A stretch of DNA of 48,339 nt from Nitrospiria bacterium. GTDB lineage: Bacteria; Nitrospirota; Nitrospiria; JACQBZ01. Under the pieces are notes generated by a model, which saw nothing but the letters and a program-made list of their open reading frames with translations, did no database searches and was not told the origin of the DNA. This document shows positions 1-48,339 of the stretch, one piece after another. The stretch lies in NCBI GenBank assembly GCA_035517655.1, contig DATIYJ010000052.1:1-48339 (forward strand), read 5' to 3'. How positions within the stretch are numbered: position 1 is the stretch's first letter; each line of letters opens with the position of its first letter. The position numbers and the translations under genes were made by a program.

Positions 1-740
1 TCACCACGCCGAACGGGACGGCCACCTCGGCGGGCAACTTTATAGTGACGGTGCCCTTACCTGCCATCACCGGCTTCACACCGAGCAGCGGTTCGGTGGG
101 CGCCAGCGTGGCGATCACCGGCCAGAACTTTACGGGCGCCACGGACGTTCAGTTTAACGGGACTTCCGCCGTGTTCACGGTGCCAAGCTCTGCCCAGATC
201 CGGGTCATTGTTCCGGCGGGAGCCACTACAGGGCCGATCTCGGTCACCACGCCGAACGGGACGGCCACCTCGGCGGGCAACTTCACGATTAACTATACTC
301 TGACGCTCAATTCAGCCGGCACGGGCACCGGCACGGTGAGCGGTGCGGGAACGTACGCCTACGGCCAAATCGCAGCCGTCTCAGCAACGGCAAAGACCGG
401 TTCCACGTTCAGCGGTTGGAGCGGTCCCGATGCCGCGGAATGCGCCACCGGCTCGGTGCTGATGAACGCGAACAAGAGCTGCACGGCCACCTTCACGGCG
501 ACGCCCCTCATCACCGGCTTCACACCGAGCAGCGGTCCTGAGGGCGCCAGTGTGGTGATCACCGGCAAGAACTTTACGGGGGCCACGGACGTTCAGTTTA
601 ACGGGACTTCCGCCGTGTTCACGGTGCCAAGCTCGGGCCAGATCCGGGCCACGGTTCCGGCTGGGGCCACCACGGGTCCGATCTCGGTCACCACGCCGAA
701 CGGGACGGCCACCTCGGCGGGCAACTTTGCCATACCATAA
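1..740 (+). CDS. TIG/IPT and InlB-B-type repeat surface protein, 3' part
   Basis: C-terminal part of a large extracellular repeat protein. The frame is open through the left edge: codons from position 3 already read [13 protein letters not shown], the end of a preceding repeat, so the GTG at 45 is not the real start. The order is a repeat end, a TIG/IPT domain (about 65-287), a divergent InlB B-repeat/Flg_new-like domain (about 295-500, containing GTGTGTVSG and FSGWSG), and a second TIG domain (about 509-731), then the stop. TIG domains are immunoglobulin-like folds common in adhesins and secreted proteins. No sorting signal or C-terminal anchor is visible, so secretion is inferred. The two TIG copies lie exactly 444 bp apart and are nearly identical in DNA. 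A strong hairpin follows the stop. The family call is good; the function is unknown. Confidence 0.8.
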
Positions 741-760
741 CAAGGCCATTGGCATATAGG

Positions 761-795
761 ATGAAAAAGGCCTCCTTAGAAGAGGCCTTTTTCAT
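761..795. terminator. Rho-independent terminator, bidirectional
   Basis: A perfect 14-bp inverted repeat (761-774 with 782-795) around a 7-nt loop. The stem begins ATGAAAAAGGCCTC and ends in GAGGCCTTTTTCAT, so it gives a GC core followed by a T run on either strand. It lies 21 bp after the stop of the TIG-repeat gene. Confidence 0.85.
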
Positions 796-865
796 TTGGG
801 GTGATGGAGCAAGGATGGGTTATGCAACGCATGAGAAATGAGAGACTATTTTTATCTGCTATTCG

Positions 866-946
866 GGGAAGGTGATAGCGCCGGCGCGCGGCATTTTGAT
901 TCCTCGCCTTCGGCACGGTGCGTGTTCAAATCACGCCGGGGGCACG
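866..946 (+). other. tRNA-like relic (T-arm and Gln-like anticodon loop)
   Basis: 920-936 forms a perfect T-arm: stem GCGTG/CACGC around the loop TTCAAAT, with all consensus bases of positions 53-61. Upstream, 894-900 reads TTTTGAT, a loop with U33, anticodon TTG and A37. The bases TA at 876-877 are followed by a D-stem GCGC/GCGC with almost no D-loop. The anticodon stem is mismatched, and there is no partner for the 3' acceptor strand (937-943), so this cannot be a working tRNA. The 412-bp gap 741-1152 otherwise holds only a terminator, repeat pieces and an operator-like palindrome. Confidence 0.35.
878..898 (+). repeat. 21-bp dispersed repeat, copy 1
   Basis: Identical to 3644-3664. It lies inside the tRNA-like relic. 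A second shared piece, ATTTGTTCCCG, is at 978-988 and 3624-3634, so the two intergenic regions share at least two blocks in different order. Confidence 0.7.
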
Positions 947-1116
947 TTTTATTTACGACCTGAGCTCGTCGGGGGTGATTTGTTCCCGGGATGAAGGCGC
1001 TGGGAGATGTTACCTTTATTTTACCTTTTCTTGATCGGCTCTTAATATTGTAGGGCGATGATCGTGTTGGTTGTGAGCAAAAAATCCAATCCGACAGATG
1101 GAACCGGCCCGGAAGA

Positions 1117-1130
1117 GAGAGTATACTCTC
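1117..1130. promoter_or_regulatory. Operator-like 14-bp palindrome over a TATACT -10 box
   Basis: GAGAGTATACTCTC is a perfect palindrome centred on a TATACT box (1122-1127), 22 bp before the phosphoesterase start. The -35 region is weak (TGGAAC at 1099-1104, 17-nt spacing). A repressor site overlapping the promoter is inferred. Confidence 0.4.
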
Positions 1131-1152
1131 CTGATACGAAAAGGAGGATGCC

Positions 1153-3078
1153 ATGGAAACCCGTCTTACAATCGTCAAGTCCCACCTCGGTCTTCTGATC
1201 ATTCTCTTGATCCTCGTGTTCTCGGTTTTCGAGTGGATGATCGACTCCCCCGGGCGCACCTTCGCGCAGCCGGCGGGAGCGGGAGAACCCGCCGAGACTA
1301 TGACGACCGCGTCTCCCATCAAGCACGTGATCGTCATTATCGGCGAGAACCGAACCTTCGATCACGTCTTCGCCACCTACCAGCCGAAGCACGGACAGAC
1401 TGTTTCCAACCTGCTCTCCAAGGGCATCGTCAATGAGGACGGCAGCCCGGGTCCCAATTACTCCCTTTCCGCGCAATACAACGCCGTGGACAACGGGACT
1501 TTCTCCATCCATCCCCAGGGCAAGAGTCTGTACACGAATATCCCCCCGGTTATGACGGACGGTGCTCCGACCAAGGCGCCCTTCGCGCACGTCGCCGTTG
1601 CGAAAGCGGCCGAGCCGAATCTCGCGCTGGGCTACACCCAATACCTGACGACCGGCGGAACCGGGCTGGCCCGGGATGTGGTTGATGCCCGTTTCCCGAA
1701 TCCCTATGCCTTGGGCGGTGGAGTGTTTCCGATTACGCCGTCGATCCAGTACGACGACTACGCCTCCAGCCCCGTCCATCGGTTTTATCAGATGTGGCAG
1801 CAATTGGACTGCGACTCCGTTTTTGCGACGCCTCGGAATCCGAGCGGGTGCCTGAACGATCTTTTCCCGTGGGTGGAAGTGACGATCGGAGCCGGAAGCA
1901 ACGGTCGGCCCCAGCCGGCGGGTTTCAACGACCTCAGCACCGGAGAAGGTTCGTCGGCGATGGGCTTTTACAACGTCGCCAAGGGAGACGCTCCTTACCT
2001 TAAGAGCCTTGCGGATCGGTACGCGATGAGCGACAATTTCCACCAGGCCGCCGAAGGCGGAACCGGGGTGAACCATATCATGTTGTTTTACGGGGACGAT
2101 ATTTGGTACAGCAACGGCGGCGGGGAAACCGGGACGCCGCCCGCCAATCAGATCGAGAATCCCGACCCGCAGGCGGGGACCAACAACTACTACACTCAAG
2201 ACGGCTATTCCGGTGGGACGTACAGCGAGTGCTCGGACACGACGCAGCCCGGTGTGGCCTCCGTGGTCGCGTATCTCGCCTCCTTGGCCCGGCCCATCAA
2301 CCCGAACTGCGAGGCGGGGCACTACTACATTTTGAACAATTACAATCCCGGATACCTCGGCGACGGGACCCCGGCCCCTCTGGGCCCGAACCGCTTCACC
2401 ATTCCGCCGACCTCGGTTCGGCACATCGGCGACGAGCTGCTTGAACGCAACATCTCCTTCAAGTATTACGGAGAGGGCTGGGACCGTTACGTGGCCGGCT
2501 TGCCCAGCGCCTATTGCAAAATCTGCAACGGTTTCCAGTATTCGACTTCCATGATGACGAACCCCGCATTGAGGGCGGCCTATATTCAGGACGAGCCCCA
2601 TCTTTTTGACGACATCGCCGCTCATCAACTGCCGGCCGTTTCCTTCCTCAAGCCGAGCGGATTCGCAGACGGTCACCCCGCCACGTCCAAGCTCGATTTG
2701 TTCGAAGGATTTGTAAAGAAGGTCGTAGAGGCCGTGAAGAGCGATAAAGAACTGTGGGGGAATACCGCCATTCTCGTTACGTTCGACGAGGGGGGCGGCT
2801 ATTATGATTCGGGTTACGTGCAACCGCTCGATTTCTTCGGGGATGGAACACGGATTCCGCTTCTGGCCGTTTCTTCCCATGCCCTGCCGGGTCGCGTGAT
2901 CCACACCTATGGCGACCACGTTTCCATTTTGAAGTTCATCGAAAGGAACTGGGAGTTGGACCCCCTTACGGGCCGCAGCCGCGACAACCTCCCCAATCCG
3001 GTAACATCCGCAGCGGACCCCTACGTGCCGCTGAACAGCCCGGCCATCGGCGACCTGTTTGACCTGTTTGACTTCTGA
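1153..3078 (+). CDS. Membrane-anchored phosphoesterase (phospholipase C/acid phosphatase family)
   Basis: 641 aa member of the alkaline-phosphatase-like phosphoesterase family (PF04185-type), which cleaves phosphate esters or phospholipids outside the cytoplasm. Residues 11-29 are one hydrophobic segment, a signal anchor or uncleaved signal peptide. The family signature is ENRTFDH at 65-71, where Thr68 would be the nucleophile. DNFHQAAEGG, DEGGGYYD and GDHVSILKFIERNW further on carry the usual metal-binding Asp, Glu and His residues. The start is set by AAGGAGG at 1140-1146. The gene is downstream of a palindrome-covered promoter and 52 bp before a DUF302 gene, possibly in one transcript. The substrate cannot be told from sequence. 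The 728-aa minus-strand ORF over this gene is a shadow. Confidence 0.85.
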   Translation: METRLTIVKSHLGLLIILLILVFSVFEWMIDSPGRTFAQPAGAGEPAETMTTASPIKHVIVIIGENRTFDHVFATYQPKHGQTVSNLLSKGIVNEDGSPGPNYSLSAQYNAVDNGTFSIHPQGKSLYTNIPPVMTDGAPTKAPFAHVAVAKAAEPNLALGYTQYLTTGGTGLARDVVDARFPNPYALGGGVFPITPSIQYDDYASSPVHRFYQMWQQLDCDSVFATPRNPSGCLNDLFPWVEVTIGAGSNGRPQPAGFNDLSTGEGSSAMGFYNVAKGDAPYLKSLADRYAMSDNFHQAAEGGTGVNHIMLFYGDDIWYSNGGGETGTPPANQIENPDPQAGTNNYYTQDGYSGGTYSECSDTTQPGVASVVAYLASLARPINPNCEAGHYYILNNYNPGYLGDGTPAPLGPNRFTIPPTSVRHIGDELLERNISFKYYGEGWDRYVAGLPSAYCKICNGFQYSTSMMTNPALRAAYIQDEPHLFDDIAAHQLPAVSFLKPSGFADGHPATSKLDLFEGFVKKVVEAVKSDKELWGNTAILVTFDEGGGYYDSGYVQPLDFFGDGTRIPLLAVSSHALPGRVIHTYGDHVSILKFIERNWELDPLTGRSRDNLPNPVTSAADPYVPLNSPAIGDLFDLFDF

Positions 3079-3130
3079 CGTTCCAATCGTCCCGGTTGTC
3101 GGCGGCTGAAATTTACAAGGAGTCCTTCCC

Positions 3131-3520
3131 ATGAAAACAGGCGATGGAATCATGAGCAGACCCAGCCGGTATTCGGTGCCGGAAACGCTCGACCGGATGG
3201 AGGCCGCATTGAAAGCGAAGGGCATCAAGGTCTTTGCCCGAGTGGATCACAGCGGCGAGGCCGAGAAGGCGGGAATGAAAATGCCCCCGACCCAATTGTT
3301 GATCTTCGGAAACCCGAAGGCGGGCACCCCCGTGATGCTCGCGGCGCCCACTGCGGCCATCGACCTTCCGCTGAAGGCGCTGGCCTGGCAGGACAACGAC
3401 GGGAAAGTCTGGTTAAGTTATAACGATTCGGAGTACCTGAAACGGCGGTTTGGCCTGACGGATGACGCAGTCAAGACGATCGCCGGGGCGGGGAGTCTGA
3501 TCGAGCAAGCGTTGGATTAA
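3131..3520 (+). CDS. DUF302 family protein
   Basis: 129 aa. The protein has the DUF302 pattern: an N-terminal segment (SVPETLDRMEAALKAKGIKVF) followed by a central LLIFGNPKAGTPVM strand-turn motif and a C-terminal helix. DUF302 proteins are small alpha/beta proteins of unsettled function, sometimes periplasmic. This copy has no signal peptide, so it should be cytoplasmic. AAGGAG at 3117-3122 sits 8 nt before the ATG and fixes the start. The short gap after the phosphoesterase suggests cotranscription, but gives no functional link. Confidence 0.8.
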   Translation: MKTGDGIMSRPSRYSVPETLDRMEAALKAKGIKVFARVDHSGEAEKAGMKMPPTQLLIFGNPKAGTPVMLAAPTAAIDLPLKALAWQDNDGKVWLSYNDSEYLKRRFGLTDDAVKTIAGAGSLIEQALD

Positions 3521-3562
3521 ATAGCCTTCGGACGGAAGGGGGCCGTGCGGGATCGGCCGACA

Positions 3563-3616
3563 AGAATTACCAAACGATCGTGACGCCGTGGTGCTTTATC
3601 TCTTGGGGTGTTTCGA
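3563..3616 (-). pseudogene. Duplicated 3' fragment of the lipoprotein gene at 6601-7035
   Basis: About 50 bp (3566-3614) nearly match 6599-6650. Read on the minus strand, both encode the same C-terminus: ETPQEIKHHGVTIVW plus stop here, with G for E in the intact gene. Upstream (3628-3643) a weaker match to the FPAGK region follows, as if the middle were deleted. No start or ribosome site belongs to it. It is the remnant of a second copy of that gene, merged with dispersed repeat DNA. Confidence 0.7.
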
Positions 3617-3643
3617 TGGGGGGCATTTGTTCCCGCAGGGAAG

Positions 3644-3664
3644 GCGCCGGCGCGCGGCATTTTG
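3644..3664 (+). repeat. 21-bp dispersed repeat, copy 2
   Basis: Exact copy of 878-898. It lies directly beside the gene fragment at 3563-3616 and upstream of the DUF1207 gene. Confidence 0.7.
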
Positions 3665-3728
3665 GCTCCGCGGCCGTTTCTATACATGTATTTCCGGATC
3701 TTCTGAACTTCTGACCCAGGAGTGCCTG

Positions 3729-4565
3729 ATGCGTCTCGTGAGCGGGTGGGTGGTGTTGCTGGGTTGTTGCTGTTTATCCGGGACGGTTCATGCCGAGGCG
3801 GTCGTGCCGGGGGCTCCGGCGTTTTTACCCGAGCGGCTCGATTACCGGCCTTATATTGCCGACCCGAGGCGGCCCCGTTTCGGCGCCGGCGTCCTTTTCG
3901 GCAGCGGGGGTGAGCTCCAGTTTGACACGGCCATCGGAGGCGCCTTTGCCCTGGCGAATCTGAAGCCCGGTGATCCGCCGTTTGAGAAGTTACAGATCGC
4001 GGGGTCTGCCGCCGTCCTGCCCCGTTGGGACATCCACCACGACCTTGACCAGGTTGGGGCGAATTTCCGTGCCGGTCTATCCCTCAGCGGATCGCATGGC
4101 CCGTGGGCCATGCGTCTTCAGGTTCTGCACGAGAGTGACCATCTGGGGGATGAGCTGATACTCCGGACGGGCCTGACGAAGCGCCTGGCGTACCTTCGGC
4201 AGGAGATCGACCTCGGAGTCTCGTATTTCCCTCACGTGGACCTTCGCCTTTATGTCGAAGGCAGCTACGGTTTTTCCATCGGTGAATCAAACAGGCCTTG
4301 GAAAGCCCAGGCCGGCGGTGAATGGGAGGGCGGCCCCCCGCTCCCTCTTGGGGCCAGGTTGTACGCCGCGGGCGATCTTCAGACCTACCAGGAAGTGCAT
4401 TGGAATGTGGATTGGACGGCCCAGGCGGGCGTGGTGGACTGGAACGAACAGCACACCCGCTCGTTAAGAATTTTCGCCGAAAACCACATCGGCCATGATC
4501 CCCTGGGTGAATTTTTCTCCAATCGGTTGAATTATAATGAAATGGGTTTTGCATTGGACTTTTGA
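3729..4565 (+). CDS. DUF1207-type outer membrane protein
   Basis: 278 aa. The ATG at 3729 starts a clear signal peptide (MRLVSGWVVLLGCCCLSG, probable cut after HAEA or nearby). The longer frame from 3588 would begin inside repeat DNA, so I reject it; AGGAG at 3718-3722 supports 3729. The mature part alternates polar and hydrophobic residues like beta strands and ends in F (NEMGFALDF), usual for barrel assembly. LQVLHESDHLGDE resembles the conserved H-S-H-LGDE segment of DUF1207 proteins. LGCC could be read as a lipobox, but HAEA fits signal peptidase I better. Function is unknown. Confidence 0.6.
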   Translation: MRLVSGWVVLLGCCCLSGTVHAEAVVPGAPAFLPERLDYRPYIADPRRPRFGAGVLFGSGGELQFDTAIGGAFALANLKPGDPPFEKLQIAGSAAVLPRWDIHHDLDQVGANFRAGLSLSGSHGPWAMRLQVLHESDHLGDELILRTGLTKRLAYLRQEIDLGVSYFPHVDLRLYVEGSYGFSIGESNRPWKAQAGGEWEGGPPLPLGARLYAAGDLQTYQEVHWNVDWTAQAGVVDWNEQHTRSLRIFAENHIGHDPLGEFFSNRLNYNEMGFALDF

Positions 4566-4773
4566 GGAAGGATGATTTGAGAATTCTTTGTGCGGTCCGG
4601 GATTCAAAACCGGGATATCTGAAATCAGGGCCGGAGGGGATCGCGCACTTTCTCGGCTTGCATCGGAGCCTTCGACATGGGAGCAATGGAGAAGGCTCGC
4701 AAGGCGGTCTCATGTTCTATTGCTCTAAGGCTCGATCGCCCGTGTGGGTGCAAATCATATATCATCCGCGAAT

Positions 4774-6486
4774 ATGACGCACGCCCAATCCAGCTATTTC
4801 CATCGCGGGGGTCCCGAACCGCTGCTCGGCGCAACGATACCGGAGCACTTCGCCGAGATCGCGGAGCGATTTCCGGATCATGAAGCCGTGGTCTCGGTCC
4901 ATCAGAATCGTCGATTGACCTATGCGCAACTGGCGCGTGCGATCGATCTCCTGGCGCGCGGCCTTTTGGGGATCGGTTTTAACAAAGGCGATCGCATTGC
5001 GGTCTGGTCCACCGACAATGTCGAGTGGCTTTTGTTGCAGATGGCGACGGCGCGCATCGGCGCCGTTCTGGTCAATATCAATCCGGCCTACCGCTCCCGG
5101 GAAGTTGCGTACGCGCTGCAACGTTCCGAGGTGCAGGGTCTGTTCGCGATTCCAAGCTTTCGCGCCAGCGACTACATCGCGATGCTCGTTGAACTCATCC
5201 CGGAACTCAGGGACGGGGCGCCGGGTCGATGGAAGAGCAAGGCGTTTCCCGCCCTGCGTCATGTGATTGTTTACAACCCGGCGGCGCCGGATCGAACGGA
5301 ACGCCCGCAGCCCGGGTTTCTCGCCTGGCCGGACGTGCTGACGGCCGCCGATCCGGTCGCGGAGGACAGGCTTCGGGCGTTGACGGCCCTGTTGGACCGG
5401 GATGATCCCATTAATATCCAGTACATATCGGGCACGACCGGCTTTCCCAAAGCCGTCGTTCTCACGCATCACAATATTCTCAATAATGCCTACTTCGTTG
5501 CCCGGGCCCTGCATTTCAAGGATACGGACCGCCTGGTCGTCCCCTTGCCGTTTTATCATTGTTTCGGCATGGTGGTGGCCAACCTGATGTGCCTGTCGGT
5601 CGGGGCCTGCATCGTCATTCCTTGGGAGCATTTCGATGCGCGACGGCTGCTGCAAGCCGTGGAGCGGGAACGGTGCACCGCCATCCACGGCGTGCCCACC
5701 ATGTTCATCGCCGAGCTGGAAGACCCTCGATTCCGGGAGTTCAATCTGTCGACGCTTCGAACGGGCATCATGGCCGGCGCGCCCTGCCCGCCGGCGCTCA
5801 TGAAGCGGGTGATGGAAGACATGCGCTGCCGTGAGATCCTGATCGGATACGGCGAGACGGAGTCATCCCCGATCACCCATCTCACGACGCGGGACGATAC
5901 GCCGGAACGTCGCACGGAGACCGTGGGGAAGAACCTGCCGCATCAGGAGGTCAAAGTCGTTGATCCGTCCACAGGACAAACGGTGCCGCTGGGTCAGGTC
6001 GGTGAAATTTGTTTTCGGGGCTACCATGTCATGGTGGGTTATTATGGGGATGAAGAAGCCACGCGGAAGGCCGTCGACCGGCAGGGCTGGCTTCATTCCG
6101 GCGACCTCGGGACCATGGATGCCGACGGGTATGTCCGGATTACCGGCCGGCTGAAGGAAATGATCATTCACGGCGGGGAGAAGATCTATCCGCGGGAGAT
6201 CGAGGACTACCTTTTCACGCATCCTAAAGTGGCGGAAGTGGCCGTGTTCGGTATCCCGGATAAATATTACGGCGAAGAAGTGGCGGCCTGGATTCAGCTG
6301 CGTTCGGGCGAAATCGCCACCGAAGAGGAAATCAGGGCATTCTGCAAGGGCAAGATCGCCCACTATAAAATCCCGCATTACATCTGGTTTGTGGAGGAGT
6401 TCCCGATGACCGTCACCGGCAAATTTCAGAAATTCCGCATGCGGGAAATCGCCATGGAAAAACTCCGGCCCGGGACGGCGCCGTGA
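4774..6486 (+). CDS. Acyl-CoA synthetase (AMP-binding family)
   Basis: 570 aa ligase that adenylates a carboxylic acid and transfers it to CoA; medium- or long-chain fatty acids are the likely substrate. The P-loop-like motif is YISGTTGFPKAVVLTHHN. GYGETESSP, the hinge region (WLHSGDLGTMDADGYVRITGRLKEMI) and the C-terminal lysine motif TVTGKFQKFRMRE follow in the family order. The start at 4774 is chosen over an upstream in-frame GTG (4744) because MTHAQSSYFHRGG is typical of this subfamily; the ribosome site is weak. Single gene, 208 bp after the DUF1207 gene and convergent with the next. The substrate is inferred. Confidence 0.88.
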   Translation: MTHAQSSYFHRGGPEPLLGATIPEHFAEIAERFPDHEAVVSVHQNRRLTYAQLARAIDLLARGLLGIGFNKGDRIAVWSTDNVEWLLLQMATARIGAVLVNINPAYRSREVAYALQRSEVQGLFAIPSFRASDYIAMLVELIPELRDGAPGRWKSKAFPALRHVIVYNPAAPDRTERPQPGFLAWPDVLTAADPVAEDRLRALTALLDRDDPINIQYISGTTGFPKAVVLTHHNILNNAYFVARALHFKDTDRLVVPLPFYHCFGMVVANLMCLSVGACIVIPWEHFDARRLLQAVERERCTAIHGVPTMFIAELEDPRFREFNLSTLRTGIMAGAPCPPALMKRVMEDMRCREILIGYGETESSPITHLTTRDDTPERRTETVGKNLPHQEVKVVDPSTGQTVPLGQVGEICFRGYHVMVGYYGDEEATRKAVDRQGWLHSGDLGTMDADGYVRITGRLKEMIIHGGEKIYPREIEDYLFTHPKVAEVAVFGIPDKYYGEEVAAWIQLRSGEIATEEEIRAFCKGKIAHYKIPHYIWFVEEFPMTVTGKFQKFRMREIAMEKLRPGTAP

Positions 6487-6600
6487 ATTACGGACGGGGC
6501 TGGCCGGCGCAAGACGAGGGTCTGCTCCGGTCCGCTCCGGCCGGGTTGGGCTCTTTCCATGATTTTTTGGCAGGATTGGTTTGGGTCGGCTTGCTCAAAA

Positions 6601-7035
6601 TTACCAAACGATCGTGACGCCGTGGTGCTTTATCCCTTGGGGTGTTTCGAGCGTAATATTATGGTGGCAACCGACTACGAAGGGCATGTGGGGGATGGTC
6701 ACCGATACCGCAACCGGAACCTCCTTCGGAGTGCAATCCTTCCCCGCGGGGAAATCCTGACTCTTGGGTTTCAGTTTCACGAAAACGTCCGTATTGGAGT
6801 CCCGGAGATTCACCTCTCCCTCTACCCCGTCGCAAGTATTATGGAGGGCCATGACTTCGACGATTCTAATCGAAGTCCCCACGCTCCAGATCTTTGAATC
6901 GACGGGTTCCAGATCGGCGGGCAAGGTCTCGATTGTGAATTTAGGCTGCTGTTCTGCGTTGGCTCCCCGGCCGCAAGCCAATATCATGAGGGTCAAGAAA
7001 AAGGCGGAGAAGTTTCGGATCGGCTTTTGCGTCAT
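6601..7035 (-). CDS. Small predicted lipoprotein, unknown family
   Basis: 144 aa. The frame is open to 7137, but the promoter at 7088-7115 would start transcription near 7081, so the ATG at 7035 is the start. It gives MTQKPIRNFSAFFLTLMILAC: a signal peptide with lipobox ILAC. The mature part has three more cysteines (NTC, KDC, VGCHHN) and a predicted beta-rich sequence, and ends HHGVTIVW. I do not recognise the family. The last 15 codons exist again at 3563-3616 as a fragment, so the gene was once duplicated. It converges on the acyl-CoA synthetase. Confidence 0.65.
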   Translation of the reverse strand: MTQKPIRNFSAFFLTLMILACGRGANAEQQPKFTIETLPADLEPVDSKIWSVGTSIRIVEVMALHNTCDGVEGEVNLRDSNTDVFVKLKPKSQDFPAGKDCTPKEVPVAVSVTIPHMPFVVGCHHNITLETPQGIKHHGVTIVW

Positions 7036-7087
7036 TTTCGAAACCGTTTGACTTTGTATCTTAGTATCTTCGGTCTTCTCAATCTCA

Positions 7088-7115
7088 AGGATAGCAGTAA
7101 TTGAGCCGCTGTCAA
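7088..7115 (-). promoter_or_regulatory. Sigma-70 promoter with extended -10
   Basis: On the minus strand TTGACA (7115-7110), 16 nt, then TATCCT (7093-7088) preceded by TGC, an extended -10. It points at the small lipoprotein gene. Confidence 0.55.
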
Positions 7116-7173
7116 GGCGGGTAAGATCCATCTTCATCGGAGAATTGGCCGACCGCTTCCGGATTGAAGATCG

Positions 7174-7968
7174 TCAAAAGGGCTTCCGGGCCAGATAGGT
7201 GAGGGAGTCGTGCGGAGTGTCGCCGGCGACTTCGCGCCCGCTCAGGTCAAAAACGGTTGCGCGGGGCAGAAACCCCGCGGCGCCCAGTTGCGCTCGCTGG
7301 CCGTCGACCGAGATGTAATAGAGCATCGTCGCGTAGTCGTGGCATACGTCGTTGACGATCGCGTATTCGGGCGTTTGCCGTTCCCGGGGTTTAAGACGAA
7401 CGCGGTTGACCGCGCGCGTCGCGGTTTGGACGCAAAAGCGGGCCGATCTCACGGCCAGTTTAAACGGATTCTTTGTAAACGAAAAATCCGGAAACCGGAA
7501 CCAGGTTTTGTAGAGGGCGTTGTCCCTGTTGTACGTCGAAAAAATAAAAAAGCCGCCCGGCTCCAGGAGACGATGGGCCGTTTTCAAGACGGCCAGCCGC
7601 CCGGCATGATCGACCATGCTGATCCCGTTGCACGCGAAGACGACGAGGGCGAAAGTGTGATCGCGAAATCGGGTCAGGGACCGCGCGTCCGCATGCTCGA
7701 AGCGCACGCCCGGAAACCGCCGGCGGCAGAAGGCCACCATCTCTTCGACGTAATCGACGCCGATGTAGTCGGCGCTGATCGCGCGGAGCGCTTCGACGGT
7801 GCGCCCGGCGCCGACGCCCAGATCGAGGATGGGCCGGCCGCGCACGCAATCCCCGCAGGCGGCCAGCGCCGCTTCCTCGGGGGGAGAAAGGCCCTTCAGG
7901 GCCGAGTAGTCGGCGACCGAGGCCTGCATGGTTTTCTTATTGATGCCGTCGATGAGATTCTTTTTCAT
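7174..7968 (-). CDS. Class I SAM-dependent methyltransferase
   Basis: 264 aa. Motif I, ILDLGVGAGRTVEAL, binds S-adenosylmethionine. YIGVDYVEEMV (motif II acidic end), EHADARSL and FALVVFACNGISMVDHAG follow as in Methyltransf_11/25 domains. LEPGGFFIFSTYNRD is the post-motif segment. The C-terminal third (TPEYAIVNDVCHDYATMLYYIS) is the usual cap region. The frame extends to a TTG at 7998; I prefer the ATG at 7968. The substrate is unknown. It stands alone on the minus strand, divergent from the MntP-like gene. Confidence 0.8.
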   Translation of the reverse strand: MKKNLIDGINKKTMQASVADYSALKGLSPPEEAALAACGDCVRGRPILDLGVGAGRTVEALRAISADYIGVDYVEEMVAFCRRRFPGVRFEHADARSLTRFRDHTFALVVFACNGISMVDHAGRLAVLKTAHRLLEPGGFFIFSTYNRDNALYKTWFRFPDFSFTKNPFKLAVRSARFCVQTATRAVNRVRLKPRERQTPEYAIVNDVCHDYATMLYYISVDGQRAQLGAAGFLPRATVFDLSGREVAGDTPHDSLTYLARKPF

Positions 7969-7998
7969 CCCGAACCGTTTTCCGGAAGAGTTCTGCAA

Positions 7999-8264
7999 CT
8001 CTCATACCGGAGAACGATTGGAGCGACGGGACAAAAATCCTTTAATTTCAAAGGCGGGTCCGCACCGATGGAAAAACAAAAAGGAGCGCATTACCGAAAA
8101 TAGGGTGTCACCACCCGAGTGCTTGAGCGGTGTAATATAGCCGGGCAGGCCGGAAAAATCTCTCACGGCGGGCGGACGGGACCTCCCTTGCGGTTTGGCT
8201 GTTACGAGGAAATCAAGCGGATGTTAATCGCATGTAAAATCAATCCTGTCTTCCAAATGATTCT
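7999..8264. other. Intergenic region with no gene seen
   Basis: Gap between the divergent methyltransferase and MntP-like genes. Both strands are broken by stops. I looked for a yybP-ykoY (manganese) riboswitch, since MntP-type genes often carry one, and saw none. Confidence 0.4.
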
Positions 8265-8293
8265 TTGACAGATAACATGGCGTCGGATAGAAT
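8265..8293 (+). promoter_or_regulatory. Sigma-70 promoter (TTGACA-17-TAGAAT)
   Basis: TTGACA 8265-8270, 17 nt, TAGAAT 8288-8293; drives the MntP/YtaF-like gene at 8335. It shares the frame TTTGACAGA...GGATAGAATG with promoters at 9013 and 11522. Confidence 0.75.
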
Positions 8294-8334
8294 GCGCCCG
8301 GAGCTGGAGAGGTTGAATTTTTTACCCGTCGCCC

Positions 8335-8955
8335 ATGCACAATCTTTTTTACACATTTTTCATCGCGCTGATCAACAACCTCGATAACATCGGAGTGAGA
8401 ATTGCGTACAGTATCCGCGGAATTCGAATCACGACTCCCATCAATGTCTGGATATCCGTCATCACTTTTGTGATCTCATTCTCGGCCGTTTTGTCCGGAA
8501 CCCTCCTGTCGGAATTTCTCAGTAAACGAACGTCTTCGGTCCTGGCGATGTTGCTCCTCACCGCGATCGGCGCATGGATGATCGCGGAGCCGCATGTCCG
8601 CAAAAAGGACCACGGCGCGGTGGAACCCGGTCCCGAAAACAAAAAAGGGATTGTCCATGTTTTGCTGAATCCCGAACATGCGGACATGGATCAATCCCGA
8701 CATATCGATTTTAAAGAGGCCACGATCCTCGGTCTTGCGCTCTCGATCAACAACGTCGGCGGGGGCCTCAGCGCCGGGATGATCGGCTTGGACTCGTTTT
8801 GGGTGGGATTGTTGTCGGCCGCGCTGAGTTTTCTCGCCCTCTGGGCCGGAAACGCAATCGCCGACGTCTTCGTCCGATGGAAGTTGACGAACAAAGCCGC
8901 CGTCGTCGCGGGCATCCTGTTGATCGCCATCGGGATGGCGCAGGTCATGAAATGA
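8335..8955 (+). CDS. MntP/YtaF-family membrane protein (putative metal efflux)
   Basis: 206 aa, about six membrane helices in two repeated halves. The halves begin with FFIALINNLDNIGVRIAYS and LGLALSINNVGGGLSAGM, the paired Asn/Asp motifs of the MntP/YtaF superfamily, separated by a hydrophilic loop (about residues 85-125). MntP exports Mn2+; YtaF is a sporulation-associated relative of unknown role. NNLDN/NNVGGG looks closer to YtaF. ATG at 8335 has no close Shine-Dalgarno; GGAGAGG at 8306-8312 is 22 nt away. The transported ion is inferred from the family only. Confidence 0.75.
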   Translation: MHNLFYTFFIALINNLDNIGVRIAYSIRGIRITTPINVWISVITFVISFSAVLSGTLLSEFLSKRTSSVLAMLLLTAIGAWMIAEPHVRKKDHGAVEPGPENKKGIVHVLLNPEHADMDQSRHIDFKEATILGLALSINNVGGGLSAGMIGLDSFWVGLLSAALSFLALWAGNAIADVFVRWKLTNKAAVVAGILLIAIGMAQVMK

Positions 8956-9012
8956 TTGGCCGTCGGTTGGTTGTGGACGGTCGTTCCGCTGAAAAATTTT
9001 CTGGACAATCCT

Positions 9013-9042
9013 TTGACAGACTCGGGTCCGGTTGGATAGAAT
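9013..9042 (+). promoter_or_regulatory. Sigma-70 promoter (TTGACA-18-TAGAAT)
   Basis: TTGACA 9013-9018, TAGAAT 9037-9042; upstream of the ankyrin gene. Near-identical flanks to the promoter at 11522. Confidence 0.7.
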
Positions 9043-9095
9043 GGGGCCATCCACGCTTCGGTGCCATCGGCTTCTCATGAGAAACGGGTGAAACA

Positions 9096-9866
9096 ATGAT
9101 CGCGCGATCGCTCCTCCTGACCTTGTTCATCGTCCTTTGGGTCTCGTCCGCCGCCCGCGGCGACGAACACGAAACCGGTGAAACGATGGGCATGACGCCC
9201 TTGATCCTGGCCGCGGGGGAGGGGGAGACCGATACCGTGAAGACCCTGCTGGACAAGGGTGCGGCCATCGAGGCGAAGGACGAGCGCGGCACGACCGCTT
9301 TGATGTGGGCGGCCGAGAACGGCCACGCCGACACCGTTCGGCTCTTGCTGGACCGGAAAGCCGGCGTGGATGCGCGGGATGCGTTGGGCGCGACCGCCTT
9401 GATGTACGCGGGCCTCAACGGCCACGCCGACGTCATGAAAATTCTCCTGGACGGGGGCGCGGACGTCCGGGCCAAAAACAAGCAGGGCGCGACGGCGTTG
9501 ATGTACACCGTCGAGTATAATTACGCCGACCCCGTGAAACTTCTGCTGGCCCGGGGGGCCGACCCCAACGGCAAGTCCGACAACGGCATGACGGCCCTGA
9601 TGCTGGCCGCGTTCAAGGGGCGGGCGGTCGCCGTGAAGGATCTGCTGCTCGCCGGCGCCGATATCAACGCCAAAAACAACAAGGGTGAAACGGCCCTGAT
9701 CCTGGCGGCCGATCAGGGTCAGGCGGACACCGTGTTCGTCTTGCTGGGCCGGGGAGCGGACGTCCTCGCCAAGGACAACAACGGCCTGACGGCCTTGATG
9801 CGCGCGACGCGGAACGGCCATACGGAGATCGCCCGCCAGTTGAAGAAAGCTTCCGCGGAAGAATGA
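9096..9866 (+). CDS. Secreted ankyrin-repeat protein
   Basis: 256 aa. Residues 1-22 are a signal peptide (RSLLLTLFIVLWVSSAARG, cut before DEHE). From about residue 30 the protein is seven 33-residue ankyrin repeats of the pattern G-TALM-AA-NGHADTVKLLL-GADV-AK, filling the chain to the last helix (IARQLKKASAEE). It has no enzyme domain. Periplasmic ankyrin proteins usually act as binding scaffolds; the partner is unknown. It has its own promoter, and the YbhB-like gene follows 101 bp later. Confidence 0.88.
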   Translation: MIARSLLLTLFIVLWVSSAARGDEHETGETMGMTPLILAAGEGETDTVKTLLDKGAAIEAKDERGTTALMWAAENGHADTVRLLLDRKAGVDARDALGATALMYAGLNGHADVMKILLDGGADVRAKNKQGATALMYTVEYNYADPVKLLLARGADPNGKSDNGMTALMLAAFKGRAVAVKDLLLAGADINAKNNKGETALILAADQGQADTVFVLLGRGADVLAKDNNGLTALMRATRNGHTEIARQLKKASAEE

Positions 9867-9967
9867 GAAACCGCGAAGGAGGCCGTTTTGGCCTTGATCG
9901 ATGGAGAGCATTCGGACAAAACGGCGAAGATCAACTTGACCGTTTCTTTCAACGAAAGGAGAACAAG

Positions 9968-10516
9968 ATGGCTCGAATCTGGTTGTCGTTGGTGATCGTC
10001 CTCATCGCCGTGCCCTGCTCCGCCGCGGGTTTTCATTTGACCAGCCCGGTTCTGAAAGATAAAGCGACCGTCGCTAACGAACAGGTCTTCAACGGTTTCG
10101 GTTGCGCGGGCGGCAATGTTTCCCCGGAACTCGATTGGCAGAACGCGCCCAAGGACACGAAAAGCTTCGCGGTGACCGTTTACGATCCGGATGCCCCGAC
10201 CGGCAGCGGATGGTGGCACTGGGTCATCTTCAACATTCCTCCTTCGGTCAACAAGCTCCCCGCCAACGCCGGGAAGCCGGACAGCGGATTGGCGCCCCAG
10301 GGCAGCGTCCAAAGCATGACCGATTTCGGACAGCCGGGTTACGGAGGCCCCTGTCCGCCGGCGGGCGATAAGCCGCATCGCTATATCTTCACGGTGTATG
10401 CGTTGAAAGTGGATCAATTGCCTCTCAAGCAAGAAGCGAGCGGGGCCATGGTGGGTTACTATTTGAATCAGAACGCCTTGGCCAAAGCCAAGTTCATCGC
10501 CCGTTACGGCCGTTGA
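9968..10516 (+). CDS. YbhB/YbcL-family (PEBP-like) exported protein
   Basis: 182 aa phosphatidylethanolamine-binding-protein fold. ATG at 9968 follows AAAGGAG (9956-9962) and begins a signal peptide (MARIWLSLVIVLIAVPCSAA), so I reject the longer frame from 9863. Family motifs: NVSPELDWQNAPKDTKSFAVTV, DPDAPTGSGWWHWVIFNIP (the conserved DPD-P..G..W.HW ligand pocket), YGGPCPPAGDKPHRYIFTVYAL. Bacterial members bind small anionic ligands; no catalytic activity is established. Periplasmic by its signal. Confidence 0.9.
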   Translation: MARIWLSLVIVLIAVPCSAAGFHLTSPVLKDKATVANEQVFNGFGCAGGNVSPELDWQNAPKDTKSFAVTVYDPDAPTGSGWWHWVIFNIPPSVNKLPANAGKPDSGLAPQGSVQSMTDFGQPGYGGPCPPAGDKPHRYIFTVYALKVDQLPLKQEASGAMVGYYLNQNALAKAKFIARYGR

Positions 10517-10598
10517 CGGGGCGATAGGACCTTCTGAAAAAAAGCTTTTCCAAACCGTCAACGGACCCGGACCGTCGGGTCCGGCAGAGGAGTGGTTT

Positions 10599-10994
10599 AT
10601 TCATCGGTCGGACTCTAAAGGCTTCTGGGTTCTCTGGGGGCCCGTACTTCTCTACGCCGGGCTGATTTTCTACGTTTCCTCCCAGCCCTTGGATTTCATC
10701 GGCGAGGGCCCGTTTCCCCAATGGGACAAAGTCGCCCACGGGACCGAATACGGCCTGTTCTGTTTTTTGTTGTTGCGGGCCCTGCGAGGAACTTGGCCCC
10801 GGGCCGTGACGCCGGCCGTCGCGGTCTGGGCGGTGGTGATCGCGGTGGCTTATGGAGCCTCGGACGAGGTTCACCAGGCCTTCGTCCCGCATCGGGACCC
10901 GGACGTTTTTGACGTGATGGCCGACGGCGGGGGCGCTTCCCTGGTCTCGGCGGCCTGGTTCTTTTGGAAAACGAGGAAGTCAAACTACACGTAA
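10599..10994 (+). CDS. VanZ-like membrane protein, possible ATT start
   Basis: 131 aa if started at ATT 10599. The first helix (FWVLWGPVLLYAGLIFYVSS) is encoded well upstream of the only common start in frame (TTG 10689), and VanZ-like proteins need it. The frame has no ATG, GTG or TTG between 10512 and 10689. ATT at 10599 lies 6 nt after AGAGGAG (10586-10592), an excellent ribosome site. Motifs: DKVAHGTEYGLFCFLL, YGASDEVHQAFVPHRDPDVFDVMADGGGA, matching the VanZ K..H..EY and DE.HQ..V..R...D...D..G pattern. The role is unsettled (envelope or phospholipid related). Confidence 0.75.
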   Translation: MHRSDSKGFWVLWGPVLLYAGLIFYVSSQPLDFIGEGPFPQWDKVAHGTEYGLFCFLLLRALRGTWPRAVTPAVAVWAVVIAVAYGASDEVHQAFVPHRDPDVFDVMADGGGASLVSAAWFFWKTRKSNYT

Positions 10995-11095
10995 GCGGTG
11001 TTTCCCTCCCCGGCGCAAGCCTCGGGTCGCATCCCCAAGGCGAGCGTCGTCCCAGGCCATGAGGCCAAGGTTCTTCAAAACCCCCTAAAGTGTTA

Positions 11096-11124
11096 TTGAC
11101 ACTCGCGTGCTCGGGGTGTAATTT
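11096..11124 (+). promoter_or_regulatory. Sigma-70 promoter (TTGACA-17-TAATTT)
   Basis: TTGACA 11096-11101 and TAATTT 11119-11124 in the long gap after the VanZ-like gene, about 70 bp before the 52-aa ORF. Confidence 0.65.
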
Positions 11125-11195
11125 TTGACTAGAACGTCGAACACGGACGATCCGCTTGACGGGACCGTCGGGGTTTCGTTGAAATGGAGCAGGCC

Positions 11196-11354
11196 ATGAG
11201 CCTCTATGACCGGGTGCGCTACCGCCTTTCGCTGAAATGGATATGCTTCTATTTCTGGGCCTATCGGAAATTGTTCAGCCCGGGCGCGGTCGTCGTTCCC
11301 ACTGCAGCCAAGAAATTGGACAAGACCCGCGTGGATATCACTTATTCACCGTAA
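11196..11354 (+). CDS. Small ORF, 52 aa, hypothetical
   Basis: MSLYDRVRYRLSLKWICFYF begins a basic, aromatic-rich protein with a short hydrophobic stretch (about 13-20) and the end KTRVDITYSP. An in-frame ATG at 11184 is an alternative. GGAGC (11186-11190) lies 5 nt before ATG 11196. The promoter at 11096-11124 and a perfect hairpin (11358-11373) starting 4 bp after the stop bracket it as one transcript unit. I recognise no family. Confidence 0.45.
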   Translation: MSLYDRVRYRLSLKWICFYFWAYRKLFSPGAVVVPTAAKKLDKTRVDITYSP

Positions 11355-11357
11355 GGT

Positions 11358-11373
11358 CGAGCCGCCCGGCTCG
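11358..11373 (+). terminator. Hairpin after the 52-aa ORF
   Basis: CGAGCC-GCCC-GGCTCG, 6-bp GC stem and 4-nt loop, starting 4 bp after the stop. No T run follows, so it may be an RNA-end stabiliser rather than a full intrinsic terminator. Confidence 0.35.
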
Positions 11374-11521
11374 CCGTGCGTTTCCGGCCGAAGGCCTGTG
11401 CGGCGATGACCGTCTTCCTTAAAACAATCCTGAACCGCTCCGCAACAATCGATCGCGATCCGTACGCTTCCAAACCCCGAGAGGGACTTTCCCGACCACG
11501 GAAGCATCGTCCTGCTTCTCT

Positions 11522-11551
11522 TTGACAGAATTGGGCGATGTTGGATAGAAT
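11522..11551 (+). promoter_or_regulatory. Sigma-70 promoter (TTGACA-18-TAGAAT)
   Basis: TTGACA 11522-11527, TAGAAT 11546-11551; about 120 bp before the MFS transporter, giving a leader of roughly 115 nt. Confidence 0.7.
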
Positions 11552-11672
11552 GGTCCCCGGGGTTTGTCCCTAAGGGTTTCCCGCCCCCATGATCCGGGAC
11601 TCCGACTCCGTCCGGGAGCGCCCGATTTTCAAAATGGATCACGTTCATTGATCGGGATGACGATAACGCGCG

Positions 11673-12953
11673 ATGATCAAAAATAAGCGAAGCCGCGTCC
11701 GTTGGCAGATTCTGGGCCTGCTGTTTCTGATCAGTGTGGTGACCTACATCGACCGCGTGAACATCTCGGTGGCCGGAAAGGAGCTGATGCCGGCGTTCGG
11801 GTTGTCCGCCGTCCAGATGGGAACGATTTTTTCTTCGTTTGTATTGGGCTACGCCCTTTTCCAGGTTCCGGGCGGTTGGCTGGGCGACGGGTGGGGGCCC
11901 CGGCGGGTCCTCACCGGCGCCGTGTTGTGGTGGTCTCTTTTCACCGTTCTGACGGCCGAAACGGGCCGTCTATTCTATAGCGGTCTTCTCGGCGCCTTCG
12001 GTTCGCTGATTCTCATCCGGTTTCTGATCGGGGTGGGTGAAGGGGCGGCCCTTCCGAATTTCAACCGCACCGTCGCGAACTGGCTGGCGCCGTCCGAGCG
12101 GGGCCTGGGGATCGGCGTTTCAATCGGCGGCATCGGACTGGGCTCCGCGATGACTCCGCCGCTTGTCGCCTGGCTGATGGTTGGGTACGGATGGAGGACG
12201 GCTTTTTACGCGACCGGCGGCATCGGCGTGTTTGTTGCGATCGCCTGGTATTTCCTTTCACGGGATTTTCCCCGCGAGCATCCCCGGGTCGATGCGTCGG
12301 AGCTGGCCTGGATCGCCGGGGACCCGGAAGAACCGGGAGCCTCCAATTCGTCCGCGCCGTCGGTGGCCGCCTTGCTGAAAGTCCGCTCGGTCTGGTTTCT
12401 CACGTTAAGCTATACGATGCTGGGTTACATCGCCTATATATATCTTTCCTGGTTTTTTTTATATTTGGTGAACGTGCGTCATTTTACCGTTTTGCAGGGA
12501 TCGATCTGGGCCAGCGGGCCGTTTATCGCCATGGCCGTCTTTTGTCCGCTGGGCGGGTGGCTGAGCGACGCGTTGACAAAAAAATACGGCCGTCGCAAAG
12601 GGCGGGCCGGTGTCGGGGCCTCCGGGATGGTTTTGACCGGATTGCTGATTTTCTGCGGTGCGATGGCGGGGGATCCTTACACCGCGATCGTTCTGCTTTC
12701 GCTCGGCGCCGGAATTCTATATTCGACCGTGGGCGCGTATTGGGCCAGCACGATCGACCTTTCCCACAAACATTCCGGCGTCTTGTCCGGCTTGATGAAC
12801 ATGGGGGCCAACTTGGGAGGAACCGTTTCCCCGACGCTGACCCCCTGGATCGGCGAGCGGTGGGGATGGCCGGCGGCCCTGACGGTGGCCGCGGTCGCGG
12901 CGTTCTTGGGAAGCCTGCTCTGGCTGGGTGTAAAATATGACGAGCGCGTTTGA
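11673..12953 (+). CDS. MFS transporter, anion:cation symporter-like
   Basis: 426 aa, 12 predicted membrane helices with a central cytoplasmic loop (about 195-235). The N-terminus LLFLISVVTYIDRVNISVAGKELMPAFGLS and LGDGWGPRRVLTGAVLWWS are typical of the ACS family (hexuronate, glucarate, phthalate and similar organic-anion symporters). IRFLIGVGEGAALPNFNRTVANWLAPSERG is the helix 4-5 signature. The second-half motif GGWLSDALTKKYGRRKGR is intact. No catabolic gene is adjacent, so the substrate is open. ATG 11673 lacks a clear ribosome site. Confidence 0.88.
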   Translation: MIKNKRSRVRWQILGLLFLISVVTYIDRVNISVAGKELMPAFGLSAVQMGTIFSSFVLGYALFQVPGGWLGDGWGPRRVLTGAVLWWSLFTVLTAETGRLFYSGLLGAFGSLILIRFLIGVGEGAALPNFNRTVANWLAPSERGLGIGVSIGGIGLGSAMTPPLVAWLMVGYGWRTAFYATGGIGVFVAIAWYFLSRDFPREHPRVDASELAWIAGDPEEPGASNSSAPSVAALLKVRSVWFLTLSYTMLGYIAYIYLSWFFLYLVNVRHFTVLQGSIWASGPFIAMAVFCPLGGWLSDALTKKYGRRKGRAGVGASGMVLTGLLIFCGAMAGDPYTAIVLLSLGAGILYSTVGAYWASTIDLSHKHSGVLSGLMNMGANLGGTVSPTLTPWIGERWGWPAALTVAAVAAFLGSLLWLGVKYDERV

Positions 12954-12978
12954 TCGGGATCGGAAGTTTAAAAGCCGA

Positions 12979-12997
12979 CGGCGCGGGAAGGGCGCCG
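12979..12997 (+). terminator. GC hairpin after the MFS gene
   Basis: CGGCGC / GCGCCG stem with a 7-nt loop, 25 bp after the stop. No T run, so termination is uncertain. Confidence 0.3.
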
Positions 12998-13096
12998 GCC
13001 GATGAGCCGAATGCCTTTTTCATTCGACCCGAGGACGCCGCATCCGTCTTCCCGCGAAAGCCCTCTGGGCCGCTTTGGCCCCGAAACCCCGGTGCA

Positions 13097-13126
13097 TTGA
13101 CATCGGGACCGCCGACCTGTTAGTTT
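13097..13126 (+). promoter_or_regulatory. Sigma-70 promoter (TTGACA-18-TAGTTT)
   Basis: TTGACA 13097-13102, TAGTTT 13121-13126, about 58 bp before ftsH. Confidence 0.6.
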
Positions 13127-13183
13127 TAAAAATAGAATAGCTGCGAAAGGTCCGGAACGCCTGAACCGCCGGGATGACGGAGC

Positions 13184-15010
13184 ATGAATACGAAGCATTG
13201 GAAATTTTCAGTCTGGTACATCGTGGCGGCCCTGTGGCTTCTGGTCCTGTTTCAGCTCTTTGTGACACCCATCTTCAGTCCGACTGAACTTCCCTACAGT
13301 GAGTTCAAGGCCGCGGTGGCCGCCGGCAAAGTGGCCGAGGTTTCGATCGCCTCGTCGGTCATTCACGGCCAAATGAAAGCCGAGGCCGGGGGCGACGCGA
13401 GGGGGAGCGTCTTTGACACCGTGCGCGTCGAGGACCCCGATCTGATCCGGGATCTGCTGGCCGGTCATGTCAAGGTGGTGGGTGTGATCGAAAGCACCTT
13501 GGTAAGGCAGCTGCTGTCCTGGGTGGTTCCGATTGCGTTGTTCTTCGGGGTCTGGCTTTATTTCATCCGACGCCTGGGGCAGGGTCAGGGCGGGTTTATG
13601 ACGGTCGGCCAGAGCAAGGCCAAGATCTATATGGAGAAGGAGGTCAAGGTCACCTTCAACGACGTGGCGGGGGTGGACGAGGCCAAGATCGAACTGCAAG
13701 AAGTGATCGAGTTTCTGAAGACTCCGGAAAAGTTCGGCCGGCTGGGCGGAAAAATCCCGAAGGGAATCCTGTTGGTGGGTCCTCCGGGAACCGGAAAGAC
13801 GCTGCTCGCGCGCGCCGTCGCCGGCGAGTCCGGGGTCACTTTTTTCTCGATCAGCGGCTCGGAGTTCGTCGAGATGTTTGTGGGAGTGGGGGCCGCGCGT
13901 GTGCGCGATCTGTTCACGCAGGCCAAGGAGAAGGCGCCGTGCATCATCTTCATCGACGAGCTCGACGCGTTGGGGAAGGCCCGCGGAATCGGCCCCATGG
14001 CGCACGAGGAGCGGGAGCAGACCTTGAATCAGCTTCTGTCCGAGATGGACGGGTTTGATCCGCGTGTGGGGGTCATCCTGATGGCCGCGACGAACCGGCC
14101 GGAAATTTTGGATCCGGCGCTGCTGCGCGCGGGCCGTTTCGACCGCCATGTCCTGGTGGATCGCCCGGACAAGAACGGCCGGCTGGCGATCTTGAAAATC
14201 CACGCGCGGAGCGTGCCCCTGGAATCGGAAGCCGGCCTGGAAGTGATCGCGGCGATGACGCCGGGATTCGTGGGGGCCGACTTGGCGAACATTATCAACG
14301 AGGCCGCGTTATTGGCGGTGCGTCGCTCAAAAGACAAGGTCGGTCTTTCCGAACTTCAGGAGGCGGTGGAGCGGGTGATCGCGGGGCTGGAAAAAAAGAA
14401 TCGGGTTCTCAATAAGGCGGAACGCGAGCGGGTCGCGCATCACGAGGTCGGGCATGCCCTGGTGGCGCTCTCGATTCCGGGCGTGGATACGGTTCAGAAG
14501 ATCTCGATCATCCCGCGCGGGATCGCCGCGCTGGGCTACACCCTGCAGCTGCCCACGGAGGAACGCTTCCTGATGACAAAATCGGAGCTGGAGAACAAGA
14601 TCGCGGTGCTGCTCGGCGGCCGGATCGCCGAAGAGATCGTTTATCATGAAGTCTCGACCGGGGCTCAGGATGATCTGCTCAAGGCCACCCAGATCGCCAA
14701 GAGCATGGTGAAGACCTACGGCATGAGCGACAAGCTGGGTCAGGTGACCCTCGACATGGAGCGTCAGCCGCTTTTTCTCCCGACGGCGCAGTCTCCGATG
14801 CCGGGGGATTACAGCGAGGAGACCTCGCGGGAGATCGATTGCGAGATTCGCCGGATCATCGATGAGCAGGTCGCCCGGTCGCGGAAGATTCTGGCGGAAA
14901 AGAAGGATATCCTTCGCCGCGCGGCCTCGGTGCTGCTGGAAAAGGAAACGATCACCGGCGAGGACCTGAAGACGATCCTGGCTCAATACAAGGCCGCGCC
15001 GGCGCGTTGA
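13184..15010 (+). CDS. ftsH: ATP-dependent zinc metalloprotease FtsH
   Basis: 608 aa, normal FtsH length. Two membrane helices (about 9-30 and 107-125) flank a periplasmic domain. The AAA module has Walker A GPPGTGKT at 199-206, Walker [11 protein letters not shown] and the second region of homology ending [16 protein letters not shown]. The protease carries HEVGH at 420-424, the zinc site. FtsH is a membrane hexamer that degrades short-lived and misfolded membrane proteins. The last C-terminal region ([12 protein letters not shown]) is short but complete. Its own promoter is upstream, and an FAD reductase follows 42 bp later, perhaps in the same transcript. A second, distant FtsH may exist in the genome. 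Confidence 0.96.
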
Positions 15011-15052
15011 AGCGTCGGGACGGCGGTGCCGCGAACAAAGCCCGGAGGACCG

Positions 15053-16279
15053 ATGAGGACGACCCGCTATCTATTGATCGGGGGAGGTCTCGCCTCCCGT
15101 GAGGCGGCCCGGCAACTTAGGGAGAGCGACCCCGACGGGAGCATCACCCTAATCGGCGAAGAGCCCCACCGGCCGTACGACCGGCCGCCCCTCTCGAAGG
15201 AATTTCTCCGGGGAGAAAAATCCCGGGATGAGCTGTTCTATGATCCCGAACCGTATTATCGGGACCATCGGATCGAACTCCTGCCGGGCCTGTCCGTCCG
15301 TCGACTGGAGCTCTCAGCCAAAACCGCCGCGCTCTCGAACGCCGAAACGGTCGTTTTCGAAAAGGCCCTGATCGCCACCGGGGGACGTCCGGTCCGTCTC
15401 ACGATCCCCGGGAACGACCTCCCCGGGGTCCATTATCTGCGCACCCTCGAGGATTCGGCCGCGATCGGCGCCGAGGCCGTGGCGGGCCGACGGGCCGTGA
15501 TCATCGGGGCCGGCTTTATCGGGATGGAGATCGCAGCCTCCCTGACTCAACGGGGCGTCGGGGTGACCGTGATCGAGACGCAAGCCCATATCTGGTCCCG
15601 TTTTGCCGACGCCACGCTGGCCGGCTTCTTCCAGAGCGATTGCGCGCAAAAGGGCGTCGCGTTCCACACCCGGGAGACGGTGACCGAGATCCGGGGCCGG
15701 GGTCGCGCTTCGGCCGTCGCGACAAAGTCCGGAAAGGAGTTTCCGTGCGACTTCGTCTGCATCGGCATCGGGATTGTTCCCAATGTGGAACTGGCCCGGG
15801 AGGCCGGTCTCCGGGTCGACAACGGGATCGTGGTGAATGAATATCTTCAATCGTCCCATCCCGACGTTTACGCCGCCGGGGACGTCGCGAATTATCCCGA
15901 TCCCGTTTTCGGCAAACGTCGGCGTGTGGAACACTGGGGTCACGCGGAATACGGCGGTCAGTTGGCCGGGAAGAACATGGCTGGTGCGGGCCGGCCGTAT
16001 GATCTCCTCACCTATGTCTGGTCCGACCTCTTCGACCTTCGCCTGCAGTTCGCCGGCGACGAAGCCGAGCATGACCGGGTTCTTCTTCGCGGACGGCTTG
16101 AAGATCGATCGTTCACCGTCCTTTACCTCAAGCAAAACGTGTTGACGGCCTATTTTGCGGTCAACGGCAAGGCCAAAGAGTTTCCCGTCTTCCAACGTCT
16201 CATTCGGCAAAAAACGGATCTCGCCGGGAAGGAACCGCAACTGCGGGATCCGGCGTTCGCGGTCAAATCCTTGCTCTAG
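15053..16279 (+). CDS. FAD-dependent NAD(P)H:ferredoxin/rubredoxin reductase-like protein
   Basis: 408 aa. ATG 15053 is set by GGAGG at 15044-15048; the frame's GTG at 15026 is not used. N-terminal FAD fold YLLIGGGLASREAARQL; EEPHRPYDRPPLSKEFL is the Pyr_redox_2 signature of ferredoxin reductases of oxygenase systems and AIF-like proteins. NAD-binding fold: VIIGAGFIGMEIAASL. DVYAAGDVANYPDP is the second FAD motif, and VEHWGHAEYGGQLAGKNM leads to a reductase C-terminal domain. No ferredoxin or oxygenase lies next to it, so its electron acceptor is unknown. Confidence 0.85.
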   Translation: MRTTRYLLIGGGLASREAARQLRESDPDGSITLIGEEPHRPYDRPPLSKEFLRGEKSRDELFYDPEPYYRDHRIELLPGLSVRRLELSAKTAALSNAETVVFEKALIATGGRPVRLTIPGNDLPGVHYLRTLEDSAAIGAEAVAGRRAVIIGAGFIGMEIAASLTQRGVGVTVIETQAHIWSRFADATLAGFFQSDCAQKGVAFHTRETVTEIRGRGRASAVATKSGKEFPCDFVCIGIGIVPNVELAREAGLRVDNGIVVNEYLQSSHPDVYAAGDVANYPDPVFGKRRRVEHWGHAEYGGQLAGKNMAGAGRPYDLLTYVWSDLFDLRLQFAGDEAEHDRVLLRGRLEDRSFTVLYLKQNVLTAYFAVNGKAKEFPVFQRLIRQKTDLAGKEPQLRDPAFAVKSLL

Positions 16280-16337
16280 AAACCTACACCCCCGCGGGGA
16301 GGCCCGGCCCGACTCGGGCCCGATGGAGGTCGGCGCT

Positions 16338-16366
16338 TTGATTGAACGGACGAGTTGTTGTATACT
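16338..16366 (+). promoter_or_regulatory. Promoter TTGATT-17-TATACT, leaderless geometry
   Basis: TTGATT 16338-16343, TATACT 16361-16366. Exactly 6 nt separate the -10 box from the hemW ATG (16373), so transcription should begin at or next to the A of the start codon. No Shine-Dalgarno sequence is present. Confidence 0.6.
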
Positions 16367-16372
16367 GCGAAC

Positions 16373-17524
16373 ATGAACGCGCCGTTTTCGCTTTATCTTC
16401 ATTTTCCATACTGCTGGAGCAAGTGCCACTATTGCGCCTTCAACTCGGTGCGGTACGACAAGCCCCAGAGCCTTCGCTTTCTCTCGGCCCTGAAAAAGGA
16501 GATCGCGCGGTACGGCGGTCGGACCGGGGTCCGGGATCGCCGCCTGATCACCCTATACATGGGGGGCGGGACGCCGTCCATCTTTAACGCCGATCAAATT
16601 TTGGAGGTGCTGGACTGTAGCCGCCGTCATTTTAATTTTGCGGACGACATCGAGGTCACGATGGAGGCCAATCCCGGCACGGTCGATCTCGAAAAATTAA
16701 CGGCGCTGAAAAGCGGAGGAGTCCATCGCTTGAGTCTCGGTGTGCAGTCCTTCCGGGACGGCGAGCTGACGAGGCTCGGCCGCGCGCACGGCCCGCGGGT
16801 CGCCCGGGAAGCCTACGGGACGGCCCGGGAGGCCGGGTTTGATAATGTGAACCTCGATTTCATGTACGCACTTCCGGACCAGCGGCTGGAAGATTGGGAC
16901 CGGACGCTGGACGAGGCGATCGGCATCGGGCCGGAGCATCTGTCGGCCTATGCCCTGACGATCGAGGAGGGGACGCGGTTCGGGGCGGATTATGACCGGG
17001 GTCTTCTGGTGTTGCCCGACGAGGAACGGCAGGTGCGGTTTGACGAGTGGACTCACGCCAAGCTTGCCGATGCGGGATACGTCCGGTATGAGGTCTCGAA
17101 CTACGCCCGGTCCGGTCACGCCTGTCGCCACAATCTGGGGTACTGGAGCCAGCGGGAGTATCTCGGGCTCGGCCCCGGGGCCCACTCTTATTTCGACGGC
17201 CGGCGGTTCTCGAAAACGGAGGATATCGACGCCTACATTCATGACGTCGACGCCGGCGGGGAGGCGATCGAGGAATCCGAGGCGATCGATCCGACGCAAG
17301 CCGGCCGGGAGGCGCTGATTTTCGGACTGCGGAAAGCGGAGGGGGTCCGTCTCGACGAGATCCGGAATCAATATCCCGTGACCGATCCCGTACGACTTCA
17401 ACAAACGTTCGATCAATGGAGCCGTGACGACCTGGTCGTTCTGGATCCCCCGCGCATCCGGCTTTCGTCCAAGGGACTGGGTCTTTGGGACCGGATCGCG
17501 GAAGAGATCACCGCCGTTCTTTAA
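16373..17524 (+). CDS. hemW: HemW-like radical SAM protein (haem chaperone)
   Basis: 383 aa. Radical SAM cluster motif C-X3-C-X2-C at Cys14, Cys18 and Cys21 (YCWSKCHYC) for the [4Fe-4S] cluster. MGGGTPSIF, MEANPGTVD and GVQSFRDGEL follow. YEVSNYARSGHACRHNLGYW is characteristic of HemW rather than HemN, which has extra N-terminal sequence and an additional Cys. HemW inserts haem into target proteins; it was long annotated as oxygen-independent coproporphyrinogen oxidase. It sits just upstream of the haem-rich cytochrome b/c complex, which fits. The start at 16373 is indicated by the leaderless promoter. Confidence 0.88.
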   Translation: MNAPFSLYLHFPYCWSKCHYCAFNSVRYDKPQSLRFLSALKKEIARYGGRTGVRDRRLITLYMGGGTPSIFNADQILEVLDCSRRHFNFADDIEVTMEANPGTVDLEKLTALKSGGVHRLSLGVQSFRDGELTRLGRAHGPRVAREAYGTAREAGFDNVNLDFMYALPDQRLEDWDRTLDEAIGIGPEHLSAYALTIEEGTRFGADYDRGLLVLPDEERQVRFDEWTHAKLADAGYVRYEVSNYARSGHACRHNLGYWSQREYLGLGPGAHSYFDGRRFSKTEDIDAYIHDVDAGGEAIEESEAIDPTQAGREALIFGLRKAEGVRLDEIRNQYPVTDPVRLQQTFDQWSRDDLVVLDPPRIRLSSKGLGLWDRIAEEITAVL

Positions 17525-17617
17525 GTCCGATTTCGAAAATCGTGATCGGCCGTTCTTGATTTCCGGAAGACGTGTCGGTGCACTACGCACCATTTAAACC
17601 CTCGTGAGATCGCCGGG

Positions 17618-18112
17618 ATGGAACGTCGGACTTTTCTCGTTCGCGTGACGGGATTCATCATGGGTATGATCGGCCTGGTCCTCGCGATCCCCCTGGTCGG
17701 CTATGTGATTTCGCCGGCCTTTCGTCGAAGCGTTCAGGATTGGGCCGAGGCCGGCCGTCTGGACGACTTGACGGTCGGAGTCCCGCGGGAACTCTCGTAT
17801 GTCGTGACGCTCCGCGACGGGTGGTTGGATGCCACGGCCACGAAATCGGTATGGGCGGTCCGACAGCCGGACGGGGCCGTCACGGTCTTTTCCCCCCTTT
17901 GCACCCATCTTGGATGCGGCTACCACTGGGACTCCGGCGATCGGGAATTCAAGTGTCCCTGCCACGGCAGCGTCTTTGACATCACCGGCAAGGTCGTCGG
18001 CGGCCCGGCCCCCCGGCCCCTGGACCGCCTGCCCGTCAAAGTGGAAGACGGACGCCTGTTCGTCATCAATAAGGAGTTCAAGGCCGGAACGCCTCAGCAG
18101 GTTGAGTTGTGA
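17618..18112 (+). CDS. petA: Rieske [2Fe-2S] subunit of a cytochrome bc/b6f-type complex
   Basis: 164 aa. N-terminal membrane anchor about 10-32 (RVTGFIMGMIGLVLAIPLVG), preceded by RR at residues 3-4, so Tat export is possible. Cluster ligands are CTHLGC at 95-100 and CPCHGS at 113-118 (two Cys, two His); GGPAPRPLDRLPV closes the Rieske fold. It moves electrons from quinol to a c-type cytochrome at the outer face of the inner membrane. The stop overlaps the start region of cytochrome b by the GTGA at 18109-18112, so the two subunits are translationally coupled. Confidence 0.93.
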   Translation: MERRTFLVRVTGFIMGMIGLVLAIPLVGYVISPAFRRSVQDWAEAGRLDDLTVGVPRELSYVVTLRDGWLDATATKSVWAVRQPDGAVTVFSPLCTHLGCGYHWDSGDREFKCPCHGSVFDITGKVVGGPAPRPLDRLPVKVEDGRLFVINKEFKAGTPQQVEL

Positions 18113-18114
18113 CG

Positions 18115-19467
18115 ATGTTTCGAACCATCCACGATTGGCTGGACCGGCGCTTGAGGCTCCGGCCCATCGAGGAAATGCTCCTGAGCGAGCCGATTCCCGG
18201 CGGCACAAGCTGGGTGTACGTCTTCGGAAGCGCCACCCTTTTTCTTTTCTTCCTTCAACTCCTGACCGGGATGTTCCTGGCGATATATTACGCGCCGACG
18301 CCCGATCACGCCTACGACAGCATCCGGTTCATCATGACGTCGGTTTCGTTCGGCCCCTTTGTGAGAGGGCTGCACCATTGGGGGGCCAGCGCCATGGTGG
18401 TGGCCATCGGGCTTCACATGCTGCAGGTCTATCTGTACGGGGCTTACAAGCCCCCCCGGGAAGCGATGTGGATGGTCGGGGTCGTGTTGTTCCTGCTCGT
18501 GCTGGCCTTTGCCTTCAGCGGTTACCTCCTGCCGTGGGATCAGAAGGCGTACTGGGCGACGCAGATCGGGATCAACATGGTCGGCACCGTTCCGTGGATC
18601 GGCGATGCCCTCGTCCGGATCGTCCGTGGAGGGGACCATCTGGGAGCCCTGACCCTGACCCGTTTTTTCGCTCTTCACATTCTCTTCCTGCCCCTCATGA
18701 CGCTCGCCTTGATCGCGCTCCATCTGTTTATTCTGAGGCGGGTCGGTCCGGCCGGTTTGTTTGAAGAAAAAAGGGCCGTCGGTAAAAATAAGTCCGTTCG
18801 GACGGAGCGGAGGCGCCGGCCCGCGAGCGAGCCGTTCTACCCGAGGCAGGTCTTCATGGATGCCGTCGTGATGGGCGTCGTCTTCCTGATCGTCTCGGCC
18901 ATGGCGATCGGCGTTTCTTTTCCCCTGGCCGACAAGGCCAACCCGTCGGACACCAGCTTCAAGCCGATCCCGGAATGGTACTTTCTGTTCTACTACCAGG
19001 GGCTCAAGTACGTTCACGGTCCGCTGGAACCCTTGGCCACATGGATTCTGCCCGGGGTGATCTATGCGGTCCTGATGTTCCTGCCGTTCCTCGATCGAAA
19101 TCCGGCGCGCAACCCCGTCCGCCGGCCGACGGCGATCCTCATCGGTGTTTTGTTCCTGGCCGGGGTGTTCGGCCTGATGACCGTTTCGCTGGAGGAGATC
19201 TATGCCGTTCCGACGACGGATCCGTCGGTGACGAGGGGCCGGGAGTTATACGCCAAGCTTCCCTGTGTCGGCTGTCATCGGATTCATGGGTCGGGAGGCG
19301 CCGTGGGACCGGATCTTTCCTTTGAAGGGAAGGCCCGGGATCGGGATTGGCTGGTCCGTCATTTCAAAGATCCACGGGCGGTGTCGCCGGGATCGATCAT
19401 GCCGGCCTTTCCCCTGACCCCGTCCGAACTGGACGATCTGACGAATTACATATTGAGCCTCAAATGA
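18115..19467 (+). CDS. Cytochrome b fused to a C-terminal cytochrome c domain
   Basis: 450 aa from ATG 18115 (a GTG at 18109 is possible). The N-terminal half holds haem ligands His87, His101, His188 and His203. The last pair is 15 apart, as in cytochrome b6 (14 in mitochondrial-type cytochrome b). The C-terminal half includes the quinol-site PEWY at 286-289. A charged linker (about 215-240) joins them where b6f complexes have separate proteins. From about 365 a mono-haem cytochrome c follows: CVGCH at 384-388 and axial Met429 in SIMPAF. With the Rieske protein this is a two-gene quinol:cytochrome c oxidoreductase. The hydrophobic helices and both domains look intact, with no sign of a frameshift. 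Confidence 0.93.
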   Translation: MFRTIHDWLDRRLRLRPIEEMLLSEPIPGGTSWVYVFGSATLFLFFLQLLTGMFLAIYYAPTPDHAYDSIRFIMTSVSFGPFVRGLHHWGASAMVVAIGLHMLQVYLYGAYKPPREAMWMVGVVLFLLVLAFAFSGYLLPWDQKAYWATQIGINMVGTVPWIGDALVRIVRGGDHLGALTLTRFFALHILFLPLMTLALIALHLFILRRVGPAGLFEEKRAVGKNKSVRTERRRRPASEPFYPRQVFMDAVVMGVVFLIVSAMAIGVSFPLADKANPSDTSFKPIPEWYFLFYYQGLKYVHGPLEPLATWILPGVIYAVLMFLPFLDRNPARNPVRRPTAILIGVLFLAGVFGLMTVSLEEIYAVPTTDPSVTRGRELYAKLPCVGCHRIHGSGGAVGPDLSFEGKARDRDWLVRHFKDPRAVSPGSIMPAFPLTPSELDDLTNYILSLK

Positions 19468-19482
19468 GACGTAAATTATCCG

Positions 19483-20535
19483 ATGGAATACAAAGACTAC
19501 TATAAAATCTTGGGCGTGGCCAAGAACGCCTCGGAGTCGGAGATCAAAAAGGCCTACCGGAAGTTGGCCCGGGAGTTCCACCCGGACCTAAACCCGGGGA
19601 ACAAATCGGCCGAGGAACGCTTCAAGGAGATCAACGAGGCCAACGAGGTTTTGAGCGATCCCGAGAAGCGCCGGAAGTATGACGAACTCGGCTCGCATTG
19701 GGAGCAGATTCAAAGAGACCGCGATTACGCGCGACGGTACGCGCGCCCCGGATTCGAGGGGCCGCCGGAGGATTTCGACCTCGGCGATTTCTTCACGACG
19801 TTTTTCGGAGACCGGATGTCCGGTTTCGGCCCCGGGCCGTTCGCCGCAGGCCCCCATCCGGGCGCGGATCTGCAGTCGGAAATCGGTCTGTCCCTGGAAG
19901 AACTTCATCGGGGCTCCCGTAAATCGTTGAATCTCTCCGTGACTGAAACCTGCCCGACGTGCCATGGCCAGGGCATGATCATGACCTCTGCGTACAGCCA
20001 GGGGAAGAGACAGGTCGTGACCTCGGCGCAGCCGTGCGGAACCTGCCTAGGCCAAGGGCAGATCCGAACACAACGGGAGGTCCAAGTCAAGATTCCCAAG
20101 GGGGTGAAAGAAGGGTCGAAAATCCGGCTCGTCGGCCTGGGGGATAAAGGGAGCCAGGGCGGCCCGGCGGGCGATCTCTACCTGGTGGTCAAGGTTCTGC
20201 CCCATCGGCTTTTCCATCTCGATGGATACGATCTGGAAGCGGAACTGCCCGTTTGGGCGGACGAGGCCGCCTTGGGGGCCCAGATCAAGGTTCCAACGCT
20301 GGATCAAAAAGTGCTTTTGAAGGTCCCGCCCGGCAGCCAGTCGGGGCAGCGTCTTCGTTTGAGGGGAAAGGGGCTGGAGAAGCCGCGAGGGGAAGGAGCG
20401 GGCGATTTGCATTACAAGATACGGATCATGATTCCGGACCGGATCAACGCGAAGGAACGGGAGCTCTTCAACGAACTGCGCCGCTTGAGGATCGAGCGCG
20501 GAGACGAAAATAAAATCCGGGACCGGCTGGGGTGA
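19483..20535 (+). CDS. DnaJ/CbpA-type co-chaperone with half zinc finger
   Basis: 350 aa. J domain 1-70 with HPD at 33-35, which stimulates DnaK ATPase. A G/F-rich linker (90-125) includes [13 protein letters not shown]. Two CxxCxGxG motifs only, CPTCHGQG 157-164 and CGTCLGQG 185-192, form one zinc site where DnaJ has two, so it lies between DnaJ and CbpA. The two C-terminal peptide-binding domains ([21 protein letters not shown] onward) are complete. The start lies 15 bp after cytochrome b and 3 bp before the MerR-type gene, so the pair is an operon. No grpE or dnaK is near. Confidence 0.88.
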
Positions 20536-20538
20536 ACG

Positions 20539-20850
20539 ATGCCTAAGAGACGCGGGAAAGGACAGCGAGCGGTTCAACGGTACGTGACGATCTCGACCGT
20601 CTGCGAAGTTTATCGGTTGCGGCCGCGGACGCTTTGGACCTATGAACGGAGGGGACTGATCCGTCATGAAGAGGGGGTGCTGGAGGACGGTCGCAGAACC
20701 GTCCTATATGGCGATCGCGATCTCCGGCGGATCCGGATGATCTGTTCATTAACGCGGGATCTTGGAGTGAACCTGGCCGGAATCGAGGTGATCCTGCGTC
20801 TTTTGGATCGTTTCGAAAAGGGGTTTTCCGCGGGGCCGGATGACTATTGA
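20539..20850 (+). CDS. HspR/CbpM-like MerR-family regulator
   Basis: 103 aa with a MerR-type helix-turn-helix (TISTVCEVYRLRPRTLWTYERRGLI) and the region LYGDRDLRRIRMICSLTRDLGVNLAGIEVIL, which matches HspR (Y..DL.RI..I..LT.DLGVNLAG). HspR represses heat-shock operons at HAIR sites and needs DnaK. CbpM instead binds CbpA and blocks it. Its place 3 bp after the DnaJ-like gene fits either. I found no HAIR site nearby. The 3' end overlaps the convergent response regulator gene by 7 bp. Confidence 0.75.
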   Translation: MPKRRGKGQRAVQRYVTISTVCEVYRLRPRTLWTYERRGLIRHEEGVLEDGRRTVLYGDRDLRRIRMICSLTRDLGVNLAGIEVILRLLDRFEKGFSAGPDDY

Positions 20851-22358
20851 TGACGGAAAAAATCCGGTCCGACTTTTTGCAGCAGGCCCTCAAACGCTTT
20901 GACCACATCCGGATCAAACTGCGGCCCGGCATATTTTTGGAGTTCGCCGGACAGCTTGGCGATCGGCTGCGCTTTTCGGTAGGGGCGGTCGGACGTCATG
21001 GCATCGATCGTATCCGCGACCATCAGGATGCGCGCCCCCAAGGGGATCCGTTCGCGCGGGAGACCGTTCGGGTATCCTTTCCCGTTGCATTGTTCGTGAT
21101 GGTGGAGAACAATCATGAGGATGTTCTCGGAGAGCCCCACCGCGTTTAGAATTTTAACCGCGTTGGCGGGATGCGCCTTCATCACTTCAAATTCGTCTTT
21201 CGTCAGACGGTCCTTTTTCAGAAGAATATCCTCGCTGCTTCCGATTTTCCCGATGTCATGAAGGATTCCGGCGATCTCGATCTCGTCGATCTCGTTCGCC
21301 GTTAATCCCATCTCCTGAGCCAGCGCCGCGGCATACCTCGAAACATTTTCGGAATGACCCGAGGTGTAACTGTCCTTCAACTCGATGGTGGCCACGAGTG
21401 ACCGGATCGTCTTGACATAGCTTTGGTGAAGCTCCTGATAGAGCTGGGCGTTCTCGATCGCGGCCGAAGCCTGGCCGGCCAGGAGCGTGACCAGCTCCAG
21501 ATCGCTTTCGGTAAACGGTCCGGAGCCGGGGTTGTTTTTTGAGATGTTCAGCACCCCGATCAGCCGTTCGTGCGTCGCAGGCGGACGGGTCAGGGATGAA
21601 ATCCGTGTGTACCCTCTTCCGATGAGGGGGACCGAAACCGAGAAGAGAATCCCGGTGTCTTCGAGAACGTTCGCCAACCCCGGATTTTGTTGAACGCCTC
21701 CCTGGATGACCAGCGGTTTTCTTGTCTCGGCGACCACGCCTGCCACTCCCTGACCGAGCTTCTTGGTCATCTTGGAAGGAACGACCACGGCAAACCCGGA
21801 GTGGGATTTCACCTGCAGTTCCTGGCGGGATTCGTCAAACAACATCAGCGAAGCGCGGTCGGCCTTCGTTTCAATGCGGGCACTCTCGGAGACTTCTCTG
21901 AAAAGATGATCCAAGTCGGTGGTCACCAGCCGCCGGTTGATTTCAAACAGGGGCATGAGGGATCGGAGGCGAATGTTCTCGTTGATGAGCCGATTTTTTT
22001 CCGTGGCGTGGCGGACGGCGGCGAGCAGTTCCTCCATCGTGAACGGTTTAATGACAAAGCCGAGCGTGCCGAGTTTGAGCGACTCGATTGCCATGTTCAC
22101 GGTGCCGTGACCGGTGATCACGACAATGGCGATTCCCTGGTCGTGCTTTTTGGCGGCGTCGATCAACTCGAGGCCGCTCATTCCGCGCATCCGGATGTCC
22201 GTCAACAGCAGGTCAAACGGTTCCTCATGAAAGATCTGAAGCGCCTGCAATCCGTTGGAAGCGGTTTTGACGCGGTATCCTTCTTTCGTCAGGACACGGG
22301 TGCAGAGTTCTACGATTGTCGGCTCGTCGTCTACGACCAGGACTTTTTCTTGCGGCAT
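20844..22358 (-). CDS. Response regulator with GAF and HD-GYP domains
   Basis: 504 aa. Receiver domain (1-120) with phosphoacceptor Asp54; GAF domain about 140-305; HD-GYP about 315-500 with His367-Asp368 and the variant GKGYP at 426-430. HD-GYP proteins hydrolyse cyclic di-GMP to GMP or pGpG; the metal-binding residues GHSENVS and LHDIGKIG are present, so activity is plausible. NGKGYPNGL replaces the usual DGxGYPDGL, a common variant. The gene follows the histidine kinase by 13 bp in the same direction, so it is probably the cognate partner. The Phe/Leu-rich receiver helices look intact. Confidence 0.9.
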   Translation of the reverse strand: MPQEKVLVVDDEPTIVELCTRVLTKEGYRVKTASNGLQALQIFHEEPFDLLLTDIRMRGMSGLELIDAAKKHDQGIAIVVITGHGTVNMAIESLKLGTLGFVIKPFTMEELLAAVRHATEKNRLINENIRLRSLMPLFEINRRLVTTDLDHLFREVSESARIETKADRASLMLFDESRQELQVKSHSGFAVVVPSKMTKKLGQGVAGVVAETRKPLVIQGGVQQNPGLANVLEDTGILFSVSVPLIGRGYTRISSLTRPPATHERLIGVLNISKNNPGSGPFTESDLELVTLLAGQASAAIENAQLYQELHQSYVKTIRSLVATIELKDSYTSGHSENVSRYAAALAQEMGLTANEIDEIEIAGILHDIGKIGSSEDILLKKDRLTKDEFEVMKAHPANAVKILNAVGLSENILMIVLHHHEQCNGKGYPNGLPRERIPLGARILMVADTIDAMTSDRPYRKAQPIAKLSGELQKYAGPQFDPDVVKAFEGLLQKVGPDFFRHQ

Positions 22359-22371
22359 CGTGGTGTCATGT

Positions 22372-24606
22372 TTAATTGTGGAGAACGGCCTCTTCCTTCA
22401 CGGGAAGCTTGATGACAAACGTCGTCCCTGTACCCAGTTCGCTGAAGACCTCGATCCGGCCGCCGTGGCGTTCGATGATTCCGTAACTCACGGCCAGGCC
22501 CAAACCGGTTCCCATGCCTTCTTTCGTCGTAAAGAAAGGATCAAAAATCTTGGGGATGTGCTCTTTGTCAATACCCTCACCCGTATCCTGGAATCGCATC
22601 TCGATCGTCTTCCGTGAAAACACGGGGTCGTTTTCAGCGAACGTCCTTTGAGGCGATAGACCATCGAGGCCGTGAGCCAAGGTCGTTACAGTCAATGTTC
22701 CGCCTTTCGGCATGGCGTCAAACGCGTTTTTCAAAAGGTTGATGAAAACCTGTTTCATTTGATCTCCGTCGACAATGAGCGGCGGCAGATCCGATCCGTA
22801 TTCCTCATTCAATACGATATTGGAAATCTCGGCTTGATGGCGAAGCAGGTTCAACGTCTTCTGAATCAGTAGATTGATGTCGATCAGTTCTTTTTTGATC
22901 CCCCGTTTCCGGGCAAAATCCAGCAAGTTTCTCACAATGTCCCGCGACCGCATCGCTTCGCTTTCAATGATTTTCAAATCCTTCTTGTGAGGATTATGTT
23001 CGTCCATGTCGTCGAGCATGAGAGCCGTAAACCCCAAAATGCTCGTGAGGGGATTGTTAATTTCGTGCGCCACGTTGGTGGCCAATTCCCCGATGGAAGC
23101 CAACTTGGCCGATTGGATCAATTGCTGTGTTTGGCTTCCTTTGAGTTCCTCCATTTGCTGCTGGAGGGTCTTGTACAGACGAGCATTCTCGATCGACACG
23201 CCGGCCTGCCGCGCGATGATCTCCAGCAATTTTAGGTCTGCCGGAAAGAAACTGTTTCCCGATCGCTTGTGGCCCAAAAGGATCAGTCCGCATAATTGGT
23301 CCTTGGTAAAAATGGGCACGGCAATGGCGATGTGAAGATCTTTCATGGCCGAGAACAGGTTCGCCCTTGTCCCTTCGTCGATTGACACGATCATGTGGGT
23401 TGTTTCGATCAACTCTTCCTGAAGAAGGACTTCCCTTTTCGTGGGCATCTTCAGATAATGCACCGGAGAGTCGGAGGCATAGTACTGGATCAGAGGATGA
23501 TTCTTAAGAAACGGGATCGCCTCCACGGCACCTTCTCCATTGGTGGCCACCGACAATTCTTCCGAATCGGTCATGACCGCTAGAATGGCATGATCCGTTC
23601 GGAATGCCTCACAGAGTTGTTGGGTGATGCTTTTAAGAAGACTGTCCAAATCTTTAACCATGCTAAAGGTTTCGCTCAACTCGCCCAACAGGCGCTGAGG
23701 GTCCAGTTCTCCTCTGAAAAAGATCTTTTCGGTCGTTCTCTGAAATGATTTTTTCAAAGGTTCGAAACCCAAGGCGATCAGGAGAGAACCGATCACGAGG
23801 CTGGTCATATAGCCCGTTTTGTCTTGAAAAAACCTCTGAGCAAGAAGGATCAGCATCGTATAAAGCACCAGTGTGCTGACCAAGAGAAGGGAGTACACAA
23901 TTGTGCGGCTCAGGATGAGGCGGATGTCCATCAAGCGGTGTTTAATGATCGCGTAGGAAATGAAGCCGATCATGAACAGTGAAAAATGGGGGCCCAGCCA
24001 CATCAGGCTCGTGTCCCCGATCCAGGGAAGCCATAGGTTGAAGTAGCTGCCGAACATCGCCGCGATACCGGTTCCGGCTACCACATAACGGATCTGGGTT
24101 CTCTGTCGCCCTGAAGACTTACGATATCGGGTCAGGAGATGGAGAAAACCCCATCCCATGAGGAGAGAAAAGCCGATGGTGTAAAAAAGGTAGCTGGACC
24201 TGATAAAAACAACCTGCACCTCGTGGCCCGTTCGTGTAAAGGATTGAATCAGAAGGTTTGGCATGAACAGGCCTGCCGATACCAGAATCGGAAAGCCGAT
24301 GCTTAATAACCTGGCCGGCAGGACTGAAGAGGCGATGGCCGTCGGGCTCGGGAAGATTCTTGCAAATTGAAAAAAGAATGTCGCGATAAAGGCACCCGCA
24401 ACGTAGGTAAAGTAAAACCAAACGAGGGAGGAGGGATTATTTTCAAGCGTAAACATTCCATGGCCGAACGCCCATGCGGCTACCGAAAGCACCGCAGCCG
24501 CGTAAGAACGCGTGATGGGGTTCTTCCCGCCGCGACTGTAGACAATGAGGGAAAGGGTTAGATTGAGCGCGGCGGTTACGAATAGTATGATCGTTTTCGT
24601 TTCCAA
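22372..24606 (-). CDS. Multi-pass membrane histidine kinase with GAF domain
   Basis: 744 aa. About nine hydrophobic segments fill residues 5-285, resembling the 7TM-type histidine kinase N-terminus. A GAF-like domain (about 310-470) and coiled segment (LQQQMEELKGSQTQQLI) follow, then HisKA with His514 in NVAHEINNPLTSILGF and a C-terminal HATPase with LKNAFDAMPKGG, DTGEGI and GTGLGLAVSYG. It senses an unknown signal in the membrane. Start is TTG 24606 with AGGA (24616-24619) 9 nt away; the ATG at 24616 is in another frame. Probably cotranscribed with the HD-GYP regulator. Confidence 0.88.
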   Translation of the reverse strand: METKTIILFVTAALNLTLSLIVYSRGGKNPITRSYAAAVLSVAAWAFGHGMFTLENNPSSLVWFYFTYVAGAFIATFFFQFARIFPSPTAIASSVLPARLLSIGFPILVSAGLFMPNLLIQSFTRTGHEVQVVFIRSSYLFYTIGFSLLMGWGFLHLLTRYRKSSGRQRTQIRYVVAGTGIAAMFGSYFNLWLPWIGDTSLMWLGPHFSLFMIGFISYAIIKHRLMDIRLILSRTIVYSLLLVSTLVLYTMLILLAQRFFQDKTGYMTSLVIGSLLIALGFEPLKKSFQRTTEKIFFRGELDPQRLLGELSETFSMVKDLDSLLKSITQQLCEAFRTDHAILAVMTDSEELSVATNGEGAVEAIPFLKNHPLIQYYASDSPVHYLKMPTKREVLLQEELIETTHMIVSIDEGTRANLFSAMKDLHIAIAVPIFTKDQLCGLILLGHKRSGNSFFPADLKLLEIIARQAGVSIENARLYKTLQQQMEELKGSQTQQLIQSAKLASIGELATNVAHEINNPLTSILGFTALMLDDMDEHNPHKKDLKIIESEAMRSRDIVRNLLDFARKRGIKKELIDINLLIQKTLNLLRHQAEISNIVLNEEYGSDLPPLIVDGDQMKQVFINLLKNAFDAMPKGGTLTVTTLAHGLDGLSPQRTFAENDPVFSRKTIEMRFQDTGEGIDKEHIPKIFDPFFTTKEGMGTGLGLAVSYGIIERHGGRIEVFSELGTGTTFVIKLPVKEEAVLHN

Positions 24607-24664
24607 GGGGTTCCATCCTGTTCAGGAAAAAACGAAAACAGCCTCTCAAGCTTCAACAATTTTA

Positions 24665-24673
24665 ATCATATCA
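24665..24673 (-). promoter_or_regulatory. Extended -10 element for the kinase operon
   Basis: TGA-TATGAT on the minus strand (24673-24665). The -35 region is poor. It is divergent from the promoter of the acyl-ACP reductase-like gene. Confidence 0.4.
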
Positions 24674-24711
24674 CAAAGAAGCCTGTTTGAGTAGAACGAG
24701 GCGTCGTGATG

Positions 24712-24739
24712 TTGACATTGTGAAGATACATTGTACACT
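24712..24739 (+). promoter_or_regulatory. Promoter TTGACA-16-TACACT
   Basis: TTGACA 24712-24717 and TACACT 24734-24739. Transcription would begin near 24746, downstream of the frame's TTG at 24731, which makes ATG 24773 the true start. Confidence 0.55.
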
Positions 24740-24772
24740 TATAAAAAGACGTTCACTTGGGTTCCATTGGAT

Positions 24773-25930
24773 ATGAAGTCCCTGATCAGCACATTCAGAG
24801 ATTTGATTCTTCACCTTATGCCCCGATCGGTTGTGCAACTTCTGGTCGGATCGGTGGATTTCGTATTCGTTGTCCATCCCAGGTACCCTTCCGATGTCTG
24901 TCGAAAATATCCTTTTCTTCGCTTTGCTCCGATTTGGCTTATTGAGACCTTTTCACGTCACCTTTGGCCGGTACTGGGTCCGTCTATCTCGGGCATTAAA
25001 ACCCGGGAGGGCCGGCCGATGAAGGGTCGTGTCGTTTTTTGTCCGTTGACGGCGGAGCAGATGTTCAATGACCTTGGGAAGGCCCGAAGACGTATTGTTC
25101 AATCAACCCGGCTGGGTGAAAAACTGGGGCCTAATGTGATTGGACTGGGTGCCCTATCTGCATCGGTCATGCGCGCAAAATGGGAAGCCCTAGACGGAAT
25201 CAAAGCGCTAATCACAAGTGGCAGTATTTTCACGTCCGTCTTGCTCAGACAGGCGGCGGAATCATTGGCCAGGAGAGCAGGATTAGAATTGAAAGATTGT
25301 ACTGTCGCCGTTGTAGGGGCGGCAGGTTTGGTCGGGTCACTGACGAGCAAATTGTTGGCCGAAAGAGTTGGGAGGCTTATTCTTGTGGATCGTCGACTTA
25401 AGATACTGAATGAGCTGGGGGAAGCGATCTCGAAACAGGTCAAAGCTCCGATCCTCTTGGCCAAAGAACTTTCTCCCATGCACAAGGCAGACCTCATTGT
25501 GGCTGCGACTAATGCCGTTTCGGCCGTTTTAAACCCGGCGGACCTTCCATCGGGGACTCTGATTATTGACGACAGTCGACCGACCAGCACCCCCTTGGAT
25601 CTAATGGAACAGCGGCGAGATGTGGTCGTAGTGGAAGGCGGGGTTGGAAGGCTTCCCGGTATGCAATGCTCTTTCGATTTTGGGCTTCTTCACAAGGATG
25701 AGGTGTTCGGTTGTTTGGGTGAGACGATTCTGCTCTGTTGGGATGGGATGTATGAACATCGACATCTTGAAGGTAAAAAGGATCTTGAACTGGCCTTAGA
25801 GTTGGAAAAACTCGCTCTAGAAATAGGGTTTGATCTGGCGGAGTTCCAATGGCAAGGTCGTGCGATCCATTCTTCCCAATTCGATACCATTCGAGCTGCC
25901 CGCTCAAAAGATCCACATCCCGTTACATAG
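24773..25930 (+). CDS. Acyl-ACP reductase-like NAD(P)-dependent oxidoreductase
   Basis: 385 aa homologue of the cyanobacterial long-chain acyl-ACP reductase group (COG5322). That enzyme reduces acyl-ACP to a fatty aldehyde with NADPH. The Rossmann motif VVGAAGLVGS (GAAGLVG at 182-188) is followed by ILVDR, ADLIVAATNA and TLIIDDSRP. VFGCLGETILLCWDG aligns with the cyanobacterial FACFAEAMLLEFEG segment, keeping the cysteine (Cys314 here) that is acylated in the cyanobacterial enzyme. GLGALSASV and ITSGSIFTSVL match the N-terminal family part. An extra 80 residues (about 1-80) precede that homology. No aldehyde deformylating oxygenase is nearby, so aldehyde or alcohol could be the end product. 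It has its own promoter, divergent from the kinase operon. Confidence 0.6.
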   Translation: MKSLISTFRDLILHLMPRSVVQLLVGSVDFVFVVHPRYPSDVCRKYPFLRFAPIWLIETFSRHLWPVLGPSISGIKTREGRPMKGRVVFCPLTAEQMFNDLGKARRRIVQSTRLGEKLGPNVIGLGALSASVMRAKWEALDGIKALITSGSIFTSVLLRQAAESLARRAGLELKDCTVAVVGAAGLVGSLTSKLLAERVGRLILVDRRLKILNELGEAISKQVKAPILLAKELSPMHKADLIVAATNAVSAVLNPADLPSGTLIIDDSRPTSTPLDLMEQRRDVVVVEGGVGRLPGMQCSFDFGLLHKDEVFGCLGETILLCWDGMYEHRHLEGKKDLELALELEKLALEIGFDLAEFQWQGRAIHSSQFDTIRAARSKDPHPVT

Positions 25931-25975
25931 TTTGATTTTTAGTTTAAATCCTGTAGGGACGATTGCCTCGACTGG

Positions 25976-26002
25976 CCGCATTGTCTTCATGCGGTGTCTT
26001 TT
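25976..26002 (+). terminator. Hairpin terminator after the acyl-ACP reductase-like gene
   Basis: CCGCAT / ATGCGG stem with a 7-nt loop (25976-25994), then TGTCTTTTA. Between 25931 and 26231 only this, the clpC promoter and a ribosome site are seen. Confidence 0.5.
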
Positions 26003-26047
26003 ATTGAAAGTCCTGCGAATCAAACGCCTGGTTTCAGGAGAAATATC

Positions 26048-26076
26048 TTGACAATAGATTGGCCAATGGTTACAAT
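26048..26076 (+). promoter_or_regulatory. Sigma-70 promoter (TTGACA-17-TACAAT)
   Basis: TTGACA 26048-26053 and TACAAT 26071-26076. About 150 nt of leader separate it from clpC, with no clear regulatory motif (no HAIR or CtsR direct repeat recognised). Confidence 0.7.
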
Positions 26077-26231
26077 AAGATCAAACAGGTGCGACTTCAA
26101 AATGGTTTGAAAACAAACGGGTGTCGTTAAGAGGTTACCCGCTCTTCTTGTAATGAAAACAACGCACCGTAGTACTGACTTAGGTGCCCCTGAGGTGTCT
26201 AATGCTGGGTGGCGAAGGTTAAGGAGGTCCG

Positions 26232-28661
26232 ATGTTCGAACGGTTTACAGATAAGGGGCGGAAAATAATCATCTTGGCGCGGGAAGAAGCGGAGCGCCAT
26301 CAAAATGATTATCTGGGGACGGAACATCTGGCCCTGGCCATTTTACGAGAAACGGACGGAATCGCGCTGGCGATTTTGAAGAAGATGGGGCTTTCCCCCG
26401 AGCAAGTTCGTCTGGAAATTGAACGGAACCTGCCCAGTGGGGGCAGCACGATGACCTTCGGTGAAATTCCATTTACACCCCGTGTAAAGAAGGTCATCGA
26501 ATTTGCGGTTGAAGAGGCCCGATTACTGGGCCATAACCATATCGGAAGCGAACATCTGCTTCTGGGACTTCTCCGCGAAGAAGAAGGGATCGGCGGGAAG
26601 ATTCTTCGAAGTCTGGGAGCGAATTTGCTCACGGCACGTCAACTCACGGTTAATTTTCTTCGGAAATCCGTTCCCCGCGAACGTGAAAAGAAGAGCAATA
26701 CTCCCGCCTTGGAAGAGTTCGGCAGGGACTTGACTCAATTGGCCAGTGAAGGAGCGTTGGATCCGGTGATCGGGCGGGCCGATGAGATTGAACGCGTTCT
26801 ACAGATCTTGTGTCGGCGGACGAAAAACAATCCGGCCTTGATCGGGGAGTCCGGTGTGGGCAAAACCGCGATCGTCGAAGGTCTGGCCCAGCGAATTGTT
26901 TCGACGGAAGTGCCGGACAACCTTCTGAACCGGCGCGTCATTGCTTTGGATCTGGGTTCCTTGGTGGCGGGAACCAAGTATCGAGGACAGTTTGAGGAAC
27001 GATTGAAAGTGGTCATGAAGGAAATCGTTCAGGCCGGGAACATTATTATTTTCATCGATGAACTCCACACGTTGGTCGGCGCCGGCGCGGCCGAAGGTTC
27101 CATCGACGCATCCAATATGCTCAAGCCCGCTCTGGCGCGGGGCGAGATTCAATGCATCGGCGCGACGACGCTGGACGAGTACCGTAAACATATCGAGAAG
27201 GACGGGGCCCTGAAGCGGCGGTTTCAGCCGATCTTCGTTCAACCTCCAAGCGCTGAGGAAACGATCAAGATCATCAAAGGACTTCGGGATCGGTATGAAG
27301 AACATCATGGCGTTGAAATCACGGAAGAAGCCATCGTGGAAGCCGTGCGCCTTGCGGACCGTTATATTACAGATCGGTTCATGCCGGACAAGGCGATCGA
27401 TGTGATTGACGAAACCGGTTCAAGGGCCAAAATGAAGAGTTATTCGCTGCCCGAAGAGCTGAAAGCATTGGAGCAGGAATTGAAGCGGGTCACTCGCGAT
27501 AAGGAGCTGGCCGTGACGCTTCAAAATTTTGAAGAGGCCGTTAAGCTTCGCGAAGAAGAGGAGCGGCATAAACGGTTGCTTGAAGAGGCCAAGCGGGAGT
27601 GGAAGAAAAGCCAGGAAAAAAATCGGCCTGTGATCTCGAAAGAGGATGTGGGATATGTTGTATCGAAAATGACCGGAATTCCCTTGTACAAATTAGAAGA
27701 AGCGGAATCTCAAAAGCTTCTCCATATGGAGGAAGAGCTTCACAAGCGCATTGTGGGACAAGAGGAAGCCATCGCGGCGGTCTGTCGCGCCATCCGGCGT
27801 TCTCGGGCCGGGTTGAAAGAGGCCAAGAGACCGATTGGATCATTCATATTCCTGGGTCCGACCGGTGTGGGTAAAACCGAGTTGGCCAAGGCGTTGGCAG
27901 AGTTCTTGTTTGATGATGAGAACGCTCTGATCCGTATCGATATGTCGGAATATATGGAGAAGTTTACTGGTTCTCGACTTGTGGGGGCCCCGCCGGGATA
28001 TGTGGGATACGAAGAGGGGGGGCAATTGACTGAAACGGTTCGCCGGCGGCCTTATTCCGTCGTCTTGTTCGACGAGATTGAAAAGGCCCATCCGGAAATT
28101 TTCCATATGCTGCTTCAGGTTTTGGAAGACGGCTGTTTGACCGACAGCCTCGGCCGCAAGATCGACTTTAAAAATTCCGTGCTGATCATGACCTCCAATC
28201 TTGGAACCAAATTGATCCATAAAGGTGCCACGCTGGGCTTTCAGAAAGATGCCGATGAAGAAAAGCGTGTTCGCATGAAGGAGGACGTCCTTACCGAACT
28301 GAAAAAGGGCTTCAACCCGGAGTTTCTCAATCGAATCGATGAAGTGGTGGTCTTCCACCCCTTGGAAAAGCAACACCTTATTAAAATTGTGGATATCCTG
28401 ATTGAAGAGGTCAATCAACGGCTTTCGGATCGCGGGATTCAACTGGACGTGACGGCCGAGGTCAAAGCATGGCTGACCAAAGAAGGATACGAGCCTGCTT
28501 ACGGAGCGCGACCGATGCGCCGGGTTATCCAGAAAAGCATCGGCGATCCGTTGTCCGAGGAACTGCTTAAGGGGCGCTTTAAAGACGCTAAACGGATTAA
28601 AGTGATCCTCAAAGACAATATGCTTGCCTTTGTAGAAGACGAAGTTATGGCGGAGGTCTGA
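26232..28661 (+). CDS. clpC: ClpC-type AAA+ unfoldase
   Basis: 809 aa, normal ClpC length. Two Clp_N repeats occupy 1-145. First [11 protein letters not shown] 205-212 and [16 protein letters not shown]-type coiled segment ([18 protein letters not shown], around 430) lies between the domains and marks ClpC rather than ClpA or ClpB. Second [11 protein letters not shown] 542-549, [14 protein letters not shown]. The C-terminal D2-small domain ends near the stop. It unfolds substrates for ClpP. No ClpP, McsA/McsB or CtsR gene is adjacent, so an adaptor is not shown. AAGGAGG (26220-26226) sets the start. Confidence 0.96.
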
Positions 28662-28718
28662 TCGACTGAGTCAGCGCATCACTGAGGAGTTAGGCGTCCC
28701 ATGGGGTGAAGATGCATC

Positions 28719-29516
28719 ATGAGCATCATTCATGAGGCTCTGAAGAAAGCGAGTCGGGATGAGGCTCCGGAGCCCCGGATTGAAACACCGCGACGAGTTC
28801 TGTTTTCCACCGCCTCCAGATTCCCTCCACACGTCAACCTTATCGGGATCGGTATTCTGGTCTGTTTGATAGGTTCCGCCTATCTCGTGTATGTCGAACG
28901 CGAAGCCCTAAGACGTGTCTTTGTTAAAAAGGGGATTGCAAAAACCTCAAACGTGGAGCTACCCCTAGATATTCCCGCTTCATCGGTCGCATCCAAAACA
29001 CAAGGGATCGGTTCTAAAACGTTGTCCCGTCAGCAATCCGTTGCCACCGGAGATTCGGCCGAGGCCCATGAGAAAAAGGGCGCAGATTATCTTGAAAAGG
29101 GAAAATTGAGGGATGCGGAACGGGAATTTTTATTGGCGGAGTCCTTAGATCCACGTTCGTCGGTGATTCAAAACAATCTCGGTTTCGTAATGAAGAGGGA
29201 AGGGCGCGATGGGGACGCCGAATCCCGTTACCGTACCGCCTTGCAAATGGATCCCGAGAACGTTCAAGCCATGAATAATCTTGGGCTGCTTTATCAAGAG
29301 CAGAATCGTTTGGAAGAAGCTAAACGTCTTTTTCAAGAGGCGGTTCAGGCCCAGCCCAATTTTCCGGATTCCCATCTGAATTATGCGATCCTGCTTGAGC
29401 GGGCTGGCTATATTGAAGAATCCAAACAACATTACCGATCGTTTCTGGTTTTGGCCTCCCCTCAACAGGAGCAAGCCGTTCAGCTGGTCAAAAAACATCT
29501 CAATCATTTGCCCTAG
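28719..29516 (+). CDS. TPR protein with single membrane helix and GspB-like N-terminus
   Basis: 265 aa. MSIIHEALKKAS at the N-terminus matches the motif that opens GspB/ExeB-type secretion proteins and related pilus-assembly proteins. One membrane helix at 41-58 places the tail outside. From about 115, four TPR units follow (EAHEKKGADYLEKGKLRDAE, VIQNNLGFVMKREG, VQAMNNLGLLYQEQ, SHLNYAILLERAGY). TPRs bind partner proteins. GTGAAG (28706-28711) precedes the ATG at 28719. It lies between clpC and tsaD with no secretion genes near, so a role in export is only a suggestion. Confidence 0.75.
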   Translation: MSIIHEALKKASRDEAPEPRIETPRRVLFSTASRFPPHVNLIGIGILVCLIGSAYLVYVEREALRRVFVKKGIAKTSNVELPLDIPASSVASKTQGIGSKTLSRQQSVATGDSAEAHEKKGADYLEKGKLRDAEREFLLAESLDPRSSVIQNNLGFVMKREGRDGDAESRYRTALQMDPENVQAMNNLGLLYQEQNRLEEAKRLFQEAVQAQPNFPDSHLNYAILLERAGYIEESKQHYRSFLVLASPQQEQAVQLVKKHLNHLP

Positions 29517-29628
29517 CTTCTTTATAGAAGGACTCCGTTTCACGGTCGGGGTTGCTTGCCAACCTGCTCTTGCAAGCGGACGCCCTCAAGATTCAGATCG
29601 ATCGAGGGGTTCATAAGAAGGAGAGTGC

Positions 29629-30663
29629 GTGCTTTTCTTAGGAATTGAAACATCATGTGATGAAACCGCCGCTGCTGTTGTAGAAGATGGCCGTAAAGTA
29701 TTGTCCAATGTTTTGCATTCGCAGGAACAGATCCATCGGAAATACGGAGGGGTGGTTCCGGAGTTGGCTTCTCGTCAGCATGTCGCCGTCATCTCCGACG
29801 TGGTTTGTACCGCTTTGGAAAAGGCCGGAGTCGAGTTGCGCGATCTTTCCGGAATCGCGGTTACCCAGGGGCCCGGGTTAATGGGGGCGTTGCTGGTGGG
29901 TGTCTCGTTCGGGAAGGCGTTAGCCTACCGCCATAACCTGAAACTGATCGGCGTGAATCACCTGGAAGGCCATATTGCAGCTGTCCGCTTGGAAAACCGG
30001 TCCATTGAACTGCCCGCCGTGGCCTTGGTGGTCTCAGGGGGACATACCAATATTTATTTTGTCCCGGCCGACGGTCCTTTGGAATTAGTGGGACAGACCA
30101 TTGACGATGCCGCGGGCGAGGCTTTTGACAAGGGAGCCAAGATGTTGGGGTTGTCATATCCGGGAGGGCCGGAGATTGATCGGATATCCAAGACGGGTGA
30201 TCCGACCCGAATCAATTTTCCAAGACCTTATCTCAAGAACGATTCATTGGACATGAGCTTCAGCGGGTTGAAAACGTCACTTCGTTATTATTTGGAACGA
30301 TCAAGTTTTCCGCATGCATGCGGCCAGCAGAATGTCCCGGACTTTGCGGCGGCTTTTCAGGAGGCCATTGTGGATGTCCTGGTTGAAAAAACGATCAAAG
30401 CGGCGGATCGATACGGGGTGTCATCCGTGTGTGTGACGGGGGGTGTGGCCGCGAACACCGTTCTCCGTGGACGATTGGCGGGCGTTTGCAAGGAACGAGG
30501 ACGATCGCTTTACATTCCCAATCCGACCTATTGTACGGATAATGGGGCGATGATCGCTGCGGCCGGGTATTTTCATTTCCATCGGCGGCGGGAGGCGCCG
30601 GGCTTAGCCTTAAGCCCGCGGACGGCTCCGCCCATGACCGGGTTGGGGTTTATTGGTGTTTAA
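29629..30663 (+). CDS. tsaD: tRNA N6-adenosine threonylcarbamoyltransferase TsaD
   Basis: 344 aa, normal length. GTG start with AAGAAGGAGA (29616-29625). LFLGIETSCDETAAAVVEDGR and VNHLEGHIAA are the diagnostic motifs; the two metal-binding His residues are in NHLEGH. VSGGHTNIYF, DDAAGEAFDKGAKMLGLSYPGG and VTGGVAANTVLR complete the ASKHA fold. With TsaB, TsaE and TsaC (not in the window) it makes t6A37 in ANN-decoding tRNAs. Its 3' end overlaps the convergent gene by 14 bp. Confidence 0.97.
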   Translation: MLFLGIETSCDETAAAVVEDGRKVLSNVLHSQEQIHRKYGGVVPELASRQHVAVISDVVCTALEKAGVELRDLSGIAVTQGPGLMGALLVGVSFGKALAYRHNLKLIGVNHLEGHIAAVRLENRSIELPAVALVVSGGHTNIYFVPADGPLELVGQTIDDAAGEAFDKGAKMLGLSYPGGPEIDRISKTGDPTRINFPRPYLKNDSLDMSFSGLKTSLRYYLERSSFPHACGQQNVPDFAAAFQEAIVDVLVEKTIKAADRYGVSSVCVTGGVAANTVLRGRLAGVCKERGRSLYIPNPTYCTDNGAMIAAAGYFHFHRRREAPGLALSPRTAPPMTGLGFIGV

Positions 30664-31018
30664 CGTGGATGCGGGGAGCAAAAGTAAAGGTGTGAGAATA
30701 AAGACCGAAGAAGTTGTAATTCAGCTCCCATGCGGTTGAGATGGTCATGTCCGTCGAGGATCGATTAATCTCGATATCCTGATCCGTAAGTTCGATGTCC
30801 AATTCATGCGCCTTTGCAATAATGGACCGACGGATCTCTTCATCGGAGGTCAATTGTCCTGTGTGGGCTTTTTCCGCCAGAAAATCGTTCATTTCGTAGG
30901 CGTTGATCCAATAGGGGGCCAACTCAAAGCCGAGGTAAACGCCGACTCCAAGAACGGTCAGAAAAAGGAGAAGACCGATCCGAAGTTTTCCTGGGGAATG
31001 ACGGTATAAGAATTCCAT
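30650..31018 (-). CDS. Small single-pass membrane protein, DUF4845-like
   Basis: 122 aa. One membrane helix at about 12-33 (LRIGLLLFLTVLGVGVYLGF), then a soluble domain: DEEIRRSIIAKAHELDIELTDQ and ISTAWELNYNFFGLYSHTF. This helix plus alpha/beta pattern resembles DUF4845, a small envelope protein family. Its ATG is exactly 6 nt from a TAATAT box, so the mRNA is probably leaderless. The 3' end overlaps tsaD by 14 bp. Function unknown. Confidence 0.6.
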   Translation of the reverse strand: MEFLYRHSPGKLRIGLLLFLTVLGVGVYLGFELAPYWINAYEMNDFLAEKAHTGQLTSDEEIRRSIIAKAHELDIELTDQDIEINRSSTDMTISTAWELNYNFFGLYSHTFTFAPRIHVKHQ

Positions 31019-31024
31019 AAAAAC

Positions 31025-31033
31025 ATATTACCA
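31025..31033 (-). promoter_or_regulatory. Extended -10 (TGG-TAATAT), leaderless geometry
   Basis: TAATAT (31030-31025, minus) with TGG before it; 6 nt separate it from the ATG at 31018. The -35 region is weak, as expected with an extended -10. Confidence 0.5.
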
Positions 31034-31086
31034 CTTTTAGGGCGCTTTTGCGTACACGTCCATTTTCATCAAGGCCGTTAATTTCC

Positions 31087-31115
31087 TTGACAAAGCGTCC
31101 CGTGATCTCTATAAT
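31087..31115 (+). promoter_or_regulatory. Consensus sigma-70 promoter (TTGACA-17-TATAAT)
   Basis: Both hexamers match consensus exactly with 17 nt between. It drives the yceD-rpmF-plsX-fabH unit, the strongest promoter in the window. Confidence 0.85.
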
Positions 31116-31139
31116 TTGTAAGTTTTATTACGGTGTTAG

Positions 31140-31679
31140 ATGAAGATTCATCGATCGGATATACCCAACGAGGGGTTTGATCTTGACTGCCAAGCGGATC
31201 CCTCGACGCTGGCTCTGAACGATTCCGGCGTCGAGTTTGCGGATTCCATTCATATTCGGGCCCGGCTCGTTCTGATGGATCACGCGGTCCATGTTTCGGG
31301 GGAAGCCAAAGCCTGCGCGAAGCTTCAATGCGTACGGTGCCTGGAGGCGCTTTCCTATCCGGTCCGTTCCTCCTTCGAAATTACACTCGTGCCGAAGGAA
31401 TCGAAGACCGACCGGCCATCGGGTGAATGGCATGAACTGCAGGAAAAAGAACTGGATGAGTACTTCTATTCGGACGACACCATCGATCTGACGGATTTGG
31501 TCAGAGAACAAGTCTTACTGTCCCTGCCGACATACCCGTTATGTCGGCCCCATTGTCGTGGACTCTGTCCTCAGTGCGGTCTGGACTTGAACCGCGGATC
31601 TTGTCGCTGTGCGGTGGAGGATCTTCATCGTCCGATGACCCCTTTACAGGAGAAACTGAAAAAGATCATCAAAAAATAA
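31140..31679 (+). CDS. yceD: YceD/DUF177 family protein (rpmF-linked)
   Basis: 179 aa. Two zinc-like Cys clusters: CVRCLEAL in the middle and CRPHCRGLCPQCGLDLNRGSCRC near the end. This pattern and the place directly before rpmF are those of YceD (DUF177), linked to 23S rRNA/50S accumulation. ATG 31140 lies in a short leader with no clear Shine-Dalgarno. Cotranscribed with rpmF, 17 bp on. Confidence 0.9.
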   Translation: MKIHRSDIPNEGFDLDCQADPSTLALNDSGVEFADSIHIRARLVLMDHAVHVSGEAKACAKLQCVRCLEALSYPVRSSFEITLVPKESKTDRPSGEWHELQEKELDEYFYSDDTIDLTDLVREQVLLSLPTYPLCRPHCRGLCPQCGLDLNRGSCRCAVEDLHRPMTPLQEKLKKIIKK

Positions 31680-31696
31680 TGTGAGGTTAATCCCAT

Positions 31697-31879
31697 ATGG
31701 CACATCCGAAACACAAAATTTCCAAATCCCGAAGAGACAAGCGACGGACCCACAAAAAGCTGCGGGCACCCAGCCTTGTTCCCTGCCCGCAATGTCGTGA
31801 ACCCAAGCGACCCCATTTTGTTTGCCTGAATTGCGGAACCTACAAGGGACAGACGATCATTGCGATCAAAGAGTCCTAG
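31697..31879 (+). CDS. rpmF: 50S ribosomal protein L32
   Basis: 60 aa. MAHPKHKISKSRRDKRRTHK is the usual L32 N-terminus. It has the zinc-ribbon CPQC...CLNC, so it is the Cys-containing form. AGGTTAATCCC precedes it. It keeps its conserved place between yceD and plsX. Confidence 0.97.
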   Translation: MAHPKHKISKSRRDKRRTHKKLRAPSLVPCPQCREPKRPHFVCLNCGTYKGQTIIAIKES

Positions 31880-31942
31880 TCGAAACGAGACAACGGAAAA
31901 GGTCCGAACTTCCGGGGTGCCGGAGCGGTGAAGGCGATGACA

Positions 31943-32986
31943 ATGAAAATGGCCGTCGATGCGATGGGCGGAGATGACGCGCCCGGACCGATTGTTGAAG
32001 GGGCCGTCTTGGCCGCGCGGGAATACGGGGTCGGTGTTTTTCTGGTCGGTGATTCCACCGTCCTGGGGGAAGAGTTGGGCCGTCACGCCGTTGCGGGTCT
32101 CGATATCTCCATCGTGCACGCGGCTCAAAAAGTCGAAATGGATGAGGCCCCGTCCTTGGTGATCCGCCGAAAACGCGAGTCATCGATTTGGGTGGCGACC
32201 GAGCTGGTCCGGAAAGGCGAGGCCGTCGCCGTGATCAGCGCGGGAAACAGCGGCGCCACAATGGCGACGGCCCTTTTTATTCTCGGCCCTCTGAAGGGGG
32301 TGGAGCGACCCGCGATCGCCATTGTGTTACCTACCCTGCTGGGGCACTCCATTCTACTCGACGTCGGCGCGAATGTCGATTGCAAGCCCCTCAACTTGTT
32401 TCAGTTCGCGACCATGGGACATGAGTACGCCGAGTGGGTTTTGCAAAAGTCGCATCCTAAAATCGGTTTGCTCGGCATCGGTGAGGAAGATTCCAAGGGG
32501 AATGAGGTGACCAAAGAGGCGTTTAAAATCCTAAAAGCAAGCCCCATGAATTTCATCGGCAACGTCGAGGGCAGGGACGTTTATTCCGGTATGGCGGATG
32601 TCATCGTATGCGACGGTTTCATCGGCAACGTCGCCCTGAAAATCAGTGAGGGGCTTGCAGATGTTTTTGGAAAGCTCCTGAAGCGCGAAATCGCGGCCGT
32701 GTGGGGTGGCAAACTTGGTTATTTCTTTCTCCGCACCGCTTTTCAGCGGTTCAGGCGACGGATGGATTACGCCGAGTACGGTGGCGCCCCGCTGCTGGGT
32801 GTGAACGGAATCTCGGTCATCTGCCATGGACGGTCGTCCGCGAAGGCCATCAAGAACGCCCTGCGCGTGGCCAAGACCCAGGCCGAAGGTCGGGTGAATG
32901 AGCGGATTCAGAAAGATATCGAAGAGAGCATGACCATCTACAGCAAAGTTCACGAAGAGTACCTCCAATCCCAAAGACGAGACTGA
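31943..32986 (+). CDS. plsX: Phosphate acyltransferase PlsX
   Basis: 347 aa. MKMAVDAMGGDDAPGPIVEGA is the PlsX N-terminus, so ATG 31943 is chosen with AAGG (31931-31934) 8 nt before it; GTG 31928 and ATG 31937 are also in frame. It converts acyl-ACP to acyl-phosphate, the first committed step toward phosphatidic acid. VISAGNSGATMATAL, DVGANVDCKPLNLFQFA and LLGIGEEDSKGNEVTKEA are conserved PlsX motifs. fabH starts at the next base after its stop. Confidence 0.97.
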   Translation: MKMAVDAMGGDDAPGPIVEGAVLAAREYGVGVFLVGDSTVLGEELGRHAVAGLDISIVHAAQKVEMDEAPSLVIRRKRESSIWVATELVRKGEAVAVISAGNSGATMATALFILGPLKGVERPAIAIVLPTLLGHSILLDVGANVDCKPLNLFQFATMGHEYAEWVLQKSHPKIGLLGIGEEDSKGNEVTKEAFKILKASPMNFIGNVEGRDVYSGMADVIVCDGFIGNVALKISEGLADVFGKLLKREIAAVWGGKLGYFFLRTAFQRFRRRMDYAEYGGAPLLGVNGISVICHGRSSAKAIKNALRVAKTQAEGRVNERIQKDIEESMTIYSKVHEEYLQSQRRD

Positions 32987-33964
32987 ATGCGAACCCGAAT
33001 CATCGGCACCGGCTCCTACCTTCCCAAGCGGATTATGACGAACCGGGATCTGGAACGCCTCGTGGATACGACCGAAAACTGGATTCTGGAGAGGACGGGC
33101 ATCCGGGAACGGCGGATCGCGGATGAAAGCGAAGCGGCGTCCGACTTGGCGATTCCTGCGGCCCGCCGGGCCCAGGAGATGGCCCGGCTCAATGAAAAGG
33201 ATCTGGATCTGATCATGGTGGCGACCGCCACGCCCGACATGTTCTTTCCATCAACGGCCTGTCTTGTTCAAGACCGGCTTGGAGCGCATCAGGCGGCGGC
33301 CTTTGATCTTTCCGCGGCCTGCTCCGGATTTCTGTACGCCCTTTCCGTTGCCGATCAGTATATCCGAAACGGGGTTTATAAAAATGTGCTCATCATCGGA
33401 AGTGAGGTGATGTCCCGAATCATCGACTGGACCGACCGCAACACCTGCGTCCTGTTCGGAGACGGCGCCGGGGCAGCCGTTTTGCAGCGAACGAAAGGGG
33501 AGCACGGGGTTCTGTCAACCCATCTCCATTCCGACGGCCGGTTGTGGAACCTTATCCAGGTGCCGGGCGGGGGCTCGCGCCTCCCGCCGTCTCCATCGAT
33601 GCTGGCCGACCGGAAACCGTACATCAAAATGAAGGGCAATGAAACCTTTAAAGTGGCGGTCCGGACCTTGGAAGAAGCGGTGTATGAAACCCTCAAAAGC
33701 GCGCATGTGCAACCCTCCGAACTTTCCCTGTTGATTCCCCACCAAGCCAACATCCGGATCATTAAGGCCGTGGCTCAACGGCTGGGTCTGCCGATGGAAA
33801 AGGTGGTGCTCAATGTGGACCGCTACGGCAATACGTCGGCCGCGTCGATTCCGATCGCCCTGGATGAAGCGGTTCGCCAGGCCCGGGTCAAGGACGGGGA
33901 TCTGTTGCTCTTCGAGGCCTTCGGGGCCGGCTTAACATGGGCCTCGGCCCTTGTTCGGTGGTAG
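32987..33964 (+). CDS. fabH: 3-oxoacyl-ACP synthase III FabH
   Basis: 325 aa. Active-site Cys112 in DLSAACSGF, His in IPHQANIRI and Asn in NVDRYGNTSAAS form the Cys-His-Asn triad. It condenses acetyl-CoA with malonyl-ACP to begin each chain. ATG at 32987 follows the plsX stop without a gap; ribosomes probably re-start. The next gene has its own promoter 112 bp after the fabH stop. Confidence 0.97.
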   Translation: MRTRIIGTGSYLPKRIMTNRDLERLVDTTENWILERTGIRERRIADESEAASDLAIPAARRAQEMARLNEKDLDLIMVATATPDMFFPSTACLVQDRLGAHQAAAFDLSAACSGFLYALSVADQYIRNGVYKNVLIIGSEVMSRIIDWTDRNTCVLFGDGAGAAVLQRTKGEHGVLSTHLHSDGRLWNLIQVPGGGSRLPPSPSMLADRKPYIKMKGNETFKVAVRTLEEAVYETLKSAHVQPSELSLLIPHQANIRIIKAVAQRLGLPMEKVVLNVDRYGNTSAASIPIALDEAVRQARVKDGDLLLFEAFGAGLTWASALVRW

Positions 33965-34075
33965 GTGATCCTAGCGACACGACGAAGATCCTCCTCGGCG
34001 GCGGCAACCCGGTGGACGAATTCCCACTAACCTGTTTATCCACTCCATTTTGAGCGAAGTGAGGATATTTTTTTG

Positions 34076-34104
34076 TTGACTTCGAGATACGATTTAAGCA
34101 ATAT
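34076..34104 (+). promoter_or_regulatory. Promoter TTGACT-17-CAATAT
   Basis: TTGACT 34076-34081 and CAATAT 34099-34104 before fabD. Only about 9 nt of leader remain to ATG 34120, and no Shine-Dalgarno sequence is present. Confidence 0.45.
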
Positions 34105-34119
34105 CTGAATACTTCGACG

Positions 34120-35052
34120 ATGACGGTCGCTTTTTTGTTTCCAGGCCAGGGTTCTCAATATGTCGGAATGGGCGAGAAATTGTTCGCGGCGTCCGATGTG
34201 GCCCGACAGGTTTACCGCACGGCTCAGGAGGTGCTGAAGTTTGATATCGCGACGGTTTGTCATGAGGGTCCCGCCGACCGCTTGAATTTGACCGAGCACA
34301 CGCAGCCGGCGATTCTCACGACCAGCATCGCGGCGTGGAGGATGGCGCAGGAGAGGGGCCTCTCGGCGTCCACGCTGGCCGGACACAGCCTCGGCGAGTA
34401 TACCGCGCTGGTGGCGGCCGGCGGCTTGGCGTTTTCCGATGCCGTAACCCTGGTCCAGAAGCGGGGGCGGTATATGCAGGAGGCTGTTCCGGAGGGGAGC
34501 GGGGCGATGGCCGCCATCCTGGGCTTGGATCGAGGGACGGTGGAAGAAATCTGCAAGGCGGCTTCAGGCCACGGCGTCGTTTCGGCGGCCAATATCAATT
34601 CCCGGGTTCAGATCGTCATCGGCGGAAACCGTCCCGCCGTCGAGGCGGCCATGGCGTTGGCCAAAGAGAGAGGTGCGAAACGGATCGTGCCGTTGGCCGT
34701 CAGCGTTCCTTCCCATTGTGCCTTGATGAAACCGGCGGCTGAACGGCTGGCCCGGGACCTCGACGGCGTGAAGTTTCTTCCGCTGCAGGTTCCGGTCGTG
34801 ACGAATGTGGAGGCCGCGCCGATCGTGTCCGGTGACCTGGCGAAGAAGGCGTTGGTCCGGCAATTGGTGTCTCCCGTTCTCTGGGTCGACACCGTTGAAC
34901 GCATGATTCAAGAAGGGGTTACTGCGTTTGTGGAGATCGGACCCGGCACGGTGTTATCCGGTCTGGTCAAACGGATCGACAGAAACGTGAAAACGTATCA
35001 TATCGAAGACCCGGAAACCTTGGATGAGACCCTGGACGCCCTGACGGTTTAA
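34120..35052 (+). CDS. fabD: Malonyl-CoA:ACP transacylase FabD
   Basis: 310 aa. GHSLGEYTAL with nucleophile Ser90, FPGQGSQYVGMG at the N-terminus, and the later His in VPSHCALMKPA. It loads malonate on AcpP for FabH and FabF. The 155-bp gap after fabH contains a promoter, so this half of the cluster may be transcribed alone. fabG starts 35 bp after. Confidence 0.97.
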   Translation: MTVAFLFPGQGSQYVGMGEKLFAASDVARQVYRTAQEVLKFDIATVCHEGPADRLNLTEHTQPAILTTSIAAWRMAQERGLSASTLAGHSLGEYTALVAAGGLAFSDAVTLVQKRGRYMQEAVPEGSGAMAAILGLDRGTVEEICKAASGHGVVSAANINSRVQIVIGGNRPAVEAAMALAKERGAKRIVPLAVSVPSHCALMKPAAERLARDLDGVKFLPLQVPVVTNVEAAPIVSGDLAKKALVRQLVSPVLWVDTVERMIQEGVTAFVEIGPGTVLSGLVKRIDRNVKTYHIEDPETLDETLDALTV

Positions 35053-35086
35053 ACCCGGCGGACGTTGATTGGAGCGATGGAAAAAG

Positions 35087-35830
35087 ATGGACTTGAAAGG
35101 ACGCGTGGTCATCGTAACGGGAGGCGCCCGCGGCATCGGAAGGGCCATTTCGGAGAGTTTGGTTCAAGACGGCGCCCATCTGGTGATCTCGGATGTCGAT
35201 CTTCGGGAAGCGAAGCAGACGGCCGACGCGCTGGCCTCCTCCGGGCGCCGGTGCCTGGCGGTGGAGGCCAACGTGACCGACGGCAAAGCCGTGGCCGAAA
35301 TGGTGGATCGGGCGATCCAGGAGTTCGGTCGAATCGATGTTTTGATCAACAACGCCGGCATCACGCGCGACGCCCTTCTCCTTCGAATGAAAGAAGAGGA
35401 CTGGGATTTGGTCTTGAATGTGAATCTGAAAGGGGCTTTTCATTGCACGAAGTCCGTTATTTCTACGATGAGCAAGCAGCGTAGCGGACGGATTGTCAAC
35501 ATTGCGTCCATCGTGGGCGTGATGGGAAATGCGGGACAGTCCAACTACGCCGCGTCCAAGGCGGCCTTGATCGGTTTCACAAAGTCCGTGGCCCGGGAGT
35601 ACGCCAGCCGCGGAATCACCGTCAATGCCGTGGCACCCGGATTCATCGATACGGTGATGACCCAGTCCCTTTCGGCGAATGTTCGGGAGAATTTGATGAA
35701 ACAGATACCGTTGGGCCGGCTTGGGACGCCCCAGGACATAGCCCACGCGGTTCGATTCTTGGTGTCAGAAGAAGCCGGATATATCACGGGACAGGTCCTG
35801 CATGTCAATGGCGGCATGTTGATGGTTTGA
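35087..35830 (+). CDS. fabG: 3-oxoacyl-ACP reductase FabG
   Basis: 247 aa, normal length from ATG 35087; TTG 35069 is also in frame. SDR enzyme: NADP-binding TGGARGIG 11-18, NNAGITRD, and catalytic Ser-Tyr-Lys in NIASIVGVMGNAGQSNYAASK. It reduces 3-oxoacyl-ACP in each elongation round. HVNGGMLM near the end is typical of FabG. Confidence 0.97.
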   Translation: MDLKGRVVIVTGGARGIGRAISESLVQDGAHLVISDVDLREAKQTADALASSGRRCLAVEANVTDGKAVAEMVDRAIQEFGRIDVLINNAGITRDALLLRMKEEDWDLVLNVNLKGAFHCTKSVISTMSKQRSGRIVNIASIVGVMGNAGQSNYAASKAALIGFTKSVAREYASRGITVNAVAPGFIDTVMTQSLSANVRENLMKQIPLGRLGTPQDIAHAVRFLVSEEAGYITGQVLHVNGGMLMV

Positions 35831-35892
35831 CAGGATGACGGTCTCATTTCCGTTGTTATTTTTTTAATTGAAGAGGGGAGGTGCAGAAACCA

Positions 35893-36126
35893 ATGGCAGC
35901 CGTGGATGAAAAGGTGAAAAAGATCATTGTGGAGCAACTCGGAGTGGATGAGGAGGACGTGACACCGGATGCCTCTTTTGTCGATGATCTGGGCGCGGAT
36001 TCTCTTGATACTGTTGAATTGGTCATGGCTTTTGAGGAGGAGTTCGGCATTGAAATTCCGGACGAAGACGCCGAAAAGATCCTCACGGTGCAAAACGTCA
36101 TGGATTATATCAAGGAACGGGTATAG
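35893..36126 (+). CDS. acpP: Acyl carrier protein AcpP
   Basis: 77 aa. Ser37 in [15 protein letters not shown] carries phosphopantetheine. ATG 35893 gives [12 protein letters not shown], the usual start; GTG 35881 would add four residues but overlaps the GGGGAGG ribosome site (35875-35881), which lies 11 nt before ATG 35893. It carries acyl chains for FabH, FabD, FabG, FabF, PlsX and, if correctly assigned, the acyl-ACP reductase-like enzyme at 24.8 kb. Confidence 0.97.
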
Positions 36127-36201
36127 TGAAGGCCCGCCGGAGGCCGGCCGTTCGTCGTTTTTTATATCCAGATCGTTGCGTGTGAGGAAGGGGGTGGGGT
36201 T

Positions 36202-37443
36202 CTGAATCGCCGCGTGGTCGTGACGGGTTTGGGGGTCGTATCCCCGCTGGGAATCGGGGTCGACCCGACCTGGAAAGCCTTATGCGGCGGGGTCAGCGGG
36301 GTGGGCCGCATCACGCGGTTCGATACGACCGATATGCCGGTGAAAATTGCGGCCGAGGTCAAGGGATTCGATCCGGCGAACTATATCGAAAAAAAAGAGA
36401 TTAAAAAGATGGACACCTTCATCCATTACGCCCTCGCCGCCAGCCGGATGGTGATGGATGATTCCGGTTTAAAGGTGACCTCCGAAAATGCGGACCGGAT
36501 CGGCGTTTATGTCGGCTCCGGGATCGGCGGCCTGAACGCCATTGAGGAATGGCATCGCGTCCTGATGGAAAAGGGACCGAAGCGCGTGACGCCGTTTTTC
36601 ATTCCCATGACCATCATCAATCTGGCTTCCGGACAGATTGCCATCCGGTATAACCTCCAGGGTCCGAACTCCTGTGCGGTGACGGCCTGCGCGACCGGCA
36701 ACAACTGCATCGGGGACGCCTTCCGGATCATCCAACGGGGGGAGGCGGATGCCATCATCGCCGGCGGGACCGAGGCCGCGATTACGCCTCTCGCTGTGGC
36801 GGGGTTTGCGGCTTCGCGCGCCCTCTCGATGCGCAACGACGATCCCGTGCGCGCCAGCCGGCCGTTTGACCGGGAACGGGACGGGTTCGTGCTGGGCGAG
36901 GGCGCCGGACTCCTGCTGCTCGAAGAACGGGAGGCGGCCCGGAGGCGCGGAGCCCGCATCTATGCGGAGGTGGTCGGTTACGCGATGACGGCCGATGCCT
37001 ATCACATTACCGCGCCCCCGGACAGCGGCAGCGGCGCCATCCGGTGCATGTCGCTGGCGCTTAAAGATGCGGGACTGCGGCCGGCCCAAATCGGCTACAT
37101 CAACGCCCACGCCACCTCCACCTTTGCCGATAAAATAGAGACCCGGGCGATCAAGACCGTGTTCGGCGACCATGCCAAGCGGGTTCCGGTCAGTTCCACG
37201 AAATCCATGACCGGTCATCTCCTGGGCGCGGCTGGTGGAGTCGAGGCGGTCTTTACGATCCTGGCGCTGGTGAAGGGTATCATTCCGCCGACCATCAATT
37301 ACGAACATCCGGATCCGGAATGCGATCTGGATTGCGTTCCCAATACCGCTCGGCGCGCGTCCTTGGAGGCGGTGCTGACAAACTCGTTCGGGTTTGGAGG
37401 CACGAACGCTTGCCTGATTTTCAAGAAGCATGAAGAACATTGA
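36202..37443 (+). CDS. fabF: 3-oxoacyl-ACP synthase II FabF, probable CTG start
   Basis: 413 aa from CTG 36202. The only common start in frame, GTG 36214, would omit the conserved first residues: the CTG frame reads LNRRVVVTGLGVVSPLG, the usual FabF N-terminus. AAGGGGG (36188-36194) lies 7 nt before the CTG but 19 nt before the GTG. Catalytic Cys163 (TACATG) then has the same number as the E. coli enzyme; the two His are in NAHATST and TKSMTGHLLGAAG. It elongates acyl-ACP with malonyl-ACP. A weak GCCGG/CCGGC hairpin and T run precede it. Confidence 0.94.
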   Translation: MNRRVVVTGLGVVSPLGIGVDPTWKALCGGVSGVGRITRFDTTDMPVKIAAEVKGFDPANYIEKKEIKKMDTFIHYALAASRMVMDDSGLKVTSENADRIGVYVGSGIGGLNAIEEWHRVLMEKGPKRVTPFFIPMTIINLASGQIAIRYNLQGPNSCAVTACATGNNCIGDAFRIIQRGEADAIIAGGTEAAITPLAVAGFAASRALSMRNDDPVRASRPFDRERDGFVLGEGAGLLLLEEREAARRRGARIYAEVVGYAMTADAYHITAPPDSGSGAIRCMSLALKDAGLRPAQIGYINAHATSTFADKIETRAIKTVFGDHAKRVPVSSTKSMTGHLLGAAGGVEAVFTILALVKGIIPPTINYEHPDPECDLDCVPNTARRASLEAVLTNSFGFGGTNACLIFKKHEEH

Positions 37444-37452
37444 AACGCCGTC

Positions 37453-38169
37453 ATGCTGCTTGAACGCCTCCACACATTTCAAAACGTTTTAGGGTATTCC
37501 TTCCGCAAAACCGATCTTTTACGAGCCGCCCTCACCCACAAATCGTACCTGAACGAACTACGAGCGTCCGAAAAGGACGAGGCCTCGCAGGATAATGAAC
37601 GTCTGGAGTTCTTGGGCGACGCCGTGCTGGATCTGGCCGTCAGCGAGCGTCTGATCGCGCTCTATCCCTTGTCCACGGAAGGAGACCTTTCCAAAATGAA
37701 GGCCCGGCTCGTGAGCGAAGTGACCCTGGCTCGCGTGGCCAGGCGACTGGGCGTCGGTGAATTTCTTCTGCTCGGGCGCGGGGAAGAGCGGACCCGGGGT
37801 CGGGAAAAACCCTCGATCCTGGCGGATGCGCTGGAGGCCGTGATCGCGGCCGTCTATCTCGACGGGGGATTTGAAACCGCCCGCACGGTGCTCCTGCAAA
37901 TTTATGAGGAAGAGTTCCAACGCCTCGACCAGCATCGGGAAGACGTTGATTACAAAACGGAGTTGCAGGAATGCTGTCAGCGGGAGTTTGATGTCCTGCC
38001 CACCTACCGGGTCCTCCGCGAGTCCGGTCCCGACCACCAGAAACTTTTCGAAGTCAATCTGATGATCAAAGAGGAGGTCTTCGGCATCGGCCGGGGGCGG
38101 AGCAAAAAGGAGGCCGAGCAGCAGGCGGCCAAGCAGGCGCTTGAGCGATTGACCCGGCGATCGCTTTAG
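37453..38169 (+). CDS. rnc: Ribonuclease III
   Basis: 238 aa. RNase III domain with NERLEFLGDAVLDLAVSE (catalytic signature) and LADALEAVIAAVYLDGG, then a double-stranded RNA-binding domain from about 160 (DYKTELQECCQ...GRGRSKKEAEQQAAKQAL). It processes rRNA and mRNA. It begins 10 bp after fabF, as in many bacteria. Confidence 0.97.
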   Translation: MLLERLHTFQNVLGYSFRKTDLLRAALTHKSYLNELRASEKDEASQDNERLEFLGDAVLDLAVSERLIALYPLSTEGDLSKMKARLVSEVTLARVARRLGVGEFLLLGRGEERTRGREKPSILADALEAVIAAVYLDGGFETARTVLLQIYEEEFQRLDQHREDVDYKTELQECCQREFDVLPTYRVLRESGPDHQKLFEVNLMIKEEVFGIGRGRSKKEAEQQAAKQALERLTRRSL

Positions 38170-38174
38170 GTTTA

Positions 38175-38852
38175 ATGCGGAATCTCTTTCTATTCTTTCT
38201 CATCACCCTTCTAACCGGGAGCCCGTTGTTCGCGCTCCTCGTTATCGTGGCCGTCTATCTCGCGCTGGATTACCAGTTCATCGGAATATCGCGGCGCTTG
38301 TTCGGGCGCTTCCGGCGGGCCGGAATGATCCGGACGCTGCAGCGGGAGCTTTCGGTCAATCCCCACGATGCGACGGCCCGACGCGATCTCGGGAGGGCCC
38401 TCATCGAGGCCCGCCGCTTCGGCGAAGCGGTTCCCCATCTTGAAAAGGCGGTCGAGCGCATGCCCGATTCGGACGAGACGGTCTTTGATCTCGGGCTTTC
38501 GTATCTCTGGACCGGTCAAGGCCCGGAAGGGGAACGTTTAATCCGGAAAGCCCTGGAACGAAGTCCAAAACTTCGGTACGGTGAGCCTTACCTGCGTTGG
38601 GGTGAATTTCTATTGCATCAGGGACAGGCCGCCGCGGCGGCGGAACGGCTCGAGCAGTTCCGATCGATCTTCTCCTCCAGCGTCGAAGGCCATTACCTTT
38701 TGGGCGTGGCCTATCAACGCGCCGGCGACCGGATTAAGGCGGTCGCGGCCTATCGGACCGCCTTGGAGATGTTCAGGCGCTCTCCGGGATATAAGCGGAG
38801 GGAGGAGCGGCTCTGGGCCTGGAAAACGCGGGCGCGACTGCTGATGATCTGA
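38175..38852 (+). CDS. Membrane-anchored TPR protein
   Basis: 225 aa. Two hydrophobic segments at about 4-32 (LFLFFLITLLTGSPLFALLVIVAVYLALDY), then TPR-like repeats: ATARRDLGRALIEARRFGEAVPHLEKAV, ETVFDLGLSYLWTGQG, and VEGHYLLGVAYQRAGDRIKAVAAYRTAL. It sits 6 bp after rnc, so it is part of that transcript. The partner is unknown; the pattern suggests an envelope scaffold. Confidence 0.75.
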   Translation: MRNLFLFFLITLLTGSPLFALLVIVAVYLALDYQFIGISRRLFGRFRRAGMIRTLQRELSVNPHDATARRDLGRALIEARRFGEAVPHLEKAVERMPDSDETVFDLGLSYLWTGQGPEGERLIRKALERSPKLRYGEPYLRWGEFLLHQGQAAAAAERLEQFRSIFSSSVEGHYLLGVAYQRAGDRIKAVAAYRTALEMFRRSPGYKRREERLWAWKTRARLLMI

Positions 38853-38904
38853 AGCGGCGAAGCGCCTCCGACGCTCTTCCGGCTTGATAAAAAAGAAAAA
38901 AAAC

Positions 38905-38933
38905 TTGACACGTTTTTCCACCCGTGGTATAGT
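38905..38933 (+). promoter_or_regulatory. Sigma-70 promoter (TTGACA-17-TATAGT)
   Basis: TTGACA 38905-38910 and TATAGT 38928-38933. It lies about 260 bp before the outer membrane protein start, giving an unusually long leader. Confidence 0.75.
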
Positions 38934-39191
38934 GCCGACGATTTTGTCAACGGTGACGATCGTAGTTCGGCATGAGGGAGGTCCGGGATTACGGTCGTTT
39001 TAGGATCGCCGTTTACGCGGCCATATGCGCCTCAGTCGAACGGGACGCATTCGAAAGAAAGGAGGTGGGGCGCTCGATCGCGAATCACAGCAGGTTTTAG
39101 GGTTGTTTACTTGTTCGTAACGGAGTAGAGCCATACCAACGCGTTCGGTATCATAGTACGGTATACACACCCTATCAAGGAGGAACAGAGC
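38934..39191 (+). other. Long 5' leader with 42-codon ORF
   Basis: The transcript from the promoter above would carry about 250 nt before ATG 39192. It contains an ATG-led 42-codon ORF (38972-39100) whose last part contains AAAGGAGG (39058-39065), a strong ribosome-site-like run with no start just after it. I recognise no riboswitch. The start of the outer membrane gene itself has AAGGAGGAAC (39178-39187). Confidence 0.4.
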
Positions 39192-40445
39192 ATGAAGAAG
39201 CTTGCGGCAGTGTTTTTCATCCTTCTTTTCGCTTCCACCGCCTCGGCCCAGGTGATCACCAACCCCTCGACCAACGCCCGCATGGACGGTCTGGGGGTGC
39301 AGAACTGGCAGGTGGAGGACGACTTTAACATTTTCATCAACCCCGCCCAGATCGGCAACTACAAAAACAACATTTACGGAGAACTGGGCACGTACGGCGC
39401 GAACACCATTACGGTGAACAACCCAAACCAGAGCGGCATCAATTTGGGGTCCCAATGGGGCGGTATGAATATGGACGTCTCCTACGGCACGTGGGGCGTT
39501 TATCTTGGAAGGCCGTACAGTTTCAACGGCCCGTTGAATCTCATGGGTGCGGGAAGCGCGCCGGGCAACAATCGATTTGATCTATTCTACGGCCTGCACA
39601 GCTCCATGCCGGTGGGCTTTTACTTGAGCTATGCCGATCAATCGGAAAATACGAAATCGGGGGGCACGACATTTAAAGATCAGAGCCAGGAATTTAATCT
39701 GGGAGCCGGCGGGATCTTCGCGGACGGGATGCTGGAGGGCTCTTTGAATATCACCCTTCCTACATCGAAGTGCGTTGATACAACGGGAGGAGACGTGGCC
39801 TGCGGCGGTGCAACCGGAAACACATTTAAAAGTGATGCGGGACCCAGCTTTGCGCTTCTCGTCCGGCATCATGCCGATATGGGAAACAGCAAGCTCCTGA
39901 CCACGGCCCAGATTCAGACGATCGACGCCTCAACGAAAGACTCGACGTCGCCTACCAAGATTGACGACTCGACTTTTGGGTGGAGAATCGATACCGCCTT
40001 GAACTCCAAGCCCAACCCGGATACGCTGGTCGTGGCCGGAATCGGCTTGAACGGAGCCAATCGTACGATAAAACTTAAGGGAGGCGGGGGCAAGGTCACG
40101 TTGGACAATCTGGCTATCCCGGTGAACGTGGCGGTTGAACACCAGACCTTTAAGTATGTGAAGACGCGGATCGGATTGTCCAAGCCGCTTTACAACAAGG
40201 CCAACTGTAAGGACACGACCGGTGCGGATACTTGTAGTGGAAGTGTTCTCGCCAGCGCACAGAAAGTGGACATCGTTTCTGACGGCGCGGCCACGGTCAG
40301 CGCGGGTATCGGCTGGGCCGTCGCGGATAATATGACGGTCGACGCCGTGATCAATCAGGATGTTCTGTTTACCGGAACCTATGTGGTGTCGGGTGTTCCG
40401 GAGACGCTCTCCTCAAAGATTTCGGCCACCTATCGGTTCAAATAA
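39192..40445 (+). CDS. Putative outer membrane beta-barrel protein, unknown family
   Basis: 417 aa. Signal peptide MKKLAAVFFILLFASTASA (cut before QVITN). The chain alternates residues like beta strands (GAYGANTITVNN, GVYLGRPYSF, YGLHSSMPVGFYLSYAD) and ends ISATYRFK, an aromatic-rich C-terminus suited to barrel assembly. One Cys pair lies in CVDTTGGDVAC, another in CKDTTGADTC. No known family is recognised. The long leader, strong promoter, strong ribosome site and the terminator after it suggest an abundant, independently regulated protein. Confidence 0.6.
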   Translation: MKKLAAVFFILLFASTASAQVITNPSTNARMDGLGVQNWQVEDDFNIFINPAQIGNYKNNIYGELGTYGANTITVNNPNQSGINLGSQWGGMNMDVSYGTWGVYLGRPYSFNGPLNLMGAGSAPGNNRFDLFYGLHSSMPVGFYLSYADQSENTKSGGTTFKDQSQEFNLGAGGIFADGMLEGSLNITLPTSKCVDTTGGDVACGGATGNTFKSDAGPSFALLVRHHADMGNSKLLTTAQIQTIDASTKDSTSPTKIDDSTFGWRIDTALNSKPNPDTLVVAGIGLNGANRTIKLKGGGGKVTLDNLAIPVNVAVEHQTFKYVKTRIGLSKPLYNKANCKDTTGADTCSGSVLASAQKVDIVSDGAATVSAGIGWAVADNMTVDAVINQDVLFTGTYVVSGVPETLSSKISATYRFK

Positions 40446-40466
40446 GGCCGAAACGGGTGTTTAACC

Positions 40467-40497
40467 AAAGCCCCTCCGGAAACGGAGGGGCTTTTTT
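40467..40497 (+). terminator. Rho-independent terminator
   Basis: 12-bp stem (40467-40478 with 40483-40494) capped by a GAAA tetraloop and followed by a T run. It ends the outer membrane protein transcript and shows that the long frame from 40457 cannot be the real start of the DUF192 gene. Confidence 0.95.
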
Positions 40498-40541
40498 GTT
40501 CACGTCAGCCAACAAGCTTGGCTTGGAGCCTGACGCCGCAA

Positions 40542-40570
40542 TTGACTTTCCGGATGCCGACACCTATCAT
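40542..40570 (+). promoter_or_regulatory. Promoter TTGACT-17-TATCAT, leaderless geometry
   Basis: TTGACT 40542-40547 and TATCAT 40565-40570. Exactly 6 nt separate the -10 box from GTG 40577. Confidence 0.5.
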
Positions 40571-40576
40571 AATGAC

Positions 40577-41056
40577 GTGGATAAAGAGAAGCTGAAAAAG
40601 GGCGCCTTTTTGGTGATCGCGCTTGTCTCGATGGGGATCGCCATGCCCTTCATAATGGGCAACCAGGGCGCCAATTATTTCATGGTCGAACTCCCGAACG
40701 GCAGGCAGATCCTGACCGAAGTGGCCGACAGCCCCGAGAAGCAGATGGTCGGCCTGTTTTTCGCCAGGGAGCTTCCACCCAACCGCGCCATGCTGTTTAT
40801 CTATGACGATGAAGATTCCCACCGGCTCTGGACAAAAAACAGCCACTTTCCGATCGATATGATTTGGATGGACCGAGACCGAAAGATTCTGCACATCGAG
40901 CAGGCGGCCCCCCCCTGCGCGGATGACCCCTGTCCTTCATACGGGCCGAAGGAAACCGAGGCGATCTATGTTATGGAGGCGGCGGCCGGTTTTGCCAAGA
41001 TGAATCAACTGCAGCCCGGCATGAGCATGATTTTTCGATTGGTCCGACCGGGATGA
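40577..41056 (+). CDS. DUF192 family protein
   Basis: 159 aa from GTG 40577. A signal anchor at about 7-26 (KKGAFLVIALVSMGIAMPFI) is followed by the DUF192 domain: VADSPEKQMVGLFFARELPPNRAMLFIYD, KNSHFPIDMIWMD, and YVMEAAAGFAKMNQLQPG. DUF192 proteins are small extracytoplasmic proteins of unknown function. The preceding terminator excludes the longer frame, and the leaderless promoter picks the GTG. CADDPCPSYGP is an extra Cys pair. It converges on the VCBS lipoprotein gene. Confidence 0.8.
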   Translation: MDKEKLKKGAFLVIALVSMGIAMPFIMGNQGANYFMVELPNGRQILTEVADSPEKQMVGLFFARELPPNRAMLFIYDDEDSHRLWTKNSHFPIDMIWMDRDRKILHIEQAAPPCADDPCPSYGPKETEAIYVMEAAAGFAKMNQLQPGMSMIFRLVRPG

Positions 41057-41102
41057 TGGCTCGACCGTTATAGGTGGAGAAGACGGTTCTCTCCGCAGGG
41101 GC

Positions 41103-41131
41103 GGGGATGAAACGCGTCCCCTACTTTTTTT
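41103..41131 (+). terminator. Terminator after the DUF192 gene
   Basis: GGGGATG-AAACG-CGTCCCC, 7-bp stem with one G-U pair, followed by TACTTTTTTT. It lies between two convergent genes. Confidence 0.75.
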
Positions 41132-42263
41132 GATCGGAGACGTGTTCTTTGGCGAGAAAAATCGAGACCGTGTTGCTCACGTTGTTGGCCACGGCCACGC
41201 CGTCGGAGCTGTCCTTGTTGAATTTTCCGCTCACGGCGGCAAACGGACCGTCGCCCGATCGGTAGGTCGATGGAGGATACACAAAAGTTCCGTCCCCCTT
41301 CCCGATGGCGACCGAGAACCGGCCGGTGAGATCATTCGTGATCAGGAGGTCCTGCTTGCCGTCGCGATCGTAGTCTCCCGTGAGCACGGAGGTGGGACCT
41401 CCGTCCGCTCCGAACTCGATCCCGTCCTGGAACGTGCCGTCGGCGCGTCCGAGAAAGGCGGCCAGCGTGCTCTGGGAACTGTAAATGGCGATCAGATCGG
41501 TGATTCCGTCTCCGTTGTAGTCTCCCGGACTGACGATGAGCGGCCGGAGACGCGTTTTATAGAATTGCGATTTTTCAAAACGGCCGTCCCCCTTGCCTAA
41601 ATAGACCGCGATTCCGCGCTGGATCTCGCCGTTGTCCGCGATGGCCAGGTCCGGATAACCGTCATGGTTCAGGTCGACCGCCGCCAACGAGGTGGGCGTG
41701 TCGCCGGGATCAAAGGAATAGCCTGCCGTGAACCGTCCATGGCCGTCGCCGATAAAAATCAGGACGCGGTCCATCAGCAGCGAGACGGCCAGATCCAGTT
41801 TTTCATCCTGGTTGAAATCGGCCATCGCGATGGCGGTCGGCGTCTTGTGGAGATCTTCGCGCTGCGTGATATGGAAATTCCCGTCTCCTTCCCCCGAGAG
41901 AATCACCAAGGAGGCGTCGGAGTGGTGGATCACGGCGATGTCCGGATAGGGGTCGGCATCGAAACGACCGACCACGAGCGATTGCGGCTCGATTCCCACC
42001 TTGACGGTTTTCGGGTCCTGAAAGGTTCCATCGCCGTTGCCCAACAAGACGGACAGATCGTTGCTGCCGAAGTTGGCCGTGATCAAGTCCAGTTTTCCGT
42101 CGTTGTTCACATCGGCCGCGGCGATTGCCGTCGGATTGGTGCCGACCGGGTAGCTCGTCGGCCCGCTGAATAATTTGGGCGGCGGAGGAGCCGGCGTCCG
42201 CGGGTGGCAGCCGGCCATAATGAAAGCGAGAAAGAGAACGAGGCCCGGAATTGGCTTCGGCAT
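41121..42263 (-). CDS. VCBS/FG-GAP repeat lipoprotein
   Basis: 380 aa from ATG 42263 (the frame opens at 42317). MPKPIPGLVLFLAFIMAGC is a lipoprotein signal with lipobox IMAGC. The rest is seven blades of a beta-propeller, each with a DVNNDGKLD-type calcium-binding loop (NDGKLD, DPYPD, QDEKLD, HDGYPD, GDGITD, RDGKQD). Such propellers are carbohydrate or protein binding and often surface-exposed. Target unknown. Confidence 0.88.
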   Translation of the reverse strand: MPKPIPGLVLFLAFIMAGCHPRTPAPPPPKLFSGPTSYPVGTNPTAIAAADVNNDGKLDLITANFGSNDLSVLLGNGDGTFQDPKTVKVGIEPQSLVVGRFDADPYPDIAVIHHSDASLVILSGEGDGNFHITQREDLHKTPTAIAMADFNQDEKLDLAVSLLMDRVLIFIGDGHGRFTAGYSFDPGDTPTSLAAVDLNHDGYPDLAIADNGEIQRGIAVYLGKGDGRFEKSQFYKTRLRPLIVSPGDYNGDGITDLIAIYSSQSTLAAFLGRADGTFQDGIEFGADGGPTSVLTGDYDRDGKQDLLITNDLTGRFSVAIGKGDGTFVYPPSTYRSGDGPFAAVSGKFNKDSSDGVAVANNVSNTVSIFLAKEHVSDQKK

Positions 42264-42522
42264 AGGATTCCTTGGCGCAGTTTGGCCCATTGTAGCCGAA
42301 TCGAAACCAATCCGCAATCAAAAACAAGGCATCCGGATCAAGCCGTTGCGGGAGTCCCGGCCGGGCCTGTCCCGCCCCAATCATCTTCGGGATACCGAAA
42401 TCCGGGAACAGATAATATTAGAAGTTGACAGGACATGTGACAGTAGTGTAGCATTTAACCGATTGTTCCTTGGGTCGTTATTTGGGAGACGCTGTTCCCT
42501 GGTACTCCAGGACAAGTTATCC
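42264..42522. other. Intergenic region, one promoter seen
   Basis: Divergent gap, continued at 42685-42794. I see the promoter at 42425-42454 and a possible 53-aa gene at 42523-42684, and nothing else convincing. Confidence 0.4.
42425..42454 (+). promoter_or_regulatory. Promoter TTGACA-18-TAGCAT
   Basis: TTGACA 42425-42430 and TAGCAT 42449-42454. It precedes the possible 53-aa gene and, further on, the REC-GGDEF-EAL gene. Confidence 0.5.
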
Positions 42523-42684
42523 ATGCACGATGCGGTTTCAAATAGACAATCTCATCCCGCCTCATCCGAAGAAGTTAAATCTGTCCTCATAAGTGCCTGT
42601 ACGCCTACAGCCCTCGTCCTCATCCTGATCTTTTATTCTTTATGTCATCGACGAATACGTTTGTTTTCTTTGGATGGGCCGTAG
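42523..42684 (+). CDS. Possible small membrane protein, 53 aa
   Basis: MHDAVSNRQSHPASSEEVKS begins a polar segment, then ALVLILIFYSLC is a hydrophobic helix and HRRIRLF a positive end. AGGAC (42509-42513) lies 9 nt before the ATG, and a promoter is 70 bp upstream. It could be a real small protein or chance; I recognise no family. Confidence 0.3.
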   Translation: MHDAVSNRQSHPASSEEVKSVLISACTPTALVLILIFYSLCHRRIRLFSLDGP

Positions 42685-42794
42685 CTTCCTTACGGCAGGT
42701 TCAAAAAGGGAAGTTTACCTCTCCGGGATCATTCTGGTGCGGTTTTCCCGGAAGAACGATCGAACAAACCCTTTGACGGAGAAGGAGACCCCCC

Positions 42795-44513
42795 ATGGGG
42801 ATACCGCTTCGGGTATTGGTCGTTGAGGATTCGGAGGAAGATGCCTCGTTGCTTGTAACGGAATTGCAGCGCGGCGGATATGACGTCACGTTTGAACGGG
42901 TCGATACATCTACGGCGATGGTGGTCGCTCTGAATAAACAAACCTGGGATATTGTCTTCGCCGACTACACCATGCCCAACTTTAGCGGGGCCGAGGCGTT
43001 GGCGCACGTGAAGGAGAGGGAACTTGAGGTCCCGTTCATCTTCGTGTCCGGGACGATGGGGGAAGAGACGGCGGTGGAGGCGATGAAATCCGGCGCGCAG
43101 GATTACATCATGAAAAACAATCTGAAACGATTGCTGCCCACCGTGGAACTGCAGCTGCACACGGCGGCGGTTCGGCGGGAGCGCAGACGGGCGGATGAGG
43201 CGGTCCATTACCTGGCCTATCACGACGTCCTGACCGACCTTCCGAACCGAAACGTGTTTTACGACCGCATGCAACAGGCCATCCTGACCGGCTACCGCGA
43301 ACGAAAGCCGCTGGCCCTGCTGCTGTTGGACCTGAATCGATTCAAGGAAGTCAACGACACCTTCGGCCATCATTGCGCCGACCTTCTCCTGCGGCAAATC
43401 GGGCCGCGCTTGCGACGATGCCTGCGCGAATCCGACACCGTGGCCCGGATGGGGGGTGATGAGTTTGCGATTCTTCTTCCGAACACCCACGTGGAAGGCG
43501 CCAGCCTGACCGCGCGGAAGATCCTAAAGACGCTCGAAGCTCCCTTCCTGTTGGGCGAGGCGACGATTGAGGTGGGCGTGAGCATCGGGATCGCGCTCCA
43601 TCCCGATCACGGTGAAGAGGCGGATGTTCTCTACCAGCGGGCGGACATGGCGATGTACGTGACCAAGCAGGCGGGCGGCGGGTATGCGGTCTATGTTCCG
43701 GAACATGAGCAGCAGAGCCCCCGACGACTGATGCTCACGTCAAAATTGCGCCACGCGATCGAGTATGGAGAACTAAGCATGCACTATCAGCCCCAGTTGA
43801 GCCTCGGGTCGAACCGGATCATTGGCGTGGAGGCCCTGTCGCGCTGGCTGCATCCGGATCTGGGCGCGATCCCGCCGGACCAGTTCATTCCCCTGGCGGA
43901 GCAGACCGGATTGATCAAACCCTTCACGCAATGGGTGCTCAAAACCGTCGGCCGTCAACACGAGGAATGGAAGGAGGCGGGCATGACCCTCCCCATTTCC
44001 GTCAACCTGTCGGCGAGGAATATGCAGGAAACGCAGCTGCCGGATCAGATTTCCGAACTGGTTCAGACCGGCGGCATCCTGCCCGGTCTGCTGGGATTCG
44101 AGCTGACGGAAAGCATGATCATGGCCAACCCGATGCGTGCGATGCAGATTCTCGGACGTCTGAACACCATGGGCATTCCCCTTTCCATCGACGATTTCGG
44201 CACGGGTTACTCATCATTGGGATACCTCAAAAAACTGCCGGTGAAGACGATCAAAATCGACAAATCGTTTATTGTGGACCGGGTCGAGAATCAGGACGAC
44301 TCGGTGATCGTGAAGTCGATCATCAATATGGGCCATAGTCTGGGACTCGAGGTCATCGCCGAAGGAGTGGAGGATCAACACACGCAGGATCGTCTGGCAA
44401 GCCTCGGCTGCGACGCGGTTCAGGGCTATCACATCAGCTGGCCTCTTCCGTCCGGTGAGATGACCTCTTGGCTGAAAGAATCGCCGTGGGGTTTTAAAGG
44501 AGGCGCCGCGTAA
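42795..44513 (+). CDS. Response regulator with GGDEF and EAL domains
   Basis: 572 aa. Receiver domain 1-120 with Asp57; GGDEF domain about 138-305, motif GGDEF 220-224 intact, and an inhibitory site RESD at 211-214 five residues before it; EAL domain about 315-565 with EAL 346-348, DDFGTGYSS and KIDKSF. Both synthesis and breakdown of cyclic di-GMP are therefore possible, with product inhibition of synthesis. AAGGAG (42782-42787) sets the start. It is followed at 44.7 kb by a PAS histidine kinase that could phosphorylate it. Its N- and C-terminal ends are copied in a relic at 46739. Confidence 0.94.
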   Translation: MGIPLRVLVVEDSEEDASLLVTELQRGGYDVTFERVDTSTAMVVALNKQTWDIVFADYTMPNFSGAEALAHVKERELEVPFIFVSGTMGEETAVEAMKSGAQDYIMKNNLKRLLPTVELQLHTAAVRRERRRADEAVHYLAYHDVLTDLPNRNVFYDRMQQAILTGYRERKPLALLLLDLNRFKEVNDTFGHHCADLLLRQIGPRLRRCLRESDTVARMGGDEFAILLPNTHVEGASLTARKILKTLEAPFLLGEATIEVGVSIGIALHPDHGEEADVLYQRADMAMYVTKQAGGGYAVYVPEHEQQSPRRLMLTSKLRHAIEYGELSMHYQPQLSLGSNRIIGVEALSRWLHPDLGAIPPDQFIPLAEQTGLIKPFTQWVLKTVGRQHEEWKEAGMTLPISVNLSARNMQETQLPDQISELVQTGGILPGLLGFELTESMIMANPMRAMQILGRLNTMGIPLSIDDFGTGYSSLGYLKKLPVKTIKIDKSFIVDRVENQDDSVIVKSIINMGHSLGLEVIAEGVEDQHTQDRLASLGCDAVQGYHISWPLPSGEMTSWLKESPWGFKGGAA

Positions 44514-44676
44514 AGCCAGGCACATGAACCGGTCGCTTGGAGATCGGATGACGGGCTTGCCATTCAATCGTCTCTGCACAAACGGGAATTCCCCGAAACC
44601 TCAACGGAGCCGGGCCGGCCGATCGCGCTTCCCGTCTCTATCTTAAGGGTTTTTTCAAAGGCAGGAAGTCACCGCC

Positions 44677-44784
44677 GTGACGGATCAAGATCAACCAAAG
44701 ACCCCCCCTCCTTTCGAAGGCATCCTGGAAGCTCTGCCCGATGCCCTTATCACCAAAGAATGTGCGCGAGGCCAGCTTGCTTGA
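44677..44784 (+). pseudogene. Out-of-frame PAS-start relic before the histidine kinase
   Basis: A GTG-led 35-codon frame with GGCAGGAAG (44660-44668) before it reads [15 protein letters not shown], which resembles the first helix of a PAS domain, then stops. The kinase frame starts within it at 44741 (+1 frame) and continues with [20 protein letters not shown], its own first PAS helix. This looks like the trace of a further PAS domain lost by deletion or frameshift. Confidence 0.4.
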
Positions 44785-46240
44785 GCCCAGGTTTCAGGAA
44801 TTATTGGAGTTCATGCCGGATGCCATTGTGATCGTAGATCGAGAGGGCCGGATCGTGCTGGTGAACGCCCAGACCGAGAAACTGTTCGGCTACCGCCGGG
44901 TCGAGTTGCTCGGTCAGACGCTTGAGATGCTGGTTCCTGAACGGTTCCGAGGCGCTCATGCCGGTGAGCGGACCGGCTACTTCGGCGATCCGCGCGTGCG
45001 CCCGATGGAGTCCGGGCTGGAGCTGTACGCGTTACGCAGGGACGGCACGGAATTTCCGGCGGAGATCAGCTTGAGTCCGCTGGAGACGGAGGAAGGCACG
45101 TTGGTGATCAGCGCGATCCGCGACATCACCGAACGCAAACGGGCGGGGGCCAAGTTTCGCGGGTTGGTGGAAGCGGCCCCGGACGCGATCGTGATTGTAA
45201 ACCGGGAGGGCCGCGTCGTCCTGGTAAACGCCCAGACCGAGCGGCTGTTCGGATATGCCCGGGGCGAGCTATTGGGTCAGTCGGTTGAGATGCTGGTTCC
45301 TGAGCGTCTTCAAGAGGTCCATTCGGGCCACCGGACCGGTTACCTGAGCGACCCCCGCGTACGGCCCATGGGAGCGGGACTGGAGTTGTATGGGAAGCGA
45401 AAAGACGGAAGTCAGGTTCCGGTCGAGATCAGTTTAAGTCCTCTGGAAACCGAAGAAGGGATCCTGGCCATCAGCACGATCCGGGACATCACCGAGCGCA
45501 AGCAGGCGGAAAAAGAGATGCGCAAGCTCAATGCCCATCTTGAAGCCGCCAATAAAGAGCTCGAGGCCTTCAGTTATTCCGTCTCCCACGACCTTCGCGC
45601 ACCGCTGCGACATATCCATGGGTTCGTCGAAATGCTCAAAGAACAGGCGAAGGCTCAACTCGATGAGAAAAGCCAGCGCTACATGAACACGATCATGAAC
45701 TCGGCCAAGCGGATGGGCAATTTGATCGACGACCTCCTGGTCTTTTCTCGGATGGGAAAGACCGAGATGCGAATGGAGAAGGTCAATCTCGATCACCTTG
45801 TCCGGGAGACGATTAAAGATCTACGGACAGAAATACAGGGCCGCGAGATCGCGTGGAAGCTCGACAGCCTGCCGGAGGTCTACGGGGATGCGGCCATGCT
45901 GAAGCAGGTCTGGGTCAATCTGATCGACAACGCCGTGAAGTACACCCGTACCCGCGCACGGGCCGAGATCGAGGTCGGGGGCAGACCGGAAGGAGAGGAA
46001 TACGTCTTCTTTGTTCGAGACAACGGCGTTGGATTCGATCCGCAGTATGCCGGAAAACTTTTCGGTGTTTTTCAGCGCCTGCACAATTCGGACGAATTCG
46101 AGGGGACCGGGATCGGGCTGGCCAACGTCCGTCGGATTGTCCTCCGTCATGGGGGACGGACCTGGGCCGAGGGGCGCGTGGACGGCGGCGCCGTCTTTTA
46201 TTTTTCGTTGCCGAACCGGGAGGAGGAGACCGGCAAATGA
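44741..46240 (+). CDS. Histidine kinase with two tandem PAS domains
   Basis: 499 aa, no membrane segment, so a cytoplasmic sensor. PAS1 about 17-133 and PAS2 about 139-255 are near copies ([20 protein letters not shown] and [20 protein letters not shown]), a recent duplication. HisKA with His283 in [18 protein letters not shown], then HATPase: [36 protein letters not shown]. It resembles the kinases of phytochrome-like systems, with no light-binding domain. The stop overlaps the next gene (ATGA), a single-domain regulator, its probable target. Confidence 0.92.
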
Positions 46241-46692
46241 ATGACGTCAAGAACATCTTGCTGGCCGAGGACAATGCGGAAGATGTCGAGATGACCCTGG
46301 GGGCGCTTTCGCAGCACAACCTTGCGAACGATGTGGTCGTGGTGCGGGACGGCGCCGAAGCGTTGGATTATCTTTATTATCGCGGTAAATTTGAGGATCG
46401 TGCGGCCGGAAATCCAGCCGTGATCCTGCTCGACTTAAAAATGCCGAAAGTGAACGGTTTGGAAGTATTAAAAACGATCAAGTCGGATGAGAAACTGAAA
46501 ATGGTCCCGGTGGTGATGCTGACGTCGTCGCGCGAGGAACCCGACCTGATCGAGAGTTACAAACTGGGCGCGAATGCCTTTGTGGTCAAGCCGGTGGACT
46601 TTCAGGAGTTCATCGAGGCGGTCAAGCGCCTCGGCATTTTCTGGGCATTGATGAACGAGCCGCCGCCCGGGAGCGTGAAAAAAACGAAGTAG
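46237..46692 (+). CDS. Single-domain response regulator (CheY/Rcp1-like)
   Basis: 151 aa. [18 protein letters not shown] (acidic pocket), [16 protein letters not shown] with the phosphoacceptor Asp, [10 protein letters not shown] and [11 protein letters not shown]. The start ATG 46237 overlaps the kinase stop; the longer frame from 45853 is not used. It resembles Rcp1-type regulators that follow PAS or phytochrome kinases and relay phosphate to another protein. No output domain. Confidence 0.92.
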
Positions 46693-46738
46693 ATCCTCAC
46701 GGGCAAGTCGGTGGAGATCGGTTCAGCGAGACAACGGC

Positions 46739-46939
46739 ATGGACAAACCTCTTCGCGCATTAATCGTCGCGGATTCGGTGGAGGACGCTGATCTGTTGCT
46801 GGAGGAGCTTCGGCGCGGCGGCTGCGACCCGGCCTACAAACAGATACATGCCGCCGAGACGATGACGGCCAATGATCTGACCCGATGGCTGCACGAGTCG
46901 CCGTGGGGATTGATGAAAATCGGAAGAGGAGTGGAATAG
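46739..46939 (+). pseudogene. Deletion fusion of a second REC-GGDEF-EAL gene
   Basis: 66 codons. Residues 1-43 (MDKPLRALIVADSVEDADLL onward) match the first part of the receiver in the 42795 gene (MGIPLRVLVVEDSEEDASLL), while residues 45-57 (NDLTRWLHESPWG) match its last residues (GEMTSWLKESPWG). About 500 codons between the two are missing. The receiver has lost its Asp and most of its fold, so it is a scar, though still an open frame. Its last bases supply the ribosome site of the next gene. Confidence 0.75.
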
Positions 46940-46940
46940 A

Positions 46941-48339
46941 ATGGTCCCATCGGTTCCCGAGCGGTACCCTTCCCACCGGCGCTGGGCGTCTCTGTCCGCA
47001 TATGTTGTTTCCGCTGTCGGGTGCCTCGCGCTCGTCGGCTGGACGTTCGACATCGCGCTTCTCAGAAGCGTTCACCCCGGCTTCGTTGCGATGAATCCGA
47101 CGACCGCGCTGGCCTTCATCCTGTCCGGCGCGGCGCTCCGAATCTCGGTCCTGCAAACGACGGAACGGCGGATCCGTCTCCTGGGACGGGTTTGCGGTCT
47201 TGCGGTCGGTCTTTTGGGATTTCTGCGGCTTTGTGAATATCTGTTCGGTTGGGACTTGGGGGTGAACGTTCTGTTGTTGAAAGAACAGGTCCTGGCCCTG
47301 TCGCCTCCGAATCGGATGGCGGCGACGACGGCGCTGACTTTTCTGCTGCTAGGTTTCGCCTTCATCGTTCAAGATGCCGAATCCGGGGGCGGCCGGCGGC
47401 TTGCCGAGCCGTTGATTCTCCTTTCAGCGTTTCTTTCCCTGATCGCGGTCATCGGCTATATCTACCAAAACAAATACTTTTACGATCTCACGATGGCGTT
47501 GCATACCGCCCTGACCCTTCTCGTGCTCTGCTCCGGGCTTCTTTGCGCTCGGCCTGATTACGGATTCATGAAGATCGTCTTCAGCGAGAGGTTGGGCGGG
47601 GTTTTCGCGCGCCGCCTTTTCCCCGCCGCCGTCGCTCTGCCGCTTATTCTCGACGTTATGAAGTTGGAAGGACAGCGGGCCGGATGGTACGACGTGGAGA
47701 CGGGGTCGGCCCTGCTTACGGCCCTGCGGATCGTCATTTTAGTCGGTTTCATCTGGTGGACTTCGATCTCACTCGATCGTATCGACGCTGAACGGCGGTC
47801 CAATGAGGAAAAGCTGCGTGAAAGCAGTGAGCGCATTCAACTCCTGCTTGATTCCACCGCGGAAGCCATCTATGGGATAAACCTTCAGGGATTCTGCACG
47901 TTCTGCAACGCCTCCAGCCTCCGTCTTTTGGGTTATTCGACCGCCGCTGAACTGATCGGCAAGAACATGCATAACCTGGTGCACCATTCCAAGCCCGATG
48001 GATCTCCATACCCCCTGGAGGAATGCAAATTATACAAAGCCTTTCGGGCGGGAGAAGAGAGTCAACACGGAGACGAGGTTCTCTGGCACGCCGGCGGAAG
48101 CTCTTTTCCAATCGAATATTGGTCGTATCCGGTGCGACAGAACGGGGTGACGATCGGTTCTGTCGTGGCCTTTATCGACATCACCGAGCGTAAACGGACC
48201 GAGAATGAGATGAGGGGGACGAACTCGAAACTGACCGCCTTGGTCGATGAGCTTGAAGCGCGCAAACGGGAGATGAGCCTCCTGAACGAAATGGGCAATC
48301 TGCTCCAGACCTGCCGCAGCTTGCAAGAGGCCAATGACG
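46941..48339 (+). CDS. Membrane sensor protein with PAS and start of GAF domain, 3' truncated
   Basis: 466 codons without a stop to the window edge. ATG 46941 has GAGGAG (46926-46931) 9 nt before it. About eight hydrophobic segments occupy residues 20-290 (for example VVSAVGCLALVGWTF, ALTFLLLGFAFIV, LLSAFLSLIAVIGYIYQ). A coiled segment leads to a PAS domain about 295-420 (LLLDSTAEAIYGINLQG ... VVAFIDITERKRTENE), then MSLLNEMGNLLQTCRSLQEA, the usual lead-in to a GAF domain. The output domain lies outside the window; a diguanylate cyclase or histidine kinase is likely from the context. Confidence 0.85.
   Translation, partial: MVPSVPERYPSHRRWASLSAYVVSAVGCLALVGWTFDIALLRSVHPGFVAMNPTTALAFILSGAALRISVLQTTERRIRLLGRVCGLAVGLLGFLRLCEYLFGWDLGVNVLLLKEQVLALSPPNRMAATTALTFLLLGFAFIVQDAESGGGRRLAEPLILLSAFLSLIAVIGYIYQNKYFYDLTMALHTALTLLVLCSGLLCARPDYGFMKIVFSERLGGVFARRLFPAAVALPLILDVMKLEGQRAGWYDVETGSALLTALRIVILVGFIWWTSISLDRIDAERRSNEEKLRESSERIQLLLDSTAEAIYGINLQGFCTFCNASSLRLLGYSTAAELIGKNMHNLVHHSKPDGSPYPLEECKLYKAFRAGEESQHGDEVLWHAGGSSFPIEYWSYPVRQNGVTIGSVVAFIDITERKRTENEMRGTNSKLTALVDELEARKREMSLLNEMGNLLQTCRSLQEAND

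Follow-up and report, generated by a model that had tools for sequence, protein, structure and literature searches.

The 66-codon open reading frame at 46739–46939 is very probably a pseudogene remnant of a REC-(PAS)-GGDEF-EAL gene, the middle of which would have been lost by an in-frame deletion. Both ends of such a gene were found in the frame in their proper order, an intact gene was found at the corresponding place in relatives, and no conserved short gene was found. The window, i.e., the whole stretch of DNA analysed, is the entire contig C52 (48,339 bases) of a 2.65-Mb genome that is assembled in 71 contigs and is 99.3% complete. Its last 5.5 kb carries, all on the plus strand, a REC-GGDEF-EAL gene, a kinase gene, a regulator gene, the 66-codon frame and a membrane-sensor gene (Table 1).

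Table 1. Features at the end of the window and within the 66-codon frame.
Feature	Position	Strand	Basis
Intact REC-GGDEF-EAL gene, not the parent of the remnant (separate clade)	42795–44513	+	Pfam, tree, DNA matches
PAS-PAS histidine kinase, first gene of the triad	44741–46240	+	Pfam; 75% identical in G012 (residues 127–496)
Single-domain response regulator (Pfam Response_reg), just upstream of the scar	46240–46692	+	81% identical in G023, 77% in G012
Putative remnant of 66 codons, a REC start fused to an EAL tail	46739–46939	+	Translation and DNA matches
Codons 1–43, receiver domain start	46739–46867	+	DNA match to 18/18 intact genes compared, best E 7.5e-18
Junction zone ATGACGGCC, codons 42–44 (ATG ACG GCC)	46862–46870	+	Comparison with the G002 gene
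Codons 44–66 and stop, EAL protein end (NDLTRWLHESPWGL...)	46868–46939	+	86% over 44 nt to the C60 gene of the same genome, from its codon 553, E 4e-10
AGAGGAG, likely Shine-Dalgarno sequence of the 46941 gene, inside the scar	46925–46931	+	Duplex −8.6 kcal/mol
Gene of a membrane sensor with an N-terminal membrane part and PAS, incomplete at the contig end	46941–48339	+	Seems to read into contig C48 as GAF-GGDEF (putative join)

The two ends of the frame

The reading from the ATG at 46739 was open as far as the TAG at 46937–46939 (66 aa), with neither an internal stop nor a frameshift. For DNA comparison the frame was cut at codon 43/44, and the left 129 nt and the right 72 nt were compared with 18 intact REC-...-EAL genes of our choice, a subset of the 31 REC-...-EAL genes or gene parts used in the tree described below. 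The left piece matched the first codons of all 18 genes (E 7.5e-18 to 6.6e-8), and the right piece matched the last codons of 14 of them at E ≤ 0.01 (best 4e-10). In a random control with 1000 trials each from positions 1–42000 of the window, any match at E ≤ 0.01 was obtained for 36 of the 129-mers and 26 of the 72-mers, with best E values of 4.6e-5 and 2.2e-5, respectively. The proposal in the initial annotation that a receiver start (codons 1–43) is joined to an EAL end (codons 44–66) was thus borne out by two DNA matches far beyond the random level.

A gene on contig C60 of the same genome (L037, 11081–12799; 572 aa) matched the left piece at E 5e-15 and the right piece at E 4e-10 at the DNA level, with the two matches in the proper order. 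Measured on this gene, codons 44 to 552 had no counterpart in the frame, which corresponds to 509 codons lost in frame and agrees with the single in-frame deletion of about 500 codons that had been proposed. The loss would be larger than 509 codons if the parent gene contained PAS domains, as does the REC-PAS-PAS-GGDEF-EAL gene of G042 (825 aa).

The ends had been described as like those of the gene at 42795–44513, and alignment at the DNA level did show matches at both of them (E 6.6e-8 and 6.4e-5). This gene was the weakest of the 18 on the left piece and was tied for tenth to twelfth among the 14 matching genes on the right piece; it thus resembles the parent gene, but is not close to it. 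Its protein was 45% identical to residues 1–44 of the remnant (20/44, E 5e-11), and a second alignment placed residues 9–58 against its C-terminal end (E 7e-8). Within this second alignment, residues 9–43 look like a chance likeness, with residues 44–58 as the proper tail match.

The junction

The junction, previously placed between residues 43 and 45, was located at codons 42–44. Another position, at RGGCD/LGCD (shared GGCTGCGAC), was prompted by sliding the second protein alignment and was rejected, because the left match reaches nt 127–129 of 129 and the right match starts at codon 44. Compared with the gene that follows the regulator in genome G002, the junction ATGACGGCC was identical at 8 of 9 positions to the REC site (ATGACGGCG) and at 8 of 9 to the EAL site (ATGCCGGCC), in the same reading phase. 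The two G002 sites agreed with each other at 7 of 9 positions, a level reached by 0.6% of the in-phase site pairs of that gene, and agreement between the two breakpoint sites in the other 17 intact genes was 2 to 6 of 9. In the search for short direct repeats at the junction, the 18 relatives thus gave an agreement of 2 to 7 of 9. A striking repeat at the breakpoints appeared only in the G002 gene among the 18, and both this repeat and the lost length are reconstructed from relatives, as the parent gene itself was not found.

Slippage at a short same-phase repeat is plausible. In the third gene of the locus, one deletion would have fused codon 43 to about codon 553, most likely through replication slippage or end-joining at a short imperfect repeat (ATG(A/C)CGGC), and the common phase of the two repeat copies would account for the in-frame junction.

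Gene order in relatives

Judged by gene order, the PAS kinase, the single-domain regulator and a REC-(PAS)-GGDEF-EAL gene constitute a recurring three-gene unit. A total of 32 loci were read (15 from one search and 17 from another), and an intact REC-...-GGDEF-EAL gene was present after the regulator at 11 of them, namely in G002, G005, G006, G009, G012, G023 (C19), G042 (C2), G044, G069, G001 and on contig C60 of the source genome. For three of these 11 loci the kinase lies beyond the contig end (G006), has only its end present (G009) or is split over two frames (G005). At the remaining loci another gene was found in this place, no such regulator was present, or the third gene was deleted (G036) or frameshifted (G050). 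Some regulators of the same kind were followed by REC-PAS-kinase genes or by something else, i.e., the third gene varies.

Genome G002, which belongs to the same genus as the source, showed the order REC-GGDEF-EAL, kinase, regulator, REC-GGDEF-EAL, and the same order was found in G012 with two extra genes between. The window shows the gene order of these two genomes, in which the third gene is intact (570 and 577 aa). The earlier suggestion that a second REC-GGDEF-EAL gene once flanked the kinase and regulator is in line with these loci, and REC-GGDEF-EAL genes on both sides of the pair look like the older arrangement. The ancestral locus would have consisted of a PAS histidine kinase, a single-domain response regulator and a REC-(PAS)-GGDEF-EAL enzyme.

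The sensor gene at 46941 was unsuitable as a synteny marker: its N-terminal 280 residues gave no match at E ≤ 1e-15 in other genomes of its own family, though G002 does hold a piece of a similar gene. Positions 48310–48339 of the window and the end of contig C48 (L105, 8164–7224, minus strand) share a 3-nt overlap (ACG), across which a GAF frame continues unbroken and is followed by GGDEF. Contigs C52 and C48 thus appear to adjoin, and the 46941 gene together with C48 would encode a 778-aa sensor-PAS-GAF-GGDEF protein. Upstream of the kinase, a PAS-like start opens at GTG 44677 (44677–44790) and leaves the reading frame of the kinase body near 44755. A first PAS domain may thus be largely lost from the kinase; the likeness to a G050 kinase in this part is short (13 residues, E 0.2).

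Origin of the lost gene

The GGDEF-EAL parts of 31 genes were used for a tree, from which the remnant was left out for its short length; it was placed by similarity only. The 42795 gene grouped with G005_C103 and G012_b (100/98), and the genes found after a regulator lay elsewhere in the tree. The latter did not form one clade: nine labelled rows required six label changes, at least three of them forced by starred branches, and 39 of 500 shufflings of the labels gave a value as low as six (the genes of G069, G001 and the C60 contig, which also follow a regulator, were in the tree without a label). The third place of the unit would thus have been filled from several lineages. By similarity the remnant goes with genes after a regulator (AETM.., DLTRWL-ESPWGL) and not with the group of the 42795 gene (AMVVALNKQ; EMTSW or ELTAW); at E ≤ 0.01 the right piece matched neither G005_C103 nor G012_b. 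A duplication of the whole block, as had been supposed, was not supported: no second kinase-regulator copy was found in the cluster of the window, and since the 42795 gene falls in a separate clade, no recent block duplication is shown.

Other remnants

In G036, which belongs to another family, an EAL tail (AWLRESHWGRGTAVK) alone remains between the regulator and the next gene (L078, 7221–7364). The left flank of the break was closest to G050 and the right flank to G042; on either side of the break, G042 reads GCCGCGTG and GCCGCTG. The loss of the third gene in G036 is nearly complete and independent. The G036 remnant has no gene start, and it is followed by a gene on the opposite strand. In the source genome, another orphan EAL tail was found on contig C48 (L105, 7124–7165; C48:32123–32164, minus strand), after the stop of the gene that seems to continue the 46941 sensor gene, and showed 95% DNA identity over 42 nt to the tail of the remnant. 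The sensor gene therefore seems to be bracketed by two EAL tails, the second lying one gene downstream across the contig break.

Further remnants were found in clusters of this type in G002 and G003. In a 133-aa frame of G002 (L039, 5080–5481), the start of a membrane sensor (about 74 residues, 49% identical to the 46941 gene) runs in frame into the final residues of a regulator. This frame directly precedes an intact REC-GGDEF-EAL gene; the genes closest to the latter in the source genome and in G001 are preceded by a kinase and a complete regulator. In G003 (L040, 11694–12026), a GGDEF-EAL piece lacks the middle of the EAL by an in-frame deletion and carries a stop codon in its tail. Of these remnants, only that of G036 occupies the position of the scar within the triad. 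A search with an EAL tail in 15 genomes recovered the scar and the tails on C48 and in G003, with the G036 tail unlisted at E ≤ 1; it is no census, and other short-frame matches (e.g., in G005, G036, G042, G044, and G050) lie outside the count of remnants.

Likely ribosome-binding site and translation of the downstream gene

The likely Shine-Dalgarno sequence of the 46941 gene lies within the scar (Table 1), and 5.3% of 2000 random window positions were equally strong. The start of the remnant itself has a weak Shine-Dalgarno sequence (−3.6 kcal/mol), equalled by 41% of 2000 random positions. The simplest view is that of a dead gene with a living ribosome-binding site for the 46941 gene, and the role that remains would be that of the last approximately 20 nt.

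Alternatively, the remnant may be kept as a short coupling frame, in which ribosomes would end at the TAG and restart at 46941; in-frame remnants would then be favoured for keeping the downstream gene of the operon translated and shielding it from polarity. The stop and the next start are one base apart, the Shine-Dalgarno sequence for 46941 within the remnant is fair, and the two other junctions that could be judged (the G002 sensor-regulator fusion and the G003 EAL deletion) are in frame as well. However, the weak initiation site of the remnant argues against coupling. Furthermore, the case in the window was noticed for being in frame, which leaves two cases and a chance of 1 in 9; and the stop in the tail of the G003 remnant, the missing start in G036 and the opposite strand of the gene after it do not fit this role. 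We consider such a coupling function unlikely.

Assembly and short homologues

An assembly artefact, by which two REC-GGDEF-EAL genes were merged or the middle of one gene was skipped, has to be considered for an assembly in 71 contigs with several paralogues, the more so as the contig ends 1.4 kb downstream. Against this, the best other DNA matches within the genome were of limited length or identity: on the tail, 95% over 42 nt and 85% over 52 nt; on the REC side, 73% over 84 nt; all others at most 56 nt. This seems too little for collapse by an assembler. An intact copy of the parent was not found in this genome either, and an artefact is accordingly judged very unlikely.

Still slightly less probable is that the frame encodes a functional microprotein, a partial receiver domain that binds a kinase or another receiver. 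The frame is open, and its 43 receiver residues showed a mean identity of 53% to the 18 intact receiver starts. However, a full-length match over residues 1–66 was found only in the genome itself among 269 genomes of the class (E ≤ 1e-7), and no short homologue was found among these 269 genomes or among 58 genomes at E ≤ 1e-3, both sets including the source genome; a scan of genome contigs that needs exact 8-residue words likewise gave none. The frames covered by this result do not extend to some short receiver-start or tail frames of other genomes, e.g., the 60-aa frame G046:C337 at the edge of a contig, or to frames of 337 aa in G080 and G081. The homologues conserved as a short gene in relatives that would have spoken against a scar were thus not seen. 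Short receiver-start frames in G050 (L033, L010, and L080) were rejected as homologues, as they are frameshifted long genes. Several receiver domains are frameshifted in this three-contig genome, two at a similar point, perhaps through assembly indels.

The 66-aa frame had no Pfam match at E ≤ 0.1. The catalytic and phospho-acceptor parts are absent from it, as judged from Pfam and from codons 44–552 of the C60 gene; the left piece ends before what we take to be the position of the phospho-acceptor Asp in the receiver family. Codon 11 is Ala in the remnant and acidic in the intact genes (E in 17/18, D in 1/18). As the left piece lacks the phospho-acceptor and covers less than half of a receiver domain, and as the right piece is a short tail beyond the EAL core, neither synthesis nor breakdown of c-di-GMP would be expected. 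The left piece was off consensus at 18 of 43 residues, compared to 8–15 in the 18 intact genes, and its mismatch share at codon positions 1 and 2 (0.47) was within the intact range (mean 0.37, sd 0.07, z 1.4; G003_a 0.50). The excess of off-consensus residues is compatible with relaxed constraint, with a codon-position bias like that of intact genes. No weight was given to the near-invariant columns, 4 of 21 of which hold a letter unseen in intact genes, because intact genes cannot fail this comparison by construction.

Finally, that a short frame merely resembles both ends by chance is hardly credible: weak matches come easily, as residues 9–43 illustrate by aligning also to an EAL end, but the best matches of both pieces lie far below the best random E values and occur in the right order and at the right genomic place.

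Meaning and comparison with known systems

The scar is probably ordinary gene decay, ordinary in kind, and its recurrence is mildly interesting; the independent loss in G036 and the other remnants nearby would be the only notable part. It is conceivable, and in our opinion doubtful, that the arrays of this lineage are repeatedly pruned by in-phase joining of the start of one gene to the end of the same or a neighbouring gene, at conserved codon-phase motifs that act as slippage sites, with the remnants selected for preserving the translation of the operon; in-frame remnants would then be kept because they carry the ribosome-binding site of the next gene. With the pseudogene reading, a paralogue-rich c-di-GMP cluster would lose members through single deletions, after which two fused ends or just a tail remain; intact relatives are available for comparison. 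Such remnants make an older gene order readable, and short frames labelled 'hypothetical' next to clusters of this kind may represent scars rather than genes.

Among the papers listed in a literature search were general ones on pseudogenes and on c-di-GMP and none on this cluster. As in prokaryotic pseudogenes in general (PMC522871), a disabled copy of a known gene lies beside intact neighbours; the scar differs in its in-frame fusion of the two ends, for which a short same-phase repeat may have served, and in a tail that also provides the likely ribosome-binding site for the gene downstream. Truncated genes of c-di-GMP turnover offer another parallel: for ycgG in E. coli, distinct deletions strike one gene in related strains (PMC10333796), similar to the separate deletions found here in the same c-di-GMP gene among relatives. 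In ycgG the enzyme part survives and works, whereas in the scar both enzymatic domains are gone.
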